From: Isosphaeraceae bacterium
Lineage (GTDB): Bacteria; Planctomycetota; Planctomycetia; Isosphaerales; Isosphaeraceae
Reading direction: 5' to 3'
Assembly (NCBI GenBank): GCA_025356475.1
Contig: JANXSX010000104.1
Span: 1-63,408 of the forward strand
DNA length: 63,408 nucleotides
A program made the translations under genes and the position numbers. Of this stretch, positions 1 through 63,408 are shown one piece after another. A model generated the notes under the pieces. That model was given only the letters and a program-made list of their open reading frames with translations. It was not told where the DNA came from and made no database searches. Every line of letters starts with the position of its first letter. The first letter of the stretch is position 1.

Positions 1-114
1 TGCAAGTCGTTCACGTTCCAGTTTGATGGAGTGATCGACCTGGCGAATCGTGCGCCTGGTGATGTTTGAGGCGGGGATGGCTCCCGCGAGTGTGGCAGTC
101 GTTGAAAGTGACAT
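1..114 (-). CDS. Partial CDS at left edge, unknown product
   Basis: An open frame begins with ATG at 114 and runs 38 codons leftward without a stop, leaving the window. The visible N-terminus is MSLSTTATLAGAIPASNITR, followed by a basic stretch. No domain is recognisable and no clear Shine-Dalgarno sequence precedes the ATG. A perfect 10-bp inverted repeat sits just upstream of the start, which favours a real, regulated gene. The fragment is too short to assign a function, and a chance open frame is not excluded. Confidence 0.4.
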   Translation of the reverse strand, partial: MSLSTTATLAGAIPASNITRRTIRQVDHSIKLERERLA

Positions 115-641
115 CGTCGTAATCCCGTAAAGAGGGTGCAATATCGCATGTAACGGGATTACCATCGACTTGCGGGAATTAAGACTTTGGAGATTCTGGG
201 GGAATCTGCGAAGATTTCTGGATTAGGGGGAAAGGCGGGCAGGTTGGCAGGTTTTCCGTATGCCGTCTTTCCCCAGGGCGATGCCCGTGGGCTGTTTTGT
301 GGCCGCCGTTTCAGGGCTACAAGGCCAATGAGGACAATAGGTTACGACATCTCGACGCAACTTCTCAAGAGGTGCGGGCGATCTTCGCGATTGCTGACGC
401 CGCCATCCTAGATTTCCCGAGAAAATGACTTGGAATGGCCATCTTGACGAATACATTGCCCGGACCTATTAACAATTTACGCCTGGTTGGGTCAGTCATT
501 GTGATGCTGATCAGGTTTCCAGATTCGCGGTGTTTGCTTCTTGCGTAAGATGGGCAATATTTGCAGACTAGGTTGATTGTCGGGCGGTTAGGTTGGCGAC
601 CGCCCGCCCGCTCAACTTCTTTTGCAGGGGTGCCCATTCCC
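115..641. other. Intergenic stretch without a convincing gene
   Basis: Apart from the inverted repeat at 119-162, this stretch of roughly 530 bases holds only short open frames with no recognisable domain, no good ribosome binding site and stop codons in every frame. It presumably contains the promoter of the large propeller gene that starts at 642. No tRNA or riboswitch fold was recognised. Confidence 0.5.
119..162. promoter_or_regulatory. Operator-like perfect 10-bp inverted repeat
   Basis: GTAATCCCGT at 119-128 is the exact reverse complement of ACGGGATTAC at 153-162, with a 24-bp spacer. It begins five bases upstream of the leftward partial gene that starts at 114. There is no T-tract, so a dimeric repressor or activator site is more likely than a terminator. 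Function is inferred from position and symmetry only. Confidence 0.35.
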
Positions 642-3600
642 ATGAGTTTCTTGCGTGCTCGGTTTGCTCTGGTTTCTTGGCTCTTGCTGACTTCGTTTCT
701 GTTTGCACAGGACCCCAAACCTAGCCCGGCGAGCGATCCGGCCCGGGACAAGGAAATTGCCGAGATTAAGAAGCAGCTTGAGGAGCTGAACGCCAAGCTC
801 AAGAAACTGAGCGATCCAGCCGCCCCTTCCATCCCCGAAGGGATCCTTGCTGAGACCTACACCAAGTCGCTGCAGTGGCGTCCCCTTGGGCCGGCGGCGA
901 TGGGGGGCAGAATCACAGCCCTCTCCGTGTCTGAGGCCGATCCGAGCCTGTGGTATGTCGCAACCGCCAGCGGCGGACTCCTCAAGACGATCAATAACGG
1001 GGTGACATTTGATCACTTGTTCGATAAGGAAGTCACCGTCTCGATCGGAGACGTGTGTGTCGCTCCATCGAACAAGGATATTGTTTATATCGGCACTGGT
1101 GAGGGTAATCCGCGAAACTCGGTTTCTTATGGCGACGGCATCTACAAGTCCGTTGATGGTGGCAAGACCTGGACGAATGTCGGGCTCAAGGATTCGTTCC
1201 AGATCGGCAAGATTTTGATCCATCCCAAGGACCCCAACATCGTCTATGTTGGGGCACTCGGGCGGCTCTATGGCCCCAATGCCGAGCGTGGACTTTTCAA
1301 GACCATCGATGGCGGTAAGAGTTGGAATAAGATCCTCTTCGTCGATGAGAAGACGGGCGTCATCGAGATGAAGATGAAGCCGGATGACCCTGAAACCTTG
1401 ATCGTGGCAATGTATGAGCGTCAGCGTGACCTTTACGACTTCAACGACCCGGTGAAGAAGATTGGGCCTGGCTCGGGCTTGCACAAGACGACCGATGGGG
1501 GCAAGACCTGGAAGAAACTGACGAAAGGCCTTCCCACCAACCAACTCGGTCGTGTGGGACTCGACTTCTGGAAGAAGGATCCGAACGTTGTTTTTGCCGT
1601 AATCGAGTCCGCAAACATCGGCAAGGGACCGACCCCCGCAGCGAAACCTGGTGACCCGGCCAAGCCGACCGAGACCAAAGCGAGCGCTGAGAAGAAGGAA
1701 GCCGCTCGCGAGAGTCGCCAAGCGAGCGAGTCCGGCGAAGGCGAGGCCGCCCAGCCGCGACCTCCGCAACAGGCTTCGCCTGGCCCGGTCTTTCTGGGCG
1801 TTACTGGTGATTCGGTAACGGGCGACGGCGGGGCCAAGCTGGATGGAGTCGCCGACGACAGCCCTGCATCAAAGGCCGGTCTCAAAGTGGGTGACGTGAT
1901 CACTGCTATCGGTGACAAACCGATCAAAACGTACGCCGAACTCGTGAGCTTCGTGCCGACCAAGAAACCTGGCGAGAAGGCCAAGGCGAAGGTCCAGCGC
2001 GAGGGGAAGGAGCTTGAGATCGAGATCACGTTCCTGTCTCGGCCGGGGGACCTGACCCGAGATGGGGTTATGGGTCTTGGGCTCGATCCCAAGAAGCCAT
2101 TCGGAGGGCTCCTGGGGGGTCAGATCGAGAACGTCCAAAATCGGCAAGGCCCAGAAGGGTTTGAATATGGAGGGATCTACAAGTCGGTCGATGGCGGTGA
2201 GAGCTGGACTCGGATCAACAGCCTGAACCCACGTCCCATGTACTTTAGTCAGATTCGTGTGGACCCCAGCGATGATCAGTTCCTCTTCGTGCTTGGGATC
2301 GCGGTTCATCGCTCCACCGACGGCGGCAAGACGTTCCGAACCGATGTCGGTCGCGATGCCCACTCGGATCATCACGCGCTCTGGATCGACCCACGCGATG
2401 GTCGACACCTGGTTCTCTGCGGTGATGGTGGAATCTATCAGAGCTATGATCGAGGGGCCAAATTCGACCACTACAATCATGTTGCGATCGGCCAGTTCTA
2501 CCATGTCGCGATCGACACTCGGAAGAATTATCGGGTCTATGGCGGTTTGCAAGACAACGGAAGTTGGGGTGGTCCAAGCGTTCTCCGCAACGGTGGCTCG
2601 GTCAATGAAGACTGGCTCAATATCGGTGGAGGTGACGGCTTCAAGTGTCAGGTGGATCCCAACGACGCTGACCAGGTCTATTACACCTCGCAGAACGGGG
2701 CTATGGGCCGACGAAACCTGAAGACCTTAGAAGCTGCCGGGATTCGACCAATCACCACTCCCGGTAAGACCTATCGATTCAACTGGAACACCCCGTTTTT
2801 GCTTTCAAGTCACAACTCGCGGATCTTTCTCACCGCAGGCAATGTGGTGTTCAAGTCACTCGACCGAGGCAACGACTTGAGAGCCATTTCGCCCGAGATC
2901 CCCAAGACGAAGGAGGGCTCGGCGACCGCCTTGTCCGAATCGCCCAAGAATCCCGACGTGATTTACGTTGGCACCGATGACGGCGCATTCTGGATGACCA
3001 AGGACGGCGGCAAGAATTGGGTGGATATCCAGGCGAATGTCGGACTTCCCAAGCCCTGTTACGTCGCGACGATCGAAGCATCACGTTACGAGGAAGGACG
3101 CGTTTATGCCTGTTTTGACGGGCATCGGTCTGATCTCGACGATCCGTTGATCTTTGTCAGTGAGGATTTCGGCAAGACCTGGAAGGCGATCAAAGGCGAA
3201 CTGCCCCGAGGCTCAACCCGTTGCTTGCGTGAGGATATCGCCAACGCAAACCTTCTTTGGCTCGGCACCGAGTTTCATGCCTATGCCTCGATCGATCGCG
3301 GCGAACACTGGAGTAAGATCAACAACAACCTGCCAACCGTCGCGATCCATGAGTTCGCTCAGCACCCGACGACTGGCGAAATTGTGGTCGCAACCCATGG
3401 TCGAAGTCTCTGGGTGACCGACATTAGCTCGATCCGGCAGACGACCAAGGATGTCCTGAAGAACAAGGTCACTTTGTTCAAGCCTTCGCCGGTGATCCGC
3501 TGGCGGAATGAGCCCTCTCGGGGCGGAACGAACCGCAAGTTCGAGGGACAGAATCCACCGCGAGGCGCTTCGGTCTATTATTATTTGGGCGAAAAGGCGG

Positions 3601-4025
3601 AAAAGGCGAGCCTCAAAGTGTTCGACTTCGACGGCACAATGGTTCGCGAGCTGACAGTCTCCAAAGAACCTGGCATGCATCGCTCGAGTTGGGATCTGCT
3701 GGGCCTGCTTCCTCCCGCCGTTCCAGGAGCACCTGCCCCCGCGCCGAGATCGACTCTGGGCGGACTGATGGGGGGCTTTCGAAGGGGTGGAGGTGGCGGA
3801 CCTCGGATGGGGCAGGTCGCAACAGGGAGCTATAAGGTTGTACTCTCGATCGATGGCAAGGATTTCAACCAAGGACTCCGCCTCGACGCCGATCCCAACT
3901 ATCCTGAGACCGGGGCCAATGGCGAATTCAGTCTTGAGGAAGAGGATGAAGAAGGTTCTGAGGAAGAGATGTTCGAACGTAGCCTCGAAAGAGGCGAGTC
4001 GCCAGGTAAGCCGATCGACGACTGA
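642..4025 (+). CDS. Secreted VPS10/sortilin-type beta-propeller protein with inserted PDZ domain
   Basis: The 1127-residue product starts at the ATG at 642, because MSFLRARFALVSWLLLTSFL is a good signal peptide; an upstream TTG at 561 would bury it. Repeated BNR/Asp-box-like units (for example YKSVDGGKTWTNV, YKSVDGGESWTRI) mark a ten-bladed sortilin/VPS10-like or WD40/YVTN/BNR-like propeller. Between two blades lies an Ala/Glu/Lys/Pro-rich linker (about residues 330-380) and then a PDZ domain (about 381-470, with GVADDSPASKAGLKVGDVI). After the propeller comes an FlgD-like Ig segment (VFDFDGTMVREL), a Gly/Arg-rich loop and a very acidic tail. Related planctomycete proteins are annotated as glycosyl hydrolase/BNR repeat or exo-alpha-sialidase-like, but no catalytic residues are evident. 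A binding or periplasmic quality-control role is a guess. It is monocistronic and ends at a strong hairpin. Confidence 0.85.
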   Translation: MSFLRARFALVSWLLLTSFLFAQDPKPSPASDPARDKEIAEIKKQLEELNAKLKKLSDPAAPSIPEGILAETYTKSLQWRPLGPAAMGGRITALSVSEADPSLWYVATASGGLLKTINNGVTFDHLFDKEVTVSIGDVCVAPSNKDIVYIGTGEGNPRNSVSYGDGIYKSVDGGKTWTNVGLKDSFQIGKILIHPKDPNIVYVGALGRLYGPNAERGLFKTIDGGKSWNKILFVDEKTGVIEMKMKPDDPETLIVAMYERQRDLYDFNDPVKKIGPGSGLHKTTDGGKTWKKLTKGLPTNQLGRVGLDFWKKDPNVVFAVIESANIGKGPTPAAKPGDPAKPTETKASAEKKEAARESRQASESGEGEAAQPRPPQQASPGPVFLGVTGDSVTGDGGAKLDGVADDSPASKAGLKVGDVITAIGDKPIKTYAELVSFVPTKKPGEKAKAKVQREGKELEIEITFLSRPGDLTRDGVMGLGLDPKKPFGGLLGGQIENVQNRQGPEGFEYGGIYKSVDGGESWTRINSLNPRPMYFSQIRVDPSDDQFLFVLGIAVHRSTDGGKTFRTDVGRDAHSDHHALWIDPRDGRHLVLCGDGGIYQSYDRGAKFDHYNHVAIGQFYHVAIDTRKNYRVYGGLQDNGSWGGPSVLRNGGSVNEDWLNIGGGDGFKCQVDPNDADQVYYTSQNGAMGRRNLKTLEAAGIRPITTPGKTYRFNWNTPFLLSSHNSRIFLTAGNVVFKSLDRGNDLRAISPEIPKTKEGSATALSESPKNPDVIYVGTDDGAFWMTKDGGKNWVDIQANVGLPKPCYVATIEASRYEEGRVYACFDGHRSDLDDPLIFVSEDFGKTWKAIKGELPRGSTRCLREDIANANLLWLGTEFHAYASIDRGEHWSKINNNLPTVAIHEFAQHPTTGEIVVATHGRSLWVTDISSIRQTTKDVLKNKVTLFKPSPVIRWRNEPSRGGTNRKFEGQNPPRGASVYYYLGEKAEKASLKVFDFDGTMVRELTVSKEPGMHRSSWDLLGLLPPAVPGAPAPAPRSTLGGLMGGFRRGGGGGPRMGQVATGSYKVVLSIDGKDFNQGLRLDADPNYPETGANGEFSLEEEDEEGSEEEMFERSLERGESPGKPIDD

Positions 4026-4031
4026 TGCGGG

Positions 4032-4075
4032 ATTCTCGGAGGGCAGGGGGCTTACCCTTATAGCCCTCCGAGAAT
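4032..4075. terminator. Bidirectional hairpin between convergent genes
   Basis: ATTCTCGGAGGGC at 4032-4044 pairs perfectly with GCCCTCCGAGAAT at 4063-4075 across an 18-nt loop. It sits between the stop of the propeller gene (4025) and the stop of the convergent methyltransferase (4087), so it can serve both strands. No long T-tract follows on either strand. Confidence 0.65.
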
Positions 4076-4086
4076 GAGCATTGCGA

Positions 4087-4653
4087 TCAGCGGCGGCGGG
4101 AGACGACCAGGAGCCAAGGGGAAGGCTGCCTGGTCTTGAGAGGGGTATACGTCGCCATTTCCGCCAGGTTCGTATCGAGAGAATCGGCCCAGGCTAGGAC
4201 CGCCTCGGCCTCGGCTGCCCCGCCCGGATGCCCGGGGTAGACCGCCACCGAGATCAGACCCCCCTGGGCCAAACGAGGGAAGGCTTGGGTTAAAGCGTCG
4301 AAAGTCGTCTGGGGGCGGGTCACCTGCGTCGGATCCCCCTTAGGAAGGAAGCCGAGGTTGAACATAAAAGCTTTCACCAATGGAACAGCTTCGACATGGT
4401 CTTGTAACGTTTCATGGCCGGCATGAATGAGCGTAACTCGGTCCGAGAAGCCGGCCGTTTCGAGCCTTTCGCGAGCATGAGCGATCGCTTCGGCCTGGAT
4501 GTCGAACCCGAGCACTCGACCTGTCGGACCAACCTTTTCCGCGAGCCACGCGGTATCATAGCCCCGTCCCACCGTGGCGTCGATCGCATAATCGCCTTCG
4601 CAGAGGACCAGGTCGAGCAACATCTGTGCAAGTGTGACGACTCTTGGAAGCAT
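4087..4653 (-). CDS. MnmM/YtqB-like class I SAM-dependent methyltransferase
   Basis: The 188-residue product is read from the ATG at 4653, because MLPRVVTLAQMLLDLVL matches the usual family N-terminus; an in-frame GTG at 4689 adds 12 residues. It has the Rossmann SAM-binding motif AIDATVGRGYDTAWLA, the acidic loop FDIQ, and the family signatures MFNLGFLPKGD and VYPGHPGGAAEAEAV. These match the rRNA-methylase-like YtqB family, whose characterised members (MnmM) methylate the nm5s2U34 wobble base of some tRNAs. The tRNA role here is by family analogy. It converges on the propeller gene and its 5' end faces the HAD/G1PDH pair. Confidence 0.8.
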   Translation of the reverse strand: MLPRVVTLAQMLLDLVLCEGDYAIDATVGRGYDTAWLAEKVGPTGRVLGFDIQAEAIAHARERLETAGFSDRVTLIHAGHETLQDHVEAVPLVKAFMFNLGFLPKGDPTQVTRPQTTFDALTQAFPRLAQGGLISVAVYPGHPGGAAEAEAVLAWADSLDTNLAEMATYTPLKTRQPSPWLLVVSRRR

Positions 4654-4773
4654 CCCTAAACGAACTCCGCGTTGACCAAGAACGACCACGAAGGGAGGAG
4701 GTCGCCGCTTCGACCCTACATTGCTAGACTGTAGCAGCGAAGATCATTCCGCATCTACACGGGATTTTTATTG

Positions 4774-5439
4774 ATGCCTGGTCCGATGATCCTTGTAAGC
4801 GACTTCGACGGCACGATCACGCAACATGACTTCTACCGACTGATCATCCAAACGGGGTTGCCCCCCGAAACCCCCGACTTCTGGTCGGAGTATCTGGCTG
4901 GTGCGATCACCCACTTCGAAGCGATCAACAAGACGTTTGGTGCGGCGCACTTGGGAGAAGCTCGCCTGACCGAAATCGCCGCCAAGATGGAGCCCGAGCC
5001 AGAACTCGGCAAATGTGTTGATTCGCTGATTCGTGCGGGTTGGTCGTTGGTGATCGCCTCAGCGGGTTGCCTTTGGTACATCGACCAGATTTTGACCCGT
5101 GCGGGAGTTGGAGCCGAGGTCGAGGTCCACGCGAATCCCGGTTCTGTGATCGATGGTCGGCTTGTCATGACACTACCTGTCAATTCTCCCTATTATTCCG
5201 CCCAAACGGGGATCGATAAAAAGGCGATTGTGGAATCCGCCCTGAGCAAGGGAGGCGTCGTTGCGTTCGCGGGTGACGGTCCTCCAGACGTCGCGCCGGC
5301 GTTGCTTGTGGAGCCTCGGTTCCGTTTCGCACGCGGCCACTTGGCGGCGGAATTGACCCGACTCAACGAGCCCTTTCAGCCATTTTCTCGATGGGCTCAA
5401 GTGGCAGAGACTCTCGTGCGGGAGACGAATCGACCGTGA
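4774..5439 (+). CDS. HAD-IB phosphatase (MtnX/phosphoserine-phosphatase-like)
   Basis: The 221-residue protein starts at ATG 4774; a TTG at 4771 and an ATG at 4786 are alternatives. HAD motif I is DFDGTITQHD (nucleophile about D10, acid about D12). Motif II is IASAGCLWYID, and the motif IV acidic residues lie in VVAFAGDGPPDVAPAL. The spacing and the small helical cap match MtnX-like/phosphoserine phosphatase-like enzymes. Its stop overlaps the next start by four bases (GTGA), so it is translationally coupled to the glycerol-1-phosphate dehydrogenase homologue. The substrate may therefore be a small phosphorylated polyol or lipid-headgroup intermediate, but this is inference. Confidence 0.8.
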   Translation: MPGPMILVSDFDGTITQHDFYRLIIQTGLPPETPDFWSEYLAGAITHFEAINKTFGAAHLGEARLTEIAAKMEPEPELGKCVDSLIRAGWSLVIASAGCLWYIDQILTRAGVGAEVEVHANPGSVIDGRLVMTLPVNSPYYSAQTGIDKKAIVESALSKGGVVAFAGDGPPDVAPALLVEPRFRFARGHLAAELTRLNEPFQPFSRWAQVAETLVRETNRP

Positions 5440-6482
5440 GACCTACTCAAGTATCGATCCCCAGTTTTGTTCGAACCAAGCCGGGGGCTCTTGACCGTTT
5501 GGGGATCTACGCATCTCGACACAAGCATGAGCGAGTGTGTGTTGTCGCCAGCGAGGGGATGGTTCCCAGCCTTCTTGAGAGGGCTTGTACCAGCCTCCGC
5601 GAACAGGGGGCGACGCGGGTCGATCATGTCGAGGCCAGTGACGCAAGTTTCGAGAGTGTCGGTAACTTGCTCGCAGGTTTACCTAGCGATTGTCAGGCTG
5701 TGATCGGTCTGGGGGGCGGCAAAGCACTCGATGTCGCCAAGTACCTGGCGCATCTCTCAAAAAAGGCATATTATGCTGTGCCGACGTCTCTATCGAATGA
5801 TGGGTTCTGCTCTCCTCAATCGAGCTTGACACTCAAAGGACGTCGCGTCTCACTGTCGGCCTCCCTGCCGTTCGCCGTCGTTGTTGATACAGCCGTCTGC
5901 CTGGCCGCTCCAGAAACACTCTGGCTCTCCGGGGTCGGCGATCTCATCGCCAAGATCACCGCCGAGTTCGATTGGAAACTCGCTTATCGCCAGAAGGGCG
6001 AACCCGTTGACGATTTGGCGGTCTTGTTGTCCGACGCGACCGTCAACCAATTTTTGGCCAGCCCAACCAAGGATCAGGCGGGTGCGAAGCTGCTGGCGAC
6101 CTCGTTGCTTCTCAATGGAATCGCGATGGAGATCAGCGGTTCGTCTCGACCTGCGAGTGGCTCGGAACATTTGATCTCTCATGCACTTGATCAACTCAGC
6201 AAACGTCCCCGGCTTCATGGACTCCAGGTCGGAGTTGCCACCTACTTGGTGAGTCGACTGCAAAGGAGTGGGACCGAACGAATCGCCCAAGTCCTCGATC
6301 AAACCTCATTCTGGCAAGCCATTCAAGACGACCCCTTCGACCGCCAGGAATGGTTGGCAGCGATCAAACTGGCCCCAACCATCAAGTCCGATCGCTTCAC
6401 CATCCTATCGACTCGTGACTGCGTTTCCGAGGTCGCATCCATAATCAATGAAGATTCCAGACTTAAGCTGTGTTTTGTCTGA
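5436..6482 (+). CDS. sn-glycerol-1-phosphate dehydrogenase-like protein (EgsA/AraM family)
   Basis: The 348-residue protein starts at the GTG at 5436 that overlaps the preceding stop (GTGA). It belongs to the iron-containing alcohol dehydrogenase/dehydroquinate synthase-like superfamily. The nucleotide loop is IGLGGGKALDVAKYL. The family's metal ligands are all present: Asp in SGVGDLIAK (about residue 169), His in SRPASGSEHLISH (about 245) and His in LHGLQVGVATY (about 260). These are the hallmarks of G1P dehydrogenases, which reduce dihydroxyacetone phosphate to sn-glycerol-1-phosphate. The enzyme is classical in archaea (EgsA) and rarer in bacteria (AraM). No GGGP/PcrB-type prenyltransferase lies nearby. 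Other 3-deoxy-sugar or polyol dehydrogenases of the superfamily remain possible. Confidence 0.8.
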   Translation: MRPTQVSIPSFVRTKPGALDRLGIYASRHKHERVCVVASEGMVPSLLERACTSLREQGATRVDHVEASDASFESVGNLLAGLPSDCQAVIGLGGGKALDVAKYLAHLSKKAYYAVPTSLSNDGFCSPQSSLTLKGRRVSLSASLPFAVVVDTAVCLAAPETLWLSGVGDLIAKITAEFDWKLAYRQKGEPVDDLAVLLSDATVNQFLASPTKDQAGAKLLATSLLLNGIAMEISGSSRPASGSEHLISHALDQLSKRPRLHGLQVGVATYLVSRLQRSGTERIAQVLDQTSFWQAIQDDPFDRQEWLAAIKLAPTIKSDRFTILSTRDCVSEVASIINEDSRLKLCFV

Positions 6483-6681
6483 TAGCCCCTCCAGATCAAG
6501 CAATACACATCGAGTCTGGATCTCCGATCTACAACGACCACGAATTCGATCGAGGCGGCGTGCAGGCCGTGTGACTTGTTGCGTTTGAAGACCTCTGGTA
6601 CAACAGGAGATACGGTACGATCATAGCAGGATTAACCACGATCGTAGCGTGCCTGGTTGATATTCCTTGGGAACGACTCTC

Positions 6682-7764
6682 ATGCGATCCACACGGGTTC
6701 GGCTTGGGTTTACATTGATTGAGTTACTGGTTGTGATCGCGATCATTGCTGTTTTGATCGCCTTACTCCTCCCAGCCGTTCAAGCGGCGCGTGAGGCGGC
6801 TCGGCGGAGTCAGTGTACCAACAACCTCAAGCAGATCGGCGTGGCCCTTCATAATTACCACTCCGTTCAGAACGTTTTTCCCCCCGGACGGATCAACACT
6901 GACATCGCTGCGAATGGTCACTGTTGGGGGGCCTACTCGCAGATGCTCCCGCAACTTGAACAGCAATCGCTCTTTAATGCGATGAATTTCAGCCTCAATC
7001 CCGACCCTGATTACACCAGCACGAATGCTCGCGCGAATATGTCCGCAGCCGTGAGTGTGCTGAATGCCTTGATGTGCCCATCCGATCCAGGACCGACTTT
7101 AGTTACGGTGGGTGGTGGCCGATACGCTGTCCATAATTACCTTCTGAATGTGGGGTCAGGCTACTCTGTGGTTCAAAATCCTCCTGCGGGGATGATCCCC
7201 CCCAATGGGATCTTCTTCGAGAACTCGGCTGTCTCGATCGCGTCGATGATAGATGGGACTTCGCAGACGGTGGCGATGAGCGAGACGATTCGTTCGACCG
7301 ATGGAGCTCCGACTGGCTTCAACACGCTCACCGTTTTTGGACGCGACCCGCTGGCCGGCTTCGTCTTGACAGGTAACAACACGGCTGGGAACGGGCCTCC
7401 GATCACCGACGACTCGAGTTATCTAACTCTCTGCATGAATCGCAATCCGCCGCCCGGCTTCCAGCCGACCCGAGGGGTCAAATGGCTCTACGGGGCACCT
7501 GGGCATAGCATGTACAACCATCGACGGCCACCGAACGACAAGCGGTTTGACTGTCGAGGAGGGCTCCCCCATAGCGACAAGAGCCCCGCAGACTGGCAAA
7601 ATCTCTCCTTGAACATTACGACACGGAGCAAGCACCCGGGAGGAGTGAACTCCCTCTTTTGCGACGGACACGTTCAATTCACGAAAGAAACCGTCAACGT
7701 CTTGACCTGGCAGGCGCTTGGTACCCGTAACGGGGGTGAAGTTGCTTCCTCCGACGCTTTTTAA
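6682..7764 (+). CDS. DUF1559 protein with prepilin-type N-terminus
   Basis: The 360-residue product starts at ATG 6682. A short basic leader is followed by [20 protein letters not shown], the prepilin cleavage/methylation signature, then the conserved [20 protein letters not shown] segment. The DUF1559 body follows. It ends with the H-X9-DG motif ([16 protein letters not shown]). DUF1559 proteins are hugely expanded in planctomycetes and are thought to be surface pseudopilin-like proteins; their function is unknown. It stands alone. In the 200 bases upstream, TACGATC at 6616-6622 and GATCGTA at 6640-6646 form a short inverted repeat that could be regulatory. Confidence 0.9.
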
Positions 7765-7865
7765 ATCAAAACGTGGCCCGTTGCTTTCAATCATAGATCT
7801 CGTGGTCGCAACCCGATTCGTTGTTTGTTGCATTCAGCATGATCCTGACCGAGAATGCTACGATC

Positions 7866-8942
7866 ATGAGAGATCCTGTAGAGCCCCGAAATCGAGTGAA
7901 GGCCAGACGAGTCGATCGCGCCTGGTCCCAGGAAGATTTGGCGCGACGGGCGGGAATCTCCCGTGCGGCGGTGAGTGCGATTGAAGTCGAGCGTCTTGTC
8001 CCATCCGTTGCGGCTGCGCTGGCAATTGCGGCGGCTTTGGGATGTTCGGTCGAGGAACTGTTTGGCGGATCAGCCTCATCCGATTCGTCCCCAAACTGGG
8101 CATGGCCAGTCGGGGTCAAGCCAACTCGATTCTGGAGAGCGGCGGTTGCAGGCCGGACTTGGCTCTATCCGGTCGAACCGACGAATGTAGGAATGATCGG
8201 GCATGACGGCCACTTTGATGGCGTTCACATCCAAGTGGGCAACGAACTCCAGCCCGAGACGACGCTGGTCATGGCGACTTGCGACCCCGCCGTCGGCCTT
8301 CTCGCTGCGGAATATACGCGAGCCACAGGTTTTCGATTGATTCCCCTGATTCGCTCAAGTAGTGAGGCACTCTCACTCTTGAATCGCGGGCTCGTCCATG
8401 CGGCGGGAGTCCACTTCGCGACCGATGGCGACGAGTCCGGAAATGCCAGTGCCGCCACGGATCGGACCGGAATGCCGATCAGTCTCTTGAGCGTCACTCG
8501 GTGGGAGGAAGGTTTGGCCTTAGGCTCCTCCGTGACATCCCGCTCGATCTCGGGAGTGGTGAAGTCGGACCTAATCTGGGTGGGTCGCGAGTCTGGATCG
8601 GCTGCTCGACTCAGGCTCGACGAGCTTCGTCCTGGCGCACCCGTTCCTCTGAAGCAGGCATTCGATCATCGCGGAGTCGCCGAAGCGGTCCGGTGCGGGT
8701 GGGCTGAGGCAGGCTTGTGCCTGAGACTCGCTGGGGAAGAGGCAGGCTTGCGGGTCCTGGGCCTGCGGTTCGAGACTTATGACCTCTGCTTCACCAAGCA
8801 AGAGGAGTCCGACCCACGTCTTCAAGCTTTGATCCGCGTCGTCCGTTCGACATCCTACCGCCGTCTCCTCGCCGAATTGCCCGGGTATGACCCGAGGATC
8901 GCTGGGGAGCTACGACATGTGGCGGACAAGGCGAAGGAGTGA
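7866..8942 (+). CDS. XRE-type HTH regulator fused to a periplasmic-binding-like domain
   Basis: Read from ATG 7866 the protein has 358 residues; ATG 7839 would add nine. Residues about 9-62 form a Cro/CI helix-turn-helix (WSQEDLARRAGISRAAVSAI). The remainder from about residue 95 resembles the PBP_like/molybdate-type substrate-binding domain (TLVMATCDPAVGLL, LNRGLVHAAGVHF, GWAEAGLCLRLAGEEAGL). This is a one-component sensor: a cytoplasmic version of a solute-binding fold is tethered to a DNA-binding domain. The ligand could be a small oxyanion or metabolite. It is convergent with the aspartic-protease gene, nine bases away, so its targets are not obvious from context. Confidence 0.85.
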   Translation: MRDPVEPRNRVKARRVDRAWSQEDLARRAGISRAAVSAIEVERLVPSVAAALAIAAALGCSVEELFGGSASSDSSPNWAWPVGVKPTRFWRAAVAGRTWLYPVEPTNVGMIGHDGHFDGVHIQVGNELQPETTLVMATCDPAVGLLAAEYTRATGFRLIPLIRSSSEALSLLNRGLVHAAGVHFATDGDESGNASAATDRTGMPISLLSVTRWEEGLALGSSVTSRSISGVVKSDLIWVGRESGSAARLRLDELRPGAPVPLKQAFDHRGVAEAVRCGWAEAGLCLRLAGEEAGLRVLGLRFETYDLCFTKQEESDPRLQALIRVVRSTSYRRLLAELPGYDPRIAGELRHVADKAKE

Positions 8943-8951
8943 GAGGGATTC

Positions 8952-9393
8952 TCAATATAATTCGTAGACGTGTTCACCATTATGGGCAGGGTTGCCGATA
9001 AGCGTGTGGCTTCGCATGTCGATGACGAAGTCCAGGTGCTCGAGCGGAATCTGACCGATCAGAACGGGCACACCGTCGGGAACTTCGAGGACGTCCATCG
9101 TGCAGCTTCGACCCCTGATCGTCAGCCTCACCGCTTCGTAGATGGCTGCTTCCGCCGGCCCTGCAGAGCTGAGGACTCGCCGGGTACCAGTCTGCGAGAG
9201 ACCCAACTCCTTGATCAAACTCGCGGGAACGGAAAGGAGCGTGGCACCGGTATCGACCAGAGCATCTCCAACGTGCAGAACCCGAGCGTTTTCCGGCGGG
9301 ATCCGACCGCATTCCGCATCCCAAAGATCCTTGAGGTTTTCGATCTTCGCCTCAGTGAGAACCCGGACGCCGGACGCCGGACGCTTTCTCCAT
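8952..9393 (-). pseudogene. Clan AA aspartic protease gene frameshifted by a 7-bp repeat
   Basis: A strong ribosome site (GGAGGTGAAC) precedes ATG 9393, but the frame stops after 13 codons. The protease frame, open from 9395 down to 8952, has no ATG, GTG or TTG before the catalytic region. It encodes KIENLKDLWDAECG, then the retropepsin-type DTGATLLSVPASL active-site motif and a C-terminal PVLIGQIPLEHLDFVID segment. Between the two lies CGGACGC three times in tandem (9364-9384). Removing one 7-bp copy joins MEKASGVR directly to VLTEAKIEN and restores a 144-codon gene typical of planctomycete aspartyl-protease-family proteins. The gene is thus broken, phase-variable or affected by an assembly error. 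It lies 36 bases downstream of glnA. Confidence 0.8.
9364..9384. repeat. Tandem 7-bp repeat, (CGGACGC)3
   Basis: Three perfect adjacent copies of CGGACGC occupy 9364-9370, 9371-9377 and 9378-9384. On the minus strand they fall at codons 4 onward of the aspartic protease gene. Copy number changes of one shift the reading frame by one base; two copies (or five) keep the protease in frame, while three do not. This is the classic layout of a slipped-strand contingency repeat, though three copies is short. Confidence 0.9.
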
Positions 9394-9429
9394 GTTCACC
9401 TCCAAGGAGTCCCTGTCTCTCAAGCAATC

Positions 9430-10842
9430 CTAGACATCATAGTAAAGCGCAAATTCATAAGGATGTGGCCGTACGCGGAGTGCTTCAACCTCATAAGTTC
9501 GCTTATACCAAATCCAGGTGTTAATCACGTCGGATGTGAAGACATCTCCACTCAAAAGGAACTCGTGATCATCCTGGAGCGCATCGAGAGAAGCCTCAAG
9601 CGAGAGGGGAAGGGCCGGGACATTGGCGAGTTCGTCGGGCTGAAGGTCGTAGACATCCTTATCGAGCGGGTCGCCAGGACGGGTCTTGTTCTGGATTCCA
9701 TCGAGCGCAGCCATGAGCATCGCCGAGAAGAGCAGGTACGGGTTAGCAGCGCCGTCGGGGCCTCGGTATTCGATCGTGCGGCTTCGGGGGCTTGGGCTGT
9801 AGATCGGAATCCGCACGACCGCCGAGCGATTTCTCCGCGAATAGGCAAGCTTCGTCGGGGCCTCGAAGCCTTCGACGAGCCTCTTGTAGCTGTTGGTCGT
9901 GGGGTTGGCGAACGCACAGAGTGCAGCGGCGTGCTTAAGGATGCCGCCAATCGCGTAGAGGCCCAGGTCCGAGAGTCCCGCGTAGCCATGCCCTGCCAGG
10001 AGCGGAATGTCGGCCTTCCAAAGTGAGAAATGCGTGTGCATCCCCGAGCCGTTGTCGCCGAAGAGGGGCTTGGGCATAAAAGTGACCGTTTTGCCAGCCC
10101 GACGCGCGACGTTGCGGATGATGTACTTGGCGAGCATCACGTTGTCGGCAATGTCGACCAGATTCTCCTCAACGAGATCGATCTCGCACTGGCCCCCCGT
10201 GGCCACTTCATGGTAATGGGCCGACGTTTTCACACCACATTCGGCCATCTGGCGAGCCATCTCGCTACGGAGGTCCGCGAGTGTGTCGGTGGGAGGGCAG
10301 GGGAAGTAGCCCATTCCCGATCCTGGCTTATAACCGAGGTTCTGGCGCGTCATGTCGCCCCGGTTCCACGAGCCTTCCTCGCTATCGACCCGATAGAATG
10401 CTTCGTTGCCACGCTGGTCGAAGCGCACATCGTCGAAGACGAAGAATTCGAGTTCAGGGGCGAGCCGGCAATGGTCGGCCACCCCGGTACTTCTCATGTG
10501 GCTCACCGCTTTGCGGGCAATATTGCGAGGATCGCGGGTGTAGTCTTGCTGGGTGATCGGGTCCTGGATGTTGCAGACCATCGCCAGAGTTGGCTGGGCT
10601 GTGAACGGGTCGATTAATGCGGTATCAGACTGAGGGACAACGAGCAAGTCCGCCTCATTGATCGCGCGCCAACCCATGACGCTTGATCCGTCGAAGCCGA
10701 TGCCTTCTTCAAAGGTCTCTTCGGTCAGGGCCTCGGCGGGGATGGCAAAGTGTTGCCAGACGCCGGGAAAATCCATGAACCTGAGGTCGACCGTCGTAAC
10801 CTCGCGCTGGCGACAGAGCGCCAAGACCTCTTTAGGTGTCAC
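9430..10842 (-). CDS. glnA: Type I glutamine synthetase
   Basis: The 470-residue enzyme makes glutamine from glutamate, ammonia and ATP. It starts at GTG 10842 behind an AAAGGA ribosome site. The beta-grasp N-terminus (GIGFDGSSVMGW) and catalytic half (LAPELEFFVFD, GSGMHTHFSLW, NPTTNSYKRLVEGFEAP, RNRSAVVRIP) are intact, and the length is normal for GSI. The tail contains LDKDVYDLQPDEL, so the tyrosine adenylylated in GSI-beta enzymes is present near residue 397. This suggests control by GlnE, although no glnE or glnB is in the window. The gene is transcribed away from the LigD-N-like gene, and a GC-rich hairpin lies in the shared upstream region. Confidence 0.95.
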   Translation of the reverse strand: MTPKEVLALCRQREVTTVDLRFMDFPGVWQHFAIPAEALTEETFEEGIGFDGSSVMGWRAINEADLLVVPQSDTALIDPFTAQPTLAMVCNIQDPITQQDYTRDPRNIARKAVSHMRSTGVADHCRLAPELEFFVFDDVRFDQRGNEAFYRVDSEEGSWNRGDMTRQNLGYKPGSGMGYFPCPPTDTLADLRSEMARQMAECGVKTSAHYHEVATGGQCEIDLVEENLVDIADNVMLAKYIIRNVARRAGKTVTFMPKPLFGDNGSGMHTHFSLWKADIPLLAGHGYAGLSDLGLYAIGGILKHAAALCAFANPTTNSYKRLVEGFEAPTKLAYSRRNRSAVVRIPIYSPSPRSRTIEYRGPDGAANPYLLFSAMLMAALDGIQNKTRPGDPLDKDVYDLQPDELANVPALPLSLEASLDALQDDHEFLLSGDVFTSDVINTWIWYKRTYEVEALRVRPHPYEFALYYDV

Positions 10843-10898
10843 CCTGACACGTTCCTTTCGCCCGCGAACTTGCTTAGCATCAGTGTAGTAGCTGTTAG

Positions 10899-10921
10899 CC
10901 TACCCCACAAACGGGGTTAGG
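10899..10921. promoter_or_regulatory. Hairpin in the glnA/ligD-N divergent region
   Basis: CCTACCCC (10899-10906) pairs with GGGGTTAGG (10913-10921), with one bulged T, across a six-base loop. It sits 57 bases upstream of the glnA start and 30 bases upstream of the rightward gene. It could be a leader element or a protein site. No known riboswitch or nitrogen-control motif was recognised. Confidence 0.3.
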
Positions 10922-10950
10922 GCCAGTCTCTTCAGTTAGCAGAGAACCTC

Positions 10951-11313
10951 ATGCCTCGCTTCGTCATCCTCGAACACACGTGGAACGGGGTCCACTGGGA
11001 CATCATGCTCGAGGCTGGGGAAACCTTGCGGACATGGGCGGTCGGCGTACCGATCACCTCGGGCGGGGCAATCCCGGCCCGTGGACTCGTGGACCATCGC
11101 CTTAAATACCTCGATTACGAAGGTCCAATCTCCGGGGGCCGGGGCTTCGTGACCGGCTGGGATTCGGGAAGCTATCGCGTCTTTGAATGGTCCGAGTCGC
11201 ATGTCCTGATCGCTCTCAAGGGCCATCAACTCCTGGGCCTGCTTGAGCTTCGGGCGGTTGCTGGAACCACCGCGTCCTGGTCGCTCGTGTTTCTGCCCGG
11301 TAAATCCGACTGA
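10951..11313 (+). CDS. Stand-alone LigD N-terminal (3'-phosphoesterase-like) domain protein
   Basis: This 120-residue protein starts at ATG 10951. It matches the N-terminal 3'-phosphoesterase domain of bacterial DNA ligase D: FVILEHTWNGVHWDIMLE supplies the paired His and Asp metal ligands, followed by LRTWAV, VDHRLKYLDYEGPISGGRG and a C-terminal beta strand. In LigD this domain trims 3' ends during non-homologous end joining. No ligase, polymerase or Ku gene is near, so this is a single-domain version whose nuclease activity is unproven. Its 3' end overlaps the convergent neighbour by 88 bases. Confidence 0.8.
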   Translation: MPRFVILEHTWNGVHWDIMLEAGETLRTWAVGVPITSGGAIPARGLVDHRLKYLDYEGPISGGRGFVTGWDSGSYRVFEWSESHVLIALKGHQLLGLLELRAVAGTTASWSLVFLPGKSD

Positions 11314-12086
11314 CGAGCCCTTCGAGGGAGGCTTGGAGTTGCGACATCCCCTTTGCTTCGGTCAGACCTTCCCGTGAGCCTGATCTCGCCTGGTCGGATC
11401 AGGATTTTTTCGAGCACGATATCCGACCGCTCCGTCTGCGGGCTGTATCGGAGGATTGCAGTGCTTGGCCCATTCGAATCATTTTCCCAGGTGACTTCAA
11501 ACCCGCGAGAGGCGGCGTAGGTGTTGATCTTATCGACCAGCTTCTGAACAGGGATGGGCAGGAGCCCTGCTCGGACTTTTTCGATGGTCAGTGCCAGGAC
11601 ATTTTCTTCAGGGACTTTCACTGCCGCGACAACCCAGACTACCGATCGGATCGGTCCTTGATCGAGTTCGAAAGCCAGGGTGAGCCGATCTTTCTCGAAC
11701 GAGACACGAGGGTTATCGACCCCCGGCGGGATCTGGTCGGCGAACTGGGTCACGAGATCTTCAGCCAGCCAGGAGTTCACTTCCTGATCGGTGAAGATGG
11801 CCTCCCAGTTCGGCTCGTTGCGGATATCGTTGCGGAGTTGAAGGCTCTGCGCGACAAATTTCTGAGCCTCAGCCTGCCGAACCGCGATTGATACCGTCTT
11901 GAATTGACGGTAGAAGTTCGGCTGGAGTGTCAACAGGAACCAGAATAACGCCGGCACAAAGGCGACAATGGCCGTTCCGCTCCCGAGGACCACGCATTTC
12001 TTACCTGTCTTGCGCATGGGCAACCTGCCTGCGATTGAAGACGGGGACGAATCAGATGGGATGAAGATGAGCGAGGTGTCGGACAT
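11226..12086 (-). CDS. Hypothetical single-pass membrane protein
   Basis: A 286-residue product from ATG 12086; ATG 12017 (MRKTGKKCVVLGSG) is an equally good start that puts the basic residues right before the membrane helix (about residues 31-51). The exported part includes EPNWEAIFTDQEVNSWLAED and a later pair of beta-rich segments, without a family I can name. The last 30 or so residues, which overlap the convergent LigD-N-like gene by 88 bases, are Arg/Ser-rich and look like read-through beyond a lost stop. Upstream, 443 bases separate it from a divergent gene. Confidence 0.7.
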   Translation of the reverse strand: MSDTSLIFIPSDSSPSSIAGRLPMRKTGKKCVVLGSGTAIVAFVPALFWFLLTLQPNFYRQFKTVSIAVRQAEAQKFVAQSLQLRNDIRNEPNWEAIFTDQEVNSWLAEDLVTQFADQIPPGVDNPRVSFEKDRLTLAFELDQGPIRSVVWVVAAVKVPEENVLALTIEKVRAGLLPIPVQKLVDKINTYAASRGFEVTWENDSNGPSTAILRYSPQTERSDIVLEKILIRPGEIRLTGRSDRSKGDVATPSLPRRARQSDLPGRNTSDQDAVVPATARSSSRPRS

Positions 12087-12529
12087 GACGAACGCACCCC
12101 ATCAGGGGGGCTCGTGGGAAGATTGATCTTGATCAGGGGCACCATACGGCGGATTGCTTGGGGCGTCAATCGCAAGAATAGACCCCGAATCCAGCGCATT
12201 CGCTGTTATCTCTTCATCGGAACACTTTGCCTATGCACCCAGTAGGCTGACGGAACGGAACCCGACACGTTGGCGGCGGTCTAGCGCGGCGTCTCAAATG
12301 ACCCGGAACCGATCCGCAACGAGTAGTGACAGATACGTATTGTGTTATATGCAATTATCATAAATGAAGTTTGGTCTGCGCAGTGGTCAGGAGAGCGTCA
12401 TGTTCAAGTGACCGGGTCCGAGTTCGGGAAATTGGGACGCTGAGCCGTGCCCCTTGCGATCTGGAGGGGGGGCTCTACAATCGTAATGGCTCTTGACTTG
12501 AATCCGACTCGAGGCGAGAGACGCACGTC
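12087..12529. other. Divergent intergenic region without a gene
   Basis: This gap separates two divergently transcribed genes. Its centre (about 12330-12365) is AT-rich relative to the surroundings. The right half carries a plausible promoter at 12454-12481. One short open frame at 12154-12363 has no domain, no ribosome site and atypical composition, so it is not called. No RNA gene was recognised. Confidence 0.5.
12454..12481 (+). promoter_or_regulatory. Candidate sigma70-type promoter of the ABC exporter operon
   Basis: TTGCGA at 12454-12459 and TACAAT at 12476-12481 are spaced by 16 bases and match the housekeeping hexamers at 4/6 and 5/6 positions. They lie 48 bases upstream of the first gene of the operon. 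The spacer includes a run of seven G. Confidence 0.4.
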
Positions 12530-13369
12530 ATGCCCACACGCGGAACATGTCTTGCCATTGTGTTTTACTGGCTGGTCGCGGTCAGTGGCCTCTTTGTTCG
12601 TGAAATCCTCCCTGAGTTGATGGTCGGGGCCCCTCCCGACCTACGATCGATCTCACTCGCTGAGATCGATAAGCCCCAACGCGAGGTGCGCTGGGTTGTC
12701 CAAGTTGAGGACCAGCCACGCGGAGGTGGGACACCCACACTTCGTCCGGTTGGGCAGGTCAAGACGCTCTGGAGTCGAACCGAGAATGGGGGCTTTCAAC
12801 TTGATACCGACGTTCAGTTCGAGTCGGGGGGCCTCCTCAGGTCGACCCCGTTCGCAACGCCGGATAATGTCCGCTTGGCGATTCCTAGCCAATTCTCGAT
12901 CGACCCTGGCGGCAACTTGGTCTCGTTTCATACCGAAGTGCGGGCGGCCTCGGACCCAAACCCGTTAGTAACGCTTGATGGAGTTGTCTCGAAAGCCAAC
13001 AAGACCATCGAGCTCAAGAGCAAGGGGTTGATCCCACTTCTGTCGATCAAGAAATCAGTTCCATACGAGCCTCGGGGAATGGTCCAGAGTGCGGTCGGGC
13101 CAATCGATCGACTACCCGGCTTGCGAATCGGCCAGCGATGGCGAAGTCAGGTGGTGAGCCCACTGACCGGTCGTGTCGAGACGATGCAAGTGGAGGTCGC
13201 CCGCCAGCGCGTGATCCAGTGGGGTCAGAACCCGGTCACCGTTCTGGAGGTCGTTCAATCTCTCCCTCCAATCTCAGCGCGAACGTGGGTTCGGCTCGAT
13301 GGTCTGGTGATTCGTCAGGAAATGCCTCTTCCCCTGATCAGGCTGGTGATCGAACGTGTACCGGAATAA
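12530..13369 (+). CDS. Hypothetical membrane-anchored protein, first gene of ABC exporter operon
   Basis: The 279-residue protein starts at ATG 12530. Residues about 7-28 (CLAIVFYWLVAVSGLFVREI) form an N-terminal membrane anchor. The rest is a beta-rich extracytoplasmic domain with GLRIGQRWRSQVVSPLTGR and a conserved-looking C-terminus. It resembles planctomycete hypothetical proteins of unknown role. It lies 29 bases upstream of an ABC ATPase and shares direction and promoter, so it may be an accessory or substrate-handling component of the exporter. Confidence 0.75.
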   Translation: MPTRGTCLAIVFYWLVAVSGLFVREILPELMVGAPPDLRSISLAEIDKPQREVRWVVQVEDQPRGGGTPTLRPVGQVKTLWSRTENGGFQLDTDVQFESGGLLRSTPFATPDNVRLAIPSQFSIDPGGNLVSFHTEVRAASDPNPLVTLDGVVSKANKTIELKSKGLIPLLSIKKSVPYEPRGMVQSAVGPIDRLPGLRIGQRWRSQVVSPLTGRVETMQVEVARQRVIQWGQNPVTVLEVVQSLPPISARTWVRLDGLVIRQEMPLPLIRLVIERVPE

Positions 13370-13398
13370 TTCCCGAGCGGTTGCAAGGTGAGGATTCG

Positions 13399-14166
13399 AT
13401 GATAGAACTTCGGGATGTGACCAAGGCCTTCGGCTCGAAGAAGGCGGTCGATCACCTTGACCTGCAAGTCCGTGCCGGCGAGTTGTATGCGTTCCTCGGC
13501 CCCAATGGTGCGGGCAAGACCACGACCATCAAGATGGTCTGTGGCCTGCTCGCCCCCACTTCAGGATCCGTCCTTGTCGGGGGATATCCCTCAGGGTCGG
13601 CTGAGGCCCGCCAGTTGTTGGCGTATGTTCCCGATCAGCCTTACCTCTATGAGAAGCTCACCGGTCGCGAGTTCCTCAGGTTCGTCGTCGAGATGTACGG
13701 TCTTGAACCTGCCCATGCGACGCGCAAAATTAAAGAATATATTGATACATTTGAGATGAATGATTATATTGATGAGCTTTGCGAGACTTACTCGCACGGA
13801 ATGAAACAACGCGTTGTGTTCGCGTCCGCACTGGTCCATGAACCAAAAATCTTGATTGTGGATGAACCCCTGGTTGGTCTCGATCCTCGAAGCGCCCGCA
13901 TTGTCAAAGACCTCTTCCTGGCTCAAGCCCGATCGGGTGTCGCCGTTTTGATGTCGACGCACCTGCTCTCGATCGCAGAAGAGTTGGCCGATACGATCGG
14001 CATTGTCAACCACGGTCGGATGCTTGCGCATGGGACCTTGGCGGAGCTGCGAACGAAGCTGCAAAGCGATGCCTCGCTTGAAGACCTCTTCCTCGCTTTG
14101 ACCGGCGGGGACCGTCCCAACCTGGTCGGTCGCAACGCAACGTCGCGCGTGGAGACGGTGCAATGA
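13399..14166 (+). CDS. ABC transporter ATP-binding protein
   Basis: The 255-residue ATPase starts at ATG 13399 (MIELRDVTKAFGSKKAVDHL). Walker A is [12 protein letters not shown], the signature is TYSHGMKQRV (SHGMK in place of LSGGQ), Walker B is ILIVDEPLVGLD, and the H-loop is STHLLSIAEE. This is the ABC-2/DrrA-type exporter subfamily. A conspicuous AT-rich run of codons (about 13727-13785) crosses the helical domain and stands out from the GC-rich rest. Its last four bases overlap the start of the permease (ATGA). Confidence 0.9.
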   Translation: MIELRDVTKAFGSKKAVDHLDLQVRAGELYAFLGPNGAGKTTTIKMVCGLLAPTSGSVLVGGYPSGSAEARQLLAYVPDQPYLYEKLTGREFLRFVVEMYGLEPAHATRKIKEYIDTFEMNDYIDELCETYSHGMKQRVVFASALVHEPKILIVDEPLVGLDPRSARIVKDLFLAQARSGVAVLMSTHLLSIAEELADTIGIVNHGRMLAHGTLAELRTKLQSDASLEDLFLALTGGDRPNLVGRNATSRVETVQ

Positions 14167-15905
14167 GCGTCGCCCTCTCTCCCGTCCTTTCCGGAAGGAA
14201 CCAAGTCATTGGAGCATTCCGGTGGCTTCGTGGCCGATTGATCGCCAACACGATGCGGTCGGTCTTGCTCGGGTCAAGGTTGCGGATCTCGATGATTATT
14301 GCCTGTTGTACAGTGTTCTGGACGGGACTCTTCTTCCTCTTCTTCGGCGGATTTCAGTTTCTCGCGATCTATCTCTCTCTGACAAATATTGTGGTCGAAT
14401 ACTTGTTTAGCATGTTCTTCTTGTCATTGTTGGTGATGCTTTTTTTCTCGACCGGGATCATTGTGTATGCGGGGTTGTTCCACTCGAAAGAGGCAGCGTA
14501 TCTTTTGACGACCCCGGCCTCGGCGGACCGGATTTTCGCGTACAAGTTCGCCGAAGCGATCGCGTTCTCGAGTTGGGGCTTCCTCCTTTTAGGAAGTCCA
14601 CTGATGGCGGCGTACGGGATCTCGGTAGGGACGTCCGCCTGGTTTTATGCCATGTTCCTGCTGTATTTGCTGGGTTTTGTGCTCATTCCGGGCTCACTGG
14701 GCGCGATCGTTGCGGTCCTGGTCGCTTCCCTGTTGCCTCGTCGTCAAAAAACGGTTTTGACGAGTTTGGGGTTAATACTGCTTGGTGTGACGATTTATCT
14801 GGGAGCACGAGTCTGGACCTCGCCAGGGCAACTCTTCACCCAAGACTGGCTCGATTCGATGCTCGGGCGGCTCTCGTTCAGCCAGAACACCCTGCTCCCG
14901 AGCCGCTGGATGTCGGCGGGCCTGGTGGCTGCGGCGAAAGGGGAGTGGTACGAGTCGACCTATCAGTTCCTGCTCCTGAGCGCACACGGAGGGATTGCCT
15001 ATTTGGTCGCCGCATTCACGGCGGGGAAGCTCTATCGGCTCGGTTATAGCCGAGTTCAAGCAGGCCGATCGTCACGCCGTCGAATCGGCTGGTACGCCAT
15101 TGATGATGCGTTCCACAAGGTCTTCTTTTTCCTTGCCAAACCGATCCGGATCTTGATCCTCAAAGACTTACGCACGTTTCGCCGCGACCCTGCTCAGTGG
15201 TCTCAGTTCCTGATCTTCTTTGGGCTATTGGCTTTCTACTTCCTGAACATCCGGCGGCTCAGTTACGACGTACAGAGCCCCTATTGGCGAAACCTCGTCA
15301 GCTTTCTCAACCTCGGGGTCACCGCCCTGATCTTATCCACATTTACGAGTCGATTTATCTTCCCTCTTCTCTCTCTTGAGGGGCGAAACTTTTGGGTGCT
15401 CGGCCTCTTACCCATCCGCAGGGAACAGATCCTTTGGGGCAAGTTCGCATTTGCCAGCGGTATTTCGTTGGTCGCAACCGAGGCTTTGATTCTGATGTCC
15501 GATATCATGCTCCGGATGGAGCTAGGGATGGTCGCCCTTCACATGTGTATGGTCGCCGTTCTTTGTTTCGGCCTCTCCGGGATCAGTGTCGGCCTGGGGG
15601 CGAGGCTACCAAACCTCAAGGAGGAAGACCCATCAAAGATCGCAACTGGCTTTGGAGGGACACTCAACCTTCTGGTCAGCCTGGTCTTCATCATCTCCAT
15701 AGTCACTTCCCTCGCCGTCCCCTGCCACCTCTACTATGGGGGCCAAGACAACCTCAATTTCGGGTATGGGGCGGGGATCTTAAACGAGCAACAGTTCAAG
15801 TTCTGGCTCACCGTTGCCACCGTGGGGAGTCTCATGATTGGCGTCATCGGCACAATCCTACCATTGCGGATCGGCATCAAAGCGTTCCAACGGATGGAGT
15901 TCTGA
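14163..15905 (+). CDS. ABC exporter permease (putative ABC exporter domain)
   Basis: The 580-residue protein starts at the ATG overlapping the ATPase stop. It has about twelve hydrophobic segments in two halves with a central soluble stretch (about residues 290-330). The second half begins with IRILILKDLRTFRRDPAQWS, the coupling-helix-like motif of large ABC-2-type permeases, and contains RLPNLKEEDPSKIATGFGGT. Together with the preceding ATPase it forms an exporter of unknown substrate. Codon use is normal for the window. Confidence 0.85.
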   Translation: MSVALSPVLSGRNQVIGAFRWLRGRLIANTMRSVLLGSRLRISMIIACCTVFWTGLFFLFFGGFQFLAIYLSLTNIVVEYLFSMFFLSLLVMLFFSTGIIVYAGLFHSKEAAYLLTTPASADRIFAYKFAEAIAFSSWGFLLLGSPLMAAYGISVGTSAWFYAMFLLYLLGFVLIPGSLGAIVAVLVASLLPRRQKTVLTSLGLILLGVTIYLGARVWTSPGQLFTQDWLDSMLGRLSFSQNTLLPSRWMSAGLVAAAKGEWYESTYQFLLLSAHGGIAYLVAAFTAGKLYRLGYSRVQAGRSSRRRIGWYAIDDAFHKVFFFLAKPIRILILKDLRTFRRDPAQWSQFLIFFGLLAFYFLNIRRLSYDVQSPYWRNLVSFLNLGVTALILSTFTSRFIFPLLSLEGRNFWVLGLLPIRREQILWGKFAFASGISLVATEALILMSDIMLRMELGMVALHMCMVAVLCFGLSGISVGLGARLPNLKEEDPSKIATGFGGTLNLLVSLVFIISIVTSLAVPCHLYYGGQDNLNFGYGAGILNEQQFKFWLTVATVGSLMIGVIGTILPLRIGIKAFQRMEF

Positions 15906-16019
15906 ATATCAACAATTGGTGATTCGGGCGCGTCGTTTCCCTTAACCTTAAACGCTCCAGGCAATAAGACCGGATCGCGATCAAAATGACACTTCACCCG
16001 GTGCAATTCCTACCTCGAC

Positions 16020-16048
16020 TTGATGCATGGCCCAGGGATGACTATACT
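16020..16048 (+). promoter_or_regulatory. Candidate promoter of mqnA-mqnC
   Basis: TTGATG at 16020-16025 and TATACT at 16043-16048 are separated by exactly 17 bases, matching the sigma70 consensus at 4/6 and 5/6. The start codon of mqnA is 57 bases downstream. The spacer contains CCAGGGAT (16032-16039), a sequence that recurs next to the -10 region of the ubiE/ubiD promoter at 39200-39207. Confidence 0.5.
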
Positions 16049-16104
16049 TTCAATGTATTCTGAAACATCTCCCAAAGACACCTGGTTCGCCTGGTGGGGA
16101 CGAG

Positions 16105-16938
16105 ATGGATATGGGACGGGTACTCCGTGTAGGTGCGGTCAGTTATCTGAACGCCAAGCCGCTTTATCACCGACTGTCCGAGTTTGCGCCTGATGTCCTA
16201 TTGTCGATGGACTTACCAAGCCAATTGGCGGATCGACTTGCGGCAGAGGAACTCGACGTTGCGCTGATCCCTTCCGTGGAATATCTCCGAGGAGCAGCGT
16301 CGGGCTACGAGATCATTCCGGGGTTTGCGATTGCCGCTCGGGGACCGGTGCGTAGCGTGAAGTTGTTTAGTCATGTCTCTTTCGGTCAGATTCAGCGCCT
16401 TGCTCTCGACGCCGGTTCCCGCACGAGTCAGGCACTTACGCAAATTTGGCTAGACCGGGTCCATCACTGTCGACCTCAACAAATCGAGCTTTTGCCGCTG
16501 GGGGTCCCTGTCCAGGAGAGCACCGCAGACGCCGTCCTCGTGATTGGCGATCGTGCGATGAAGGTCGATCATTCGGGGTTCCACGAGGTTGTTGATCTGG
16601 CCGAAGCCTGGAATTCCCTGACCGGATTACCATTTGTGTTTGCGCTCTGGGTGACTCGCTCAGGAGTAGACCTTGGCGATTTGCCGGCGGCGTTGGCAAT
16701 GTCACGAGCTGATGGACTGGCCCATGCCCGCGACCTTGCGGAATCCTATGGGCCTAAGCTGGGTCTGGACGTCGCGACGTGCTTTGATTATTTGACAAAT
16801 GTCTTATCTTATGACCTAGGTCAGCCGGAAGTTGCCGGTCTGCGTCGGTTCGCCCGGCTCGCGGCTGATCTTGGTCTGGCCCCGGAAGGAGTCGATCTTG
16901 TCTTCCACCGTCACCGCGATCTTGCGCCGAGCCGTTGA
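16105..16938 (+). CDS. mqnA: Chorismate dehydratase MqnA
   Basis: The 277-residue enzyme performs the first futalosine-pathway step, dehydrating chorismate to 3-enolpyruvylbenzoate. Family features are the N-terminus LRVGAVSYLNAKPLYHRL, DVALIPSVEYLRG, the DAGSRTSQALTQIWL loop and ADAVLVIGDRAM. These belong to the two-lobed periplasmic-binding-protein-like fold. The length is normal. It starts at ATG 16105 behind a GGGGACGAG ribosome site. Its end overlaps the mqnC start by 41 bases, so the two are translated together. Confidence 0.93.
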   Translation: MDMGRVLRVGAVSYLNAKPLYHRLSEFAPDVLLSMDLPSQLADRLAAEELDVALIPSVEYLRGAASGYEIIPGFAIAARGPVRSVKLFSHVSFGQIQRLALDAGSRTSQALTQIWLDRVHHCRPQQIELLPLGVPVQESTADAVLVIGDRAMKVDHSGFHEVVDLAEAWNSLTGLPFVFALWVTRSGVDLGDLPAALAMSRADGLAHARDLAESYGPKLGLDVATCFDYLTNVLSYDLGQPEVAGLRRFARLAADLGLAPEGVDLVFHRHRDLAPSR

Positions 16939-18004
16939 GGGAGAGCGGCTGACGTTCGATGACGGAGTTCGCTTGATGCGAGAAGGGGATCTCCTCTCAC
17001 TCGGTCGTGCGGCCGACGCCGTCAGCAAACAGCTCCATCCCGAGCCGTACCGAACCTACAACATCGACCGCAACATCAATTATACGAATGTTTGCGCTGC
17101 TGTCTGTGATTTCTGCGCATTCTACCGTAAAGTCGGACATTCCGAAGCGTATGTCCTGGACCGTGAGGTCTTGCTTGAGAAGATTCGCGAGACCGTCGAA
17201 CTCGGCGGTGATCAGATCCTGATGCAAGGGGGTCTACATCCCGACCTCCCCTTCGAGTGGTATGAAGAGCTGCTGCATGACATCAAGAGCCACTTCCCTC
17301 AGGTGAACATCCACGGCTTCAGTCCGCCGGAGTTGCACTTCTTCACCAAGCTCTACAAGATGCCGCTCAAGACGGTCCTCGAACGTCTCAAGCAGGCGGG
17401 GCTGGGAAGCCTGCCGGGTGGTGGAGGCGAAATCCTGGTCGACCGCGTCCGCAAAGAGATCACTCGCGGTAAGGTCATGACCGACGACTGGCTCAATGTC
17501 CACCGCGTCTGGCATGAACTTGGCGGTATCTCGACCGCAACAATGATGTATGGCCATATCGAGACCCTTGAAGAACGGATCACCCATTTCGAGCGGATTC
17601 GGCAGCTCCAGGATGAGACCGGCGGCCTGACCGCGTTCATCTCGTGGACGTTCCAGCCCGACCATACCGACATGGCGGACGTCCCCCCCGCTGGAGCATT
17701 TGAATATCTGCGTGTGCAAGCCATTTCACGACTCTATCTCGACAATGTCCCGAATATTCAATCGTCTTGGGTCACTCAGGGAGCCAAGATTGGCCAGCTT
17801 GCGCTCTATTTTGGTGCCAACGATATGGGGAGCTTGATGATCGAGGAAAACGTGGTTTCCTCGGCGGGTACGGTCCACCACCTCACCTTGGAACAGATCA
17901 AACGATCGATTCGCGAGTCCGGCTATATCCCACGTCAACGCAATGTGTTCTACGAATACATCGACGCCGAGCCGTCGAGCGAACTGGTACTCCTCGAAGC
18001 TTGA
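16898..18004 (+). CDS. mqnC: Cyclic dehypoxanthinyl futalosine synthase MqnC (radical SAM)
   Basis: The enzyme cyclises dehypoxanthine futalosine. The cluster motif is CAAVCDFCAF (CX3CX2C), followed by IDRNINYTNV just before it, MQGGLHPDLPFEWYEELL, FSPPELHFF, LGSLPGGGGEILVDRVR and TATMMYGH-like ATMMYGHIETLEER, which distinguish MqnC from MqnE. The start is TTG 16898, because GAAGGAG sits six bases before it and no ATG lies between there and the conserved core; this gives 368 residues, the usual size. It is the second gene of the mqnA operon and is followed by a terminator. Confidence 0.93.
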   Translation: MSSTVTAILRRAVEGERLTFDDGVRLMREGDLLSLGRAADAVSKQLHPEPYRTYNIDRNINYTNVCAAVCDFCAFYRKVGHSEAYVLDREVLLEKIRETVELGGDQILMQGGLHPDLPFEWYEELLHDIKSHFPQVNIHGFSPPELHFFTKLYKMPLKTVLERLKQAGLGSLPGGGGEILVDRVRKEITRGKVMTDDWLNVHRVWHELGGISTATMMYGHIETLEERITHFERIRQLQDETGGLTAFISWTFQPDHTDMADVPPAGAFEYLRVQAISRLYLDNVPNIQSSWVTQGAKIGQLALYFGANDMGSLMIEENVVSSAGTVHHLTLEQIKRSIRESGYIPRQRNVFYEYIDAEPSSELVLLEA

Positions 18005-18024
18005 GGAACATCTATCTCGGCTGT

Positions 18025-18049
18025 GTCGCTCGGAATTTTTCCGAGCGAC
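18025..18049 (+). terminator. Terminator hairpin after mqnC
   Basis: GTCGCTCGGAA (18025-18035) pairs perfectly with TTCCGAGCGAC (18039-18049) around a TTT loop, 20 bases after the mqnC stop. The 11-bp stem is strong, but no T-tract follows, so termination efficiency is uncertain. Confidence 0.55.
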
Positions 18050-18136
18050 TTGGCCCATTTGCAATGGCCTCCATTCTCTGCGCACCCCGCGAATCGGGAA
18101 GTCCCCACGAGTTCTGTCGGGCCGATTCCACGGGTC

Positions 18137-18168
18137 CTATCCTTCCGCTCAGGAGTGAGCTAGGATAG
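18137..18168. promoter_or_regulatory. Two-part hairpin upstream of the NatA/NatB-like genes
   Basis: CTATCCT (18137-18143) pairs with AGGATAG (18162-18168), and inside it GCTCA (18147-18151) pairs with TGAGC (18156-18160) around GGAG; an asymmetric internal loop separates the stems. It lies about 105 bases upstream of the ATPase start. It may be a leader hairpin, or a second terminator for mqnAC. Confidence 0.3.
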
Positions 18169-18274
18169 ACACAGGCGAGGCTAGCTCCGTGCGTTGCCTC
18201 GCCCGGTCGGTTCTTTCAAGACGGATCACTGTGCGCATCGACGGACTGAATCCCTCCATCGCGCGAGCTATTCT

Positions 18275-19042
18275 GTGATCCACGTCGAACGCCTCTCCAA
18301 GTCGTTTCTCGACTACCGCCGCGGCTGGGTCCCAGCGGTGGACGAGGTCAGTTTCGACTGCCAACCCGGCTCGGTCTATGGACTGCTGGGTCCAAACGGG
18401 GCCGGTAAGACGACCACGCTTCGCGTTCTGAGCACCGTTCTGCGCCCCACAAGTGGTCGCGCGTTGGTCGCTGGTTACGACGTTGAGACACAGCCGGAAA
18501 AGGTCAGGGCTAATATCGGTTATATGTCCGCCTCGACCGGCATCTACGACCGGATGAGTGCCTGGGAACTCGTTGAGTACTTTGGACTCCTTTACAGAAT
18601 GCCTCCCGAGCACCTCAAGGCGCGCATGGAGACCGTGTTCGACTGGCTCCAGATGAACGACTTCCGAGACGTGCTCGGTGGGAAGATGTCTACCGGCATG
18701 AAACAGAAAGTGTCGATCGCCCGCACCATCGTTCACGACCCACCCGTCTTGATCTTCGACGAACCCACTTCTGGCCTTGATATCATGGTCGCGCGGGTGG
18801 TGCTCCAGAAGATTGCCGAACTCCGAGATCTAGGTAAAACGATATTATTCTCAACACATCATATGCATGAAGTGGAAAAGCTCTGCTCACGAGTCGCGAT
18901 TATTTTCAAGGGGCGGGTCCAGGCCGAGGGTGAGCCGGCTGCACTCCTGGAAGAGTTTGGCCAGCCCGATCTTGAGGAATTGTTTTTCCACCTGGTCGAA
19001 CGTGCGGATCTCAACAAGACGCCTGCAAATCAACTCGACTGA
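18275..19042 (+). CDS. ABC transporter ATP-binding protein (NatA-like)
   Basis: The 255-residue ATPase is read from GTG 18275 ([10 protein letters not shown] follows); a TTG at 18194 would add 27 residues without homology-like character. Walker A is [12 protein letters not shown], signature [10 protein letters not shown], Walker [14 protein letters not shown]-loop [10 protein letters not shown]. The signature with STGMKQK is typical of the NatA/CcmA group of ABC-2 exporters, which includes sodium exporters. It is followed after 17 bases by the permease-protease gene. A short AT-rich run (about 18834-18875) overlaps the H-loop. Confidence 0.88.
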
Positions 19043-19059
19043 ATCTCTTGAAAAGAGTG

Positions 19060-21246
19060 ATGCATATGTGGCCCTTGCGTTGGTCGATCGTCTGGGTGAT
19101 CTTCAACCGCGAGGTTCGTGATCAGTTGCGCGACAGGCGCACGCTTTTCATGATCTTCGTCCTGCCAATTTTGCTGTATCCCCTGCTCGGGATGGGGTTG
19201 GTCCAGTTTGCAGCCTCATTTGAACAGAAGCCCCGCACCGTGATTTTGGTCGGTGCGGAATCCCTTCCGGACACTCCTCCGCTACTCAATAAAGATCGGA
19301 CAGGTTTTGATCCATCCCTCTTTGACACCCCCCTCGAAGCTTCGCGTTTAATCGTCGCTTTGGGAGATCGAAAGAGTTCTTGGGGCGATCCCCAGACCCG
19401 GGAAATCGGCCTTCGCGGTCGGCAGGCTGACCTCGTCGTCCTGATCCCAGAATCGCTCAAGACGAACTTGGAGACTGAGCGAGTCCGTCCACCCCTCTTT
19501 TACGATAGTGCGGATGAGAAGAGTCAGAATACGTACCTCCGCGTCCGGGAAGTTCTCTCTCGCTGGAATGAGACGATCGTTGCCGGTCGCCTCAAGCGCG
19601 ATGATAAGCCGGAGTCTTACACCGAACCGATCTTACCGAAAGCGGAAGACGTGGCCGCCCCTGGTCAAGTGGGAGGAAGTGTCTGGGCCAAGCTATTCCC
19701 ATTCGTTCTTGTCATGATGTCGCTCACGGGTGCGTTTTATCCAGCGGTCGATCTCTGCGCGGGTGAGAAAGAGCGGGGAACGATGGAGACCTTGCTCATT
19801 AGCCCCGCCTCGCGCGGTGAGATCGTGATGGGTAAGTTCTTCACGGTGGTGTTGGCCAGCATCATGACGGCGGTCCTCAACATTATCAGTATGGGCCTGA
19901 CCGGCTGGCAGCTTGCGGGCCAACTTGGCATGAGAGGGGGGGGCAGTGGCGGGGCTCGCATGGCGATGGGGCTGGCCTCGCCAAGTTTTGTTTCCACGTT
20001 CTGGATGCTCGTCATCCTGGTCCCGCTCTCTTGCTTCTTTAGCGCAATCTGCCTGGCGCTCGCTGTGCTGGCCAAGAGCATGAAGGAGGGCCAATACTAC
20101 ATGACCCCTCTCTACATGGTCGCGCTTCCGCTGATTTTCTTGACGTTGATGCCTGGGATTGAGATCAACCTGTTTTATAGCCTCGTGCCGATCACAGGTG
20201 TCTCGCTCTTGCTTCGTAGCCTGATTCAAGGGCACTACGACGTTGCTTGGACCTTCTTCATACCCGTGCTTCTCCCTACGATCGTCTATGGCATTCTAGC
20301 CTTGCGGTGGGCAGTTGACCAGTTTAAACGTGAGGATGTTCTGTTTCGAGAGTCCGAACGATTTGAGCTTGGCCTTTGGATTCGCCACGTCCTTCGAGAC
20401 AAGGGCCCACTGCCGAGCGGCGGGCAGGCTCTGCTTTGCTTCGTCCTCATGCTCACATCCGCCTGGTTCATCACCCAAGCTCTCGGAACAAGTCTTGACT
20501 CCTTGACGTTAATGGCGGCGGGTCAGGCGGGCTTCATTCTGGCCCCCCCGGTCTTGATGAGTCTGCTACTCACGTCGAGTCCCCGTCGGACGCTCCGGTT
20601 GACCTGGCCCTCGGGCCGATATCTGGCGCTCGGGATAGGCCTTGCCATCACCCTCAACCCCTTGGTTCGTGAGCTTGGCTCGTATGTCGACTGGCTGTTT
20701 CCAACCTCCGAGGCGGTGAAGACGATTCTAGGAGGGATGATGGCCAAGGCCGACAACCTTTGGCTTGCCTTGGTCCTCTTCGCAGTCATCCCGGCGATCT
20801 GTGAGGAGTTCGCCTTCCGTGGATACATTCTCTCCGGCCTAGAGACTGCCTATTCTCGTTGGTCCGCGATCTTATTGTCATCGCTCCTATTCGGCTTTCT
20901 TCACGTGCTCTTAAGTCTCTTCCAACAACTGTTCAATGCGACGCTGTTGGGAATCGTGCTCGGCCTTTTGGCGGTGCGGAGTAAAAGTATCCTGCCTGGC
21001 ATCGTCTTCCATGTGATGACAAACGGCTTGGCCGTTCTGCTTGGAAGTCTTGGCACTTCGGCTCTCGCAGGGTATCTCTTCCGGCCTGGTTCTGACGGAC
21101 TATTTCGCGCACCGATCCTCGTGGTTGGTGCCGTCGCCTCGGTTGGAATGCTCTATCAATTGTGGCAGACCGGGTCTGAATCCGATGCATCGTTCGAGTC
21201 CAAGGACTCATTCCGCGAACTTGTGGGGACGGAAGGTCAGGGATGA
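19060..21246 (+). CDS. ABC-2 permease (NatB-like) fused to a CPBP intramembrane protease
   Basis: Read from ATG 19060 (ATG 19066 and TTG 19048 are alternatives) the product has 728 residues. The N-terminal two thirds is NatB-like: a first helix after FNREVRDQLRDRRTLFMIF, a large extracytoplasmic loop, then CAGEKERGTMETLLISPASR and several membrane helices. From about residue 500 it changes to a CPBP/CAAX-type protease: EEFAFRGYIL (EExxxR, about 582-587) and FGFLHVLLSLFQQ supply the catalytic glutamates and His. A second downstream His lies in PGIVFHVMTNGL. Such fusions are known in planctomycetes and may couple export to membrane proteolysis. Its stop overlaps the amidohydrolase start (ATGA). 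An eight-G run (19936-19943) lies in a glycine loop. Confidence 0.88.
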   Translation: MHMWPLRWSIVWVIFNREVRDQLRDRRTLFMIFVLPILLYPLLGMGLVQFAASFEQKPRTVILVGAESLPDTPPLLNKDRTGFDPSLFDTPLEASRLIVALGDRKSSWGDPQTREIGLRGRQADLVVLIPESLKTNLETERVRPPLFYDSADEKSQNTYLRVREVLSRWNETIVAGRLKRDDKPESYTEPILPKAEDVAAPGQVGGSVWAKLFPFVLVMMSLTGAFYPAVDLCAGEKERGTMETLLISPASRGEIVMGKFFTVVLASIMTAVLNIISMGLTGWQLAGQLGMRGGGSGGARMAMGLASPSFVSTFWMLVILVPLSCFFSAICLALAVLAKSMKEGQYYMTPLYMVALPLIFLTLMPGIEINLFYSLVPITGVSLLLRSLIQGHYDVAWTFFIPVLLPTIVYGILALRWAVDQFKREDVLFRESERFELGLWIRHVLRDKGPLPSGGQALLCFVLMLTSAWFITQALGTSLDSLTLMAAGQAGFILAPPVLMSLLLTSSPRRTLRLTWPSGRYLALGIGLAITLNPLVRELGSYVDWLFPTSEAVKTILGGMMAKADNLWLALVLFAVIPAICEEFAFRGYILSGLETAYSRWSAILLSSLLFGFLHVLLSLFQQLFNATLLGIVLGLLAVRSKSILPGIVFHVMTNGLAVLLGSLGTSALAGYLFRPGSDGLFRAPILVVGAVASVGMLYQLWQTGSESDASFESKDSFRELVGTEGQG

Positions 21247-22496
21247 CGATCGGGTCGATAACGCTCCGAGCCCGCTATATTCTCCCGGTGGAGGGAGCAG
21301 CGATCCCTGACGGTCGGATCACGATCGAAGCAGGCCGGATCACGGCGATAGGGGGGAATGTCGGGCGTGCGACCGACCTCGACCTGGGCGATGTGGCGAT
21401 CCTTCCGGGCTTCGTCAATGCGCACACACATCTGGAATTAGGGTTGATTGATCGAGCATCCTCTCAGCCGGAGGACGAGGTCACTTGGCTGAGTCGAGTG
21501 ATTGCGCAACGGCGCGATTGCAGCCGAGATGTACTTGCCGATAACGTCCGTGCGAATGTGAATGCAATCTTGCGGGCGGGGACGACCCTCGTCGCAGACA
21601 CGACGACGGTAGGCCTGAGCTGGCCGGCCATTGCTGGGGCTCCGATGCGTGGAGTCGTTTTTAGCGAAATTCTAGGGCTCAGCCGGATGCGAGGCGTCCA
21701 GACCGATGCTGAGGCTTGGGATTGGCTGAGCACCATCACGCTCGATGATCAAATTCGCGCGGATTGCCGACCCGGACTTAGTCCGCACGCGCCGTACAGC
21801 ACGGCTGGGTGGCTCTACCACAAGGCCGCTCTGAGTGGTCTGCCACTCTCGACCCATCTTGCCGAAATGCCCGAAGAGCTTGAACTTCTCCAGTATGGGA
21901 CAGGGGGTCTTCGGCGATTTCTGGAAGACCTAGGAGCGTGGGACCCAGCCTGGGAGCCGATCGGCCCGAATCCTGCCGATTATGTTCGCAAGGGCGACTT
22001 ACGTAAGGCCCACTGGCTCATCGCCCACGGAACCTATCTTTCTCCCTCCGACTTCTGGCAACTTCGGCCCGACGCAGCCCCAAACGGGCAGCGGGTCGCG
22101 ATCGCGTTCTGTCCCAGGACTCATGCACGATTTGGCCATGCTCGCCACCCGTTTCGCGAGATGATCGAACGAGGTATTGCTGTCTGCCTGGGCACGGATA
22201 GCCTTGCTTCCGCCCCCACCCTTGGGGTCCTCGACGAAGCACGGTTTCTCGCCAAGCAGGACGATGCACTCCCCGGCCAGCTTTTGCTGACGATGGCCAC
22301 ACTTTCCGGCGCATGGGCGCTCCACGCTGACAACCTGACCGGTAGCCTCAAAGTCGGCAAGTCGGCCGATCTCGCCGTCGTGGCGTTACCTGGCCATGAC
22401 GATGGCAACCCTTACGACCTCGTCATGCAGACCGACTTGCCCGTTCTCGCCACGATGTTCGCCGGGAAGTTCGTACGTGGCCCTTGGGAGTCGTGA
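21243..22496 (+). CDS. Amidohydrolase; candidate aminodeoxyfutalosine deaminase (MqnX-like)
   Basis: The 417-residue protein starts at the ATG overlapping the permease stop. It is a cytosine-deaminase/ATZ-type amidohydrolase: metal-binding HTHLE in PGFVNAHTHLELG, a mid-protein GLSPHAPYSTAG, STHLAEMPEELELL and the late GTDSLASAP with the catalytic Asp. The same superfamily includes the deaminase that converts aminodeoxyfutalosine to futalosine in some bacteria. With mqnA, mqnC and mqnE in the same window, that role is attractive but unproven. Guanine, adenosine or S-adenosylhomocysteine deaminase activity are alternatives. It is translationally coupled to an ABC permease, which is not explained by a menaquinone role. 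Confidence 0.8.
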   Translation: MTIGSITLRARYILPVEGAAIPDGRITIEAGRITAIGGNVGRATDLDLGDVAILPGFVNAHTHLELGLIDRASSQPEDEVTWLSRVIAQRRDCSRDVLADNVRANVNAILRAGTTLVADTTTVGLSWPAIAGAPMRGVVFSEILGLSRMRGVQTDAEAWDWLSTITLDDQIRADCRPGLSPHAPYSTAGWLYHKAALSGLPLSTHLAEMPEELELLQYGTGGLRRFLEDLGAWDPAWEPIGPNPADYVRKGDLRKAHWLIAHGTYLSPSDFWQLRPDAAPNGQRVAIAFCPRTHARFGHARHPFREMIERGIAVCLGTDSLASAPTLGVLDEARFLAKQDDALPGQLLLTMATLSGAWALHADNLTGSLKVGKSADLAVVALPGHDDGNPYDLVMQTDLPVLATMFAGKFVRGPWES

Positions 22497-22525
22497 GTAG
22501 GTCGAGTCCTTCTGATCTTCAACGC

Positions 22526-23629
22526 TCACTCGGGAGTACTCACAACAGGTGCGAACGTGTCTGCCTCGTGACTGGGGAAGTAAACGTCGTGAGTGGGGAC
22601 CCCATCGACTTCCCTTCGCAAGATCAAATAGATCAAGGCCGAAGCCGACCAAAGATAACTGTATGACCAGGAAAGCACGACAATGTCGATAATCTTGGTC
22701 CAGAGCGCCAAGATCGGCCCATTGGCCCCCAGTGCGATCGCGACTCGATCGTGAGGGGCTGAGAGCGATACCGTCCAGGCCGCCAGGTTCATGACCAGGT
22801 AAGCGACCAGCAGCAGTAACAATTCGCCGACCATCCCCAGAAGTGACGCGACCCCGACAAGTACGGCATATCGCCCCGTTCGCTGGCTGATATAGGAGAA
22901 CGATCGACTGATCGCATCGAAGATGTCTTCTCCCTCGGCAACGACGGTCAGGTGCATCAATGGCCAGGTGATTGCCAATGCCAGGAGCAGGATCGTCAGC
23001 GGCACCGCAGCCAGAATCGGCAGGAACCCGAGCACTCCTGAGATCGTTTCACCCAACTCACCAAGTCGCGAGATCGCTCCCACCAGAATGCCCGGCACTG
23101 CGAGGAACCCGACGATCAAGAGAGGGGCTAGCGGCGATCCGATCAACGCATAACTGCGTTTGAACGCGAATTTGAGCGCCGTGAGGAAACTTGCGCGATC
23201 GGTCGTGCCCGCCTCGACCACGGCGATTCGAGCGATCGCCCCGCCAATGATACCCCAGACCATGACTCCCCAGACTCCCGCAAGCCCGGCGTGAGCGAAT
23301 TCCGTCCACGAAGCATCCTCGCTGAAGACGCGTAACCAAGGAGCCCCTAAGACCCGGACTGGCATTGTTATCCGAGAGGGTACGGTTGAGACCGATTCGG
23401 TGGCTCTGTATGGGCTTCCTGGACCACCGAGTCCCGTCTTGGGGAAGACCGACTCCGCGAACGCGTTGCCGGCGAACATGGAATCGATTGCGAACCAGCC
23501 CAGCCCCATCAAGCCAATCCCGATGGCCCCCAGCAGGAGCTTGCGGGGGTCGAACGCCATCGAGACCCCTTTGCTGAGCCATGGCCAGATCGGGATTCGA
23601 TTCGACTGAGAACTGGATTCGACAGACAT
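22526..23629 (-). CDS. Hypothetical multi-pass membrane protein
   Basis: The 367-residue protein starts at ATG 23629 after a GGAG site. It has one helix near residues 32-52, a loop of about 60 residues, then five or six further helices. The loop between helices contains VVAEGEDIFDAISRSFSYIS, a motif frequent in planctomycete integral membrane proteins of unknown function. The C-terminus ends with REVDGVPTHDVYFPS. It is convergent with the amidohydrolase and lies just downstream of manA on the same strand (34-base gap), so the two may be co-transcribed. Confidence 0.8.
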   Translation of the reverse strand: MSVESSSQSNRIPIWPWLSKGVSMAFDPRKLLLGAIGIGLMGLGWFAIDSMFAGNAFAESVFPKTGLGGPGSPYRATESVSTVPSRITMPVRVLGAPWLRVFSEDASWTEFAHAGLAGVWGVMVWGIIGGAIARIAVVEAGTTDRASFLTALKFAFKRSYALIGSPLAPLLIVGFLAVPGILVGAISRLGELGETISGVLGFLPILAAVPLTILLLALAITWPLMHLTVVAEGEDIFDAISRSFSYISQRTGRYAVLVGVASLLGMVGELLLLLVAYLVMNLAAWTVSLSAPHDRVAIALGANGPILALWTKIIDIVVLSWSYSYLWSASALIYLILRREVDGVPTHDVYFPSHEADTFAPVVSTPE

Positions 23630-23663
23630 CCGAAAAGCTCCGTCAAGAAGTGGTCGCGGGGGG

Positions 23664-24656
23664 TCAAGGTACGACGCACGTCAGTATCGTAATCGATTCC
23701 GTGTTCGATGGCTGAATCTGACAAGTGCCGATAGCTGCGGGGAGGAGCGCTGTTTCGCCAAAGAGCAGGGGGGTCGACTGGCCGGCATGTTCGATCGTCG
23801 CCGATCCGCTGAGCCCGAGCACCAGGCTGAATCGATCGGCGAGACCGATTGTGGCCGGACCGCTCAGCGTCAGTCGTTCGAGAGCAAAATACGGAGAGGT
23901 GATCAACCGCTCCCGCGTACCGCATGCGATCGACTGTTTAATCACATGAACAGGATCCACAGGTCCAGCCGTGTAGTTTGTGGCTTCGAGCGACTCCGCG
24001 ATATGGAGTTGGCGAGGCTTGCCATCGGCTCCCAGCCTTCCCCAGTCATCAACCCGGAAGGTTGCGTCCGACATCTGCTGGATCTCCGCCAGCACAATTC
24101 CCGCGCCGATCGCATGGACGGTCCCGGCAGGAATGAAGATACAATCACCTGGCTCCGGATGGAACGCATGGAGCAGGGGTTCAACCCGCCCGTCGGTGAT
24201 CGCCGCTTCAAAGTCCGATCGCGTCACGCCCTGATTTAGGCCAGCATAGATCAGACTTCCTGGGTCGGAATCCATGATCACCCAGGCTTCGGTCTTGCCG
24301 TTATCGTTCACAAGTCGACGCCCAACTGCATCGTCGGGATGGACCTGGACCGACAGGACCTGGTGAGCATCGAGAAACTTGACTAAGAGAGGAAACTGGT
24401 CGTGATGAGGTAAGGCTGAACCCAAAATCGCTTGGTTATGATCGCGAAGCAAGTCGCGAAGTGAGGCCCCTCGCAACGGACCATTTGCGACCCGGCTCAC
24501 ATCCTCGCGGTGATCGCTAACTTCCCAGCTCTCAGCATAAGTTGAGCCGTCGCCAATCGGCTTGCCGAGTAGGTCGCCAAGTCGGCGGCCTCCCCAGATC
24601 AACGACTTGAGGATGGGCTCAAATTTGAGTGGATAGAGATCGAAGTTGCGGATCAA
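23664..24656 (-). CDS. manA: Class I mannose-6-phosphate isomerase
   Basis: The 330-residue zinc enzyme interconverts mannose-6-phosphate and fructose-6-phosphate. It starts at TTG 24656, preceded by TAGGAG at a seven-base spacing; reading further upstream adds 39 residues without family character. The core has LKFEPILKSLIWGGRRLG, VQVHPDD (zinc ligand), GKTEAWVIM, PGDCIFIPAGTVHAIG and ATFRVDDWGR. The length fits the short bacterial type. It faces away from tatC and probably feeds GDP-mannose or mannose catabolism. Confidence 0.93.
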   Translation of the reverse strand: MIRNFDLYPLKFEPILKSLIWGGRRLGDLLGKPIGDGSTYAESWEVSDHREDVSRVANGPLRGASLRDLLRDHNQAILGSALPHHDQFPLLVKFLDAHQVLSVQVHPDDAVGRRLVNDNGKTEAWVIMDSDPGSLIYAGLNQGVTRSDFEAAITDGRVEPLLHAFHPEPGDCIFIPAGTVHAIGAGIVLAEIQQMSDATFRVDDWGRLGADGKPRQLHIAESLEATNYTAGPVDPVHVIKQSIACGTRERLITSPYFALERLTLSGPATIGLADRFSLVLGLSGSATIEHAGQSTPLLFGETALLPAAIGTCQIQPSNTESITILTCVVP

Positions 24657-24792
24657 GGTCGAACTCCTACATAGGCGCGGGGCGTTCCTCTGCGCTGCGT
24701 GCCCGTTGTTGTAACCCTCTGGGCGAACTTGGTCCACCCGAGTCATTGTCGTGTGATTTTCTTCAGTGGTCACAGGCTCGATCAGTCCCCCT

Positions 24793-24821
24793 TTCGCAAG
24801 GGAGCGGTTCTCTGCTATAGT
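24793..24821 (+). promoter_or_regulatory. Candidate promoter of tatC
   Basis: TTCGCA (24793-24798) and TATAGT (24816-24821) are 17 bases apart, matching sigma70 hexamers at 4/6 and 5/6. They lie in the divergent region between manA and tatC, about 180 bases before the tatC start. Confidence 0.33.
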
Positions 24822-24997
24822 TCCTTTGTGGAACGCCCCCGCCCGACTGGCTGTCCCCGTGAGGCCTAAGGTGGTGCCGCTCGAAAGGGTTCCGGCCTCG
24901 GGACTGGCCGTTGCAACCCGCGTCTCCCCGCCTCCTCTTTTTCCGGCCGGTTCAGACTGCGCCGGTGCTGACGCCTTGCGGAAGGTGGTGTGACATC

Positions 24998-26011
24998 ATG
25001 GCTTCGGACAAAGACCTCTTCAGCGAAGAACAGACGATGGTTGCCATGAGTTTTGGCGACCACATTGAAGAGCTTCGCACGCGGCTAATCCTCGCGTTGG
25101 CGGGGCTCATGGTCGGCGTGACTCTGACGTTCGTGCCCCCCCTCAATCTTGGGGCTTGGGTAATGCAACGTCTGCAAGATCCCGCCAAGATCGCACTTAA
25201 GAAGTTTTACGACGAGCGATATCGCGAGAAGGCCAAGATCGCTTTGGCTGCCAAAAAAGTGACCCCGGTCATCCACGCTCTGATCCCGGCGAAAGACTTC
25301 GTCAGCCAGCTTCGGATCCTAGCCCCGAAACTCGAGCTGCCCGACGATGCCAGCCTCGAGAACCAGGTCGTCACCCTGCCACTCACCTACCTGGAGAGCG
25401 AGTCCATCGGCCTGATCCAGCAGGTTGTCGAGCCCCCCGCCGCGCTGATCTCGCTCTCGCCCCTGGAGACGATCACGATCTTCTTCATGGTCTGTATGGT
25501 CGCGGGACTCGTGATCACCAGCCCCTGGGTGTTTTATCAAGTCTGGGCGTTCATCGCCGCAGGACTGTACCGCCATGAAAAGACGTATGTGACCAAGCTC
25601 TTGCCAATGTCGCTGGGACTTTTCTTGGGCGGGGTCTTTCTTTGTTTCTTCGCCGTTCTGCCGGTCACGTTGGGCTTCTTACTCGACTTCAACGTCTGGA
25701 TGGGGGTCGAGCCGACCTTGCAGCTTAGCTCGTGGATGAGCTTCGCCACAATCTTGCCACTGGTCTTCGGGCTCTGTTTCCAGACTCCGCTCATCATGTT
25801 CTTCCTGGAACGGATCGGCATCCTCACCGTTGACGATTTCCGTTCCAAGCGCAAGTTTGCGATCCTGATCATGGTGATCGCCGCCGCGATCTTGACCCCT
25901 GGCCCCGACGTTTTCAGCCAGATGATGCTCGCGGTGCCGATGGTCGGCCTCTACGAACTTGGGATTATTCTGATCGCTCGATCACGCTCGAGGTCGCTCG
26001 CCACGACGTAA
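24998..26011 (+). CDS. tatC: Sec-independent protein translocase TatC
   Basis: The 337-residue membrane protein forms the twin-arginine signal receptor with TatA/TatB. The start is ATG 24998 (MASDKDLFSEEQTM). The conserved cytoplasmic N-terminus FGDHIEELRTRLI leads into helix 1. Between helix 1 and the rest lies an extra soluble insert of about 100 residues (about 50-150) that makes it longer than the usual 250 residues; this is common in planctomycetes. The remaining five helices follow, with VFYQVWAFIAAGLYRHEK as the second conserved loop. It is followed after three bases by the CobA-HemD gene. Confidence 0.93.
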   Translation: MASDKDLFSEEQTMVAMSFGDHIEELRTRLILALAGLMVGVTLTFVPPLNLGAWVMQRLQDPAKIALKKFYDERYREKAKIALAAKKVTPVIHALIPAKDFVSQLRILAPKLELPDDASLENQVVTLPLTYLESESIGLIQQVVEPPAALISLSPLETITIFFMVCMVAGLVITSPWVFYQVWAFIAAGLYRHEKTYVTKLLPMSLGLFLGGVFLCFFAVLPVTLGFLLDFNVWMGVEPTLQLSSWMSFATILPLVFGLCFQTPLIMFFLERIGILTVDDFRSKRKFAILIMVIAAAILTPGPDVFSQMMLAVPMVGLYELGIILIARSRSRSLATT

Positions 26012-26014
26012 CCG

Positions 26015-27622
26015 ATGACCGACTCCGCCCAACCGCGTCCTCCCGGGCGCGTCTCACTCGTGGGAGCAGGTCCCGGCAGTCCGGGGCTCCTGACCATTCG
26101 CGGTGCTCAGTGTCTAAGAGAGGCTGAGGTGGTCTTATATGACCACCTGGCCAACCTTCAACTTCTCGACTACCTTCCAGCCGGGGCTGAACGGATTTTC
26201 GCCGGTAAGTCGGTCGGCAAATGCGCATTACCCCAAGACGCGATCAATTCGCTGCTGGTCGAGAAATCGCGTCAAGGGCTCCGCGTCGTTCGGCTGAAAG
26301 GAGGCGACCCCTACGTTTTCGGTCGAGGGGCCGAAGAGGCCGAATACCTTGCGAGGAACGGGATCGCTTTCGAGATCGTCCCCGGAGTGACGGCAGGAGT
26401 CGGGGTCACTTCGTTCGCAGGGATACCGATCACACATCGGGATGCCGCGAGCGCTGTTGCGTTTATCACAGGCCACGATGACCCAGAAGCCGATTCCACA
26501 CGTCTGGATTGGCCAGCACTGGCACAGTTTCCCGGCACACTGGTCGTCTATATGGGGGTGACCCGGCTGGCTGCGGTCTGTCGGACCTTGATCCGTGAGG
26601 GGAAAGCGTCCCACACACCCGCTGCGCTGGTCGAGTCGGGAACGTTGCCAAGGCAAAGAACCGTGGTCGGCACCCTGGCGGATCTTGCGGATCGGGTCGC
26701 CCAGGCCGGCTTACGACCCCCTTCGCTGCTGGTCGTTGGTGAGGTCGTCTCCCGACGTCCCAGCCTCAACTGGTTTGAGTCGTTACCCCTATTTGGCCAG
26801 CGGATCGTTGTAACTCGCCCCCTTCAGGAGTCGCGTGTTTCTGCCCTTGAATTGGAGGCGTTGGGGGCGGAAGTTATTATTGCACCCATGATCGAAGTTA
26901 AACCACTTATTGATAATTCGGAACTGGATTCCACGATTGCCAAGATCTATACCTACAACTGGCTTGTTTTTACGTCCATGAATGGTGTTCGTGCCTTTAT
27001 GGATCGGCTTTTCGCGAGTGGTCGCGATGCTCGGGCTTTGGGTGGGATCAAGATTGCGACCATCGGCCCGGCCACAACCTTGGCTCTTGGCGACTATCAT
27101 CTCAAGTCTGATCTCGTTGCCACGACGTTCCGGTCTGAGGGGCTCGTCGCTGCACTCAGGGAAGAAGTTCGAGGTCGTCGTGTTCTTCTCGCCCGCGCGG
27201 ATCGGGGTCGGACCGTTTTAGCTGACGCACTTGTAGGGATCGCTGAGGTCGACCACGTAACGGTCTATCGGAGCGTCGATGCCGAGTCCCTCCCCGACGG
27301 AGTGACCGACCGAATCCTGGCCGGTCAAGTCGATTGGATCACGCTGACCAGTTCCGCCATCACTGAGCGGCTCCACCAACTCTTACCGACCGAAGCTCAA
27401 GCCCTGATTGGCACCAAGGTCAAGCTCGCCAGTTTAAGCCCGCTCACGACGGCCGCTGCCAACCGCCTCGGCTGGCAAGTGGTAGCCGAACCTGCCGAAG
27501 CGACCTGGGATGCATTGATGCAATCGATCGTCCATGAGCTTGCCTCCTTTTCGGCGAAGGACGCTGAAGGTGAAAAGGCATATGAAGACTTCGGAACGCA
27601 ATCGGGAGTAAATGCCGAATAA
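26015..27622 (+). CDS. Uroporphyrinogen-III C-methyltransferase/uroporphyrinogen-III synthase fusion (CobA-HemD)
   Basis: The 535-residue bifunctional protein starts at ATG 26015. Residues about 8-250 form the CobA/SUMT methyltransferase: SLVGAGPGSPGLLTIRGA, GGDPYVFGRGAEEAEYL and IVPGVTAGVGV bind SAM, converting uroporphyrinogen III to precorrin-2. Residues about 265-510 form HemD (IVVTRPLQESRVSALELEAL, FTSMNGVRAFMDRLF, ITLTSSAITERL), which closes hydroxymethylbilane to uroporphyrinogen III. Such fusions link haem, sirohaem and cobalamin branches. An AT-rich codon patch (about 26870-26960) sits in the HemD half. It follows tatC with a three-base gap. Confidence 0.93.
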   Translation: MTDSAQPRPPGRVSLVGAGPGSPGLLTIRGAQCLREAEVVLYDHLANLQLLDYLPAGAERIFAGKSVGKCALPQDAINSLLVEKSRQGLRVVRLKGGDPYVFGRGAEEAEYLARNGIAFEIVPGVTAGVGVTSFAGIPITHRDAASAVAFITGHDDPEADSTRLDWPALAQFPGTLVVYMGVTRLAAVCRTLIREGKASHTPAALVESGTLPRQRTVVGTLADLADRVAQAGLRPPSLLVVGEVVSRRPSLNWFESLPLFGQRIVVTRPLQESRVSALELEALGAEVIIAPMIEVKPLIDNSELDSTIAKIYTYNWLVFTSMNGVRAFMDRLFASGRDARALGGIKIATIGPATTLALGDYHLKSDLVATTFRSEGLVAALREEVRGRRVLLARADRGRTVLADALVGIAEVDHVTVYRSVDAESLPDGVTDRILAGQVDWITLTSSAITERLHQLLPTEAQALIGTKVKLASLSPLTTAAANRLGWQVVAEPAEATWDALMQSIVHELASFSAKDAEGEKAYEDFGTQSGVNAE

Positions 27623-27628
27623 GCAATC

Positions 27629-27665
27629 CGTTTCGTCAATCTTGCGATCCCGGGCTGACGAAACG
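27629..27665. terminator. Hairpin after the CobA-HemD gene
   Basis: CGTTTCGTCA (27629-27638) pairs perfectly with TGACGAAACG (27656-27665) across a 17-nt loop, seven bases after the stop. No T-tract follows. Beyond it, to 27859, I see no gene; a short open frame there lacks domain features. Confidence 0.45.
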
Positions 27666-27859
27666 AACCCAAATCTGCCGAGTTTTCCGCCAGAACAGAG
27701 AGTAACCAGTCACGCTATTTCGCCCACCGCCCCACTTGGCGGCAACGGTCAGTACCGGCGGATTCGGCAAAAAGCAGAAAGGCACCAAGCCTATTTGGAC
27801 AGGATCTCCGCTTGAGACCGCCTTCGCGTCACTCGCTCTTTGGCAATTCGGACTTGTCG

Positions 27860-29317
27860 TCAGTTTGGCAGTCGTGCCGGTTGGCCGATTGCGCGGAATA
27901 GGCGGAACTGCGCACGATTGAAGGCGATCGCAGCGTCGAGATACTCCGCCCGCGCAGCGGCCAAAGCCTGGATCGGCTGAAGCGCCTCGATCGGAAGCCC
28001 CGCGCCCCGTTTGATCCGCGTGAGATTGAGTTCGACGGAGGCGGTGGCCTCGGGCAAGACGGCGGTCGCGAACTCCAACTGGCGAGACGCCGCCAGGCTC
28101 GACTTATGGGCTCCGACCACTTCCGCAGCGATCCGATCTTGCAGCTTGAAGAGTTCGAGATTGGCCACGCGCTGCTCACTTTGCTTGACGCGGGCGATTG
28201 CCCGATCGGTCATCCCCATATTCTGGACGGTCCAGAAGAGGTTCACTCCCAGATCACCTCGGGTGTTGAAGGCACCAAAGTAATCGTTCTTGCCCCCTCC
28301 AAAGCCACCGCCGGTCCCTTGGAGAGCCAGGCTAGGGATTAACGGTCGGAGCCTCGCCTGTTTCAGCCGGATGAGCGTGGCCTGAACGACCGACTGGGCT
28401 TGGGCGAGTTCGGGTCGATTCGTCAGGGCGGTGGGAATCAACTCATCCAGGGTCACCGATTCGTTCAAAAGGCGAATCGTAGCGACCGCCGGCTCAACCG
28501 GAGCAAGTAGAACCCGCGCATCAAGGCGAGTCCTCCGCACCAGCTCCGCCGAGGCGACTTCAAGCTGTCCGACGGCGGCCTCGACCGCACGCTTCTGACG
28601 GTCGCGTTCGACCAGCGTCCGGCGATAATCGGCTTCCAACCCCGCACCCGCCTTGGCATAAGACCGGGTAATGTTGGTCAGACTCTCGGAGTAATCCACC
28701 GCCTCGCGAGCGAGCTGGATCCGGCCGGCGGCCTGCTGAAGGTCAAAATAAGCGTCAGCGAGACCAAGCAAGGCATCGTTGTTTGCGGCATCGACTCCCG
28801 CCTTGCGTGCAGCCACAATCTGACGCGCTGCGAGTGGCTCGAAGATAGCGTCCGAGAATCTGAGCACGGAAGTTAAGCCCGAAAGGTTGGCTGGACCCCC
28901 TGCAAGCACGGGTCCAGCCGTGACCGGACCTGCCGCCGCCGAACCTCCCACAAAGAGTGAGCTTTTGCTGATATTTCGGACCGCGCCTTCGACGACTTGG
29001 GCCTGGCCATCGTGTCGATTCCATTGAGGGCCGAGGAACAGGCTCGGCAGCCAGAGTGATTTCGCCTGGTCGAGTTCGGCGACTGCGATGCACACCCGCT
29101 CTCTCGCGATGGCGACGTCAAGGTCACGTGCTCCGGCAAGCTTCAACGCGCTCGCGAGGTCGATCGGTTCGATCAACTGACCGGGGGTGAGGCTCGCCGC
29201 ATAGGCTGGGTTTACAGCCGGAAGCGGGGGCAGCGCCGGGCCGTCGGCTCCCAGGCCGGCGAGCCCGAGGAGTGGAACGACCGCCAGCCGATGGTAAGAG
29301 CGGAACCGCATGACCAT
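27860..29317 (-). CDS. TolC-family outer membrane efflux protein
   Basis: The 485-residue protein starts at ATG 29317 with a signal peptide (FRSYHRLAVVPLLGLAGLGA). Two OEP repeats follow, each with long amphipathic helices (for example ELDQAKSLWLPSLFLGPQWN and RPELAQAQSVVQATLIRLKQ). This is the outer-membrane channel of a tripartite pump. It is the third gene of the RND operon, 52 bases after the adaptor gene. There is no lipobox. Confidence 0.9.
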   Translation of the reverse strand: MVMRFRSYHRLAVVPLLGLAGLGADGPALPPLPAVNPAYAASLTPGQLIEPIDLASALKLAGARDLDVAIARERVCIAVAELDQAKSLWLPSLFLGPQWNRHDGQAQVVEGAVRNISKSSLFVGGSAAAGPVTAGPVLAGGPANLSGLTSVLRFSDAIFEPLAARQIVAARKAGVDAANNDALLGLADAYFDLQQAAGRIQLAREAVDYSESLTNITRSYAKAGAGLEADYRRTLVERDRQKRAVEAAVGQLEVASAELVRRTRLDARVLLAPVEPAVATIRLLNESVTLDELIPTALTNRPELAQAQSVVQATLIRLKQARLRPLIPSLALQGTGGGFGGGKNDYFGAFNTRGDLGVNLFWTVQNMGMTDRAIARVKQSEQRVANLELFKLQDRIAAEVVGAHKSSLAASRQLEFATAVLPEATASVELNLTRIKRGAGLPIEALQPIQALAAARAEYLDAAIAFNRAQFRLFRAIGQPARLPN

Positions 29318-29369
29318 CCCCCGCGCATCGAATCATGACGCCTCATCTTGGGGAGTTCGGTTGTAAGGG

Positions 29370-30680
29370 TCATCGGGCTTGAGCGGAAAGTTCAGAGGGC
29401 AGGGCGACAGCCTGCCCATCGACTAAAACGCCTGGGGTGGTCTTGACGATCGTGTCGGAGTCAGAGAGTCCCTCCAACACCTCCGCCACGAGGCCATCGA
29501 CTAAGCCGATCTTTACGGAGACACGATGCGCTTTGAGTTCTTCAACCTTGACGCAGAACGACCTTTCACCATCCTTGATGATGGCTGACGTAGGAATCGA
29601 CAAAACGTCCGCGTGTTCATCCAGGACGACGGTGACCAAGGTATACATGCCCGGTCGAAGACGTGTGTCGGCGTTAGGTAGGTCAATCTCGATGCGAAGG
29701 CCGCGTGACGACGGATCCAGGCTAAAGGCGGTACGCGAGACCTTCGCCTCGATCGGATTTCCGGCCAGGGCCTGAACCTTGATCAGGGCCGTCGCCCCAA
29801 CTTTGATCTGGGGAGTTGCGACCTCGGGAATCGTGACGCTGACAGTTAAGACCCCCGCCTTTGCGACGGTGAAGAGGGGCAGACTGGACGCGTTCCCCCC
29901 CACAAGCTGACCGGTGTCGACACTTCGACGAGTGATAACGCCATCAAATGGCGATTTTACTGATGAGTAGCTCAGCATTGCTTTGGCTTGCTCGAGGTCG
30001 GCCTTGGCCAATTCAATGTGGGCCGACGCGTGGGCAGAATCTGCCAGCGACTTTTGAGCAGATGCACGCGCTTCAACCACGACCGCTTGGGCAACCAGGA
30101 CCTGGGCAAGAGCCTCATCACGTGCGGCCTCAGAGGCACGGAAAACCGATTGAGATTCATCGACAAGTGCATTTGTCACAGCAGATTCGCGTGCTAGACT
30201 TTGAATGCGCTCTAACTCCCGTTTCCGTCGCACGAGGTCGGCTTCCGCGCGGCGGACACCCGCCTGCGATGAAGTCAGTTTCGCCTCCGCCCCGACGCCT
30301 CGGGCACGTTCGACCTCAACGGCCGCCTCGGCCTGAACACGACCAGACTCCGCTTCTCCGAGTGAGGCTTTCGCCTGTTCTAATGTCGCAAAGACCTCGG
30401 GCAGAGCCAGCTCCGCGAGGATCTGTCCAGCGACCACGCGATCGCCCATATCCACCGACACCGACTTGACGAGCCCAACCGTTCGAGCATGAATTGGAGA
30501 CGACTCGATCGCCTCGACTTGGCCAGGTTGCTCCACGGTTTTCCGCACAGTACCCCTTACCGGCTTGACGATCTCTACCTTGGTTGCGGTCAGAGGGGCC
30601 AGCGGTTGTGGGGCCGATCCGTCACGACAACCGATCAGAACGGAAATCGCAAGTAGATGTAAACAATAAAGTCTTGGCAT
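29370..30680 (-). CDS. RND efflux periplasmic adaptor (membrane fusion protein)
   Basis: The 436-residue protein starts at ATG 30680. The N-terminus MPRLYCLHLLAISVLIGCRD has a lipobox (LIGC), so it is a predicted lipoprotein. A barrel-sandwich/lipoyl segment (GTVRKTVEQPGQVEAIESSP, DMGDRVVAGQILAEL) flanks a long coiled coil rich in Ala, Glu and Arg. Then come SVKSPFDGVITRRSVDTGQL and a beta-barrel domain (LRPGMYTLVTVVLDE). It links the RND pump to the TolC channel. It follows the pump gene by six bases. Confidence 0.92.
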   Translation of the reverse strand: MPRLYCLHLLAISVLIGCRDGSAPQPLAPLTATKVEIVKPVRGTVRKTVEQPGQVEAIESSPIHARTVGLVKSVSVDMGDRVVAGQILAELALPEVFATLEQAKASLGEAESGRVQAEAAVEVERARGVGAEAKLTSSQAGVRRAEADLVRRKRELERIQSLARESAVTNALVDESQSVFRASEAARDEALAQVLVAQAVVVEARASAQKSLADSAHASAHIELAKADLEQAKAMLSYSSVKSPFDGVITRRSVDTGQLVGGNASSLPLFTVAKAGVLTVSVTIPEVATPQIKVGATALIKVQALAGNPIEAKVSRTAFSLDPSSRGLRIEIDLPNADTRLRPGMYTLVTVVLDEHADVLSIPTSAIIKDGERSFCVKVEELKAHRVSVKIGLVDGLVAEVLEGLSDSDTIVKTTPGVLVDGQAVALPSELSAQAR

Positions 30681-30686
30681 GCATGA

Positions 30687-33600
30687 TCATCCGATCGTAT
30701 ACAATGTGTGTTGAGTCTCGCCGTTCGCAGATGGGGTCAAATGATCGAATCGGAGGCTTGCGGGATCGTCGGGGTCGAGTGATGCCGAGCTTCGGCTCGA
30801 TCGGCCCTGGATCAGTGCGAAAACGGCAGGCAGGGCGAACAGGGTCGCGAGGGTCGCAGCGGCCAGTCCGCCTACAACAGCGAGGCCGAGCGGGGCGGCC
30901 TGTTCGCCCGATTCCCCCATCCCGAGAGCCAGGGGAAGCATCCCTGAGATCATCGCCATTGCGGTCATCAGGATCGGCCGGACCCGGCCCGCAGCTCCTT
31001 CCGCAGCAGCTTTGACCGCCGAAGCTCCAGCGAGTCTGGATCGTTCCGCGAAGGTGACGAGCAAGATCGCATTCGCAACCGCAACGCCTACCGACATGAT
31101 CGCACCATTGAACGACTGGAGATTCAGCGAACTCTGCGAAACCGTGAGCGCCAGAATCACTCCGGCAATTGCCGCCGGGGCGGTCGAGGTCACGACCAAG
31201 GCAAGCTTTATCGATTGGAAGTTCGCGGTCAGGAGCAAGAGAATCACGACCACGGCCAAGACCAGGCCGAGCCCAAGTCCACGGATCAATTCATTCAAAG
31301 GTGCGACTTGGCCTCGAATATCGATCAATACACCTTTAGGAGCTGTCCCCGCCAGGACGATGGCTCGACTCACGTCGCTTGCTGCTCGCCCGAGATCATC
31401 CCCAGCGAGATTCGCCGTGATGGTCACAGCCCGCTTCATGTTATATCGATCAATTTCTCCAGGCATAGTGCCTGATGTGACCGTGGCAAGGTCGCGAACA
31501 AAGAGAGAGCGTCCATCTTTATTTTGGACCGGTATCGACTCGACGGCGGTACTCGAATTCATCGCCGATTGAGGAATCTCAACCTGGATCTGGTAGCCGA
31601 TCCCCGTCTTGGGGTCGGGCCAATAGAGGGGGGTCACGAACCGGCTGGATGAGGTCGCCGCGACGACCGATCGGGCCACTTCCGCTGTCGTCACACCGAC
31701 CTGACCGGCGAGACGGCGATCGACCTTGATGTTGACGGTTGGGTAATCGAGTGCTTGCGCGTATTGAACATCGCGCAATGAGTTAAGCTTCGCCAGCTCC
31801 AGCCGAATCTTTTCGGCATGGGCTCGGCTATCGTGCAAGCTTGGCCCGCTGACAGCGACTTCGATTGGGGTGGGTGATCCGAAACTCATGACCTCGCTTA
31901 CAATGTCGGCAGGCTCGAACGAGGTTCGGACCGTTGGGAACTGCTCGGCAATGAGCTGGCGGAGCCGCGCTTTGAGCGGGCCGATTGCCCGTTTTGTGTC
32001 GGGCTTCAGGGCGACGCGGATCATCGCCTCCTCGGGGCCGGCTGTCCATTGAAAGATGGCATTGATCGGGTAAGTCGCCGGGATCAAGCCAATGTAGCCC
32101 ACGGATACATCGACAGAGTCATTGCCAACCTCATTGTTGATGATTGCAAGGACTGACTTCGCGATCGTTTCGGTCGCTTCAATACGGGTACCTGCGGGCG
32201 CTTTGAGGCGGAGTTGGAACCGTCCCGAATCCACGCTCGGGAAAATTGCGAGCGGGAGTCTTGGCCCCAAGATCAGGATCACAGCGAATGTCACTGCGAA
32301 GTAGGAAGGAACTACAAGCCAGCGAAAGCGAGCGATTGATCGGGCGATCTGCCGATAGGCCTCGCCAGGACCTGAACGACTCGGTCGCAGATGAGTTCCG
32401 TTCCCTTCGCGGAGCAACCACGACGAGACAACTGGCACGAATGTACTTGAGAGGATATACGAAGAAACCATCGCGAAGCCGACGGAGAGTGAGAGGGGCA
32501 CGAACAGCGACCGGGCTGGACCGGTCATGAACAGCGCGGGCAGGAACACCGCGATCACACAGAGCATCGCCAGCAGTCGAGGGACGGCGGTATCGAGGTT
32601 TCCCTCCCGAACAGCGCGGGCGACTGATCGACCAAGTCCCAGCTTGGCATGGATGTTTTCGACCTCCACGGTCGATTCATCCACGAGGATTCCAACGGCG
32701 AGTGCCAGCCCTCCCAAGGTCATGAGGTTGATGGTCTGGCCGGTCAACCACAGCGCCACGACCGAGCCAGCCAGTGCCAGGGGGATGTTGAGCACAACCA
32801 CGATGACCGTTCGCCAGTCTCGCAGAAAGAGCATGATCATCAACCCAGTCAGAATTGCGCCCAATAGCCCCTCGGTCAGTAGACTGGAGACCGCTCGGGT
32901 GACGGTCGACGATTGATCAAACTCAAAGGAGACTTGGATGTCACCCGGAAGGACCGCTTGCATGCTAGGCAGGGCTGCTTTGAGTGCGTTGACGACCGTA
33001 AGGGTCGAAGAGTCTGCCCGCTTTGTGACCAGGATATAAACAGCCCGGCGGCCATTGACTAATGCATATCCTGTTGTCAGGTCCGACGCATCAGCGACGG
33101 TGGCAACGTCGCCGAGATAGACGACTCCATCGGCTGTGGTCTTGACCGCAATCTCTTCGAGTTCCTTGGCCTGGCCGACAAGGGAGTTGATCGGAACAAT
33201 CGGCATCGAGTCACCGATCCGGACGTTTCCCGAGGGGCTGATTGCATTCCCTTCCGCAATCGCGTTGATCACCCCGTCCGGCGAAAGACCATAGGCCTTG
33301 AGCCGGTCAGGGTCAATCCGTACAACAACGGTCCGCTGACTTCCGCCAAAGGGGGGCGGGGCCGAGACGCCCGGCAGGCCGGCGAACATCGGTCGAACTT
33401 TGAAGAGTGCTTGGTCCTGGATCTCGCCGATCGATCGAGTTGTGCTCGACATCACAAGGTAGCCGACAGGAATACTCCCCGCGTCGAAGCGGGTAACGAA
33501 GGGGCTAACCGTTCCGGGAGGCATGAAGGCCCGCGAGCGTTGGACATATCCGATCGTCTCGGCCATCGCCTGCGCCATGTCCGTGCCGGGATGAAAGAAG

Positions 33601-33878
33601 AGCTTCATCAAGGCGAGACCTTGGATGTTCTTCGATTCGACGTGATGGATCCCGTTGATATAAAGAAAGTGGTATTCGTAGTAATTGGTGAGCAACCCCT
33701 CCATCTGCGCGGGGTCCATCCCCCCGTAGGGCTGGGCGACGTAGACGACGGGCAGATTGAGGTTCGGGAAGATATCGACCGGGATCCGTGTTAGGGCTAA
33801 CCCGCACGTCAGGGCAATCGCGACGACACCGACCATCACCGTCATCGGTCGACGGAGCGCAAAGACAATCGGGTTCAT
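30687..33878 (-). CDS. RND-family efflux transporter permease
   Basis: The 1063-residue inner-membrane pump starts at ATG 33878 (MNPIVFALRRPMTVMVG). It shows the two repeated halves of AcrB-type transporters, each with a periplasmic porter domain and six helices. The proton-relay motif in TM4 reads LAVGILVDESTVEVENIH: the first conserved Asp is present, while the second (Asp408 in AcrB) is Glu. The second half carries VGVAVANAILLVTFAE. The pairing with a lipoprotein adaptor and TolC suggests export of hydrophobic compounds; metal-export motifs were not seen. It leads a three-gene operon. Confidence 0.92.
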   Translation of the reverse strand: MNPIVFALRRPMTVMVGVVAIALTCGLALTRIPVDIFPNLNLPVVYVAQPYGGMDPAQMEGLLTNYYEYHFLYINGIHHVESKNIQGLALMKLFFHPGTDMAQAMAETIGYVQRSRAFMPPGTVSPFVTRFDAGSIPVGYLVMSSTTRSIGEIQDQALFKVRPMFAGLPGVSAPPPFGGSQRTVVVRIDPDRLKAYGLSPDGVINAIAEGNAISPSGNVRIGDSMPIVPINSLVGQAKELEEIAVKTTADGVVYLGDVATVADASDLTTGYALVNGRRAVYILVTKRADSSTLTVVNALKAALPSMQAVLPGDIQVSFEFDQSSTVTRAVSSLLTEGLLGAILTGLMIMLFLRDWRTVIVVVLNIPLALAGSVVALWLTGQTINLMTLGGLALAVGILVDESTVEVENIHAKLGLGRSVARAVREGNLDTAVPRLLAMLCVIAVFLPALFMTGPARSLFVPLSLSVGFAMVSSYILSSTFVPVVSSWLLREGNGTHLRPSRSGPGEAYRQIARSIARFRWLVVPSYFAVTFAVILILGPRLPLAIFPSVDSGRFQLRLKAPAGTRIEATETIAKSVLAIINNEVGNDSVDVSVGYIGLIPATYPINAIFQWTAGPEEAMIRVALKPDTKRAIGPLKARLRQLIAEQFPTVRTSFEPADIVSEVMSFGSPTPIEVAVSGPSLHDSRAHAEKIRLELAKLNSLRDVQYAQALDYPTVNIKVDRRLAGQVGVTTAEVARSVVAATSSSRFVTPLYWPDPKTGIGYQIQVEIPQSAMNSSTAVESIPVQNKDGRSLFVRDLATVTSGTMPGEIDRYNMKRAVTITANLAGDDLGRAASDVSRAIVLAGTAPKGVLIDIRGQVAPLNELIRGLGLGLVLAVVVILLLLTANFQSIKLALVVTSTAPAAIAGVILALTVSQSSLNLQSFNGAIMSVGVAVANAILLVTFAERSRLAGASAVKAAAEGAAGRVRPILMTAMAMISGMLPLALGMGESGEQAAPLGLAVVGGLAAATLATLFALPAVFALIQGRSSRSSASLDPDDPASLRFDHLTPSANGETQHTLYTIG

Positions 33879-34121
33879 GTCGGTCGAGCTCGGGCCTAAA
33901 GTCTCGAAGTCGTGTGAGTACCCAACTTAGCAAACGTGTCAGCGCTATGGTAGCAAGAGTCGATCAGGCCCCGATCGTCCAGTGAGTCCAAGAGAAAGGG
34001 CTGGCTTCGCGGTGAAGGCCAGCCCGCTTGATGTCTGAATTCACTCTCAAAGCGATCAATAGGCGTCAGAACTGAGAACTTCACGTTTTCACTTACTGAT
34101 CAATGAACCGTGTCCGGACAA

Positions 34122-34559
34122 TCATTTCACACCCAGGAGCTCAACTTCGAAGAGGAGGGTCGCGTTTGGAGGAATCACGCCGCCCGCTCCTCTTGCTCCG
34201 TAACCCAACGCGGCCGGAATGAGAAGAAGTCGCTTGCTGCCGACCTTCATGGTCAAGACGCCTTCGTCCCAGCCTTTGATCACCATGCCGTTACCGACTT
34301 GAAACGAGAACGGGGTTCCTCGGTCGACCGAGCTGTCGAACTTTGCCCCCTTCTGCCCGTTCTCCCAGATCCAACCGGTGTAGTGGACGTCGCAATTCTG
34401 ACCGGCCTTGGGGGTCGCTCCCTTGCCTTCCTTGGTCTCCTTGAACTGCAAGCCGCTGGCCGTCTTGGTCATTGTCGCCGGGTCGATCTTGTCCTCACCC
34501 CGCACAACCAGGGGGGAAATCATCAGCAATGCGGACGCGATCAGGCAGGTCTTCAACAT
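34122..34559 (-). CDS. Exported FKBP-type peptidyl-prolyl isomerase
   Basis: The 145-residue protein starts at ATG 34559, seven bases after AAGGA; TTG 34574 is less likely. A signal peptide (MLKTCLIASALLMISPLVV) precedes one FKBP domain with DVHYTGWIWENGQKGAKFDS, FQVGNGMVIKGWDEGVLTM and the aromatic and Tyr positions of the active site (GYGARGAGGVIPPNATLLFE). It catalyses prolyl cis-trans isomerisation in the periplasm. A terminator separates it from mqnE upstream, so it likely has its own promoter. Confidence 0.92.
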   Translation of the reverse strand: MLKTCLIASALLMISPLVVRGEDKIDPATMTKTASGLQFKETKEGKGATPKAGQNCDVHYTGWIWENGQKGAKFDSSVDRGTPFSFQVGNGMVIKGWDEGVLTMKVGSKRLLLIPAALGYGARGAGGVIPPNATLLFEVELLGVK

Positions 34560-34680
34560 GGTTCGATCCTTCAATATCCAGTGGGTGAGGAGGCGAGGTG
34601 CCTTCTTCTCAATCTCAGGCTACCGAAAATCCCTTCGCCTGTGAACCGAGAATAGTCCTGGAGCGGAAGCAATAAGGCCC

Positions 34681-34706
34681 AAAAAGGGGAGATTTTACCT
34701 TCCCCT
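34681..34706 (-). terminator. Rho-independent terminator after mqnE
   Basis: On the minus strand AGGGGA pairs with TCCCCT around a ten-base loop and is followed by four further T. It lies 36 bases after the mqnE stop (34742) and so ends the menaquinone operon before the FKBP gene. Confidence 0.6.
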
Positions 34707-34741
34707 CCCGAGCCTCGATTGAAAGCCGGCCGACCGCCGAC

Positions 34742-35878
34742 TTAGCTTCGGCTCATGGTCAGAATCGGTACCTCGATCCGCTTGCCCGACGCCCAGCTCG
34801 AACCCTCTCGACTCACCTCGTGATAAAGCGTGTCACGTTCCACGGGGACACGACCGGCCTCAACGATCAGGCGGCGGATCTCCGCGACGCTCTGCTCCTG
34901 AGGAGTTTCAGCGCCGGCTTCGTGGTAAATCTTCTCGTGGACGACGGTTCCGTCGATGTCATCGGCCCCGAACGAGAGGGCAACCTGGGCCGTTTTGATC
35001 CCGAGCATGACCCAGTAGGCTTTGATGTGAGGAAAGTTGTCGAGCATCAGACGGCTGATCGCCATCGTCTTGAGGTCCATCACCCCGGAAGGCTTGGGGA
35101 TCTCGTCCATCCGCGAGTTGTCGGGGTGGAATGCGAGAGGAATGAAGGTCTGGAATCCACCAGTCTCGTCCTGGAGCTCGCGGAGCCGAATCATATGATC
35201 GATCCGGTGTTTCGGCTTGTCGATGTGCCCATAGAGCATGGTGGCGTTGGAATTCAGACCGAGCTTATGGGCGGTTCGGTGGACCTCAAGCCAGGTCTCG
35301 GTCGAGGCCTTGGCACCGCAGATCGCCTCTCGAACCTCAGGATGGAAGATCTCGGCTCCGCCGCCAGGCAATGACCCAAGTCCTGCGTCAACAAGGGTTT
35401 CGAGCACTTCCTTGATCGACTTTCGATCGATTTTACAGAACCATTCGATCTCGACGGCTGTGTAGGCTTTGACATGGATCTCAGGGGCGGCGTCTTTGAC
35501 CCACTTCACGACATCGACGTAGTATTGGAATGGCAGCTTATGGTGCAGGCCGCCGACAATGTGAAGCTCGGTTGCCCCACGACCATGAGCCTGGAGTGCC
35601 CGCTCGCGGATCTGGGCTTCGTCCATGACATAGGCTCGGTCCTCGCCGAGGTCGGCTCGGAACGCGCAGAAGTCGCATTTGTAGACACAGACGTTGGTGG
35701 GGTTGATGTGCGTATTGACGTTATAGTAGCCAAAATTGCCGTTATAACGCTCTCGAACCAGGTTCGCCATGTCGCCGAGCGTGAACAGATCGGTGCTGGC
35801 CTCAAGCGTGAGGCCATCCTCAAAGCTGAGCCGTTGTCCCGATTCCACCTTCTCGCGGATCGCACCTAGGGTCGACAT
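34742..35878 (-). CDS. mqnE: Aminodeoxyfutalosine synthase MqnE (radical SAM)
   Basis: The 378-residue enzyme adds the adenosyl radical of SAM to 3-enolpyruvylbenzoate, making aminodeoxyfutalosine. The cluster motif is CVYKCDFCAF, preceded by NVNTHINPTN. IVGGLHHKLPFQYYVDVV, AYTAVEIEWF, LGSLPGGGAEIFHPEVR and NATMLYGHIDKPKHR separate MqnE from its paralogue MqnC at 16.9 kb. The start is ATG 35878 (MSTLGAIREKVESGQRLS); an upstream TTG would add nine residues. It is the last gene of the ubiE-ubiX-SDR-ubiA-mqnE series, 150 bases after ubiA, and is followed by a terminator. Confidence 0.93.
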   Translation of the reverse strand: MSTLGAIREKVESGQRLSFEDGLTLEASTDLFTLGDMANLVRERYNGNFGYYNVNTHINPTNVCVYKCDFCAFRADLGEDRAYVMDEAQIRERALQAHGRGATELHIVGGLHHKLPFQYYVDVVKWVKDAAPEIHVKAYTAVEIEWFCKIDRKSIKEVLETLVDAGLGSLPGGGAEIFHPEVREAICGAKASTETWLEVHRTAHKLGLNSNATMLYGHIDKPKHRIDHMIRLRELQDETGGFQTFIPLAFHPDNSRMDEIPKPSGVMDLKTMAISRLMLDNFPHIKAYWVMLGIKTAQVALSFGADDIDGTVVHEKIYHEAGAETPQEQSVAEIRRLIVEAGRVPVERDTLYHEVSREGSSWASGKRIEVPILTMSRS

Positions 35879-36028
35879 GGAGCCACCCACCTTCCCGATC
35901 GTCAAAAGGAATCACCGACCTAGCAGTCATTACTGAGATTTTAGTCGCGATTGAACGAATCATCAACCCAGGGTGACCGATTCCTAACGGTCGATTGATT
36001 TTCGACATCCCATGAATGAGGGTCCAAG

Positions 36029-36904
36029 TCACCAGATCAGATCGAGCACTGTCAGAGCGAGTAGCCCCGTGCTGATGGCGATGTTCACCTGGAAGAAGGC
36101 AATGTTCACCCGCGTCAGATCGTCAGGACGGACCAGGAGATGCTCATAAACCAGCAAAAGAGCGACAACGGCAATCCCGATAAAGTAGATCGTCCCCATC
36201 GGGTAACTCAGCCCAAGTAGAAGCAAGGCAATGACCATCACGGCATGGCAGGCGGCAGCGAGTCGTAAGGCGTTCTTGACCCCGAATCGACCAGGGATGC
36301 TATGAACGCCAGAATGCCGATCAAAGTCGGCGTCTTGACATGCGTAAATGATGTCGAAGCCAGCGACCCAGAAGAAGACCCCAAACCCTAGCCAGATCGG
36401 TGGCCAATCCATTCCGCCTCGGAGGGCAATCCAGGCTGAGATCGGGGCGAGCATCAGGGCCAACCCCAGCCAGAAGTGAACCAGACTCGTGAATCGCTTC
36501 GCATACGAGTAGCTGAGCAGCCATATCAGGACCGGAACGGAGAGGATCACGGGTAATCGATTGGGGAGAAATAAGGTGGTTGACGCGATGAATCCAATGG
36601 AACTGATCAACGTAAACAGGGCGACCGACCCGACTGAGAGCTGACCGGCGGGCAGGTGTCGACCCGCAGTCCGTGGATTATTCGCATCCATCTGGCGGTC
36701 GACCAGACGATTGAAAGCCATCCCTGCCGATCGGGCGAAGACCATGCAGAGTAAGATCCCTAACCAATCCTGGGCACGACCGCTCCAGCCTCCGTCACGA
36801 TGTGCGGCAAGCACGGCCCCCATCAAGGCGAACGGCAAGGCAAAGAGCGTGTGGCTGAACTTGATCATCCCCAGGAGATCGGCGACACGGCGAGCAATCT
36901 TCAT
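36029..36904 (-). CDS. UbiA-family prenyltransferase (MqnP-type)
   Basis: The 291-residue membrane enzyme is expected to prenylate 1,4-dihydroxy-6-naphthoate in the futalosine pathway (MqnP role), judged from its neighbours. Both Asp-rich UbiA motifs are present: NRLVDRQMDANNPRTAGR and the second, DIIYACQDADFDRHSGVHS. About eight helices can be counted. Its ATG overlaps the SDR stop (ATGA), so the two are translationally coupled. The length is usual for 4-hydroxybenzoate polyprenyltransferase-like proteins; use in ubiquinone synthesis is unlikely given the mqn genes. Confidence 0.9.
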   Translation of the reverse strand: MKIARRVADLLGMIKFSHTLFALPFALMGAVLAAHRDGGWSGRAQDWLGILLCMVFARSAGMAFNRLVDRQMDANNPRTAGRHLPAGQLSVGSVALFTLISSIGFIASTTLFLPNRLPVILSVPVLIWLLSYSYAKRFTSLVHFWLGLALMLAPISAWIALRGGMDWPPIWLGFGVFFWVAGFDIIYACQDADFDRHSGVHSIPGRFGVKNALRLAAACHAVMVIALLLLGLSYPMGTIYFIGIAVVALLLVYEHLLVRPDDLTRVNIAFFQVNIAISTGLLALTVLDLIW

Positions 36905-37755
36905 TTTGACGGTCTCGGGGCAACCTGCTGCTCGGCGGTGTGCTCAAAATACTTGAGTGAGGCGTTAACCAGTAAGTCACCAAGCCAGGGCCAGACCCGG
37001 AACAAGACTCCAAGGGCCCGCCAGGGGATCATGAACCGCCGCAAGGGTGTGATCCGTCGCTTAGGATGATCGATGAGTCTCACAATGCGTTTGGCGACAT
37101 CGTTGACTGATGCCGAGCTGAACCCAGGTGGCCTTGGTGCTTCCAGTCCTTGCCCTCCTTCAGGAATAAGTGAGCTGACCGCATTAAAGAATTCTGTGGC
37201 GACCGGTCCAGGCTCGACCAAACAAACCTTGACCCCTTTATGCTTGAGCTCGCGACGAAGCGCATCGTTCCAATAGCCAAGACCCGACTTTGTCGCCCCA
37301 TAGACACCCATGACGCCATTGGGAATTGCTGTGATTGAGGAGCCTATATTGATAATAGTCCCTTTGGTCGTGATCAGGTGCGGAAGTGCGTAGCGGGCCA
37401 GCAAGATCGGCGCGGTGAAGTTGACCTCAATCTGGTTCCGAAGCGCTTCGGGCTCCGACTTGTGGAACATCTCCGGCAGTCCGAATCCGGCGTTGTTGAT
37501 CAGCACATCCAAGCGTCCGAATCGTTCGATCACGGCGGCAATCAACCGATCGGTCTGGTCCGGATTGCCGAGGTCGATCGGGAATACGGCAACCTCGCCA
37601 CCGAGTTCATGGGCAAGTTGGTCGAGCCGATCCTGCCGTCGCGCCGTCAGGGCGAGCCGATAACCTTTCTGACTCAAGACACGAGCGATCTCTGCCCCGA
37701 TACCTGCCGAAGCCCCGGTGATCAAGGCGCATTTGGATGGGGTTTGCGTGCTCAT
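36901..37755 (-). CDS. Short-chain dehydrogenase/reductase inside the menaquinone operon
   Basis: The 284-residue protein starts at ATG 37755, overlapping the ubiX stop (ATGA), and its own stop overlaps the ubiA start (ATGA). It is a classical SDR: cofactor loop TGASAGIGAEIARVL, INNAG as LINNAGFGLP, catalytic Ser in NIGSSITAIPNG and YxxxK as YGATKSGLG. The C-terminus extends past the Rossmann fold with a hydrophobic segment (GVLFRVWPWLGDLL). No SDR step is part of the described futalosine pathway, so its substrate is unknown. Tight coupling on both sides suggests a role in quinone or prenyl metabolism. Confidence 0.88.
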   Translation of the reverse strand: MSTQTPSKCALITGASAGIGAEIARVLSQKGYRLALTARRQDRLDQLAHELGGEVAVFPIDLGNPDQTDRLIAAVIERFGRLDVLINNAGFGLPEMFHKSEPEALRNQIEVNFTAPILLARYALPHLITTKGTIINIGSSITAIPNGVMGVYGATKSGLGYWNDALRRELKHKGVKVCLVEPGPVATEFFNAVSSLIPEGGQGLEAPRPPGFSSASVNDVAKRIVRLIDHPKRRITPLRRFMIPWRALGVLFRVWPWLGDLLVNASLKYFEHTAEQQVAPRPSK

Positions 37756-38372
37756 GACTCGACCTGTTCCTTCCCCCAACGCTTCATCAGGTCGTTCTCG
37801 ACACCCAGTTGGTCGCAGATCCTCGCGACGACAAAATTGACCAAATCATCCAGTGTTTTGGGGTTGTTGTACCACCCTGGCATCGCCGGTAACACGATCG
37901 CCCCTGCTCGGGTAACTGCCAACATGTTCTCAAGATGGATTGGGCTCAGCGGGGTCTCGCGAGGTACGAGGATGAGCCTGCGTCGTTCCTTTAAATGAAC
38001 ATCGGCTGCACGAGTCACCAAGTTCGTGGTGATCCCATGGGCGATCGACGCCAAGGTACTCATGCTACACGGGCAGACGACCATTCCCGCCGTTCGAAAT
38101 GAGCCACTCGCAATCCCCGCTCCGAAATCGGCCTGATGATGATAGATGAGCTTGCCCGGGCCGAGTTCGCCAAACACCTTGGAGTCGAAGTGGCTGAGGG
38201 AAATGGAGATCCCTAGCTCCTGTCGGATCACGGTCGCGGCGCTCGTACTGATCGTCAGATGTGTGGTTCGACCCGACCGGCAAAGGACCTCGAGCAGCCG
38301 AACCGCATAGGGAGCGCCACTCGCTCCTGTAATTCCGACGACGAACGGCAAGGAAGAGGAATCGTCCGACAT
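37752..38372 (-). CDS. ubiX: Flavin prenyltransferase UbiX
   Basis: The 206-residue enzyme prenylates FMN to the prFMN cofactor needed by UbiD-type decarboxylases. Motifs are VGITGASGAPYAVRLLEVL, the phosphate-binding MVVCPCSMSTLASIAHG, a KERRRLILVPRETPLSPIHL loop and MPGWYNNPKTLDDLV. Length is normal. Its ATG overlaps the ubiE stop by one base (TGATG). The partner UbiD is encoded divergently at 39.3 kb. In futalosine organisms this protein is sometimes called MqnM. Confidence 0.93.
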   Translation of the reverse strand: MSDDSSSLPFVVGITGASGAPYAVRLLEVLCRSGRTTHLTISTSAATVIRQELGISISLSHFDSKVFGELGPGKLIYHHQADFGAGIASGSFRTAGMVVCPCSMSTLASIAHGITTNLVTRAADVHLKERRRLILVPRETPLSPIHLENMLAVTRAGAIVLPAMPGWYNNPKTLDDLVNFVVARICDQLGVENDLMKRWGKEQVES

Positions 38373-39124
38373 CAGATCCCCTCGTTCGGCTTAACCCCGA
38401 CGTAGAGAGTCGCGATCCCAAACGTCAGAGGATACTGTTTGACCTCAGTCAGACCCCGGGAAGTCAGCAAATCCACCATCGTCTGGCCGTCGGGAAACTC
38501 CATGACACTCTGAGGGAGGTATGAGTATGCGTCATGGTCGTTGGGAGCCAAGGCCTGCCCGACCCTCGGTAGGATATGCTTGAAGAAGCCGAGGTAGACC
38601 CGACCCATGACCACGCCTCGGGGACGCGAAAACTCCAGGATCGCCACCTTGCCAAGCGGCTTGGTGACTCGGATCATCTCGTCGATCCCCAAAGCGGTGT
38701 TGGCAACATTCCGAAGGCCGAACGCGACGGTTACCACGCCAAACATATTACTCGGAAGCGGAAGGCGCTGCGTGTCACCTTCGATCAAGGTCACGTTGTC
38801 GGCCGCTCCCGCTTTCTTAAGCTTGGCATTGCCGATGGCCAGCATCTCGTGGCAAAAGTCGGTACCAATCACAGGGCACTGGCCCTTGGCTGCCTTGTGG
38901 TAGGCAAGCGCAAGGTCCGCTGTTCCCGTGCAACAATCGAGGATTGGAACGCCGGGCTCGGGGGGAACCATGCGGATCGTGAATCGACGCCACAACGTGT
39001 CGATGTTGAAGCTAAGGACGTGGTTGAGCAAGTCGTAACGGCTGGCGATCGAGGCGAACATTGCCTTGACCCGCTCGCCGGACTTGTCGACCAATGGTGG
39101 CTCGGGAGCAATTTGCAACGACAT
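38372..39124 (-). CDS. ubiE: Demethylmenaquinone methyltransferase (UbiE/MenG)
   Basis: The 250-residue SAM methyltransferase performs the last menaquinone step. The start is ATG 39124 (MSLQIAPEPPLVDKSGERVK); a TTG at 39178 would add 18 residues. The family N-terminus MFASIASRYDLLNHVLS, motif I ILDCCTGTADLAL, and AFGLRNVAN and ILEFSRP signatures are present. It is the first gene of the leftward operon, 84 bases downstream of a perfect TATAAT. Confidence 0.93.
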   Translation of the reverse strand: MSLQIAPEPPLVDKSGERVKAMFASIASRYDLLNHVLSFNIDTLWRRFTIRMVPPEPGVPILDCCTGTADLALAYHKAAKGQCPVIGTDFCHEMLAIGNAKLKKAGAADNVTLIEGDTQRLPLPSNMFGVVTVAFGLRNVANTALGIDEMIRVTKPLGKVAILEFSRPRGVVMGRVYLGFFKHILPRVGQALAPNDHDAYSYLPQSVMEFPDGQTMVDLLTSRGLTEVKQYPLTFGIATLYVGVKPNEGI

Positions 39125-39195
39125 GGAAACCAGGGGACAAGGGCGAATGGTCTCTGAATCTGGACGTAGTTTAGGCAATGAAGCGTCTGGCGGCC

Positions 39196-39233
39196 ACGAC
39201 CAGGGATATTATACCAGGCATGGTCGTTCTCAA
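39196..39233 (-). promoter_or_regulatory. ubiE operon promoter with operator-like palindrome
   Basis: On the minus strand a perfect TATAAT (39213-39208) is preceded by TTGAGA (39233-39228) at a short 14-base spacing. An inverted repeat, ACGACCA (39196-39202) and TGGTCGT (39221-39227), is centred on the -10 box, a typical repressor-site arrangement. Read rightward, TATTAT overlaps the same place and could serve ubiD at 39284. CCAGGGAT next to it recurs in the mqnA promoter. Confidence 0.45.
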
Positions 39234-39283
39234 CGAATGACCTAAAATGAACTACGAGGCGGGAATTCCATGCCAAGAGGTAC

Positions 39284-41122
39284 ATGCGTCTGATGGGCTA
39301 TCGCAACCTGGCGGAATGTGTCCGAGACCTGGCCAAGCATGGTCAACTCGTGGAAATCGACCTTGAGATCGATCCCAACCTGGAAGCCTCGGCCCTCCAG
39401 CGCAGGCTTTACGAGGTAGGGGGCCCGGCGGTCCTGCTGAAAAACGTCAAGGGCTGCCGCTTCCCCATGCTCGGTAACCTGTACGGGACAATCGACCGGA
39501 CGCGATTCCTCTTCCGCGACACGTTAGAGGCGGTCCGCCACCTGGTGGAACTCAAAGTCGCTCCTCCCGAGGGCCTCAAGCACCCCTGGCGATATCGCAA
39601 CGTGCCGTGGACCGCGCTCCACCTTCTCCCCAAATCGGTGACTCGTGGGCCGATTCTTGCCCATCAAACGACAATCGCCCATCTGCCGCAACTCAAGTCG
39701 TGGCCTATGGATGGAGGGGCTTTCATTACGCTCCCCCAGGTCTATTCCGAGGACCCAGAAAGGCCCGGGCTGGCGAAATCGAACCTGGGCATGTACCGAG
39801 TCCAGCTCTCGGGGAACAGCTACGCACCTAACGCAGAGGTAGGGCTCCATTATCAGTTGCATCGCGGGATTGGCGTCCATCACCATGCTGCGATCAAGCG
39901 CGGTGAACCTCTCAAAGTGAACATATTCGTCGGCGGTCCACCTGTGATGGCGGTCGCTGCCGTGATGCCCTTGCCCGAGGGTCTTCCGGAGCTGAGCTTC
40001 GCAGGGGCACTTGGGGGACGTCGGGTCCAGATGGTCCGCGTGCCCGGGCAGTTGCCAATGCCTGCCGAAGCCGATTTCTGCATTGTCGGCACGATTGATC
40101 CGGGCGTACGGAAGCCCGAGGGACCCTTTGGCGACCACCTGGGCTACTACGCGTTAACTCATGACTTTCCAGTCCTCAAGGTTGAGAAGGTCTACCATCG
40201 ACCGGGTGCGATCTGGCCTTTTACCTCCGTAGGGCGACCTCCTCAGGAGGATACCTCATTCGGCGAGTTGATCCATGAGCTGACTGGACCTCTGATACCG
40301 ACGGTCATCCCGGGCGTGCATGGGGTGAATGCCGTCGATGCAGCCGGCGTCCACCCGCTCCTGCTCGCGATTGGAAGCGAGCGTTACGTTCCTTACGCTC
40401 AGAGTCGGCGTCCACAGGAGCTTCTAACCCAGTCGAATGCGATCTTGGGGCAGGGGCAAATGTCGCTCGCCAAGTACCTGATGATCGTCGCCCGGGACGA
40501 TGGTCCCAACTTGGATGTGCATGACGTCGCCGCATTCCTTCGACACCTGTTGGAGCGAATCGACTGGCGGAACGACTTGCACTTCCAGACCCGGACAACG
40601 ATGGACACGCTCGACTATTCGGGGCACGGGTTCAACCAAGGGTCGAAGGTTGTGATGGTCGCCACCGGGCCAAAGCGTCGTGAGTTGCCTACCCAGATTC
40701 CGAGTGAATTCAACATGCCGGACGGTTTTCATTCGCCACGAGTCGGCCTGCCGGGAGTCCTCGTTGTCAACTCACCGAAATACCGACTCGAAGGGGGGGA
40801 TGCAGCCAAGTTCGCTCGCTTTTTCGGCCCGGACGATTCCATCAAGGCTTTCCCGCTTGTCATTCTGGCCGATGATGGCGAGTTCACAGCCCGATCGCTC
40901 AAGAACCTTCTCTGGGTGACCTTCACCAGGTCAAATCCAGCCGCAGACATTGAGGGGATCGGATCGTTTACTGATCAAAAGCACTGGGGATGTGACGGAC
41001 CCCTCGTCATCGATGCGCGGATCAAACCTCACCACGCCCCGCCGCTTGTCGATGATCCCGACATTGAAAAGCGTATTGATGCCTTGGGGGCTCGAGGGGG
41101 ACCCTTGCACGGAATCCTCTAG
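39284..41122 (+). CDS. UbiD-family prFMN-dependent decarboxylase (MqnL-type)
   Basis: The 612-residue protein starts at ATG 39284 and is divergent from the ubiE operon. Its UbiD features include AECVRDLAKHGQLVEIDLEI, VGLHYQLHRGIGVHHHAAI, FEGPFGDHLGYY-like KPEGPFGDHLGYYAL and SLKNLLWVTFTRSNPAADIEG. It is longer than E. coli UbiD (about 500). With UbiX it should decarboxylate the prenylated dihydroxynaphthoate intermediate. Its last four bases overlap the convergent FAD protein gene. Confidence 0.9.
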   Translation: MRLMGYRNLAECVRDLAKHGQLVEIDLEIDPNLEASALQRRLYEVGGPAVLLKNVKGCRFPMLGNLYGTIDRTRFLFRDTLEAVRHLVELKVAPPEGLKHPWRYRNVPWTALHLLPKSVTRGPILAHQTTIAHLPQLKSWPMDGGAFITLPQVYSEDPERPGLAKSNLGMYRVQLSGNSYAPNAEVGLHYQLHRGIGVHHHAAIKRGEPLKVNIFVGGPPVMAVAAVMPLPEGLPELSFAGALGGRRVQMVRVPGQLPMPAEADFCIVGTIDPGVRKPEGPFGDHLGYYALTHDFPVLKVEKVYHRPGAIWPFTSVGRPPQEDTSFGELIHELTGPLIPTVIPGVHGVNAVDAAGVHPLLLAIGSERYVPYAQSRRPQELLTQSNAILGQGQMSLAKYLMIVARDDGPNLDVHDVAAFLRHLLERIDWRNDLHFQTRTTMDTLDYSGHGFNQGSKVVMVATGPKRRELPTQIPSEFNMPDGFHSPRVGLPGVLVVNSPKYRLEGGDAAKFARFFGPDDSIKAFPLVILADDGEFTARSLKNLLWVTFTRSNPAADIEGIGSFTDQKHWGCDGPLVIDARIKPHHAPPLVDDPDIEKRIDALGARGGPLHGIL

Positions 41123-42387
41123 CCGACCTTGGGGTGGGGCTGTTGGACTTTCGCGAGTGTCGCCAGCGAGACTGGCCCTAGGGGAGGTCGCAGCGAGACA
41201 TCTGTCCAACCAAACAAGAACGTCGTTGCTGCCCCACAGACCTTAGCCTGGCATGGTCCCATGCCGCATCGTGTTTGCAATTTCGCGGATGTAAAGTTTG
41301 AATAATTCACAAGTGCGGAATATTTCACATCTTCACAGCGGCAGACAATCGTGTCCGGGGTAGCAAGCTTTTTGAGTTCGTCACGAAGCGCGAAGGAGTG
41401 GGCAAGAACGGTCGCGAACTCGCGATCCTTGGTCCGTTTGGGGATAAGTTCACGCGCTTTGTCGACCTGTCCACTTGCCAAAAGACCGGCGATCTCCCCC
41501 TCGACAAGGGCGCACGCTAACCCGCCGATGCCGATGGATTCGCCGACTGAGACGACTCGAGCCTGGACAGGCTTGGTGGGATGAGGATCGGAGTCATCGC
41601 AGGTTTGGATCCCTGAGCCCAAGAAACCTGCCAACTCTGAGTTAGGGACAAGGCCGAACCCACACGCGAGGTAATCGCACACAACCTGCCAGGTCGACCG
41701 TCCATTCGTCAGTCGGATCGATTCCAAATGCTCATGTCCTAATGCCTCAACAGGCCAGGTGCCTGTCCGGTACGGAATGCCCTTGGTCTCAGCACGCAGG
41801 GCAAGGGCCTGGCGGCGCTTGACGGCGTCACGTGCAACAGCAAGCCCGAAGGACCCGAGCCGCCAGAGCGGTGCCTGTTCGGCGATGAGTGCAACGTGGG
41901 CACCACGCGACTTGAGGAAGGCGGCGACCGCGACCAGGAGCGGACCTGAGCCGGCGACGACCACGGTTTTGCCTTCGATCGGCAGACCTGACTTGACTAG
42001 GGCCTGGAGCCCACCGGCCCCCATCACATTCGGCAAAGTCCAACCTGGGAACGGCAGGAACAGCTCACGAGCCCCAGTTGCGAGGATCAAGTGATGATAT
42101 CCAAGTTCAATCGGTTCGCCGTCGCGTTCACCGAGCAGCGAGTTCTCACTGGCTTGACCAACGATTCGTGTCCCGGCGATGAAGTCGAACTCGGCGGAGC
42201 GGATGCGTTCGAACCAGATCTTAGACTCGTCAGACTTGGGCTTGAGTTTCTCATTCCGCCAGATCTGACCACCAAGGTCGGGGTTATCGTCGACAACCCC
42301 GACCCGGACGCCCGATTGTGACGCCCGAACGGCAGCCGCCATGCCGGCGGGTCCTGCTCCCACGATCAGGACATCATACATTTCCAT
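41119..42387 (-). CDS. D-hydroxyproline dehydrogenase, FAD/NAD-type subunit with BFD-like [2Fe-2S] domain
   Basis: The 422-residue protein starts at ATG 42387 (MEMYDVLIVGAGPAGMAAAV). It is a HcnB/OoxA/LhpF-type flavoprotein: N-terminal Rossmann GAGPAGMAAA, a second NAD loop VVVAGSGPLLVAVA, and a C-terminal BFD-like cluster domain with VCRCEDV and CGMGPCQAKVCG. In hydroxyproline-degrading bacteria it pairs with a small ferredoxin-like subunit and a DAO-type subunit, which are encoded immediately upstream. The start overlaps the small subunit gene by 14 bases. Opine or other amino-acid oxidase use is an alternative. Confidence 0.85.
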   Translation of the reverse strand: MEMYDVLIVGAGPAGMAAAVRASQSGVRVGVVDDNPDLGGQIWRNEKLKPKSDESKIWFERIRSAEFDFIAGTRIVGQASENSLLGERDGEPIELGYHHLILATGARELFLPFPGWTLPNVMGAGGLQALVKSGLPIEGKTVVVAGSGPLLVAVAAFLKSRGAHVALIAEQAPLWRLGSFGLAVARDAVKRRQALALRAETKGIPYRTGTWPVEALGHEHLESIRLTNGRSTWQVVCDYLACGFGLVPNSELAGFLGSGIQTCDDSDPHPTKPVQARVVSVGESIGIGGLACALVEGEIAGLLASGQVDKARELIPKRTKDREFATVLAHSFALRDELKKLATPDTIVCRCEDVKYSALVNYSNFTSAKLQTRCGMGPCQAKVCGAATTFLFGWTDVSLRPPLGPVSLATLAKVQQPHPKVG

Positions 42388-42628
42388 TGGTAATAATCTC
42401 CATGCCTTCACGCGAGAGAGCTTGGCATGCGAGTCGATGCGGCAGGCCGTCGATCGTGACCCGGCACTCGTAGCAGATCCCCATTCCGCAGAGTGGCCCA
42501 CGCGGTTGGCCACTGACCGAGCGGCGTGTCGATCTCTGGCCCAATGCCAAGATGGCGGCGGCAACCGAGGTCCCTGCGGCCACCTCAACACGCTGATTAT
42601 CGATCCTGATGACCAGTCGATCAGCCAT
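42374..42628 (-). CDS. Small (2Fe-2S) subunit of D-hydroxyproline dehydrogenase
   Basis: The 84-residue protein starts at ATG 42628 (MADRLVIRIDNQRVEVAAGT). It has the Fer2_4 pattern seen in HcnA/LhpE-type subunits: QPRGPLCGMGICYECRVTID provides three cysteines and a later LACQA the fourth. It carries electrons between the two flavoprotein subunits. It overlaps the DAO-type gene by eight bases and the next gene by 14, so all three are translated as a unit. Confidence 0.88.
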   Translation of the reverse strand: MADRLVIRIDNQRVEVAAGTSVAAAILALGQRSTRRSVSGQPRGPLCGMGICYECRVTIDGLPHRLACQALSREGMEIITNGNV

Positions 42629-43744
42629 GATGGGCCATGTCACGCGAGGGAAAATAGGGTTCGGGAGCAATCGCCGAGGTCCGTCCGGCGAGCGAGTCGG
42701 CGATCAGTTCGGCAGTCCCCATCGCGGTCGTGATGCCGAGCCCCTCATGTCCTGTTGCGAGTAAGAGCCCAGGAATGGAAGGGTGGGGGCCGATCAGCGG
42801 TAGCGAATCCGGAGTAGCCGCTCGGAATCCAGTCCAGGCGCGAATCGCTGAGATCTTGGCCAGGCCCGGCATATACTCAAAGCTGCGATCGATCATGCGT
42901 TTAAGTAAGGGACCGTCGATCTCGGAATGGTCAACTCCGAACTGGCGGGATGAACCGAGCAGGAGTTGGCCAGTGGGACGAGGCTGGACGTTGAACGCAA
43001 CCGAGTCTTGATCCGATCCATGAGCACTTTTCAGGTAGCCCAACTCCAGGATCTGATGATGGACAAATCCTGAATATCGATCGGTGATGATCAGATGACC
43101 TTTACGCGGTCGGATCTCCAGCCCGGGGATGAGTGCTCGCCCGCCACATCCTCCTGCGTAAATCACGGTATCCGACTCGATGATCACGTCGCGTTTTGAA
43201 GGAAGCGTCGCTTTCACGGTGCGATCGAGACCGATCGCGGTGACGGTTCCATATACCAAGGTCGTGCCCCGAGTTTGGGCCTGTGCAAGCATCCATTTCG
43301 TGGCGACCGGCGGATAGACAACCCTATCTCCCGGGAGCCTCAAGCCGCCTGCCAGTCCAGGACGTAGATTCGGCTCGAAGGTGGTTAAGCCTCCAGGATC
43401 GAGGATCTCGGCGGGCAAGCCCCTTGATGTGAAGTATTGGTGCTTGCGTTCGACTTCGGCCATCTCATCCACATCAGCCGCAACCCAGAGGGTGCCGCAC
43501 CGGTCGTACTCCGCCTCGATAGGAAGCTCAGGTGCAAGCTGCTCCCAGAGTTGTTGCGAATAGTTGCAAAGCGAAAATTGGGCGGCGGAATCGTCCATTA
43601 CGGGGATGTGCCCCATGCCCGCTGCGGTCGCGCCTCCACCGATCACTCCGGACTCGACCACGGTCACGTGGTGGCCATCACGGCTAAGCGAGCGAGCCAG
43701 AGCCGCTCCAACGATCCCCGCGCCGATGATTACGACGCGTTGGC

Positions 43745-43748
<4 letters not shown>
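42621..43748 (-). CDS. DAO-type FAD oxidoreductase (D-hydroxyproline dehydrogenase catalytic subunit)
   Basis: The 375-residue protein starts at ATG 43748, overlapping the epimerase stop (ATGA). The FAD motif is VVIIGAGIVGAALARSLSRD; RPRKGHLIITDR and the late GHEGLGITTAMGTAELIADS close the cofactor site. It is the glycine-oxidase/D-amino-acid-dehydrogenase family member that oxidises cis-4-hydroxy-D-proline to the pyrroline carboxylate in LhpB-type systems. The specificity is inferred from the epimerase and deaminase genes next to it. Confidence 0.88.
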
Positions 43749-44679
<931 letters not shown>

Positions 44680-44683
<4 letters not shown>

Positions 44684-45597
44684 GCCCCAGCCCCGATAAT
44701 CGAGGCGTCGGGTCGAGTGGCGATCGCCTCGCGGATCACGGCCAGCACTTCCTCACGTTCAGCCCCTGCCAGAACAAGCCGAGGTGCGCGAACGGTCTCA
44801 CTACCGAGTCCGCACTCGGCTTCTGCAAGCTTGATGCATTGGACGAGGGTCGGGATCGTGTCAAGGTGAAGCAGGGGAGTGTACCAGCGATAGACGGCAC
44901 GTGCTTCTTCCCAGCGTCCGGCTTTCGCGAGATCCCAGAGGAGTCTGTTTTCAGCAGGGAAGGCGTTGACCAGGCCCGAGACCCAGCCTTCGGCTCCGAG
45001 GACCAGGCTCTCCAGGATCAGATCATCGACGCCGCAGAAAAGAATGTAACGATCCCCAACGACGTTGCGGAGGTCCGTGATCCGCCGGGGATTTTCGGAT
45101 GACTCTTTGATCGCTATCAGGGTCGGTTCATCGGCCAGGTCCGAAAACATGGCTGGTGTGATATCCACGCCATAGGAAACGGGGTTGTTGTAACACATGA
45201 TCGGTAGTCCACTCGCGTTGGCGACCGCCCGGAAGTGGGCGATCGTCTCGCGGGGGTTGGACTTATAGACCATGCCCGGGAGTACCATAAGGCCATTGAT
45301 GCCGAGGGCCTCGGCATCATTGGAGAACTTACATGCGTTGGCTGTGGTGCATTCGGCGACTCCCGACAAGACGGGAACCCGGCCCGCGACATGGGCGACA
45401 GTTGCCTTCAAGATCTCGCGCTTTTCACTCGCTTCCAACGAACAATTCTCGCCCACCGTCCCGAGCATGATCAGGCCGTCAATCCCGGCGTCGAGCATCG
45501 CGTCGAGGTGGGCGAGGGTCGCCTTCATGTCGATCGATTGGTCGGAATGGAACTGGGTGGTGGACGCAGGAAAAACACCTTGCCAATCGACGGACAT
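44680..45597 (-). CDS. DHDPS-family protein, probable pyrroline-4-hydroxy-2-carboxylate deaminase
   Basis: The 305-residue protein starts at ATG 45597, two bases after the stop of the giant dehydrogenase gene; a TTG six bases upstream is possible. It is a class I aldolase of the DapA/NanA superfamily: GTVGENCSLE, the Tyr in IMCYNNPVSYG, the Schiff-base Lys in LIAIKESSENP and a GAEGWVSG loop. In hydroxyproline operons this member (LhpC-type) converts pyrroline-4-hydroxy-2-carboxylate to alpha-ketoglutarate semialdehyde. Dihydrodipicolinate synthase is less likely here. Confidence 0.88.
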
Positions 45598-45599
45598 GA

Positions 45600-48500
45600 T
45601 CAAGCTTCTCCTTCGATAGTCACTGCCATGATGATCGGCGCGGTCGCGTCGTTACCTTTGACAAACTCGATACGTTCGATCGGGCTCTTGCGTTTAGGCT
45701 CGATCGAGAGGTAACGGAGCTGTTGCCCTCGGAGTCGGAATGCCAGCTTCGAGCCAGGAACATCGATCGGTCGTACGTAGTCGGCGAAGTGGATACCATC
45801 GCGAAGCGGATGCTCTTCGATCTGTCCATCGGCATAGTGAAGCCGAACGATCATCGAAACTGTGCCAGGCCCTGGCGATGTCGCTCCCCAGCCGCTAATA
45901 CCACTGAGCATATGAATGCTCTTGGCACTTGTGTTGCATGGTACACTCACTGACTTAGGCATGGTTGGTGCGATGGTGCCGTTGGGGCTGTTGAGCATGA
46001 TCACGTTAGGGACGCGATCCCCTTGAGGATCGACGAGTTGGAACGGAACGCCCTCAAACGTCTTGGGGGACCAGTCAGGGAAGATGAGCCGTTCCACTTG
46101 CCCTTCCTTGTCGTAAAACATCCCTTTGGTGCTCACGATCGTGGCGGCCTTCCGAAGGTCGAGCGAAAGGTACTTTCCCTTCTTCGTCAGGAATTCCAGC
46201 AGGTTGGCAACACCCTCGGGGCCGACTTCTTTTTCGAAGCCTTCGGGCATCAGCGACTTCTTGGATGCGACCAGATCGTCGATATCCTCGCGAAGCAGGA
46301 CATGGGCTTTGCCTTCCGCGTCGATCAGTTCGACTGCGGTCTTGGTTTCGGAGGCGAGCAGTCCGTTTAGGACTCGGCCATCAGACAAGCCGATGGTGTA
46401 CTGGGTGAAGTTTCCTTCGACGCTGCGGCTGGGGTCGAGGAGATGGATGAGCAGTTCTTCTTTAGGATGCGCAGCCATACCGGTCAAGTCGGGGCCGACC
46501 TTACCTCCGACACCGCTGTGCATATGACACTTGGCACATTGCTTGGCAAAGACTTCCTTACCCAACGCGGCGTCGGACGTCTTGAGGACCAGGGGTGCGA
46601 AGCTATCGATCACCTTCTGGCGGTCGGGGTCGGGTAGCCCCCCTCCCTTGGCGATCAAAGCTTTGGCCCGTGCCGCAATGCTTTTATCGGGATGTGCGGC
46701 CAGGGCGGTCGTCTGGTCGAGCGAGAGTTCCGTGAGTCTAAGCTTACCCGCCTCCACTCCTGCGAGAAGTTCCAAGGTCGATTCCGGCTTGGAGAGCACC
46801 GAGCGAAGTGCGGTCGTCTTGAGAGCTGGGGTGAGGCTGGGCACCGCAGCGATCAGCGCTCGGGTCGCTTCGGGGGCACTGCTTCGACCGATTGCATCGA
46901 CAAGTCCAGCAGCAAGTCCCGGGGGAGTCTTGGGGGTCAGCATGCCGAGCAGCGCCAGCGGGGCGGCGGCATCGGCGGGGCGTAGTTCGATCAGTTGACG
47001 AGCGGCCGCGACCCGCGCCGCTTCCGGCTTCGACTCATCGCGAACCAAGGCCTGAGCGGCGTCTGCGATCTCAGTCGTGTACTTTTCAAGACCCTTGGTC
47101 CCCCAACGTGCGGCGAGGTTGACCAAAGCGCCTCGCGATGCGGGGGTTGATTTAGTGAGGAGGGTGCCGAGGGCACGCTCTTGTCCATCAGTCAGTGTGA
47201 CCGCTCGATCTTTGGGCCAGCCTTTGGCGAGTCCAGAAACGATCGGCTCGGCGATCTGCGGATCCGCGTCGGCGAGGGCTTCGATCAGTGTTCCAACCTG
47301 CGAGTCCCCCCCACGGGCATGGTGTTCAGCGACCTTGGACGCAACTGTGATCAATGATGCCTTCGGGGCGGGACTATACTTTATGCGGGCGGCAGCAGCC
47401 AGGAACGACCGGTCGTGGGCCGCCGCTGCGGACGTTGCAGCGTCAGTTAGCCAGCGGTCGTTGTCCATCAAGCCCGCTTGAAGTGCCTGGGCAATCGCGA
47501 TCCCCGCCGGTTCCGCCGATGTGCATTCTGCGAGTGCGAGCAGCGTCGCCAGTCGAACTTGGGGGTCGGCATCGTTCAAGAGTCCCGACTCGACCAGAGC
47601 TTTTGCAGAGTTCTCGTCACGATCCAGGACTGCGGCGGCATTGCGGCGAACACCTGCCGAGGGGTGCTTGAGCGCGGCGAGGGTCGCCGTTTTGGCGCTG
47701 GGCTCACTGATCAGGCCCAGCCCGCGAAGCGTCCAAAGTGCGTGGATCGCACCGACGTTTAAGCCCAAAGTATCGACATTTTTGTTACTGACGAGTTTGA
47801 TCAAGTCGGCGGCGACATCCTTCTTACCACGCTCGACCAAGAGGCGTTGGGCGTGCAATCTCCAGAACTGGTTGTCGCTGGATAGGGCGGCGATCAATCC
47901 CTTCGTATCGCTGGGATCGAGCGACTTGATGGCTGAAGGCTTGCCGTCCTTAGCGACGATTCGGTAGATCCGACCGTGGGTCTTATCACGGAGTGGGGTC
48001 TCGTACGCAGCCCCTTTGCCGGTTTTGAAGCCTTGCGGGGTCGGGTTGTGCTGAACAATGAAGTTATACCAGTCGATCATCCAAAGGTTGCCGTCAGGCC
48101 CAACCTCTCCGCTGATTGGTGAGGTCCACTCGTCATCGGAGGCGACCAGGTTCCAGGCGTTGTGCGAGACGAAGTCCGACCCATGGGGGTGGAGTGTGAA
48201 GGTTGCGAGCAAGTGGCCGGTCGGTTCGGAGACAAAGGCAGTCTTATTCCAGTAGACGGGGGGGTAGGTCCGCGCTGTGTAGAGGGCATGGCCGGCGGCG
48301 GCGGTGAATCCGCCGTGCCAGTCAACCTGGCGCACGTTCACCGGGGCCGGGAAGAAGCGGTTGGTGTCGTTGATGGGTGCGAGCACACTCGGCGAGCTTC
48401 CGCGGACTGCCTCATAGAAGCGGTTGGGGATTGCCATGTAAACGCTGGCACAGCCATTCGCGGTCGAGCCGAAAACAAGCCCCTCTTCGCTGAAACCCAG

Positions 48501-49910
48501 GCCCCACGAGTTATTGCTAGTGCTCCGGAGGAATTCCAGCTTGGAGCCGTCGGCCTTGAATCGATAAATGCCCTGGCGGAAGCCAACCTTTTCCCCTTCA
48601 ACCGTCCCATTGAATGCTGAATATCCCACGATGCCCCAGATCCAATTATCGAGCCCATAACGGAGGTTACTGGGCCCTGCGTGGGTATCGTTGGTCCCCC
48701 ATCCGGTGAGCAATACCTCACGAACATCGGCCTTGCCATCGCCGTCGGTATCTTTGAGGAAGAGGGTTTCTGGGGCCTGATGAACGATCACGCCGCCATC
48801 GTAAAAGAGAAGGCTCGTGGGGATGCTGAGGTGGTCGGCGAAGACCGTGAACTTGTCGGCCTTCCCGTCACCATCGGTATCTTCGCAGATTTTGATCTGG
48901 TCTCGCCCTTTACCTTTGGGCTGGAGTTCGTTGGGGTAGTCGTAGGTCTCGATGACCCAGAGTCTTCCCAGGTGGTCCCAGTTCATCGCGATCGGCTTGG
49001 CGATCTCAGGCTCGGAAACGAAGAGCTTTGCCTCGAATCCTTGGGGAAGGAGTAGGTGTTTGACGGACTCCGCGGGGCTGATCGCCTTCTGCATCTTGGT
49101 GACAGGGTCGCCTTGAGCACCCCACTTCGCCCCGGAGATGTAGACAGGGATCTTGTCGCTTTCGACGTATTCAAAAGGCTTGAGGCCCGGCGTTACTCGG
49201 GGTTGTCCGTCGACCACCGGCCCCTGGTTTGCTGCCCAGCGGATGCCTCGCTCGATCAGGTCGCTGAACTCCGGCTGACCCCACGTTCGTTCGTCGTGGC
49301 CATAGGCAGTGTAAAAGATACGTCCCTTGCCTTGGGTACGCGTCCATGTCCAAGGCTCTTCGCTCTTGCCCTCGGCTCGCGTCTGGAGGACATGTCGATC
49401 CTTAGTATTATGCTTTGTATGGACATAGGTCTCATCCCACGTATGAAAAGGAGCGAGCCCTTTCATAATCGCGTGATCAGGGTCAACAACCTTGGTATCG
49501 AACTCGCCGGTTCCGTGCCGGAGGAATTGGGCACCCACGAGGTCGATGTAGGCTGGCGAGTTCAAGAAGCAGTAGGATGCGGAGTGGATCGGCACGAAGC
49601 CACCCCCGCCTTCGACATAATCGACCAGGGCTTTCTCCTGGGCGGGTTCGATTTTGGTCGAGTTGGCGAAGATGATCAGGGCATCGTAGCCCGCCAAATT
49701 CGCCGGGTTGAGTTGGTCGAGATCCTCGGTGTACTTGACGGAGATTCCACGACTTGCCAGGACGGGGATCAGTTGTTCCGACCGATCGGCGGGCTTGTGA
49801 TGCCCCTTGTCACCCAGAAACAGGACCTTCAATGGCGCGGTTGGGGTCGCAGGAGCCGATCCCATTCCAAGCAAGCCGAGCAGAACCGCGAACCCAACGC
49901 GTCGAGACAT
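45600..49910 (-). CDS. Giant secreted ThuA/PVC-type heme-binding dehydrogenase
   Basis: The 1436-residue protein starts at ATG 49910 with a signal peptide (MSRRVGFAVLLGLLGMGSAP). Residues about 28-265 form a ThuA-like domain (VLFLGDKGHHKPADRSEQL, DETYVHTKH). Then comes a PVC-type membrane-bound dehydrogenase beta-propeller (about 290-700, with DTDGDGKADKFTVFAD repeats) and a HEAT-like repeat region (about 700-1090). A cytochrome c box CAKCH (1125-1129) follows, then a beta-rich C-terminal domain. This architecture is a planctomycete/verrucomicrobial speciality, thought to oxidise sugars or alcohols in the periplasm with electrons passed to the heme. It lies two bases upstream of the hydroxyproline operon. 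Confidence 0.92.
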   Translation of the reverse strand: MSRRVGFAVLLGLLGMGSAPATPTAPLKVLFLGDKGHHKPADRSEQLIPVLASRGISVKYTEDLDQLNPANLAGYDALIIFANSTKIEPAQEKALVDYVEGGGGFVPIHSASYCFLNSPAYIDLVGAQFLRHGTGEFDTKVVDPDHAIMKGLAPFHTWDETYVHTKHNTKDRHVLQTRAEGKSEEPWTWTRTQGKGRIFYTAYGHDERTWGQPEFSDLIERGIRWAANQGPVVDGQPRVTPGLKPFEYVESDKIPVYISGAKWGAQGDPVTKMQKAISPAESVKHLLLPQGFEAKLFVSEPEIAKPIAMNWDHLGRLWVIETYDYPNELQPKGKGRDQIKICEDTDGDGKADKFTVFADHLSIPTSLLFYDGGVIVHQAPETLFLKDTDGDGKADVREVLLTGWGTNDTHAGPSNLRYGLDNWIWGIVGYSAFNGTVEGEKVGFRQGIYRFKADGSKLEFLRSTSNNSWGLGFSEEGLVFGSTANGCASVYMAIPNRFYEAVRGSSPSVLAPINDTNRFFPAPVNVRQVDWHGGFTAAAGHALYTARTYPPVYWNKTAFVSEPTGHLLATFTLHPHGSDFVSHNAWNLVASDDEWTSPISGEVGPDGNLWMIDWYNFIVQHNPTPQGFKTGKGAAYETPLRDKTHGRIYRIVAKDGKPSAIKSLDPSDTKGLIAALSSDNQFWRLHAQRLLVERGKKDVAADLIKLVSNKNVDTLGLNVGAIHALWTLRGLGLISEPSAKTATLAALKHPSAGVRRNAAAVLDRDENSAKALVESGLLNDADPQVRLATLLALAECTSAEPAGIAIAQALQAGLMDNDRWLTDAATSAAAAHDRSFLAAAARIKYSPAPKASLITVASKVAEHHARGGDSQVGTLIEALADADPQIAEPIVSGLAKGWPKDRAVTLTDGQERALGTLLTKSTPASRGALVNLAARWGTKGLEKYTTEIADAAQALVRDESKPEAARVAAARQLIELRPADAAAPLALLGMLTPKTPPGLAAGLVDAIGRSSAPEATRALIAAVPSLTPALKTTALRSVLSKPESTLELLAGVEAGKLRLTELSLDQTTALAAHPDKSIAARAKALIAKGGGLPDPDRQKVIDSFAPLVLKTSDAALGKEVFAKQCAKCHMHSGVGGKVGPDLTGMAAHPKEELLIHLLDPSRSVEGNFTQYTIGLSDGRVLNGLLASETKTAVELIDAEGKAHVLLREDIDDLVASKKSLMPEGFEKEVGPEGVANLLEFLTKKGKYLSLDLRKAATIVSTKGMFYDKEGQVERLIFPDWSPKTFEGVPFQLVDPQGDRVPNVIMLNSPNGTIAPTMPKSVSVPCNTSAKSIHMLSGISGWGATSPGPGTVSMIVRLHYADGQIEEHPLRDGIHFADYVRPIDVPGSKLAFRLRGQQLRYLSIEPKRKSPIERIEFVKGNDATAPIIMAVTIEGEA

Positions 49911-50018
49911 TGCGTAAAACCTTCCACATGGAGAGCTGGTCGAACGAGGGCTTGGCGGGAGAATACTCCTAATTTCCGCCATTCGACCCTCGTTCGTCAA
50001 GCAAGTGTCCGCCTAGAT

Positions 50019-52292
50019 TCAGGGCTTCGACGGAACAATCTCAATCAGACCTGCATCAATGAACTGTCCGCCTTGAGTTTGATGGCAGTGGACTGCGATG
50101 GAATTCTGGCCCTTCTTCAAGGTTGCCAGTGCCTCAGCGCTGATCGGGATCTCCTCCTGGTAGCTCGACACGTGGCCACGAAGCTTGGCGGCGAGGACGC
50201 CGTTGAGGTAGATTTCCGTGTCCTCATCGTGGTGGGCTGCCAGGGTGAGTTGCCCTGGTTTGACATCTCCCAAATCGAACTGGCGACGGACCCAAATGTC
50301 GCTTGTTGTCCATTCGGTCCGGATGATGGCCCCTGGAGTCCCCTTCGAGCCGAACCCCGATTTCCCCTTCTTCCAGCTTGTGGCATCAAACTGGGTCTCG
50401 AACCAGTTTGCGGCGGGCGTTTCGGTGCTGTAGGACCACTCGACTTCTCGCTCACGGGCGGTCGGCGCGATTTCGCGATAGGTGGCCATTTTCGAGAATT
50501 CGCCCCGATTGACTGCGGCGGCTCGTTCGAGATCGACTTTGATGACAGCCCGATCGTAGGTCAGCAGGCCGTTGGCCTCGGTTTCAACGTCGGTGATCTG
50601 GGTATACACCAAGGCGCAGAGGCCCTTCTCCTCGCCGAGTTTCCAGCCACCTCGGATGAGTCGCTCGTATTTGCGGGTCAACTCCTCCTTACTTGCGGTG
50701 CTGGCATAGCCCCAGATCTTGTCGGCCCATTGGTGGCCTTCGCTCCCCAGCGAGAGTCCACCGAACTCACCGAGAACCACGGCTCGCTTTTCCTCGATCG
50801 GGGGCGCAGCAGGACCTGGGTAAACGTGCCAGTCGTGGAGGTCGCCGACCCCCCGGTCTTGCCAGCCGCTGGCGCTATTTATGAGCCTTGACGGATCGTA
50901 CTTCTTGGTCCAATCGGCGATCCGTGCGGTATCAAACTGTCCCCATCCTTCGTTGAAGACGACCCACGTCACGATGCTTGGGTGATTGTGTAGGCCGTCG
51001 ATCATGGCTTTGAGTTCAACTTCATACTGCTTGGCCGATTCGGCGGACCGGACCATGTCAGGTTGACCGGGATTGATCGACTTCTCGCCGCTCGGCATGT
51101 CCTGCCAGACCAGGAGTCCGAGCCGATCGCACCAGTAGTACCACCGATCGGGCTCGACCTTGACATGCTTACGGGTCATGTTGAACCCGAGCTTCTTGGT
51201 GATCTCGATGTCGTACTTCAGAGCCTCATCGGTCGGCGCGGTATAAAGGCCATCTGGCCAGAAGCCTTGGTCCAGAGGCCCGACCTGGAAGATGGGTTTG
51301 CCGTTCAAGTGGATGCGATTGATCCCGTGAGCATCCTTGGCGATTTCAATTTTTCGGAGTCCAAAGTAGCTGGTGATCGAGTCGACCACCCGGTCGCCGT
51401 CCTTGAGTTCGACGCGGAGTCCATACAGGAAGGGGGTCTCGGGCGTCCAGAGCTTTCGCGCCCCTTTCGCGATCGCGAGTCGTTGCGTCGTCCGTCCGGA
51501 CAGCTCCGAGGTGGTCGCAGACGCGACTTCCTCGGTTCGATCGGTCGCTGTTACGGAGAGCTTGAGCCCCTTAACCTCGCCTGCGAGTTGAGTGTCCACC
51601 ACAACTTCGCCCAGGTCGTTCGGAGTCGAGATTTTGAGCGACTGGACACGTGCCTGAGGGACCGGTTCGAGCCAGACCGTCTGCCAGATCCCGGTTGTCG
51701 GGGTGTAATAAATCCCCTCGGGACGATCGACTTGCTTGCCTCGTGGCTGGAAGCTCTTGTTGGTTGGGTCGTAGACACGGACGATCAGCTCTTGATCTCG
51801 ACCGGGTTTGAGTGCGTCCGTAATGTCGAACGAGAAGCCGTCGTAACCCCCTTGATGCGCGCCCGCCTTGCGACCATTGACCCATACCGTCGATTCCCAA
51901 TCCACAGCGCCAAAGTGGAGCAGCAGTCGCTTCGAGCCGAGCTTGGCCGGTGTCTCGAACGTCCGACGGTACCAGAGGCGGTCGGCCCGTTTCATGACGC
52001 CCGACAGGGCTGATTCGACTGGAAACGGGACGAGAATCGTCTCGGGCAGATCCTTACCAATGGGGACCTCGTCCCCTTCCTTACCAATGGCGAGCTGCCA
52101 GAGCCCGTTGAGATTAGTCCACTCAGTCCTAACGAGCTGAGGCCTCGGGTACTCGGGGAGAACCCGTTCGGGTGTCACGTCCTTTGCCCAACGAGTGCTG
52201 AGCGGGCCCTTGGCCGGTGCCCAATCCGCAGCCGCAGCCAGTGAGTGTATTGAAAGCAGTAGAAGCCACGCGAGGAGAGAGTTTCGCGTCAT
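50019..52292 (-). CDS. Secreted glycoside hydrolase family 2 enzyme
   Basis: The 757-residue protein starts at ATG 52292 with a signal peptide (TRNSLLAWLLLLSIHSLAAA). It has the GH2 order: sugar-binding jelly roll (PFPVESALSGVMKRADRLWY), Ig-like domain, then the TIM barrel. The acid/base Glu is in WVVFNEGWGQFDT and the nucleophile in VVLGEFGGLSLG. A second jelly-roll domain closes the protein (EDTEIYLNGVLAAKLRGH). Beta-galactosidase, beta-glucuronidase and beta-mannosidase are all possible. It lies 108 bases upstream of the PVC dehydrogenase gene on the same strand and is divergent from the FGE gene. Confidence 0.92.
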   Translation of the reverse strand: MTRNSLLAWLLLLSIHSLAAAADWAPAKGPLSTRWAKDVTPERVLPEYPRPQLVRTEWTNLNGLWQLAIGKEGDEVPIGKDLPETILVPFPVESALSGVMKRADRLWYRRTFETPAKLGSKRLLLHFGAVDWESTVWVNGRKAGAHQGGYDGFSFDITDALKPGRDQELIVRVYDPTNKSFQPRGKQVDRPEGIYYTPTTGIWQTVWLEPVPQARVQSLKISTPNDLGEVVVDTQLAGEVKGLKLSVTATDRTEEVASATTSELSGRTTQRLAIAKGARKLWTPETPFLYGLRVELKDGDRVVDSITSYFGLRKIEIAKDAHGINRIHLNGKPIFQVGPLDQGFWPDGLYTAPTDEALKYDIEITKKLGFNMTRKHVKVEPDRWYYWCDRLGLLVWQDMPSGEKSINPGQPDMVRSAESAKQYEVELKAMIDGLHNHPSIVTWVVFNEGWGQFDTARIADWTKKYDPSRLINSASGWQDRGVGDLHDWHVYPGPAAPPIEEKRAVVLGEFGGLSLGSEGHQWADKIWGYASTASKEELTRKYERLIRGGWKLGEEKGLCALVYTQITDVETEANGLLTYDRAVIKVDLERAAAVNRGEFSKMATYREIAPTAREREVEWSYSTETPAANWFETQFDATSWKKGKSGFGSKGTPGAIIRTEWTTSDIWVRRQFDLGDVKPGQLTLAAHHDEDTEIYLNGVLAAKLRGHVSSYQEEIPISAEALATLKKGQNSIAVHCHQTQGGQFIDAGLIEIVPSKP

Positions 52293-52502
52293 GATGAGCG
52301 TCCGGAGAGAGAGTTTCAGGAAGGAACGAGGGAGCAGACTCCCTGGAAGCACTAGTCGCCAGAATATTCGAGTTCCCTCAAGGAGACTAGTCTGTCGATC
52401 CGCCAAGGGGTGGATTCAACAGCCGCTTTGGGCGAGAATCAGTCGTGCCAATCGTCAACTATTGTCTAACGGCATGAACCTTTTCGTTGAGAGAGATTGG
52501 CC

Positions 52503-53627
52503 ATGCCTCGATATCGCGAACGCAAGCGGATCCCGATCCCTCAGCCCGTACCTGAGCTTGGGAGTAGATGGGTGGTCGGTCGTCATTTGCGATGGGGTCT
52601 GCTCGGATTCGTGCTCACTGTAGGCTTGGTCGTGTACGTTCGAAGCCAGTTCCGCCCTCCTTTAAGTCCGGTGGGTGGAATGGGTCCGAGGGCAGGAATG
52701 CGCTGGGTTCGGGGAGGCGAGTTTACGATGGGGTCGACCGATCCTGCGGCCTCACAGGCGGAACGTCCCCCGCATCAGGTGAAGGTAGACGGATTCTGGA
52801 TCGACGAAACTGAAGTCACCAACCGTCAATTCCGGGCCTTCGTCGAAGCCACTTCATATAAGACCATGGCCGAGCGACCGGTCGACCTCGACGCACTCAT
52901 GAAGCAGGTCCCGCCAGGGACACCGCCGCCCGATCCGGAAAAGCTCGCCCCTGGCTCACTTGTGTTCAAGCCTCCGGTGGGTCGGGTTTCACTCGACGAC
53001 CACACGCAATGGTGGGATTGGCAGACCGGAGTCGATTGGCGGCATCCCGAAGGGCCGGACTCGTCACTTGAAGGAAGAGACGATCACCCCGTCGTACACG
53101 TCTCGTGGGAAGATGCCGCAGCCTATGCGAAGTGGGCAGGTAAACGATTGCCCACCGAAGCCGAGTGGGAGTTCGCCGCCCGAGGGGGTCTCAACGGCAC
53201 CGTCTACTCCTGGGGTGATCTCCCGCCCAATGAGAACAATCCGCGGGCCAATCTCTGGCAAGGAGAGTTTCCCCGGATCAACCTCGGTCAGGACGGCTAC
53301 CCACGCACTTCCCCGGTCAAGTCGTTCGCACCCAATGGATATGGCCTTTACGACATGTCGGGCAACGTCTGGGAGTTCACTGCCGATTGGTTTCGAGTCG
53401 ATACGTTTCTGGAACAGGCCGCGAAAGGAATCGCAGTCAACCCTACAGGCCCAAGCTCCAGCCTGGACCCCAACGAGCCTTATGCCCCTAAGCGAGTTCA
53501 GAAAGGGGGCTCATTTTTGTGCAACGATGTGTACTGCACAGGCTATCGACCAAGTGCTCGGATGGCATGCTCAATGGATACAGGTATGTCTCACACAGGC
53601 TTCCGGTGTGTGACAACGGACAAGTGA
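52503..53627 (+). CDS. Membrane-anchored formylglycine-generating enzyme (SUMF1 family)
   Basis: The 374-residue protein starts at ATG 52503; a TTG six bases before is less likely. After a basic leader a single helix (about residues 33-48) anchors it. The FGE domain runs from MRWVRGGEFTMGSTDP through IDETEVTNRQFRAFVEA, HPVVHVSWEDAAAYAKWAGK and YDMSGNVWEFTADW. Both catalytic cysteines of true FGEs are present (C340 and C345, in SFLCNDVYCTGYRPSARM), followed by GFRCV. It should convert Cys to formylglycine in sulfatases, which planctomycetes have in great number. No sulfatase is in this window. Confidence 0.92.
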   Translation: MPRYRERKRIPIPQPVPELGSRWVVGRHLRWGLLGFVLTVGLVVYVRSQFRPPLSPVGGMGPRAGMRWVRGGEFTMGSTDPAASQAERPPHQVKVDGFWIDETEVTNRQFRAFVEATSYKTMAERPVDLDALMKQVPPGTPPPDPEKLAPGSLVFKPPVGRVSLDDHTQWWDWQTGVDWRHPEGPDSSLEGRDDHPVVHVSWEDAAAYAKWAGKRLPTEAEWEFAARGGLNGTVYSWGDLPPNENNPRANLWQGEFPRINLGQDGYPRTSPVKSFAPNGYGLYDMSGNVWEFTADWFRVDTFLEQAAKGIAVNPTGPSSSLDPNEPYAPKRVQKGGSFLCNDVYCTGYRPSARMACSMDTGMSHTGFRCVTTDK

Positions 53628-53734
53628 CCCTTACCAAACGGCCGACACTGGGTAGGAGGTCCTGTTTCAGGTTGAATTGTAAAATAAAAAGGACACAGAC
53701 GATCTGCCTGTTCCGGTCGGCGATACTTAAGGAC

Positions 53735-54099
53735 ATGCCTACCCATTCAAGAAGTAAGCGGCCCCGTGATGTGAACCAACTGAGGAATTCATCGTCGATA
53801 TCGTGGCGGCTGAAGCATCGTCTGAAGTTGCAATCACCGAATCAACCCCAACCGGCACGATTAAGCCCGAGAATGACTCTACGGCGGGCTCTCTTGGGCG
53901 TCGCGGTGGTTTGAAAGGCGGAAAAGCCCGGGCGGCTTCCTTGACGCCAGAATCTAACCATGCGGATGTGCCGATTTACCCGGATGATCAACGCATTCTT
54001 AAAGAAGCTTGTAAGCTTTCGAAGCAGCCATCGCCCTGCATTTCATCCAATACAACTTTGTACGAATCCATCAAACTCTTCATAGGACACCCACGATGA
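53735..54099 (+). pseudogene. Broken small Lys/Gly-rich protein gene
   Basis: From ATG 53735 the frame encodes MPTHSRSKRPRDVNQL and then runs into junk. One frame over, FIVDIVAAEASSEVAITES begins and continues to GSLGRRGGLKGGKARAASLT. Five bases instead of six separate the two parts (near 53783), so a single-base deletion has split one gene. The joined protein matches, from memory, a small planctomycete family with RPRDVNQLAK at the start and GGLKGGKARA near the end, often labelled histone-H1-like or RNA-binding. After the KGGKARA motif the usual Ala-rich helix is missing, so the 3' part is also altered. Confidence 0.6.
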
Positions 54100-54177
54100 A
54101 GTTGGGTTTGAAACGGAAGCTGATGCCGATCGAGGACCTAGTGAACTAGATCGATTGAAATCGAGATGGGCGAGTAT

Positions 54178-54597
54178 TTAACCCGTGCAGATTTTATGAT
54201 GAGGATCGAACCAAATGACATGAAAGACGTTTTCGATCGTAACACCAAAAAATCTCGAAGCTATGCCAGCACGAAATCCCGCGATTTCTAAGTCCCCGCT
54301 GATGTTAGATGGTCTCTCTATGTTCAAGCTATTATCTGAGTACTTTGTATAAGCCAGGCCAGTCTTATTTCCAGGTTTCCCACCTTGACCAAAAACTTGC
54401 TGCCATGTCATGCTAGAGAGCATTCGTAGAGAATTCAGGAAATTCTTGATTTCATCCTTTTCGGATTCACATAGACAATACGTGTTTCCAGGTTTGTAAT
54501 GCTCAAATGATATTCTAATCGGTGTGTTTAACGCATGCGTTAGAGCTTTTGACGAAATGCTTGGCGATGGTTTGCTTGCCCTTGGCTTTCTTCCCAT
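54178..54597 (-). CDS. Unknown protein coupled to a Panacea antitoxin; candidate toxin
   Basis: The 139-residue product is read from ATG 54597, four bases after the stop of the Panacea gene; a TTG at 54612 would overlap it. The sequence has a basic N-terminus (RKPRASKPSPSISSKAL), a central KNFLNSLRMLSSMTWQQVFG and a C-terminal RFFGVTIENVFHVIWFDPHH. The ending resembles the last strand of several small toxin folds, but I cannot assign a family. Its position directly after an SocA/Panacea gene on the same strand is the standard antitoxin-toxin order. GC content is visibly lower than that of neighbours. Confidence 0.65.
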   Translation of the reverse strand: MGRKPRASKPSPSISSKALTHALNTPIRISFEHYKPGNTYCLCESEKDEIKNFLNSLRMLSSMTWQQVFGQGGKPGNKTGLAYTKYSDNSLNIERPSNISGDLEIAGFRAGIASRFFGVTIENVFHVIWFDPHHKICTG

Positions 54598-54601
54598 TAG
54601 T

Positions 54602-55069
54602 TCAATCCGCAAGAGTGAGAAAATATGCCTTCATTGCCTCAAGCGTGATTTCCGCTTCGCAACGATCGGCATCGCCATATCCTATTCGGGCGTTGATCCA
54701 AGGCGGCTCTTCATGGGTCATTTTACGCAGACTCAGAGCTGAATGGTCTTTGAATGTCTCCCAAACCGATTGAATTAGGTCGCAATCTTCGCCTGTAAGG
54801 TCAAAGTCGCCACTGGTTTCAAAATCGTCCTGAGTGATGGCACGTCGACCTTTCTCGTTGAACTGCCGATAGATCGCTGGCACGACCGGACCGTGCGCCC
54901 ACGCCTCGATCGAGTCTGGGAACATTGGGCGATCGAGCGCTACGAGTGACCACGCCTGGGCGTAATAGAGAAGTTTTTGAAGACGGAGATGTGAAAGATA
55001 GTCGGGCTCGTCGCCAACATCGGCTGCAAGATGGACTAGGTAGCGAGCAACTTCAATTGCACGAGCCAT
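54602..55069 (-). CDS. Panacea/SocA-domain antitoxin (DUF4065)
   Basis: The 155-residue protein starts at ATG 55069 behind GGAGGT at good spacing. It is a full Panacea domain: ARYLVHLAADVGDEPDYLSH, LRLQKLLYYAQAWSLVALD, EAWAHGPVVPAIYRQF and the C-terminal ALSLRKMTHEEPPWINARI. Panacea domains act as antitoxins that pair with many unrelated toxins; Caulobacter SocA uses the same domain as a proteolytic adaptor. The downstream gene is the presumed partner. No extra DNA-binding domain is fused. Confidence 0.9.
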   Translation of the reverse strand: MARAIEVARYLVHLAADVGDEPDYLSHLRLQKLLYYAQAWSLVALDRPMFPDSIEAWAHGPVVPAIYRQFNEKGRRAITQDDFETSGDFDLTGEDCDLIQSVWETFKDHSALSLRKMTHEEPPWINARIGYGDADRCEAEITLEAMKAYFLTLAD

Positions 55070-55280
55070 GGTCCACCTCCGATGAATCGCTCACCAATCG
55101 ACGAGTAGTGCACAAACGACCAAATTAACTATACATCACCCTGTTGAACAAGACAACCCCGTGGTCGCCTTGCTGGCACAAACGCACGCAAGTAAATTGT
55201 GTGCCGATCTCCACCTGAAGAATCTAATGTTCAAACTGATACTCTAATGGCAATCACAAAGACTGGGTAAAAGAGATCAT

Positions 55281-55323
55281 TTGCCGATATCATACACAAT
55301 ATTTAAGTTTATGATATCGGCAA
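55281..55323. terminator. Perfect 14-bp AT-rich hairpin
   Basis: TTGCCGATATCATA (55281-55294) is the exact reverse complement of TATGATATCGGCAA (55310-55323), with a 15-base AT-rich loop. It begins 22 bases past the stop of the leftward secreted-protein gene (55345) and lies upstream of the Panacea gene. It may terminate transcription, block read-through into the toxin-antitoxin pair or be a protein site. There is no clean T-tract. Confidence 0.5.
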
Positions 55324-55344
55324 GTCTAACCAAAAATCTGTCGT

Positions 55345-57018
55345 TTACTTGCTCTCAGGAACCAGCTTCGCCTGGATCTCAATCATGATCCCGTTGCCTA
55401 GTGGGACAAGGATGGTTTGAGTCTCCAATCGGGCGAGCTTGCCGCTATCGAGCTTAGCCTGGGCATCGAAGACTTGCGTTGGCTTTGTCGTGTCCTTGGT
55501 CTGATCGTGCATCTTCAGACCGAGTTTAGCCTGAGAGTCAGTGCTGAAGCGGGTCTTGTTGACATGATCTCCCGGCGAGAGAATCACGATCTGGCCAGCC
55601 TGCGGTGTTGCCACCGGCTTACCATCCGCGTCGAATGCGTCGGGGCAAGGAGCGTCCTCCGGCAGGGGAGGGAGACTGAACAGCCGGCCTTGTGCGTCAA
55701 TCGCCAGCGGCAGATTGCGGCTGGGCAGGATCGGCGACTTCGGTGCGACAGTGATCTTTTCCAAGGCCTCGGAGATTTTCTCGACCATGCCGGGAGGGAG
55801 ATCGATGTCAAAATCGAACCCTTTGCCTCGGTCCATGGAAGCCTGTTTGAGGGATGTATCGACCCGAGGACTCTGAGTGATGTTTTGGACCGGCACATAC
55901 GTGGGTGTGACGAGCGCCGTAAAGAAGCCAATCGCCTTGTCGAGCAGGTCGCCAGGAGTCGATCGTGACGGGGCGAGTGCAAAGTCAAAATCAACGCCAA
56001 TGCGCTCATTCTCGAGCATCCCCAGCTCACGGATCAGGTCGCCCGCCAGACCATCGACCTTCCCAGTCGAGTGACAGGCTGGTGCTTCCGAAGTGGCGGT
56101 CCCTCTCTTCACGACGGGGTTCGAATCGTCGCTCTTGACGGTCCAGATGGCGAATTTCTCACCCTCCGGGGTCATGATCACACCACGAACGACGGGCGCG
56201 AGCATCGTCGGCTGTTCGTCGCTAGCTTTGGGACGTTGTTGATGGATCACGACATGGTCTGCCGATGGCGTGCTGACTCGCTGATCATTTTGCGTTGTTG
56301 GAGCGGGAAAAATTGGAGCGGCGCATTCCTCCTCGACTTCCAGCAAGATTCGCTTGGGGGCGAGCAACACGACACGTTCCGTAAGTGTCCCGTGCGGGCC
56401 GGTCTTTTCGCATCCGAGCCCAATCACGATCGCGCCATCAATGGGGGCGAGCCACTCGCCTTCCACATGGGCTTCGTGGAAGAGAGGGATCTGGTATGAG
56501 CTAGCCGGGGAACCCGACTTCGCGTGGAGTGTGACCGTCTCAAGGCCTGTCAAATGCACGTTGTCGACCTTGACTTTGGCCAAGATCCCTTGTTCCAGCG
56601 TGCGACCAGTCACCTCGACCGTGGTCCCTTCTTTGATCTGATCCAGGTCGGACTTCGTCGCAGGGGGCTTATGAACTGGGCTCGAAACCCGCTTGAGATT
56701 CTTCAGATCATAGAGGTGAGTCGAGTTGACTCGAACGAACGCGTTGGCGTCCTCGAACGTGGTGACAGTGGGGCTAGTCACGACCGATCCGGCTGCTTCG
56801 GTAAACGCCTTGATCTGCGGCTCTGAGAGCGTCCAGACCGACGTCTTCCCTTTCCGACTGACCAGTTCGAGATCGTCGTGGAAATTCTGCCGCCAAGCGA
56901 GTCCTTGGAACTCAAGGAACTTTACCTGATAGCAGATCTGTTCGGGTTCGGACGCGGACGCGATCGCATTGGTGAACAGACATCCCAACAGAACCGACCC
57001 TAGTGTGAGTGACTTCAT
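55345..57018 (-). CDS. Hypothetical secreted protein
   Basis: The 557-residue protein starts at ATG 57018 after GGAGGT. A signal peptide (MKSLTLGSVLLGCLFTNAIA) is followed by an N-terminal domain with QVKFLEFQGLAWRQNFHDDL and SEPQIKAFTEAAGSVVTSP, seen in planctomycete hypothetical proteins. The middle is beta-rich; the C-terminal third is charged and contains LPSRNLPLAIDAQGRLFSLP. No catalytic motif is evident. It may relate to secretin or periplasmic scaffold functions, but that is a guess. Confidence 0.8.
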   Translation of the reverse strand: MKSLTLGSVLLGCLFTNAIASASEPEQICYQVKFLEFQGLAWRQNFHDDLELVSRKGKTSVWTLSEPQIKAFTEAAGSVVTSPTVTTFEDANAFVRVNSTHLYDLKNLKRVSSPVHKPPATKSDLDQIKEGTTVEVTGRTLEQGILAKVKVDNVHLTGLETVTLHAKSGSPASSYQIPLFHEAHVEGEWLAPIDGAIVIGLGCEKTGPHGTLTERVVLLAPKRILLEVEEECAAPIFPAPTTQNDQRVSTPSADHVVIHQQRPKASDEQPTMLAPVVRGVIMTPEGEKFAIWTVKSDDSNPVVKRGTATSEAPACHSTGKVDGLAGDLIRELGMLENERIGVDFDFALAPSRSTPGDLLDKAIGFFTALVTPTYVPVQNITQSPRVDTSLKQASMDRGKGFDFDIDLPPGMVEKISEALEKITVAPKSPILPSRNLPLAIDAQGRLFSLPPLPEDAPCPDAFDADGKPVATPQAGQIVILSPGDHVNKTRFSTDSQAKLGLKMHDQTKDTTKPTQVFDAQAKLDSGKLARLETQTILVPLGNGIMIEIQAKLVPESK

Positions 57019-57146
57019 GACGCGACCTCCATGAGCGTAGTGTCCCAATTCCTCCAACGACCAGCGGCGGGACTCTACGCGACATGGAGAAACACGTCAA
57101 CGGCGACTTGTCGGCCAGCGATGATGAGAACTTGAGTCAAAGGTGA

Positions 57147-58169
57147 TCAGATTCGGCCGTATCTCGTTCCCTGGAACTGGATCATCCAGTTCGGGTACAT
57201 CACCTTGGGCGCTGTCAGATCATCAATTGACTTATGATCTTCGGGAGAAAGGGCGAGTTCGGTCGCCGCGAGGTTCGCAACAAGTTGCTCCAGTTTCCGA
57301 ACACCCATGATCACTGAGGTCACCCCTGGCTTGTCGATCAACCACTTGAGAGCGAGCGTGGTGGCTGTTGTTCCAAGCCGAGTCGCTTGCGCGACTAACG
57401 ACTCGACCACGTCGTAACCTGCTGGCAAATCGACAGGCGGGAATTGTCCAAAAGCACTGGTGCTGAACCGACTTCCTTGAGGGTGGTCGGTCTGCTCTCT
57501 CCGATACTTTCCGGTCAAGAATCCTCCAGCGAGAGGCGACCAGGGGAGAATCGCCAGCCCCTCGTGTCGGCAGAGCGGAACAATGTCATGTTCCAGGTCT
57601 CGGCCGAGTAGGCTGTAGTACATCTGAGCACTGACGAACGGGGCAAGTCCCGAGAATTTTGCGTGCTTGACGGCGAGTGCAATCTGCCAGGCAGCCTGGT
57701 TGCAGAGGCCGACATAGAGAACCTTGCCCGACTGGACCAGGTGATCCAATGCGCCGACAACTTCTTCGATTGGCGTCATCGGGTCGTATCCATGGACCTG
57801 ATAGAGATCGATCCGATCGGTTCCGAGCCGTTTGAGCGAGGCCTCACAGGCTCGGATCAAGTGGTACTTGCTCAGCCCGGAGTCGTTCCTCCCTGTCCCC
57901 ATCGCAGCATATGCCTTGGTTGCAAGCACGACGCGGTCGCGTCGGTTGCCAATCAGAAGGGACCGCCCCAAGATCTCCTCGGAGACGCCGTTGCTATAGA
58001 TGTCTGCGGTATCGATAAAGTTGATCCCAGCGTCGAGCACCGACCCGACAATCGTGTCGGCCTGGTTGTCGTCGATCCCTCCGATCCCCCAGCCGTCGCC
58101 GAAGGTCATGGTTCCCAGGCAAAGTTCACTGACGAGAACACCGGTCGATCCGAGATTTCGATACCGCAT
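57147..58169 (-). CDS. Aldo/keto reductase
   Basis: The 340-residue NADPH-dependent oxidoreductase starts at ATG 58169 (MRYRNLGSTGVLVSELCLGT). Catalytic Asp, Tyr, Lys and His lie in FIDTADIYSNGVSEE, VVLATKAY and DLYQVHGYDP. The barrel ends with VIMGVRKLEQLVANLAA, typical of the AKR-like YghZ/GPR69 group. Substrate is unknown; sugars or aldehydes are likely. It stands alone between a secreted protein gene and a divergent TPR gene. Confidence 0.92.
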   Translation of the reverse strand: MRYRNLGSTGVLVSELCLGTMTFGDGWGIGGIDDNQADTIVGSVLDAGINFIDTADIYSNGVSEEILGRSLLIGNRRDRVVLATKAYAAMGTGRNDSGLSKYHLIRACEASLKRLGTDRIDLYQVHGYDPMTPIEEVVGALDHLVQSGKVLYVGLCNQAAWQIALAVKHAKFSGLAPFVSAQMYYSLLGRDLEHDIVPLCRHEGLAILPWSPLAGGFLTGKYRREQTDHPQGSRFSTSAFGQFPPVDLPAGYDVVESLVAQATRLGTTATTLALKWLIDKPGVTSVIMGVRKLEQLVANLAATELALSPEDHKSIDDLTAPKVMYPNWMIQFQGTRYGRI

Positions 58170-58315
58170 GGTGGATAGGCTCTCAGGAGTATGGCGACGA
58201 TCTCTGACCGATAATATCGGCGAACCGTCAAGCCTTGGGCGACTGGCGGAAGGGGCCGACGGACCATTACAATATGTCGCGTCGATGAACACAACCTCCC
58301 CGGAGCCTTCCTGCG

Positions 58316-58639
58316 ATGCCGACCGCCCATGAGCTTTATGACCAGGCTGTTGACCTCCGAGACGCTGGCGACAAGCCCGCCGCGATCGTCAAGCTCGAAG
58401 AAGCGGTCGCGGCCGATCCCGACTTTGCCATCGGTCATGGGATGCTCGCCAAGCTGAACGCCGACATTGCCGAGACTGAAAAGGCCATTTTTCATGCTAA
58501 GCGCGTTGTGGAACTCGAACCTGACGATACGTTCAGCTACACCGCCCTCTCGGTGATCTACCAGCGCTGTGGCAAGATCCCCGAGGCTGAGCATGCCAAG
58601 GCCATCGCTCAGCAAAAGGAAATGGGCCTCGACTACTGA
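58316..58639 (+). CDS. Small TPR protein
   Basis: The 107-residue protein starts at ATG 58316. It is built from about three tetratricopeptide repeats: ELYDQAVDLRDAGDKPAAIV, a middle LEEAVAADPDFAIGHGMLAK and AIFHAKRVVELEPDDTFSYT. It has no signal peptide, so it is a cytoplasmic scaffold of unknown partner. It is 41 bases upstream of the M20 peptidase gene and may be co-transcribed with it. Confidence 0.88.
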   Translation: MPTAHELYDQAVDLRDAGDKPAAIVKLEEAVAADPDFAIGHGMLAKLNADIAETEKAIFHAKRVVELEPDDTFSYTALSVIYQRCGKIPEAEHAKAIAQQKEMGLDY

Positions 58640-58680
58640 TCCGTGGCCATTGCCAGAATCACTCCTACAAGGAGCCATAT

Positions 58681-59958
58681 ATGCTGCGTCTGCTCGCGAT
58701 TCTTGTCTCGATTGGTCTTCTCGCTTCTGCTGCGGGTGCCCAGGATGGTCCGAAAGAGACCAGCCTGATCGGCCTCTACACCCATTTGCACACGCATCCC
58801 GAGCTGTCGTTCAAAGAAGTCGAGACCTCCAAGCGGATTGCGACCGAGCTACGTCTTACCGGGGCAGAGGTGACCGAAGGGGTCGGCCAGTATGGCGTGG
58901 TTGCGATCCTCAAGAACGGCGCAGGACCAACGGTTCTGGTTCGGTCCGACCTTGATGCCTTGCCGGTCACCGAAGCCACAGGCGTAGCCTACGCAAGCAA
59001 AGTGACCACAAAAGACGACGAAGGAAACACGGTCGGCGTGATGCATGCTTGTGGTCATGATATTCACATGACGTGTCTTGTCGGCACCGCTCGTTGGTTA
59101 GCAGGTCACAAGGGAGAGTGGCGTGGGACCCTTGTTCTGATTGGTCAACCGGCGGAGGAGCGGATCGGTGGGGCCAAAGCAATGCTCGCGGATGGGCTTT
59201 ACACCCGATTCCCCAAGCCGGATTTTGCTCTGGCGCTGCACGTCTCCCACGAACTTGCGACCGGGAAGGTTGCCTATACGTCGGGACCGGCGATGGCCAG
59301 TTCAACGTCAGTCGATATTCATGTACTCGGCAAAGGGGGACATGGGGCGATGCCGCATAATACGGTGGACCCGATCGTGCTCGCAGCCGCGCTTGTGATG
59401 GATCTTCAGACGATCGTCAGTCGTGAAGTATCGCCCATCCAGCCGGCGGTGATTACGGTCGGCAGCATCCACGGCGGTACCAAACACAACATCATCCCCA
59501 GCGAGGTTCGGTTACAACTCACCTTGCGGTCGTTCGACGAAAGCGTCACCAAGACTTTGATTGATGGGATCAAACGACGAGCTGAAGGCTTGGCGATCGC
59601 TCACAAGGCTCCGGCCCCGAAGGTGACCCTTTCCGATAGCACGCCACCGACCATCAACACTCCCAACCTGGTCGCGAAGGTGGTTCCGTTCCTGAAGTCG
59701 GCGATCGGGGCTGAGAATGTGCAGCCCGTTGAGCCCACGATGGGTGCGGAAGACTTTGGCCTGTTCGGCCAGGGGGGAGTTCCTACTTTCATGTTCCGGC
59801 TCGGTACGATTCCCGCCGAGAAGCTCGCTGCGATCGCGGCTAAGGGCGAAACTCCGCCCTCGCTCCACTCCCCGATCTATTTTCCCGACCCTGAACCGAG
59901 CATCCAGACCGGCGTCAAAGCGATGACCGCCGCTGTCTGTGGCCTACTTCCGAAGTAG
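58681..59958 (+). CDS. Secreted M20-family metallo-amidohydrolase
   Basis: The 425-residue protein starts at ATG 58681 with a signal peptide (MLRLLAILVSIGLLASAAGA). Metal ligands are seen in VLVRSDLDALPV, GVMHACGHDIHMTCL and QPAEERIGGAKAML, and at the end MGAEDFGLFGQGGVP. A dimerisation domain is inserted in the middle (GKGGHGAMPHNTVDPIVLAA). This is the HipO/IAA-amino-acid hydrolase-like branch that cleaves N-acyl amino acids. The periplasmic location suggests scavenging. Confidence 0.92.
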   Translation: MLRLLAILVSIGLLASAAGAQDGPKETSLIGLYTHLHTHPELSFKEVETSKRIATELRLTGAEVTEGVGQYGVVAILKNGAGPTVLVRSDLDALPVTEATGVAYASKVTTKDDEGNTVGVMHACGHDIHMTCLVGTARWLAGHKGEWRGTLVLIGQPAEERIGGAKAMLADGLYTRFPKPDFALALHVSHELATGKVAYTSGPAMASSTSVDIHVLGKGGHGAMPHNTVDPIVLAAALVMDLQTIVSREVSPIQPAVITVGSIHGGTKHNIIPSEVRLQLTLRSFDESVTKTLIDGIKRRAEGLAIAHKAPAPKVTLSDSTPPTINTPNLVAKVVPFLKSAIGAENVQPVEPTMGAEDFGLFGQGGVPTFMFRLGTIPAEKLAAIAAKGETPPSLHSPIYFPDPEPSIQTGVKAMTAAVCGLLPK

Positions 59959-59959
59959 T

Positions 59960-60631
59960 TTACTGAATACCTGAGCGTGAGCAAAAGTTCATCGCGGTGC
60001 GATAGGCGGCTTCGAGCTTGACGAACGCGTCGGGCGAGCCGCCGGCATCGGGATGAGTGCGGAGGGCACCCGCGCGATACGCCTCTTTGACCTCGTCGAC
60101 GGAGTCGGGCTCTTCGATCCTCAGCTCGACGAATGCGTTCTCTTCAAAGAGAGATGCGGACGAGCGAAAGACTCGAGCAGAGCGTTGGTGTCGAGAGGGT
60201 CCTTTGATGCGGTAGGCGCGGATTGCTTCTTCTCCGAGGTCGGTGGCGCCCGATCCCGCCGCCGCGAGAGCCTGCGAATAGGCGGATTCCACGGTCGGTG
60301 CTTGGCCTTGGGTGACTGACCCGTAATCACCGGTTCGCTTGTCGTACCAGTTGAAACTTACCCAGAACACCTGGCCGGGGCCGACTTCAAGGATCGAGAA
60401 TCCGGGAACAAACGCATGCCGATTCCAGGCATACCAAGAGTTAGCGTAGCTTGACTCCTCAACTGCGTCGGGCCCGCCAGCCAGCCGGGCTTGTTCGCGA
60501 GCTTCCTCGTGGGTTGGTGCAATCCCGCTCTCGAGCGGTGGGTCTTCACGTTTGGGATCGTAGCTGTCCCACACGCCCCACAAGTATTTCCCACGCTTGA
60601 TGCGACAAGTGGAAACGATCGGTCGAGGCAT
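59960..60631 (-). CDS. Protein with C-terminal J domain
   Basis: The 223-residue protein starts at ATG 60631 (MPRPIVSTCRIKRGKYLWGV). The first two thirds have no known family but show WYAWNRHAFVPGFSILEVGP and a basic linker. The last 50 residues form a J-domain-like helix-loop-helix: DSVDEVKEAYRAGALRTHPD with the HPD motif, then GSPDAFVKLEAAYRTAMNF. It could recruit DnaK to a specific client. It converges on the M20 gene with one base between stops. Confidence 0.8.
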   Translation of the reverse strand: MPRPIVSTCRIKRGKYLWGVWDSYDPKREDPPLESGIAPTHEEAREQARLAGGPDAVEESSYANSWYAWNRHAFVPGFSILEVGPGQVFWVSFNWYDKRTGDYGSVTQGQAPTVESAYSQALAAAGSGATDLGEEAIRAYRIKGPSRHQRSARVFRSSASLFEENAFVELRIEEPDSVDEVKEAYRAGALRTHPDAGGSPDAFVKLEAAYRTAMNFCSRSGIQ

Positions 60632-60796
60632 TCCGTCGGCTCTCCGGCGAGACGATTCTGCAATGAATTAGGGCATTCTGACCCCGGCGACGTCGCCGAA
60701 CAAGGCCAGAGTTCGAACCGGGATGCTTGACCTGACGAGCGAGTGCGCTTAGCTTTCGAGCTGAACTTCCAAAGATATTCACGGAGCCAAGCCGCG

Positions 60797-61912
60797 ATGG
60801 ACCCTCGCTACATGATTCGCGACACCACAAACCTGCTCAGCCCTTCACTTGTTATCTATCGGTCGTTGGTCGTGGCCAACCTGAAGAAGATGGTCGAGAT
60901 AGCGGGCTCGACCGATAGGCTCCGACCCCACATCAAGACACACAAGATGCCCGCGCTGGTCAAACTGACCGAGAGCATGGGGATCCATAAGCATAAGTGT
61001 GCAACGATTGCCGAGGCCGACATGGCCGCCGACGCGGGGGCCATTGATGTTCTCATTGCCTTCCCGATCGTCGGACCGAACGTCGCGCGAGTCGCCAAGC
61101 TGATCCAGATCTATCCCGCGACCACGTTTCGCCTAATGGTCGATCATCCCGAGGTCGCCAGAGCGCTCTCCCGAGGTTTGGGGGCAGTCGGCAGGCCGGT
61201 GCCAGTTTTAGTTGACCTTGAGGTTGGCATGGGTCGCACTGGGATCTCTCCCGATGGCGGTGCGGAAGCCCTCTATGAGTTGGTCAGCGAGCTACCAAAC
61301 CTTGAGGCGGACGGACTCTCCGCCTACGACGGGCACATCAACGATCACGACCGCGAATCACGCCGTCCCCGTGTCCTGGCGGGTCTCGAACAAACGCTGG
61401 CGCTACGGGCGCGACTCGAAGCCAAAGGCTTGCCTGTCCCCAGGCTAGTCCTGGGCGGGACCCCGACCTTTCCCATCCATGCCCAGGTCCAGGAGCCAGG
61501 CGTCGAGTGCTCACCCGGCACAACCACCTTATATGACGATGGTTACGCACAAAAGTATGCCGACCTGCCGTTCATTCCCGCCGCCTTACTTCTGACCCGG
61601 GTGATCAGCCAACCTCGTCCAGGGCGACTCTGTCTGGATTTGGGCCATAAGTCGGTTGCGGGTGACCCTCCGGTCGGCCATCGTGTCACCTTGCTCGACA
61701 TTCCCGACGTGACGTTCGTCGGACATAGTGAAGAGCATCTTGTGATCGAGACCCCGCAAGCCAACGAGTATCCCCCCGGCTCGGTCGTCATGGGGATTCC
61801 CACACATGTCTGCCCCACATGCGCCTTGCATCGGTGGGCCTATGTGGTTGACGATGGTGAGGTTGTCGATCGTTGGGATATCCCTGCCGGAGATCGTGTC
61901 CTCCGCGTCTAA
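60797..61912 (+). CDS. D-threonine aldolase-like PLP enzyme (DSD1/D-TA family)
   Basis: The 371-residue protein starts at ATG 60797 (MDPRYMIRDTTNLLSPSLVI). It has the alanine-racemase-like TIM barrel with the PLP lysine in LRPHIKTHKMPALV, and the D-threonine aldolase/D-serine dehydratase C-terminus. The metal-binding His and Cys lie in IPTHVCPTCALHRWAYVV. Members cleave D-threonine or other D-3-hydroxy-amino acids to glycine, or dehydrate D-serine. It is followed after 41 bases by a DUF1264 gene in the same direction. Confidence 0.9.
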   Translation: MDPRYMIRDTTNLLSPSLVIYRSLVVANLKKMVEIAGSTDRLRPHIKTHKMPALVKLTESMGIHKHKCATIAEADMAADAGAIDVLIAFPIVGPNVARVAKLIQIYPATTFRLMVDHPEVARALSRGLGAVGRPVPVLVDLEVGMGRTGISPDGGAEALYELVSELPNLEADGLSAYDGHINDHDRESRRPRVLAGLEQTLALRARLEAKGLPVPRLVLGGTPTFPIHAQVQEPGVECSPGTTTLYDDGYAQKYADLPFIPAALLLTRVISQPRPGRLCLDLGHKSVAGDPPVGHRVTLLDIPDVTFVGHSEEHLVIETPQANEYPPGSVVMGIPTHVCPTCALHRWAYVVDDGEVVDRWDIPAGDRVLRV

Positions 61913-61953
61913 TCCGCTTCGCTCGGAAACCCCTTCCCAGAGGGATTTCGCCC

Positions 61954-62586
61954 ATGAACCGTCGTCATGCAGCCTTGGTCAAGCTAGGCCCGATCGGGTT
62001 GGCCGTCATCGCCGGAATTGCAATTGGTGGTGCGTTGTTTGGTAATCAGAAGGCCACACTGGCCAGTCAGAAGGAAGACCATAAGCCGACCGACGCGGGG
62101 GTGAAGGCTCCCCTGGCTGAAGTGATGCATTGCCCACTCGCGTTCGCAGGTGTTCACTTGCTCAAGGATCTGCCGGAACGATCGGCTGTCGCCTACCATT
62201 TTTGCAAGCCGCTCAGCGATGATGTCGCCCAATGCATGCTCTACGATAGCACCAGTCCCAACGCCAAACTGATCGGTATCGAATACCTCGTGAGCGATGC
62301 CCTGTTTAAGACGATGCCCGCCGACGAACAAATCTACTGGCATGATCATGAGTATGAAGTTGATGCGGGACTCATCCGCAGCCTGACCCAGACGGGGGCC
62401 GACGAGAAGGCGACGTTAGCCAAAGTACGAACCTTGCACGGTAAGGTTTTCCACACCTGGGCGTCGGGTGATGTCTATCCCCGTGGCCCCGCTCGGCTCT
62501 TCTGGTCAGTGACAGGAAAAGACCCGTTCACACTCCCCGCCGATGCGAAACTTCCGCCAGAGATAAAGCTCAAGCCAGCCCACTGA
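61954..62586 (+). CDS. DUF1264 (OBAP-like) protein
   Basis: The 210-residue protein starts at ATG 61954 after GAGGGA. A basic leader and one hydrophobic segment (about residues 10-30) form a signal peptide or anchor. The DUF1264 body contains HLLKDLPERSAVAYHFCKPL, QCMLYDSTSPNAKLIGIEYL and YWHDHEYEVDAGLI, shared with plant oil-body-associated proteins and bacterial homologues. Function is unknown. It shares direction with the D-threonine aldolase-like gene. Confidence 0.87.
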   Translation: MNRRHAALVKLGPIGLAVIAGIAIGGALFGNQKATLASQKEDHKPTDAGVKAPLAEVMHCPLAFAGVHLLKDLPERSAVAYHFCKPLSDDVAQCMLYDSTSPNAKLIGIEYLVSDALFKTMPADEQIYWHDHEYEVDAGLIRSLTQTGADEKATLAKVRTLHGKVFHTWASGDVYPRGPARLFWSVTGKDPFTLPADAKLPPEIKLKPAH

Positions 62587-62646
62587 GAAGCGATGGTCTC
62601 GGGTTTCGTCACGAGCCAATCGATGAGAGCTTAGGAGATTATGCGA

Positions 62647-63303
62647 TCAGGCGATCGCTGGAACTTCCGCGTGCTCGCGGAGGGGCTCGGACTCGATCTG
62701 ACCTGGGGCGATCTTGTCCAGGCTCGGGTTCTCTTCGAGAGCCCGGGCCAGGTCATCGCGCCGGAGTGGCTTGGTGATGTAGCCATCGAATCCTCCGGCC
62801 AAGCACCTTTCCTTGTCACCGCTCATTGCGTGAGCCGTGAGTGCGAAGATCGGGATATGACCCCCTTCGATCCGTTCCCGGGCACGGATCGCTTGAGTCG
62901 CCTCGAACCCATCCATGATTGGCATAGAGACATCCATCAAAATGATGTCAAATAGAGCAGGGCGGTAGGTCGAGACCGCTGCCTGGCCATCTCCTGCGAG
63001 TTGGACCTTGTGTCCCATATTCTCAAGCATTCGGGTCGCCACTTTTTGATTGACCAGATTATCCTCGACGACGAAGACTCGCAGACTACGACCGTTTAAG
63101 AGGATTAAGACAGGGGCCTTCACCGCTTTCGGTATGTCCAAGGCGTTCTTCGAAGCACCGTTGACCGCATTCACAAGGGCATTGAATAGCTCGGATCGAC
63201 CCACGGGCTTGCTCAACGTGATGGCGACCCCCGCCCGTAAGCATCTCGCGGCGTCATCGACAATCCCGCCTAGCGCTCGGCAGTTGGTGCGCCGATCTGG
63301 CGA
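62647..63303 (-). pseudogene. C-terminal remnant of a hybrid histidine kinase with receiver domain
   Basis: The frame holds a complete receiver domain: acid pocket in VFVVEDNLVNQKVATRML, phosphorylation Asp in FDIILMDVSMPIMDGFEA and Lys in GGFDGYITKPL. Upstream, DDAARCLRAGV and ITLSKPVGRSELFNALVNAV match the end of a preceding receiver domain of a multi-receiver hybrid kinase. That homology stops near 63270, and an in-frame stop lies at 63304-63306. The kinase core is absent, so this is a truncated gene. A TTG at 63216 could restart translation and give a free response regulator of 189 residues. Confidence 0.65.
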
Positions 63304-63408
63304 TCAAGCGACCTTGCGAACTGGTTTTGGCAGCAGTCGCTTCGGTAGTGCTCGATCGCCACGCCATTCGTCGAGTTCACCGTTGCGCCGCGCGGCTTCC
63401 AGGGCTGC
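63304..63408 (-). CDS. Partial CDS at right edge, possibly a transposase end
   Basis: The 34 final codons of a leftward gene enter from the right edge and stop at 63304. The peptide is basic and hydrophilic (RRNGELDEWRGDRALPKRLL near the end). It lies about 30 bases from the point where the adjacent hybrid-kinase homology breaks off, as expected for the 3' end of an insertion-sequence transposase. The family cannot be identified from this fragment. Confidence 0.4.
   Translation of the reverse strand, partial: AALEAARRNGELDEWRGDRALPKRLLPKPVRKVA

Follow-up and report, generated by a model that had tools for sequence, protein, structure and literature searches.

The locus and its predicted product

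The locus lies on the minus strand of a 63,408-nucleotide stretch of an Isosphaeraceae genome (hereafter, the window), and it combines a ribosome-binding site, a start codon, a short tandem repeat, and a reading frame for a protease, to which the start codon is not joined (Table 1). Along the minus strand the order is GGAGG-TGAAC-ATG-GAGAAA, followed by three copies of GCGTCCG, followed by GGTTCTCACTGA, with GGAGGTGAACATGGAGAAA flanking the array on its 5' side. A GGAG or GAGG motif is likewise found upstream of the gene in most of the relatives. The original prediction, that three tandem copies stand downstream of ATG 9393 and its strong ribosome site, and that translation from this ATG in the three-copy state ends at 13 codons, is confirmed by the sequence. 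Its arithmetic is also correct: the protease frame is offset by one base from the frame of ATG 9393, and seven bases fewer would join the two into a frame of 144 codons. As is expected of a contingency locus, the number of copies in the array determines the reading frame behind the ATG.

Table 1. Features of the protease locus and its neighbors (positions are those of the window)
Feature	Position	Strand	Remarks
Body of a retropepsin-type aspartic protease, 137 aa and stop, with no joined start codon	8952..9365	-	Open frame
Catalytic motif VDTGAT	9240..9257	-	Upstream of TTG 9218
Present ATG frame, 13 codons (MEKASGVRRPGSH), then TGA	9352..9393	-	Starts at ATG 9393
GCGTCCG array, exact, 3.14 copies	9363..9384	-	Tandem Repeats Finder; net gain of 7 bases versus most relatives
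Codons -2/-1 before Arg-Val	9366..9371	-	GGC GTC here; start-type codon and Gly in nearly all relatives
Shine-Dalgarno GGAGG	9399..9403	-	5 nt ahead of the ATG; read directly
XRE-type HTH fused to a PBP-like ligand domain (PF12727)	7821..8942	+	Convergent with the protease gene
Stand-alone LigD 3'-phosphoesterase-like domain (PF13298)	10951..11313	+	Beside glnA in several relatives
Protein without a Pfam match	11226..12086	-	Beside glnA in several relatives

The suggestion that the out-of-frame ORF is of the retropepsin type is well supported, by the DTGA motif, by a match to Pfam PF13650 (Asp_protease_2) above the cut-off, and by a structure model (mean pLDDT 78, built on an alignment of eight sequences) that adopts a retropepsin fold, the matches to the model including retroviral, Ddi1, and Rickettsia (5c9f) retropepsins. 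The score against NCBIfam TIGR03698 (clan_AA_DTGF) falls under the cut-off, and a sequence search of the PDB with the protease returned no significant match. With a D-T/S-G motif and a modeled retropepsin fold, the predicted product is of the retropepsin-like kind. The first canonical in-frame start codon, TTG 9218, lies downstream of the catalytic motif, and thus no canonical start would give an active protease as the sequence stands. An automatic gene caller would probably pick TTG 9218, resulting in a truncated protein missing the catalytic Asp.

The 5' end of the gene in related genomes

Relatives of the gene were found by whole-genome searches within the same family and class, and the 5' ends of 49 of them were compared. 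Most start with METATMG or a similar sequence, exactly seven codons ahead of an Arg-Val pair, conserved in the relatives, at which the first strand of the modeled fold begins. In 36 of the 49 relatives a start-type codon precedes Arg-Val by exactly 21 nt, versus 28 nt in the window, so that seven bases were gained in the lineage of the window, and by arithmetic a two-copy version would restore the spacing of 21 nt. The 7-bp repeat is absent at this site from all the relatives of at least 45% identity (the nearest are only approximately 70% identical), and no relative shows a break of the frame there. Relative to the intact homologues, the frame in the window is broken, as in a pseudogene.

The comparison also reveals a second conserved start-type codon in this family. 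The codon at position -2 before Arg-Val is ATG, GTG, or TTG in 47/49 relatives, and the codon at -1 encodes Gly in 45/49. Where the residue at -2 is Val it is encoded by GTG in 11 of 11 cases, although 35% of the Val codons across these genes are GTG; the probability of such uniformity is approximately 9e-6, or 2e-4 if only some eight genera are treated as independent, suggesting that the start at -2 is used. In several relatives a start at -7 is missing, and these seem to rely on the one at -2. Judging from these codon patterns, codon -2 is probably a used start, either alone or jointly with the first ATG. Nested in-frame starts five codons apart (-7 and -2) can be seen, for example, at the relatives' loci L033 (positions 2980-3000), L005, L006, and L044, and the GGAG inside the initial ATGGAG could act as a ribosome site for the start at -2, making nested initiation possible in this protease family, whose conserved pair of start codons is a testable feature.

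In the window, positions -2 and -1 read GGC GTC under both the three-copy and the two-copy readings, and so the repeat displaced the second start and its Gly, besides shifting the frame of the first start. Two copies would leave both missing, which makes the two-copy "ON" state an assumption; it rests on frame arithmetic and not on a demonstrated ancestral state. The array may have originated either stepwise, via a two-copy form already without the second start and Gly, or in a single templated event. The original prediction had named relatives fixed for a stable frame with a different start codon as a finding that would speak against it, and this is in part what we see, as the frame is stable in the relatives and nearly all of them have the additional start that is missing here.

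The array in its genome and the age of the break

The 21-mer of the array occurs once in the window, with zero occurrences expected from shuffled sequences, and once in the entire 5.9 Mb genome, a draft assembly of 232 contigs. A scan of 1.59 Mb (27% of the genome) for exact arrays of at least three copies recovered the GCGTCCG array alone in the period range of 7-12, along with arrays of periods 4, 5, and 6, while Markov-simulated sequence of the same size contained, in six replicates, arrays of periods 4 and 5 only, and none of periods 7-12. The GCGTCCG array thus exceeds chance expectation. Its solitary position within the scanned 27% speaks against an abundance of switching loci in this genome.

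The body of the protease retains 52 of the 53 residues invariant in close relatives and 19 of the 19 invariant in the wide set, a retention no worse than that of the intact relatives, and its differences from the relatives are mostly at third codon positions. From one change observed over approximately 119 non-synonymous sites in 53 codons, a rough Poisson bound places unconstrained drift, by our estimate, under approximately 4% per site. Such an undecayed body points either to a recent break or to a gene still under selection in some of the cells.

Distribution and gene context

The protease gene is present in 19 of the 45 genomes of the order, and the glutamine synthetase gene (glnA), its neighbor in the window, in 44 of the 45. 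In the examined loci of the relatives, mostly of 3 kb and with a positive control included, neither glnA nor the XRE gene adjoins the protease gene. Likewise, the glnA loci of 11 relatives have no adjoining protease gene, although most of these loci conserve the genes that lie upstream of glnA. No conserved gene context hinting at the role of the protease was found in the loci compared, and a plasmid search with the protease protein gave no match. Stops or split frames are present in seven homologues (G002:C208, G003:C192, G127, G202, G244, G258, G315), some of which may be draft errors. These breaks are unrelated to the break in the window and lie elsewhere in the gene, and together with the patchy presence they form the picture of independent breakage that is typical of pseudogenes. 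One further homologue, on the minus strand of locus L044 (near position 1662, in an assembly of six contigs), has a one-nucleotide frameshift near codon 83 and is otherwise undecayed. The patchy presence, the varied location, and the broken copies are characteristic of an accessory gene undergoing gain and loss.

Interpretation

Of the three options originally offered, a contingency locus, a fresh knockout, or an assembly error, the fresh knockout is the best fit and the contingency locus is left weak. We consider it likely that the window carries a loss-of-function allele, of recent origin, of a single-copy accessory gene for a retropepsin-like protease. The three copies of GCGTCCG would have arisen at the 5' end by slippage during replication or by a templated micro-insertion, with a net gain of seven bases that would have put the first start out of frame, and the repeat would have taken the place of the conserved second start codon and its glycine. 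Slippage appears the plausible mechanism, the event appears to be recent, and the present allele would not be translated into an active protease. Any short tandem repeat may lose copies at a low rate. Loss of one copy would return ATG 9393 to frame and may occur at a low, unselected rate, and in our best reading the null allele is reversible by chance only. Precedents exist for the components of this scenario: short repeats are frameshift hot spots, as exemplified by CTGG indels in lacI (PMC3485313), and in the GeneTack analysis an isolated frame break absent in relatives was attributed to indel mutation or sequencing error, while the search for phase variation was made among clusters of related genes (PMC3711429). 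Three observations sit less easily with a null allele: the total absence of decay in the body, which also suits a gene still used in some cells, the strong ribosome site retained at the first ATG, and the array itself, which is the sole one of its kind found and occupies the best position for a switch. As a null allele, the locus would be of little importance beyond correct annotation.

It is unlikely that the locus is a contingency locus, at which slipped-strand mispairing would alter the number of 7-bp copies (two or five on, three or four off) and reversibly switch the protease. The exact array from codon 4 onward, behind a strong start, the frame arithmetic, and the intact body agree with such a switch, and neuO of E. 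coli K1 is switched in this manner through a 7-bp repeat close to its start (PMC13001214). The originally proposed on/off role of the repeat holds as to position and arithmetic, but further marks of switching are not apparent: the array is short (3 copies versus 21 in the neuO example), is shared at this site by no relative, and has no other of its type in the scanned part of the genome. Moreover, a return to two copies would leave the second start and Gly missing, the gene has a patchy distribution and unrelated mutations have broken it in relatives, and a retropepsin-like protein with no obvious surface role would be an unusual target. A more specific version, in which the repeat of a planctomycete heptanucleotide contingency locus would have replaced the second, nested start, leaving expression to be set by the first start and the copy number, we hold to be rather improbable. 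If the copy number did vary, this would be a phase-variable gene in the phylum Planctomycetes, on which a single open-access library, searched by text, yielded no obvious earlier report of phase variation, and it would suggest that this uncharacterized protease family is costly under some conditions.

An assembly or consensus error, with two copies or some other sequence in the true genome and the gene intact, is quite doubtful as well. The draft state of the assembly and the undecayed body would be in accord with it, but an array of 22 bp is far below read length. Assemblers also tend to drop whole repeat copies and not to add them, and with the second start and Gly missing even at two copies, the region is unusual at any copy number. 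Finally, it is highly improbable that the protease is made despite the break, through +1 ribosomal frameshifting within the array or by initiation at a non-canonical codon (CTG or ATC, for example), as the undecayed body and a near-cognate CTG in frame ahead of DTGA would allow: no canonical start precedes DTGA, inspection revealed no ribosome site before the near-cognate codons, and programmed frameshifting is rejected on the grounds that no relative shares the break and that no known +1 slippery site was recognizable on inspection.

Comparison with known systems

The closest parallel in design is the neuO gene of E. coli K1, which is phase-variable through a 7-bp repeat in the 5' part of its coding region, with 21 copies in the strain studied (PMC13001214). 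In both, a 7-bp unit is repeated close to the start of a coding gene and its copy number sets the frame, but neuO has many copies and measured mixed populations, while the array described here has 3.14 copies and relatives without the repeat. A search of papers for duplications in pneumococcal capsule genes returned nothing. The CTGG hot spot of lacI is a triple repeat. It resembles the GCGTCCG array as a short tandem repeat within a coding gene where the gain or loss of one unit breaks the frame (PMC3485313), and it differs in having a 4-bp unit and measured mutations, whereas here the outcome alone is seen. As to the product, the protease differs from the bacterial clan AA retropepsin-like proteases in scoring under the TIGR03698 cut-off and in having here a frame with no joined start, but it is like them in its DTGA motif, its PF13650 match, and its modeled retropepsin fold.
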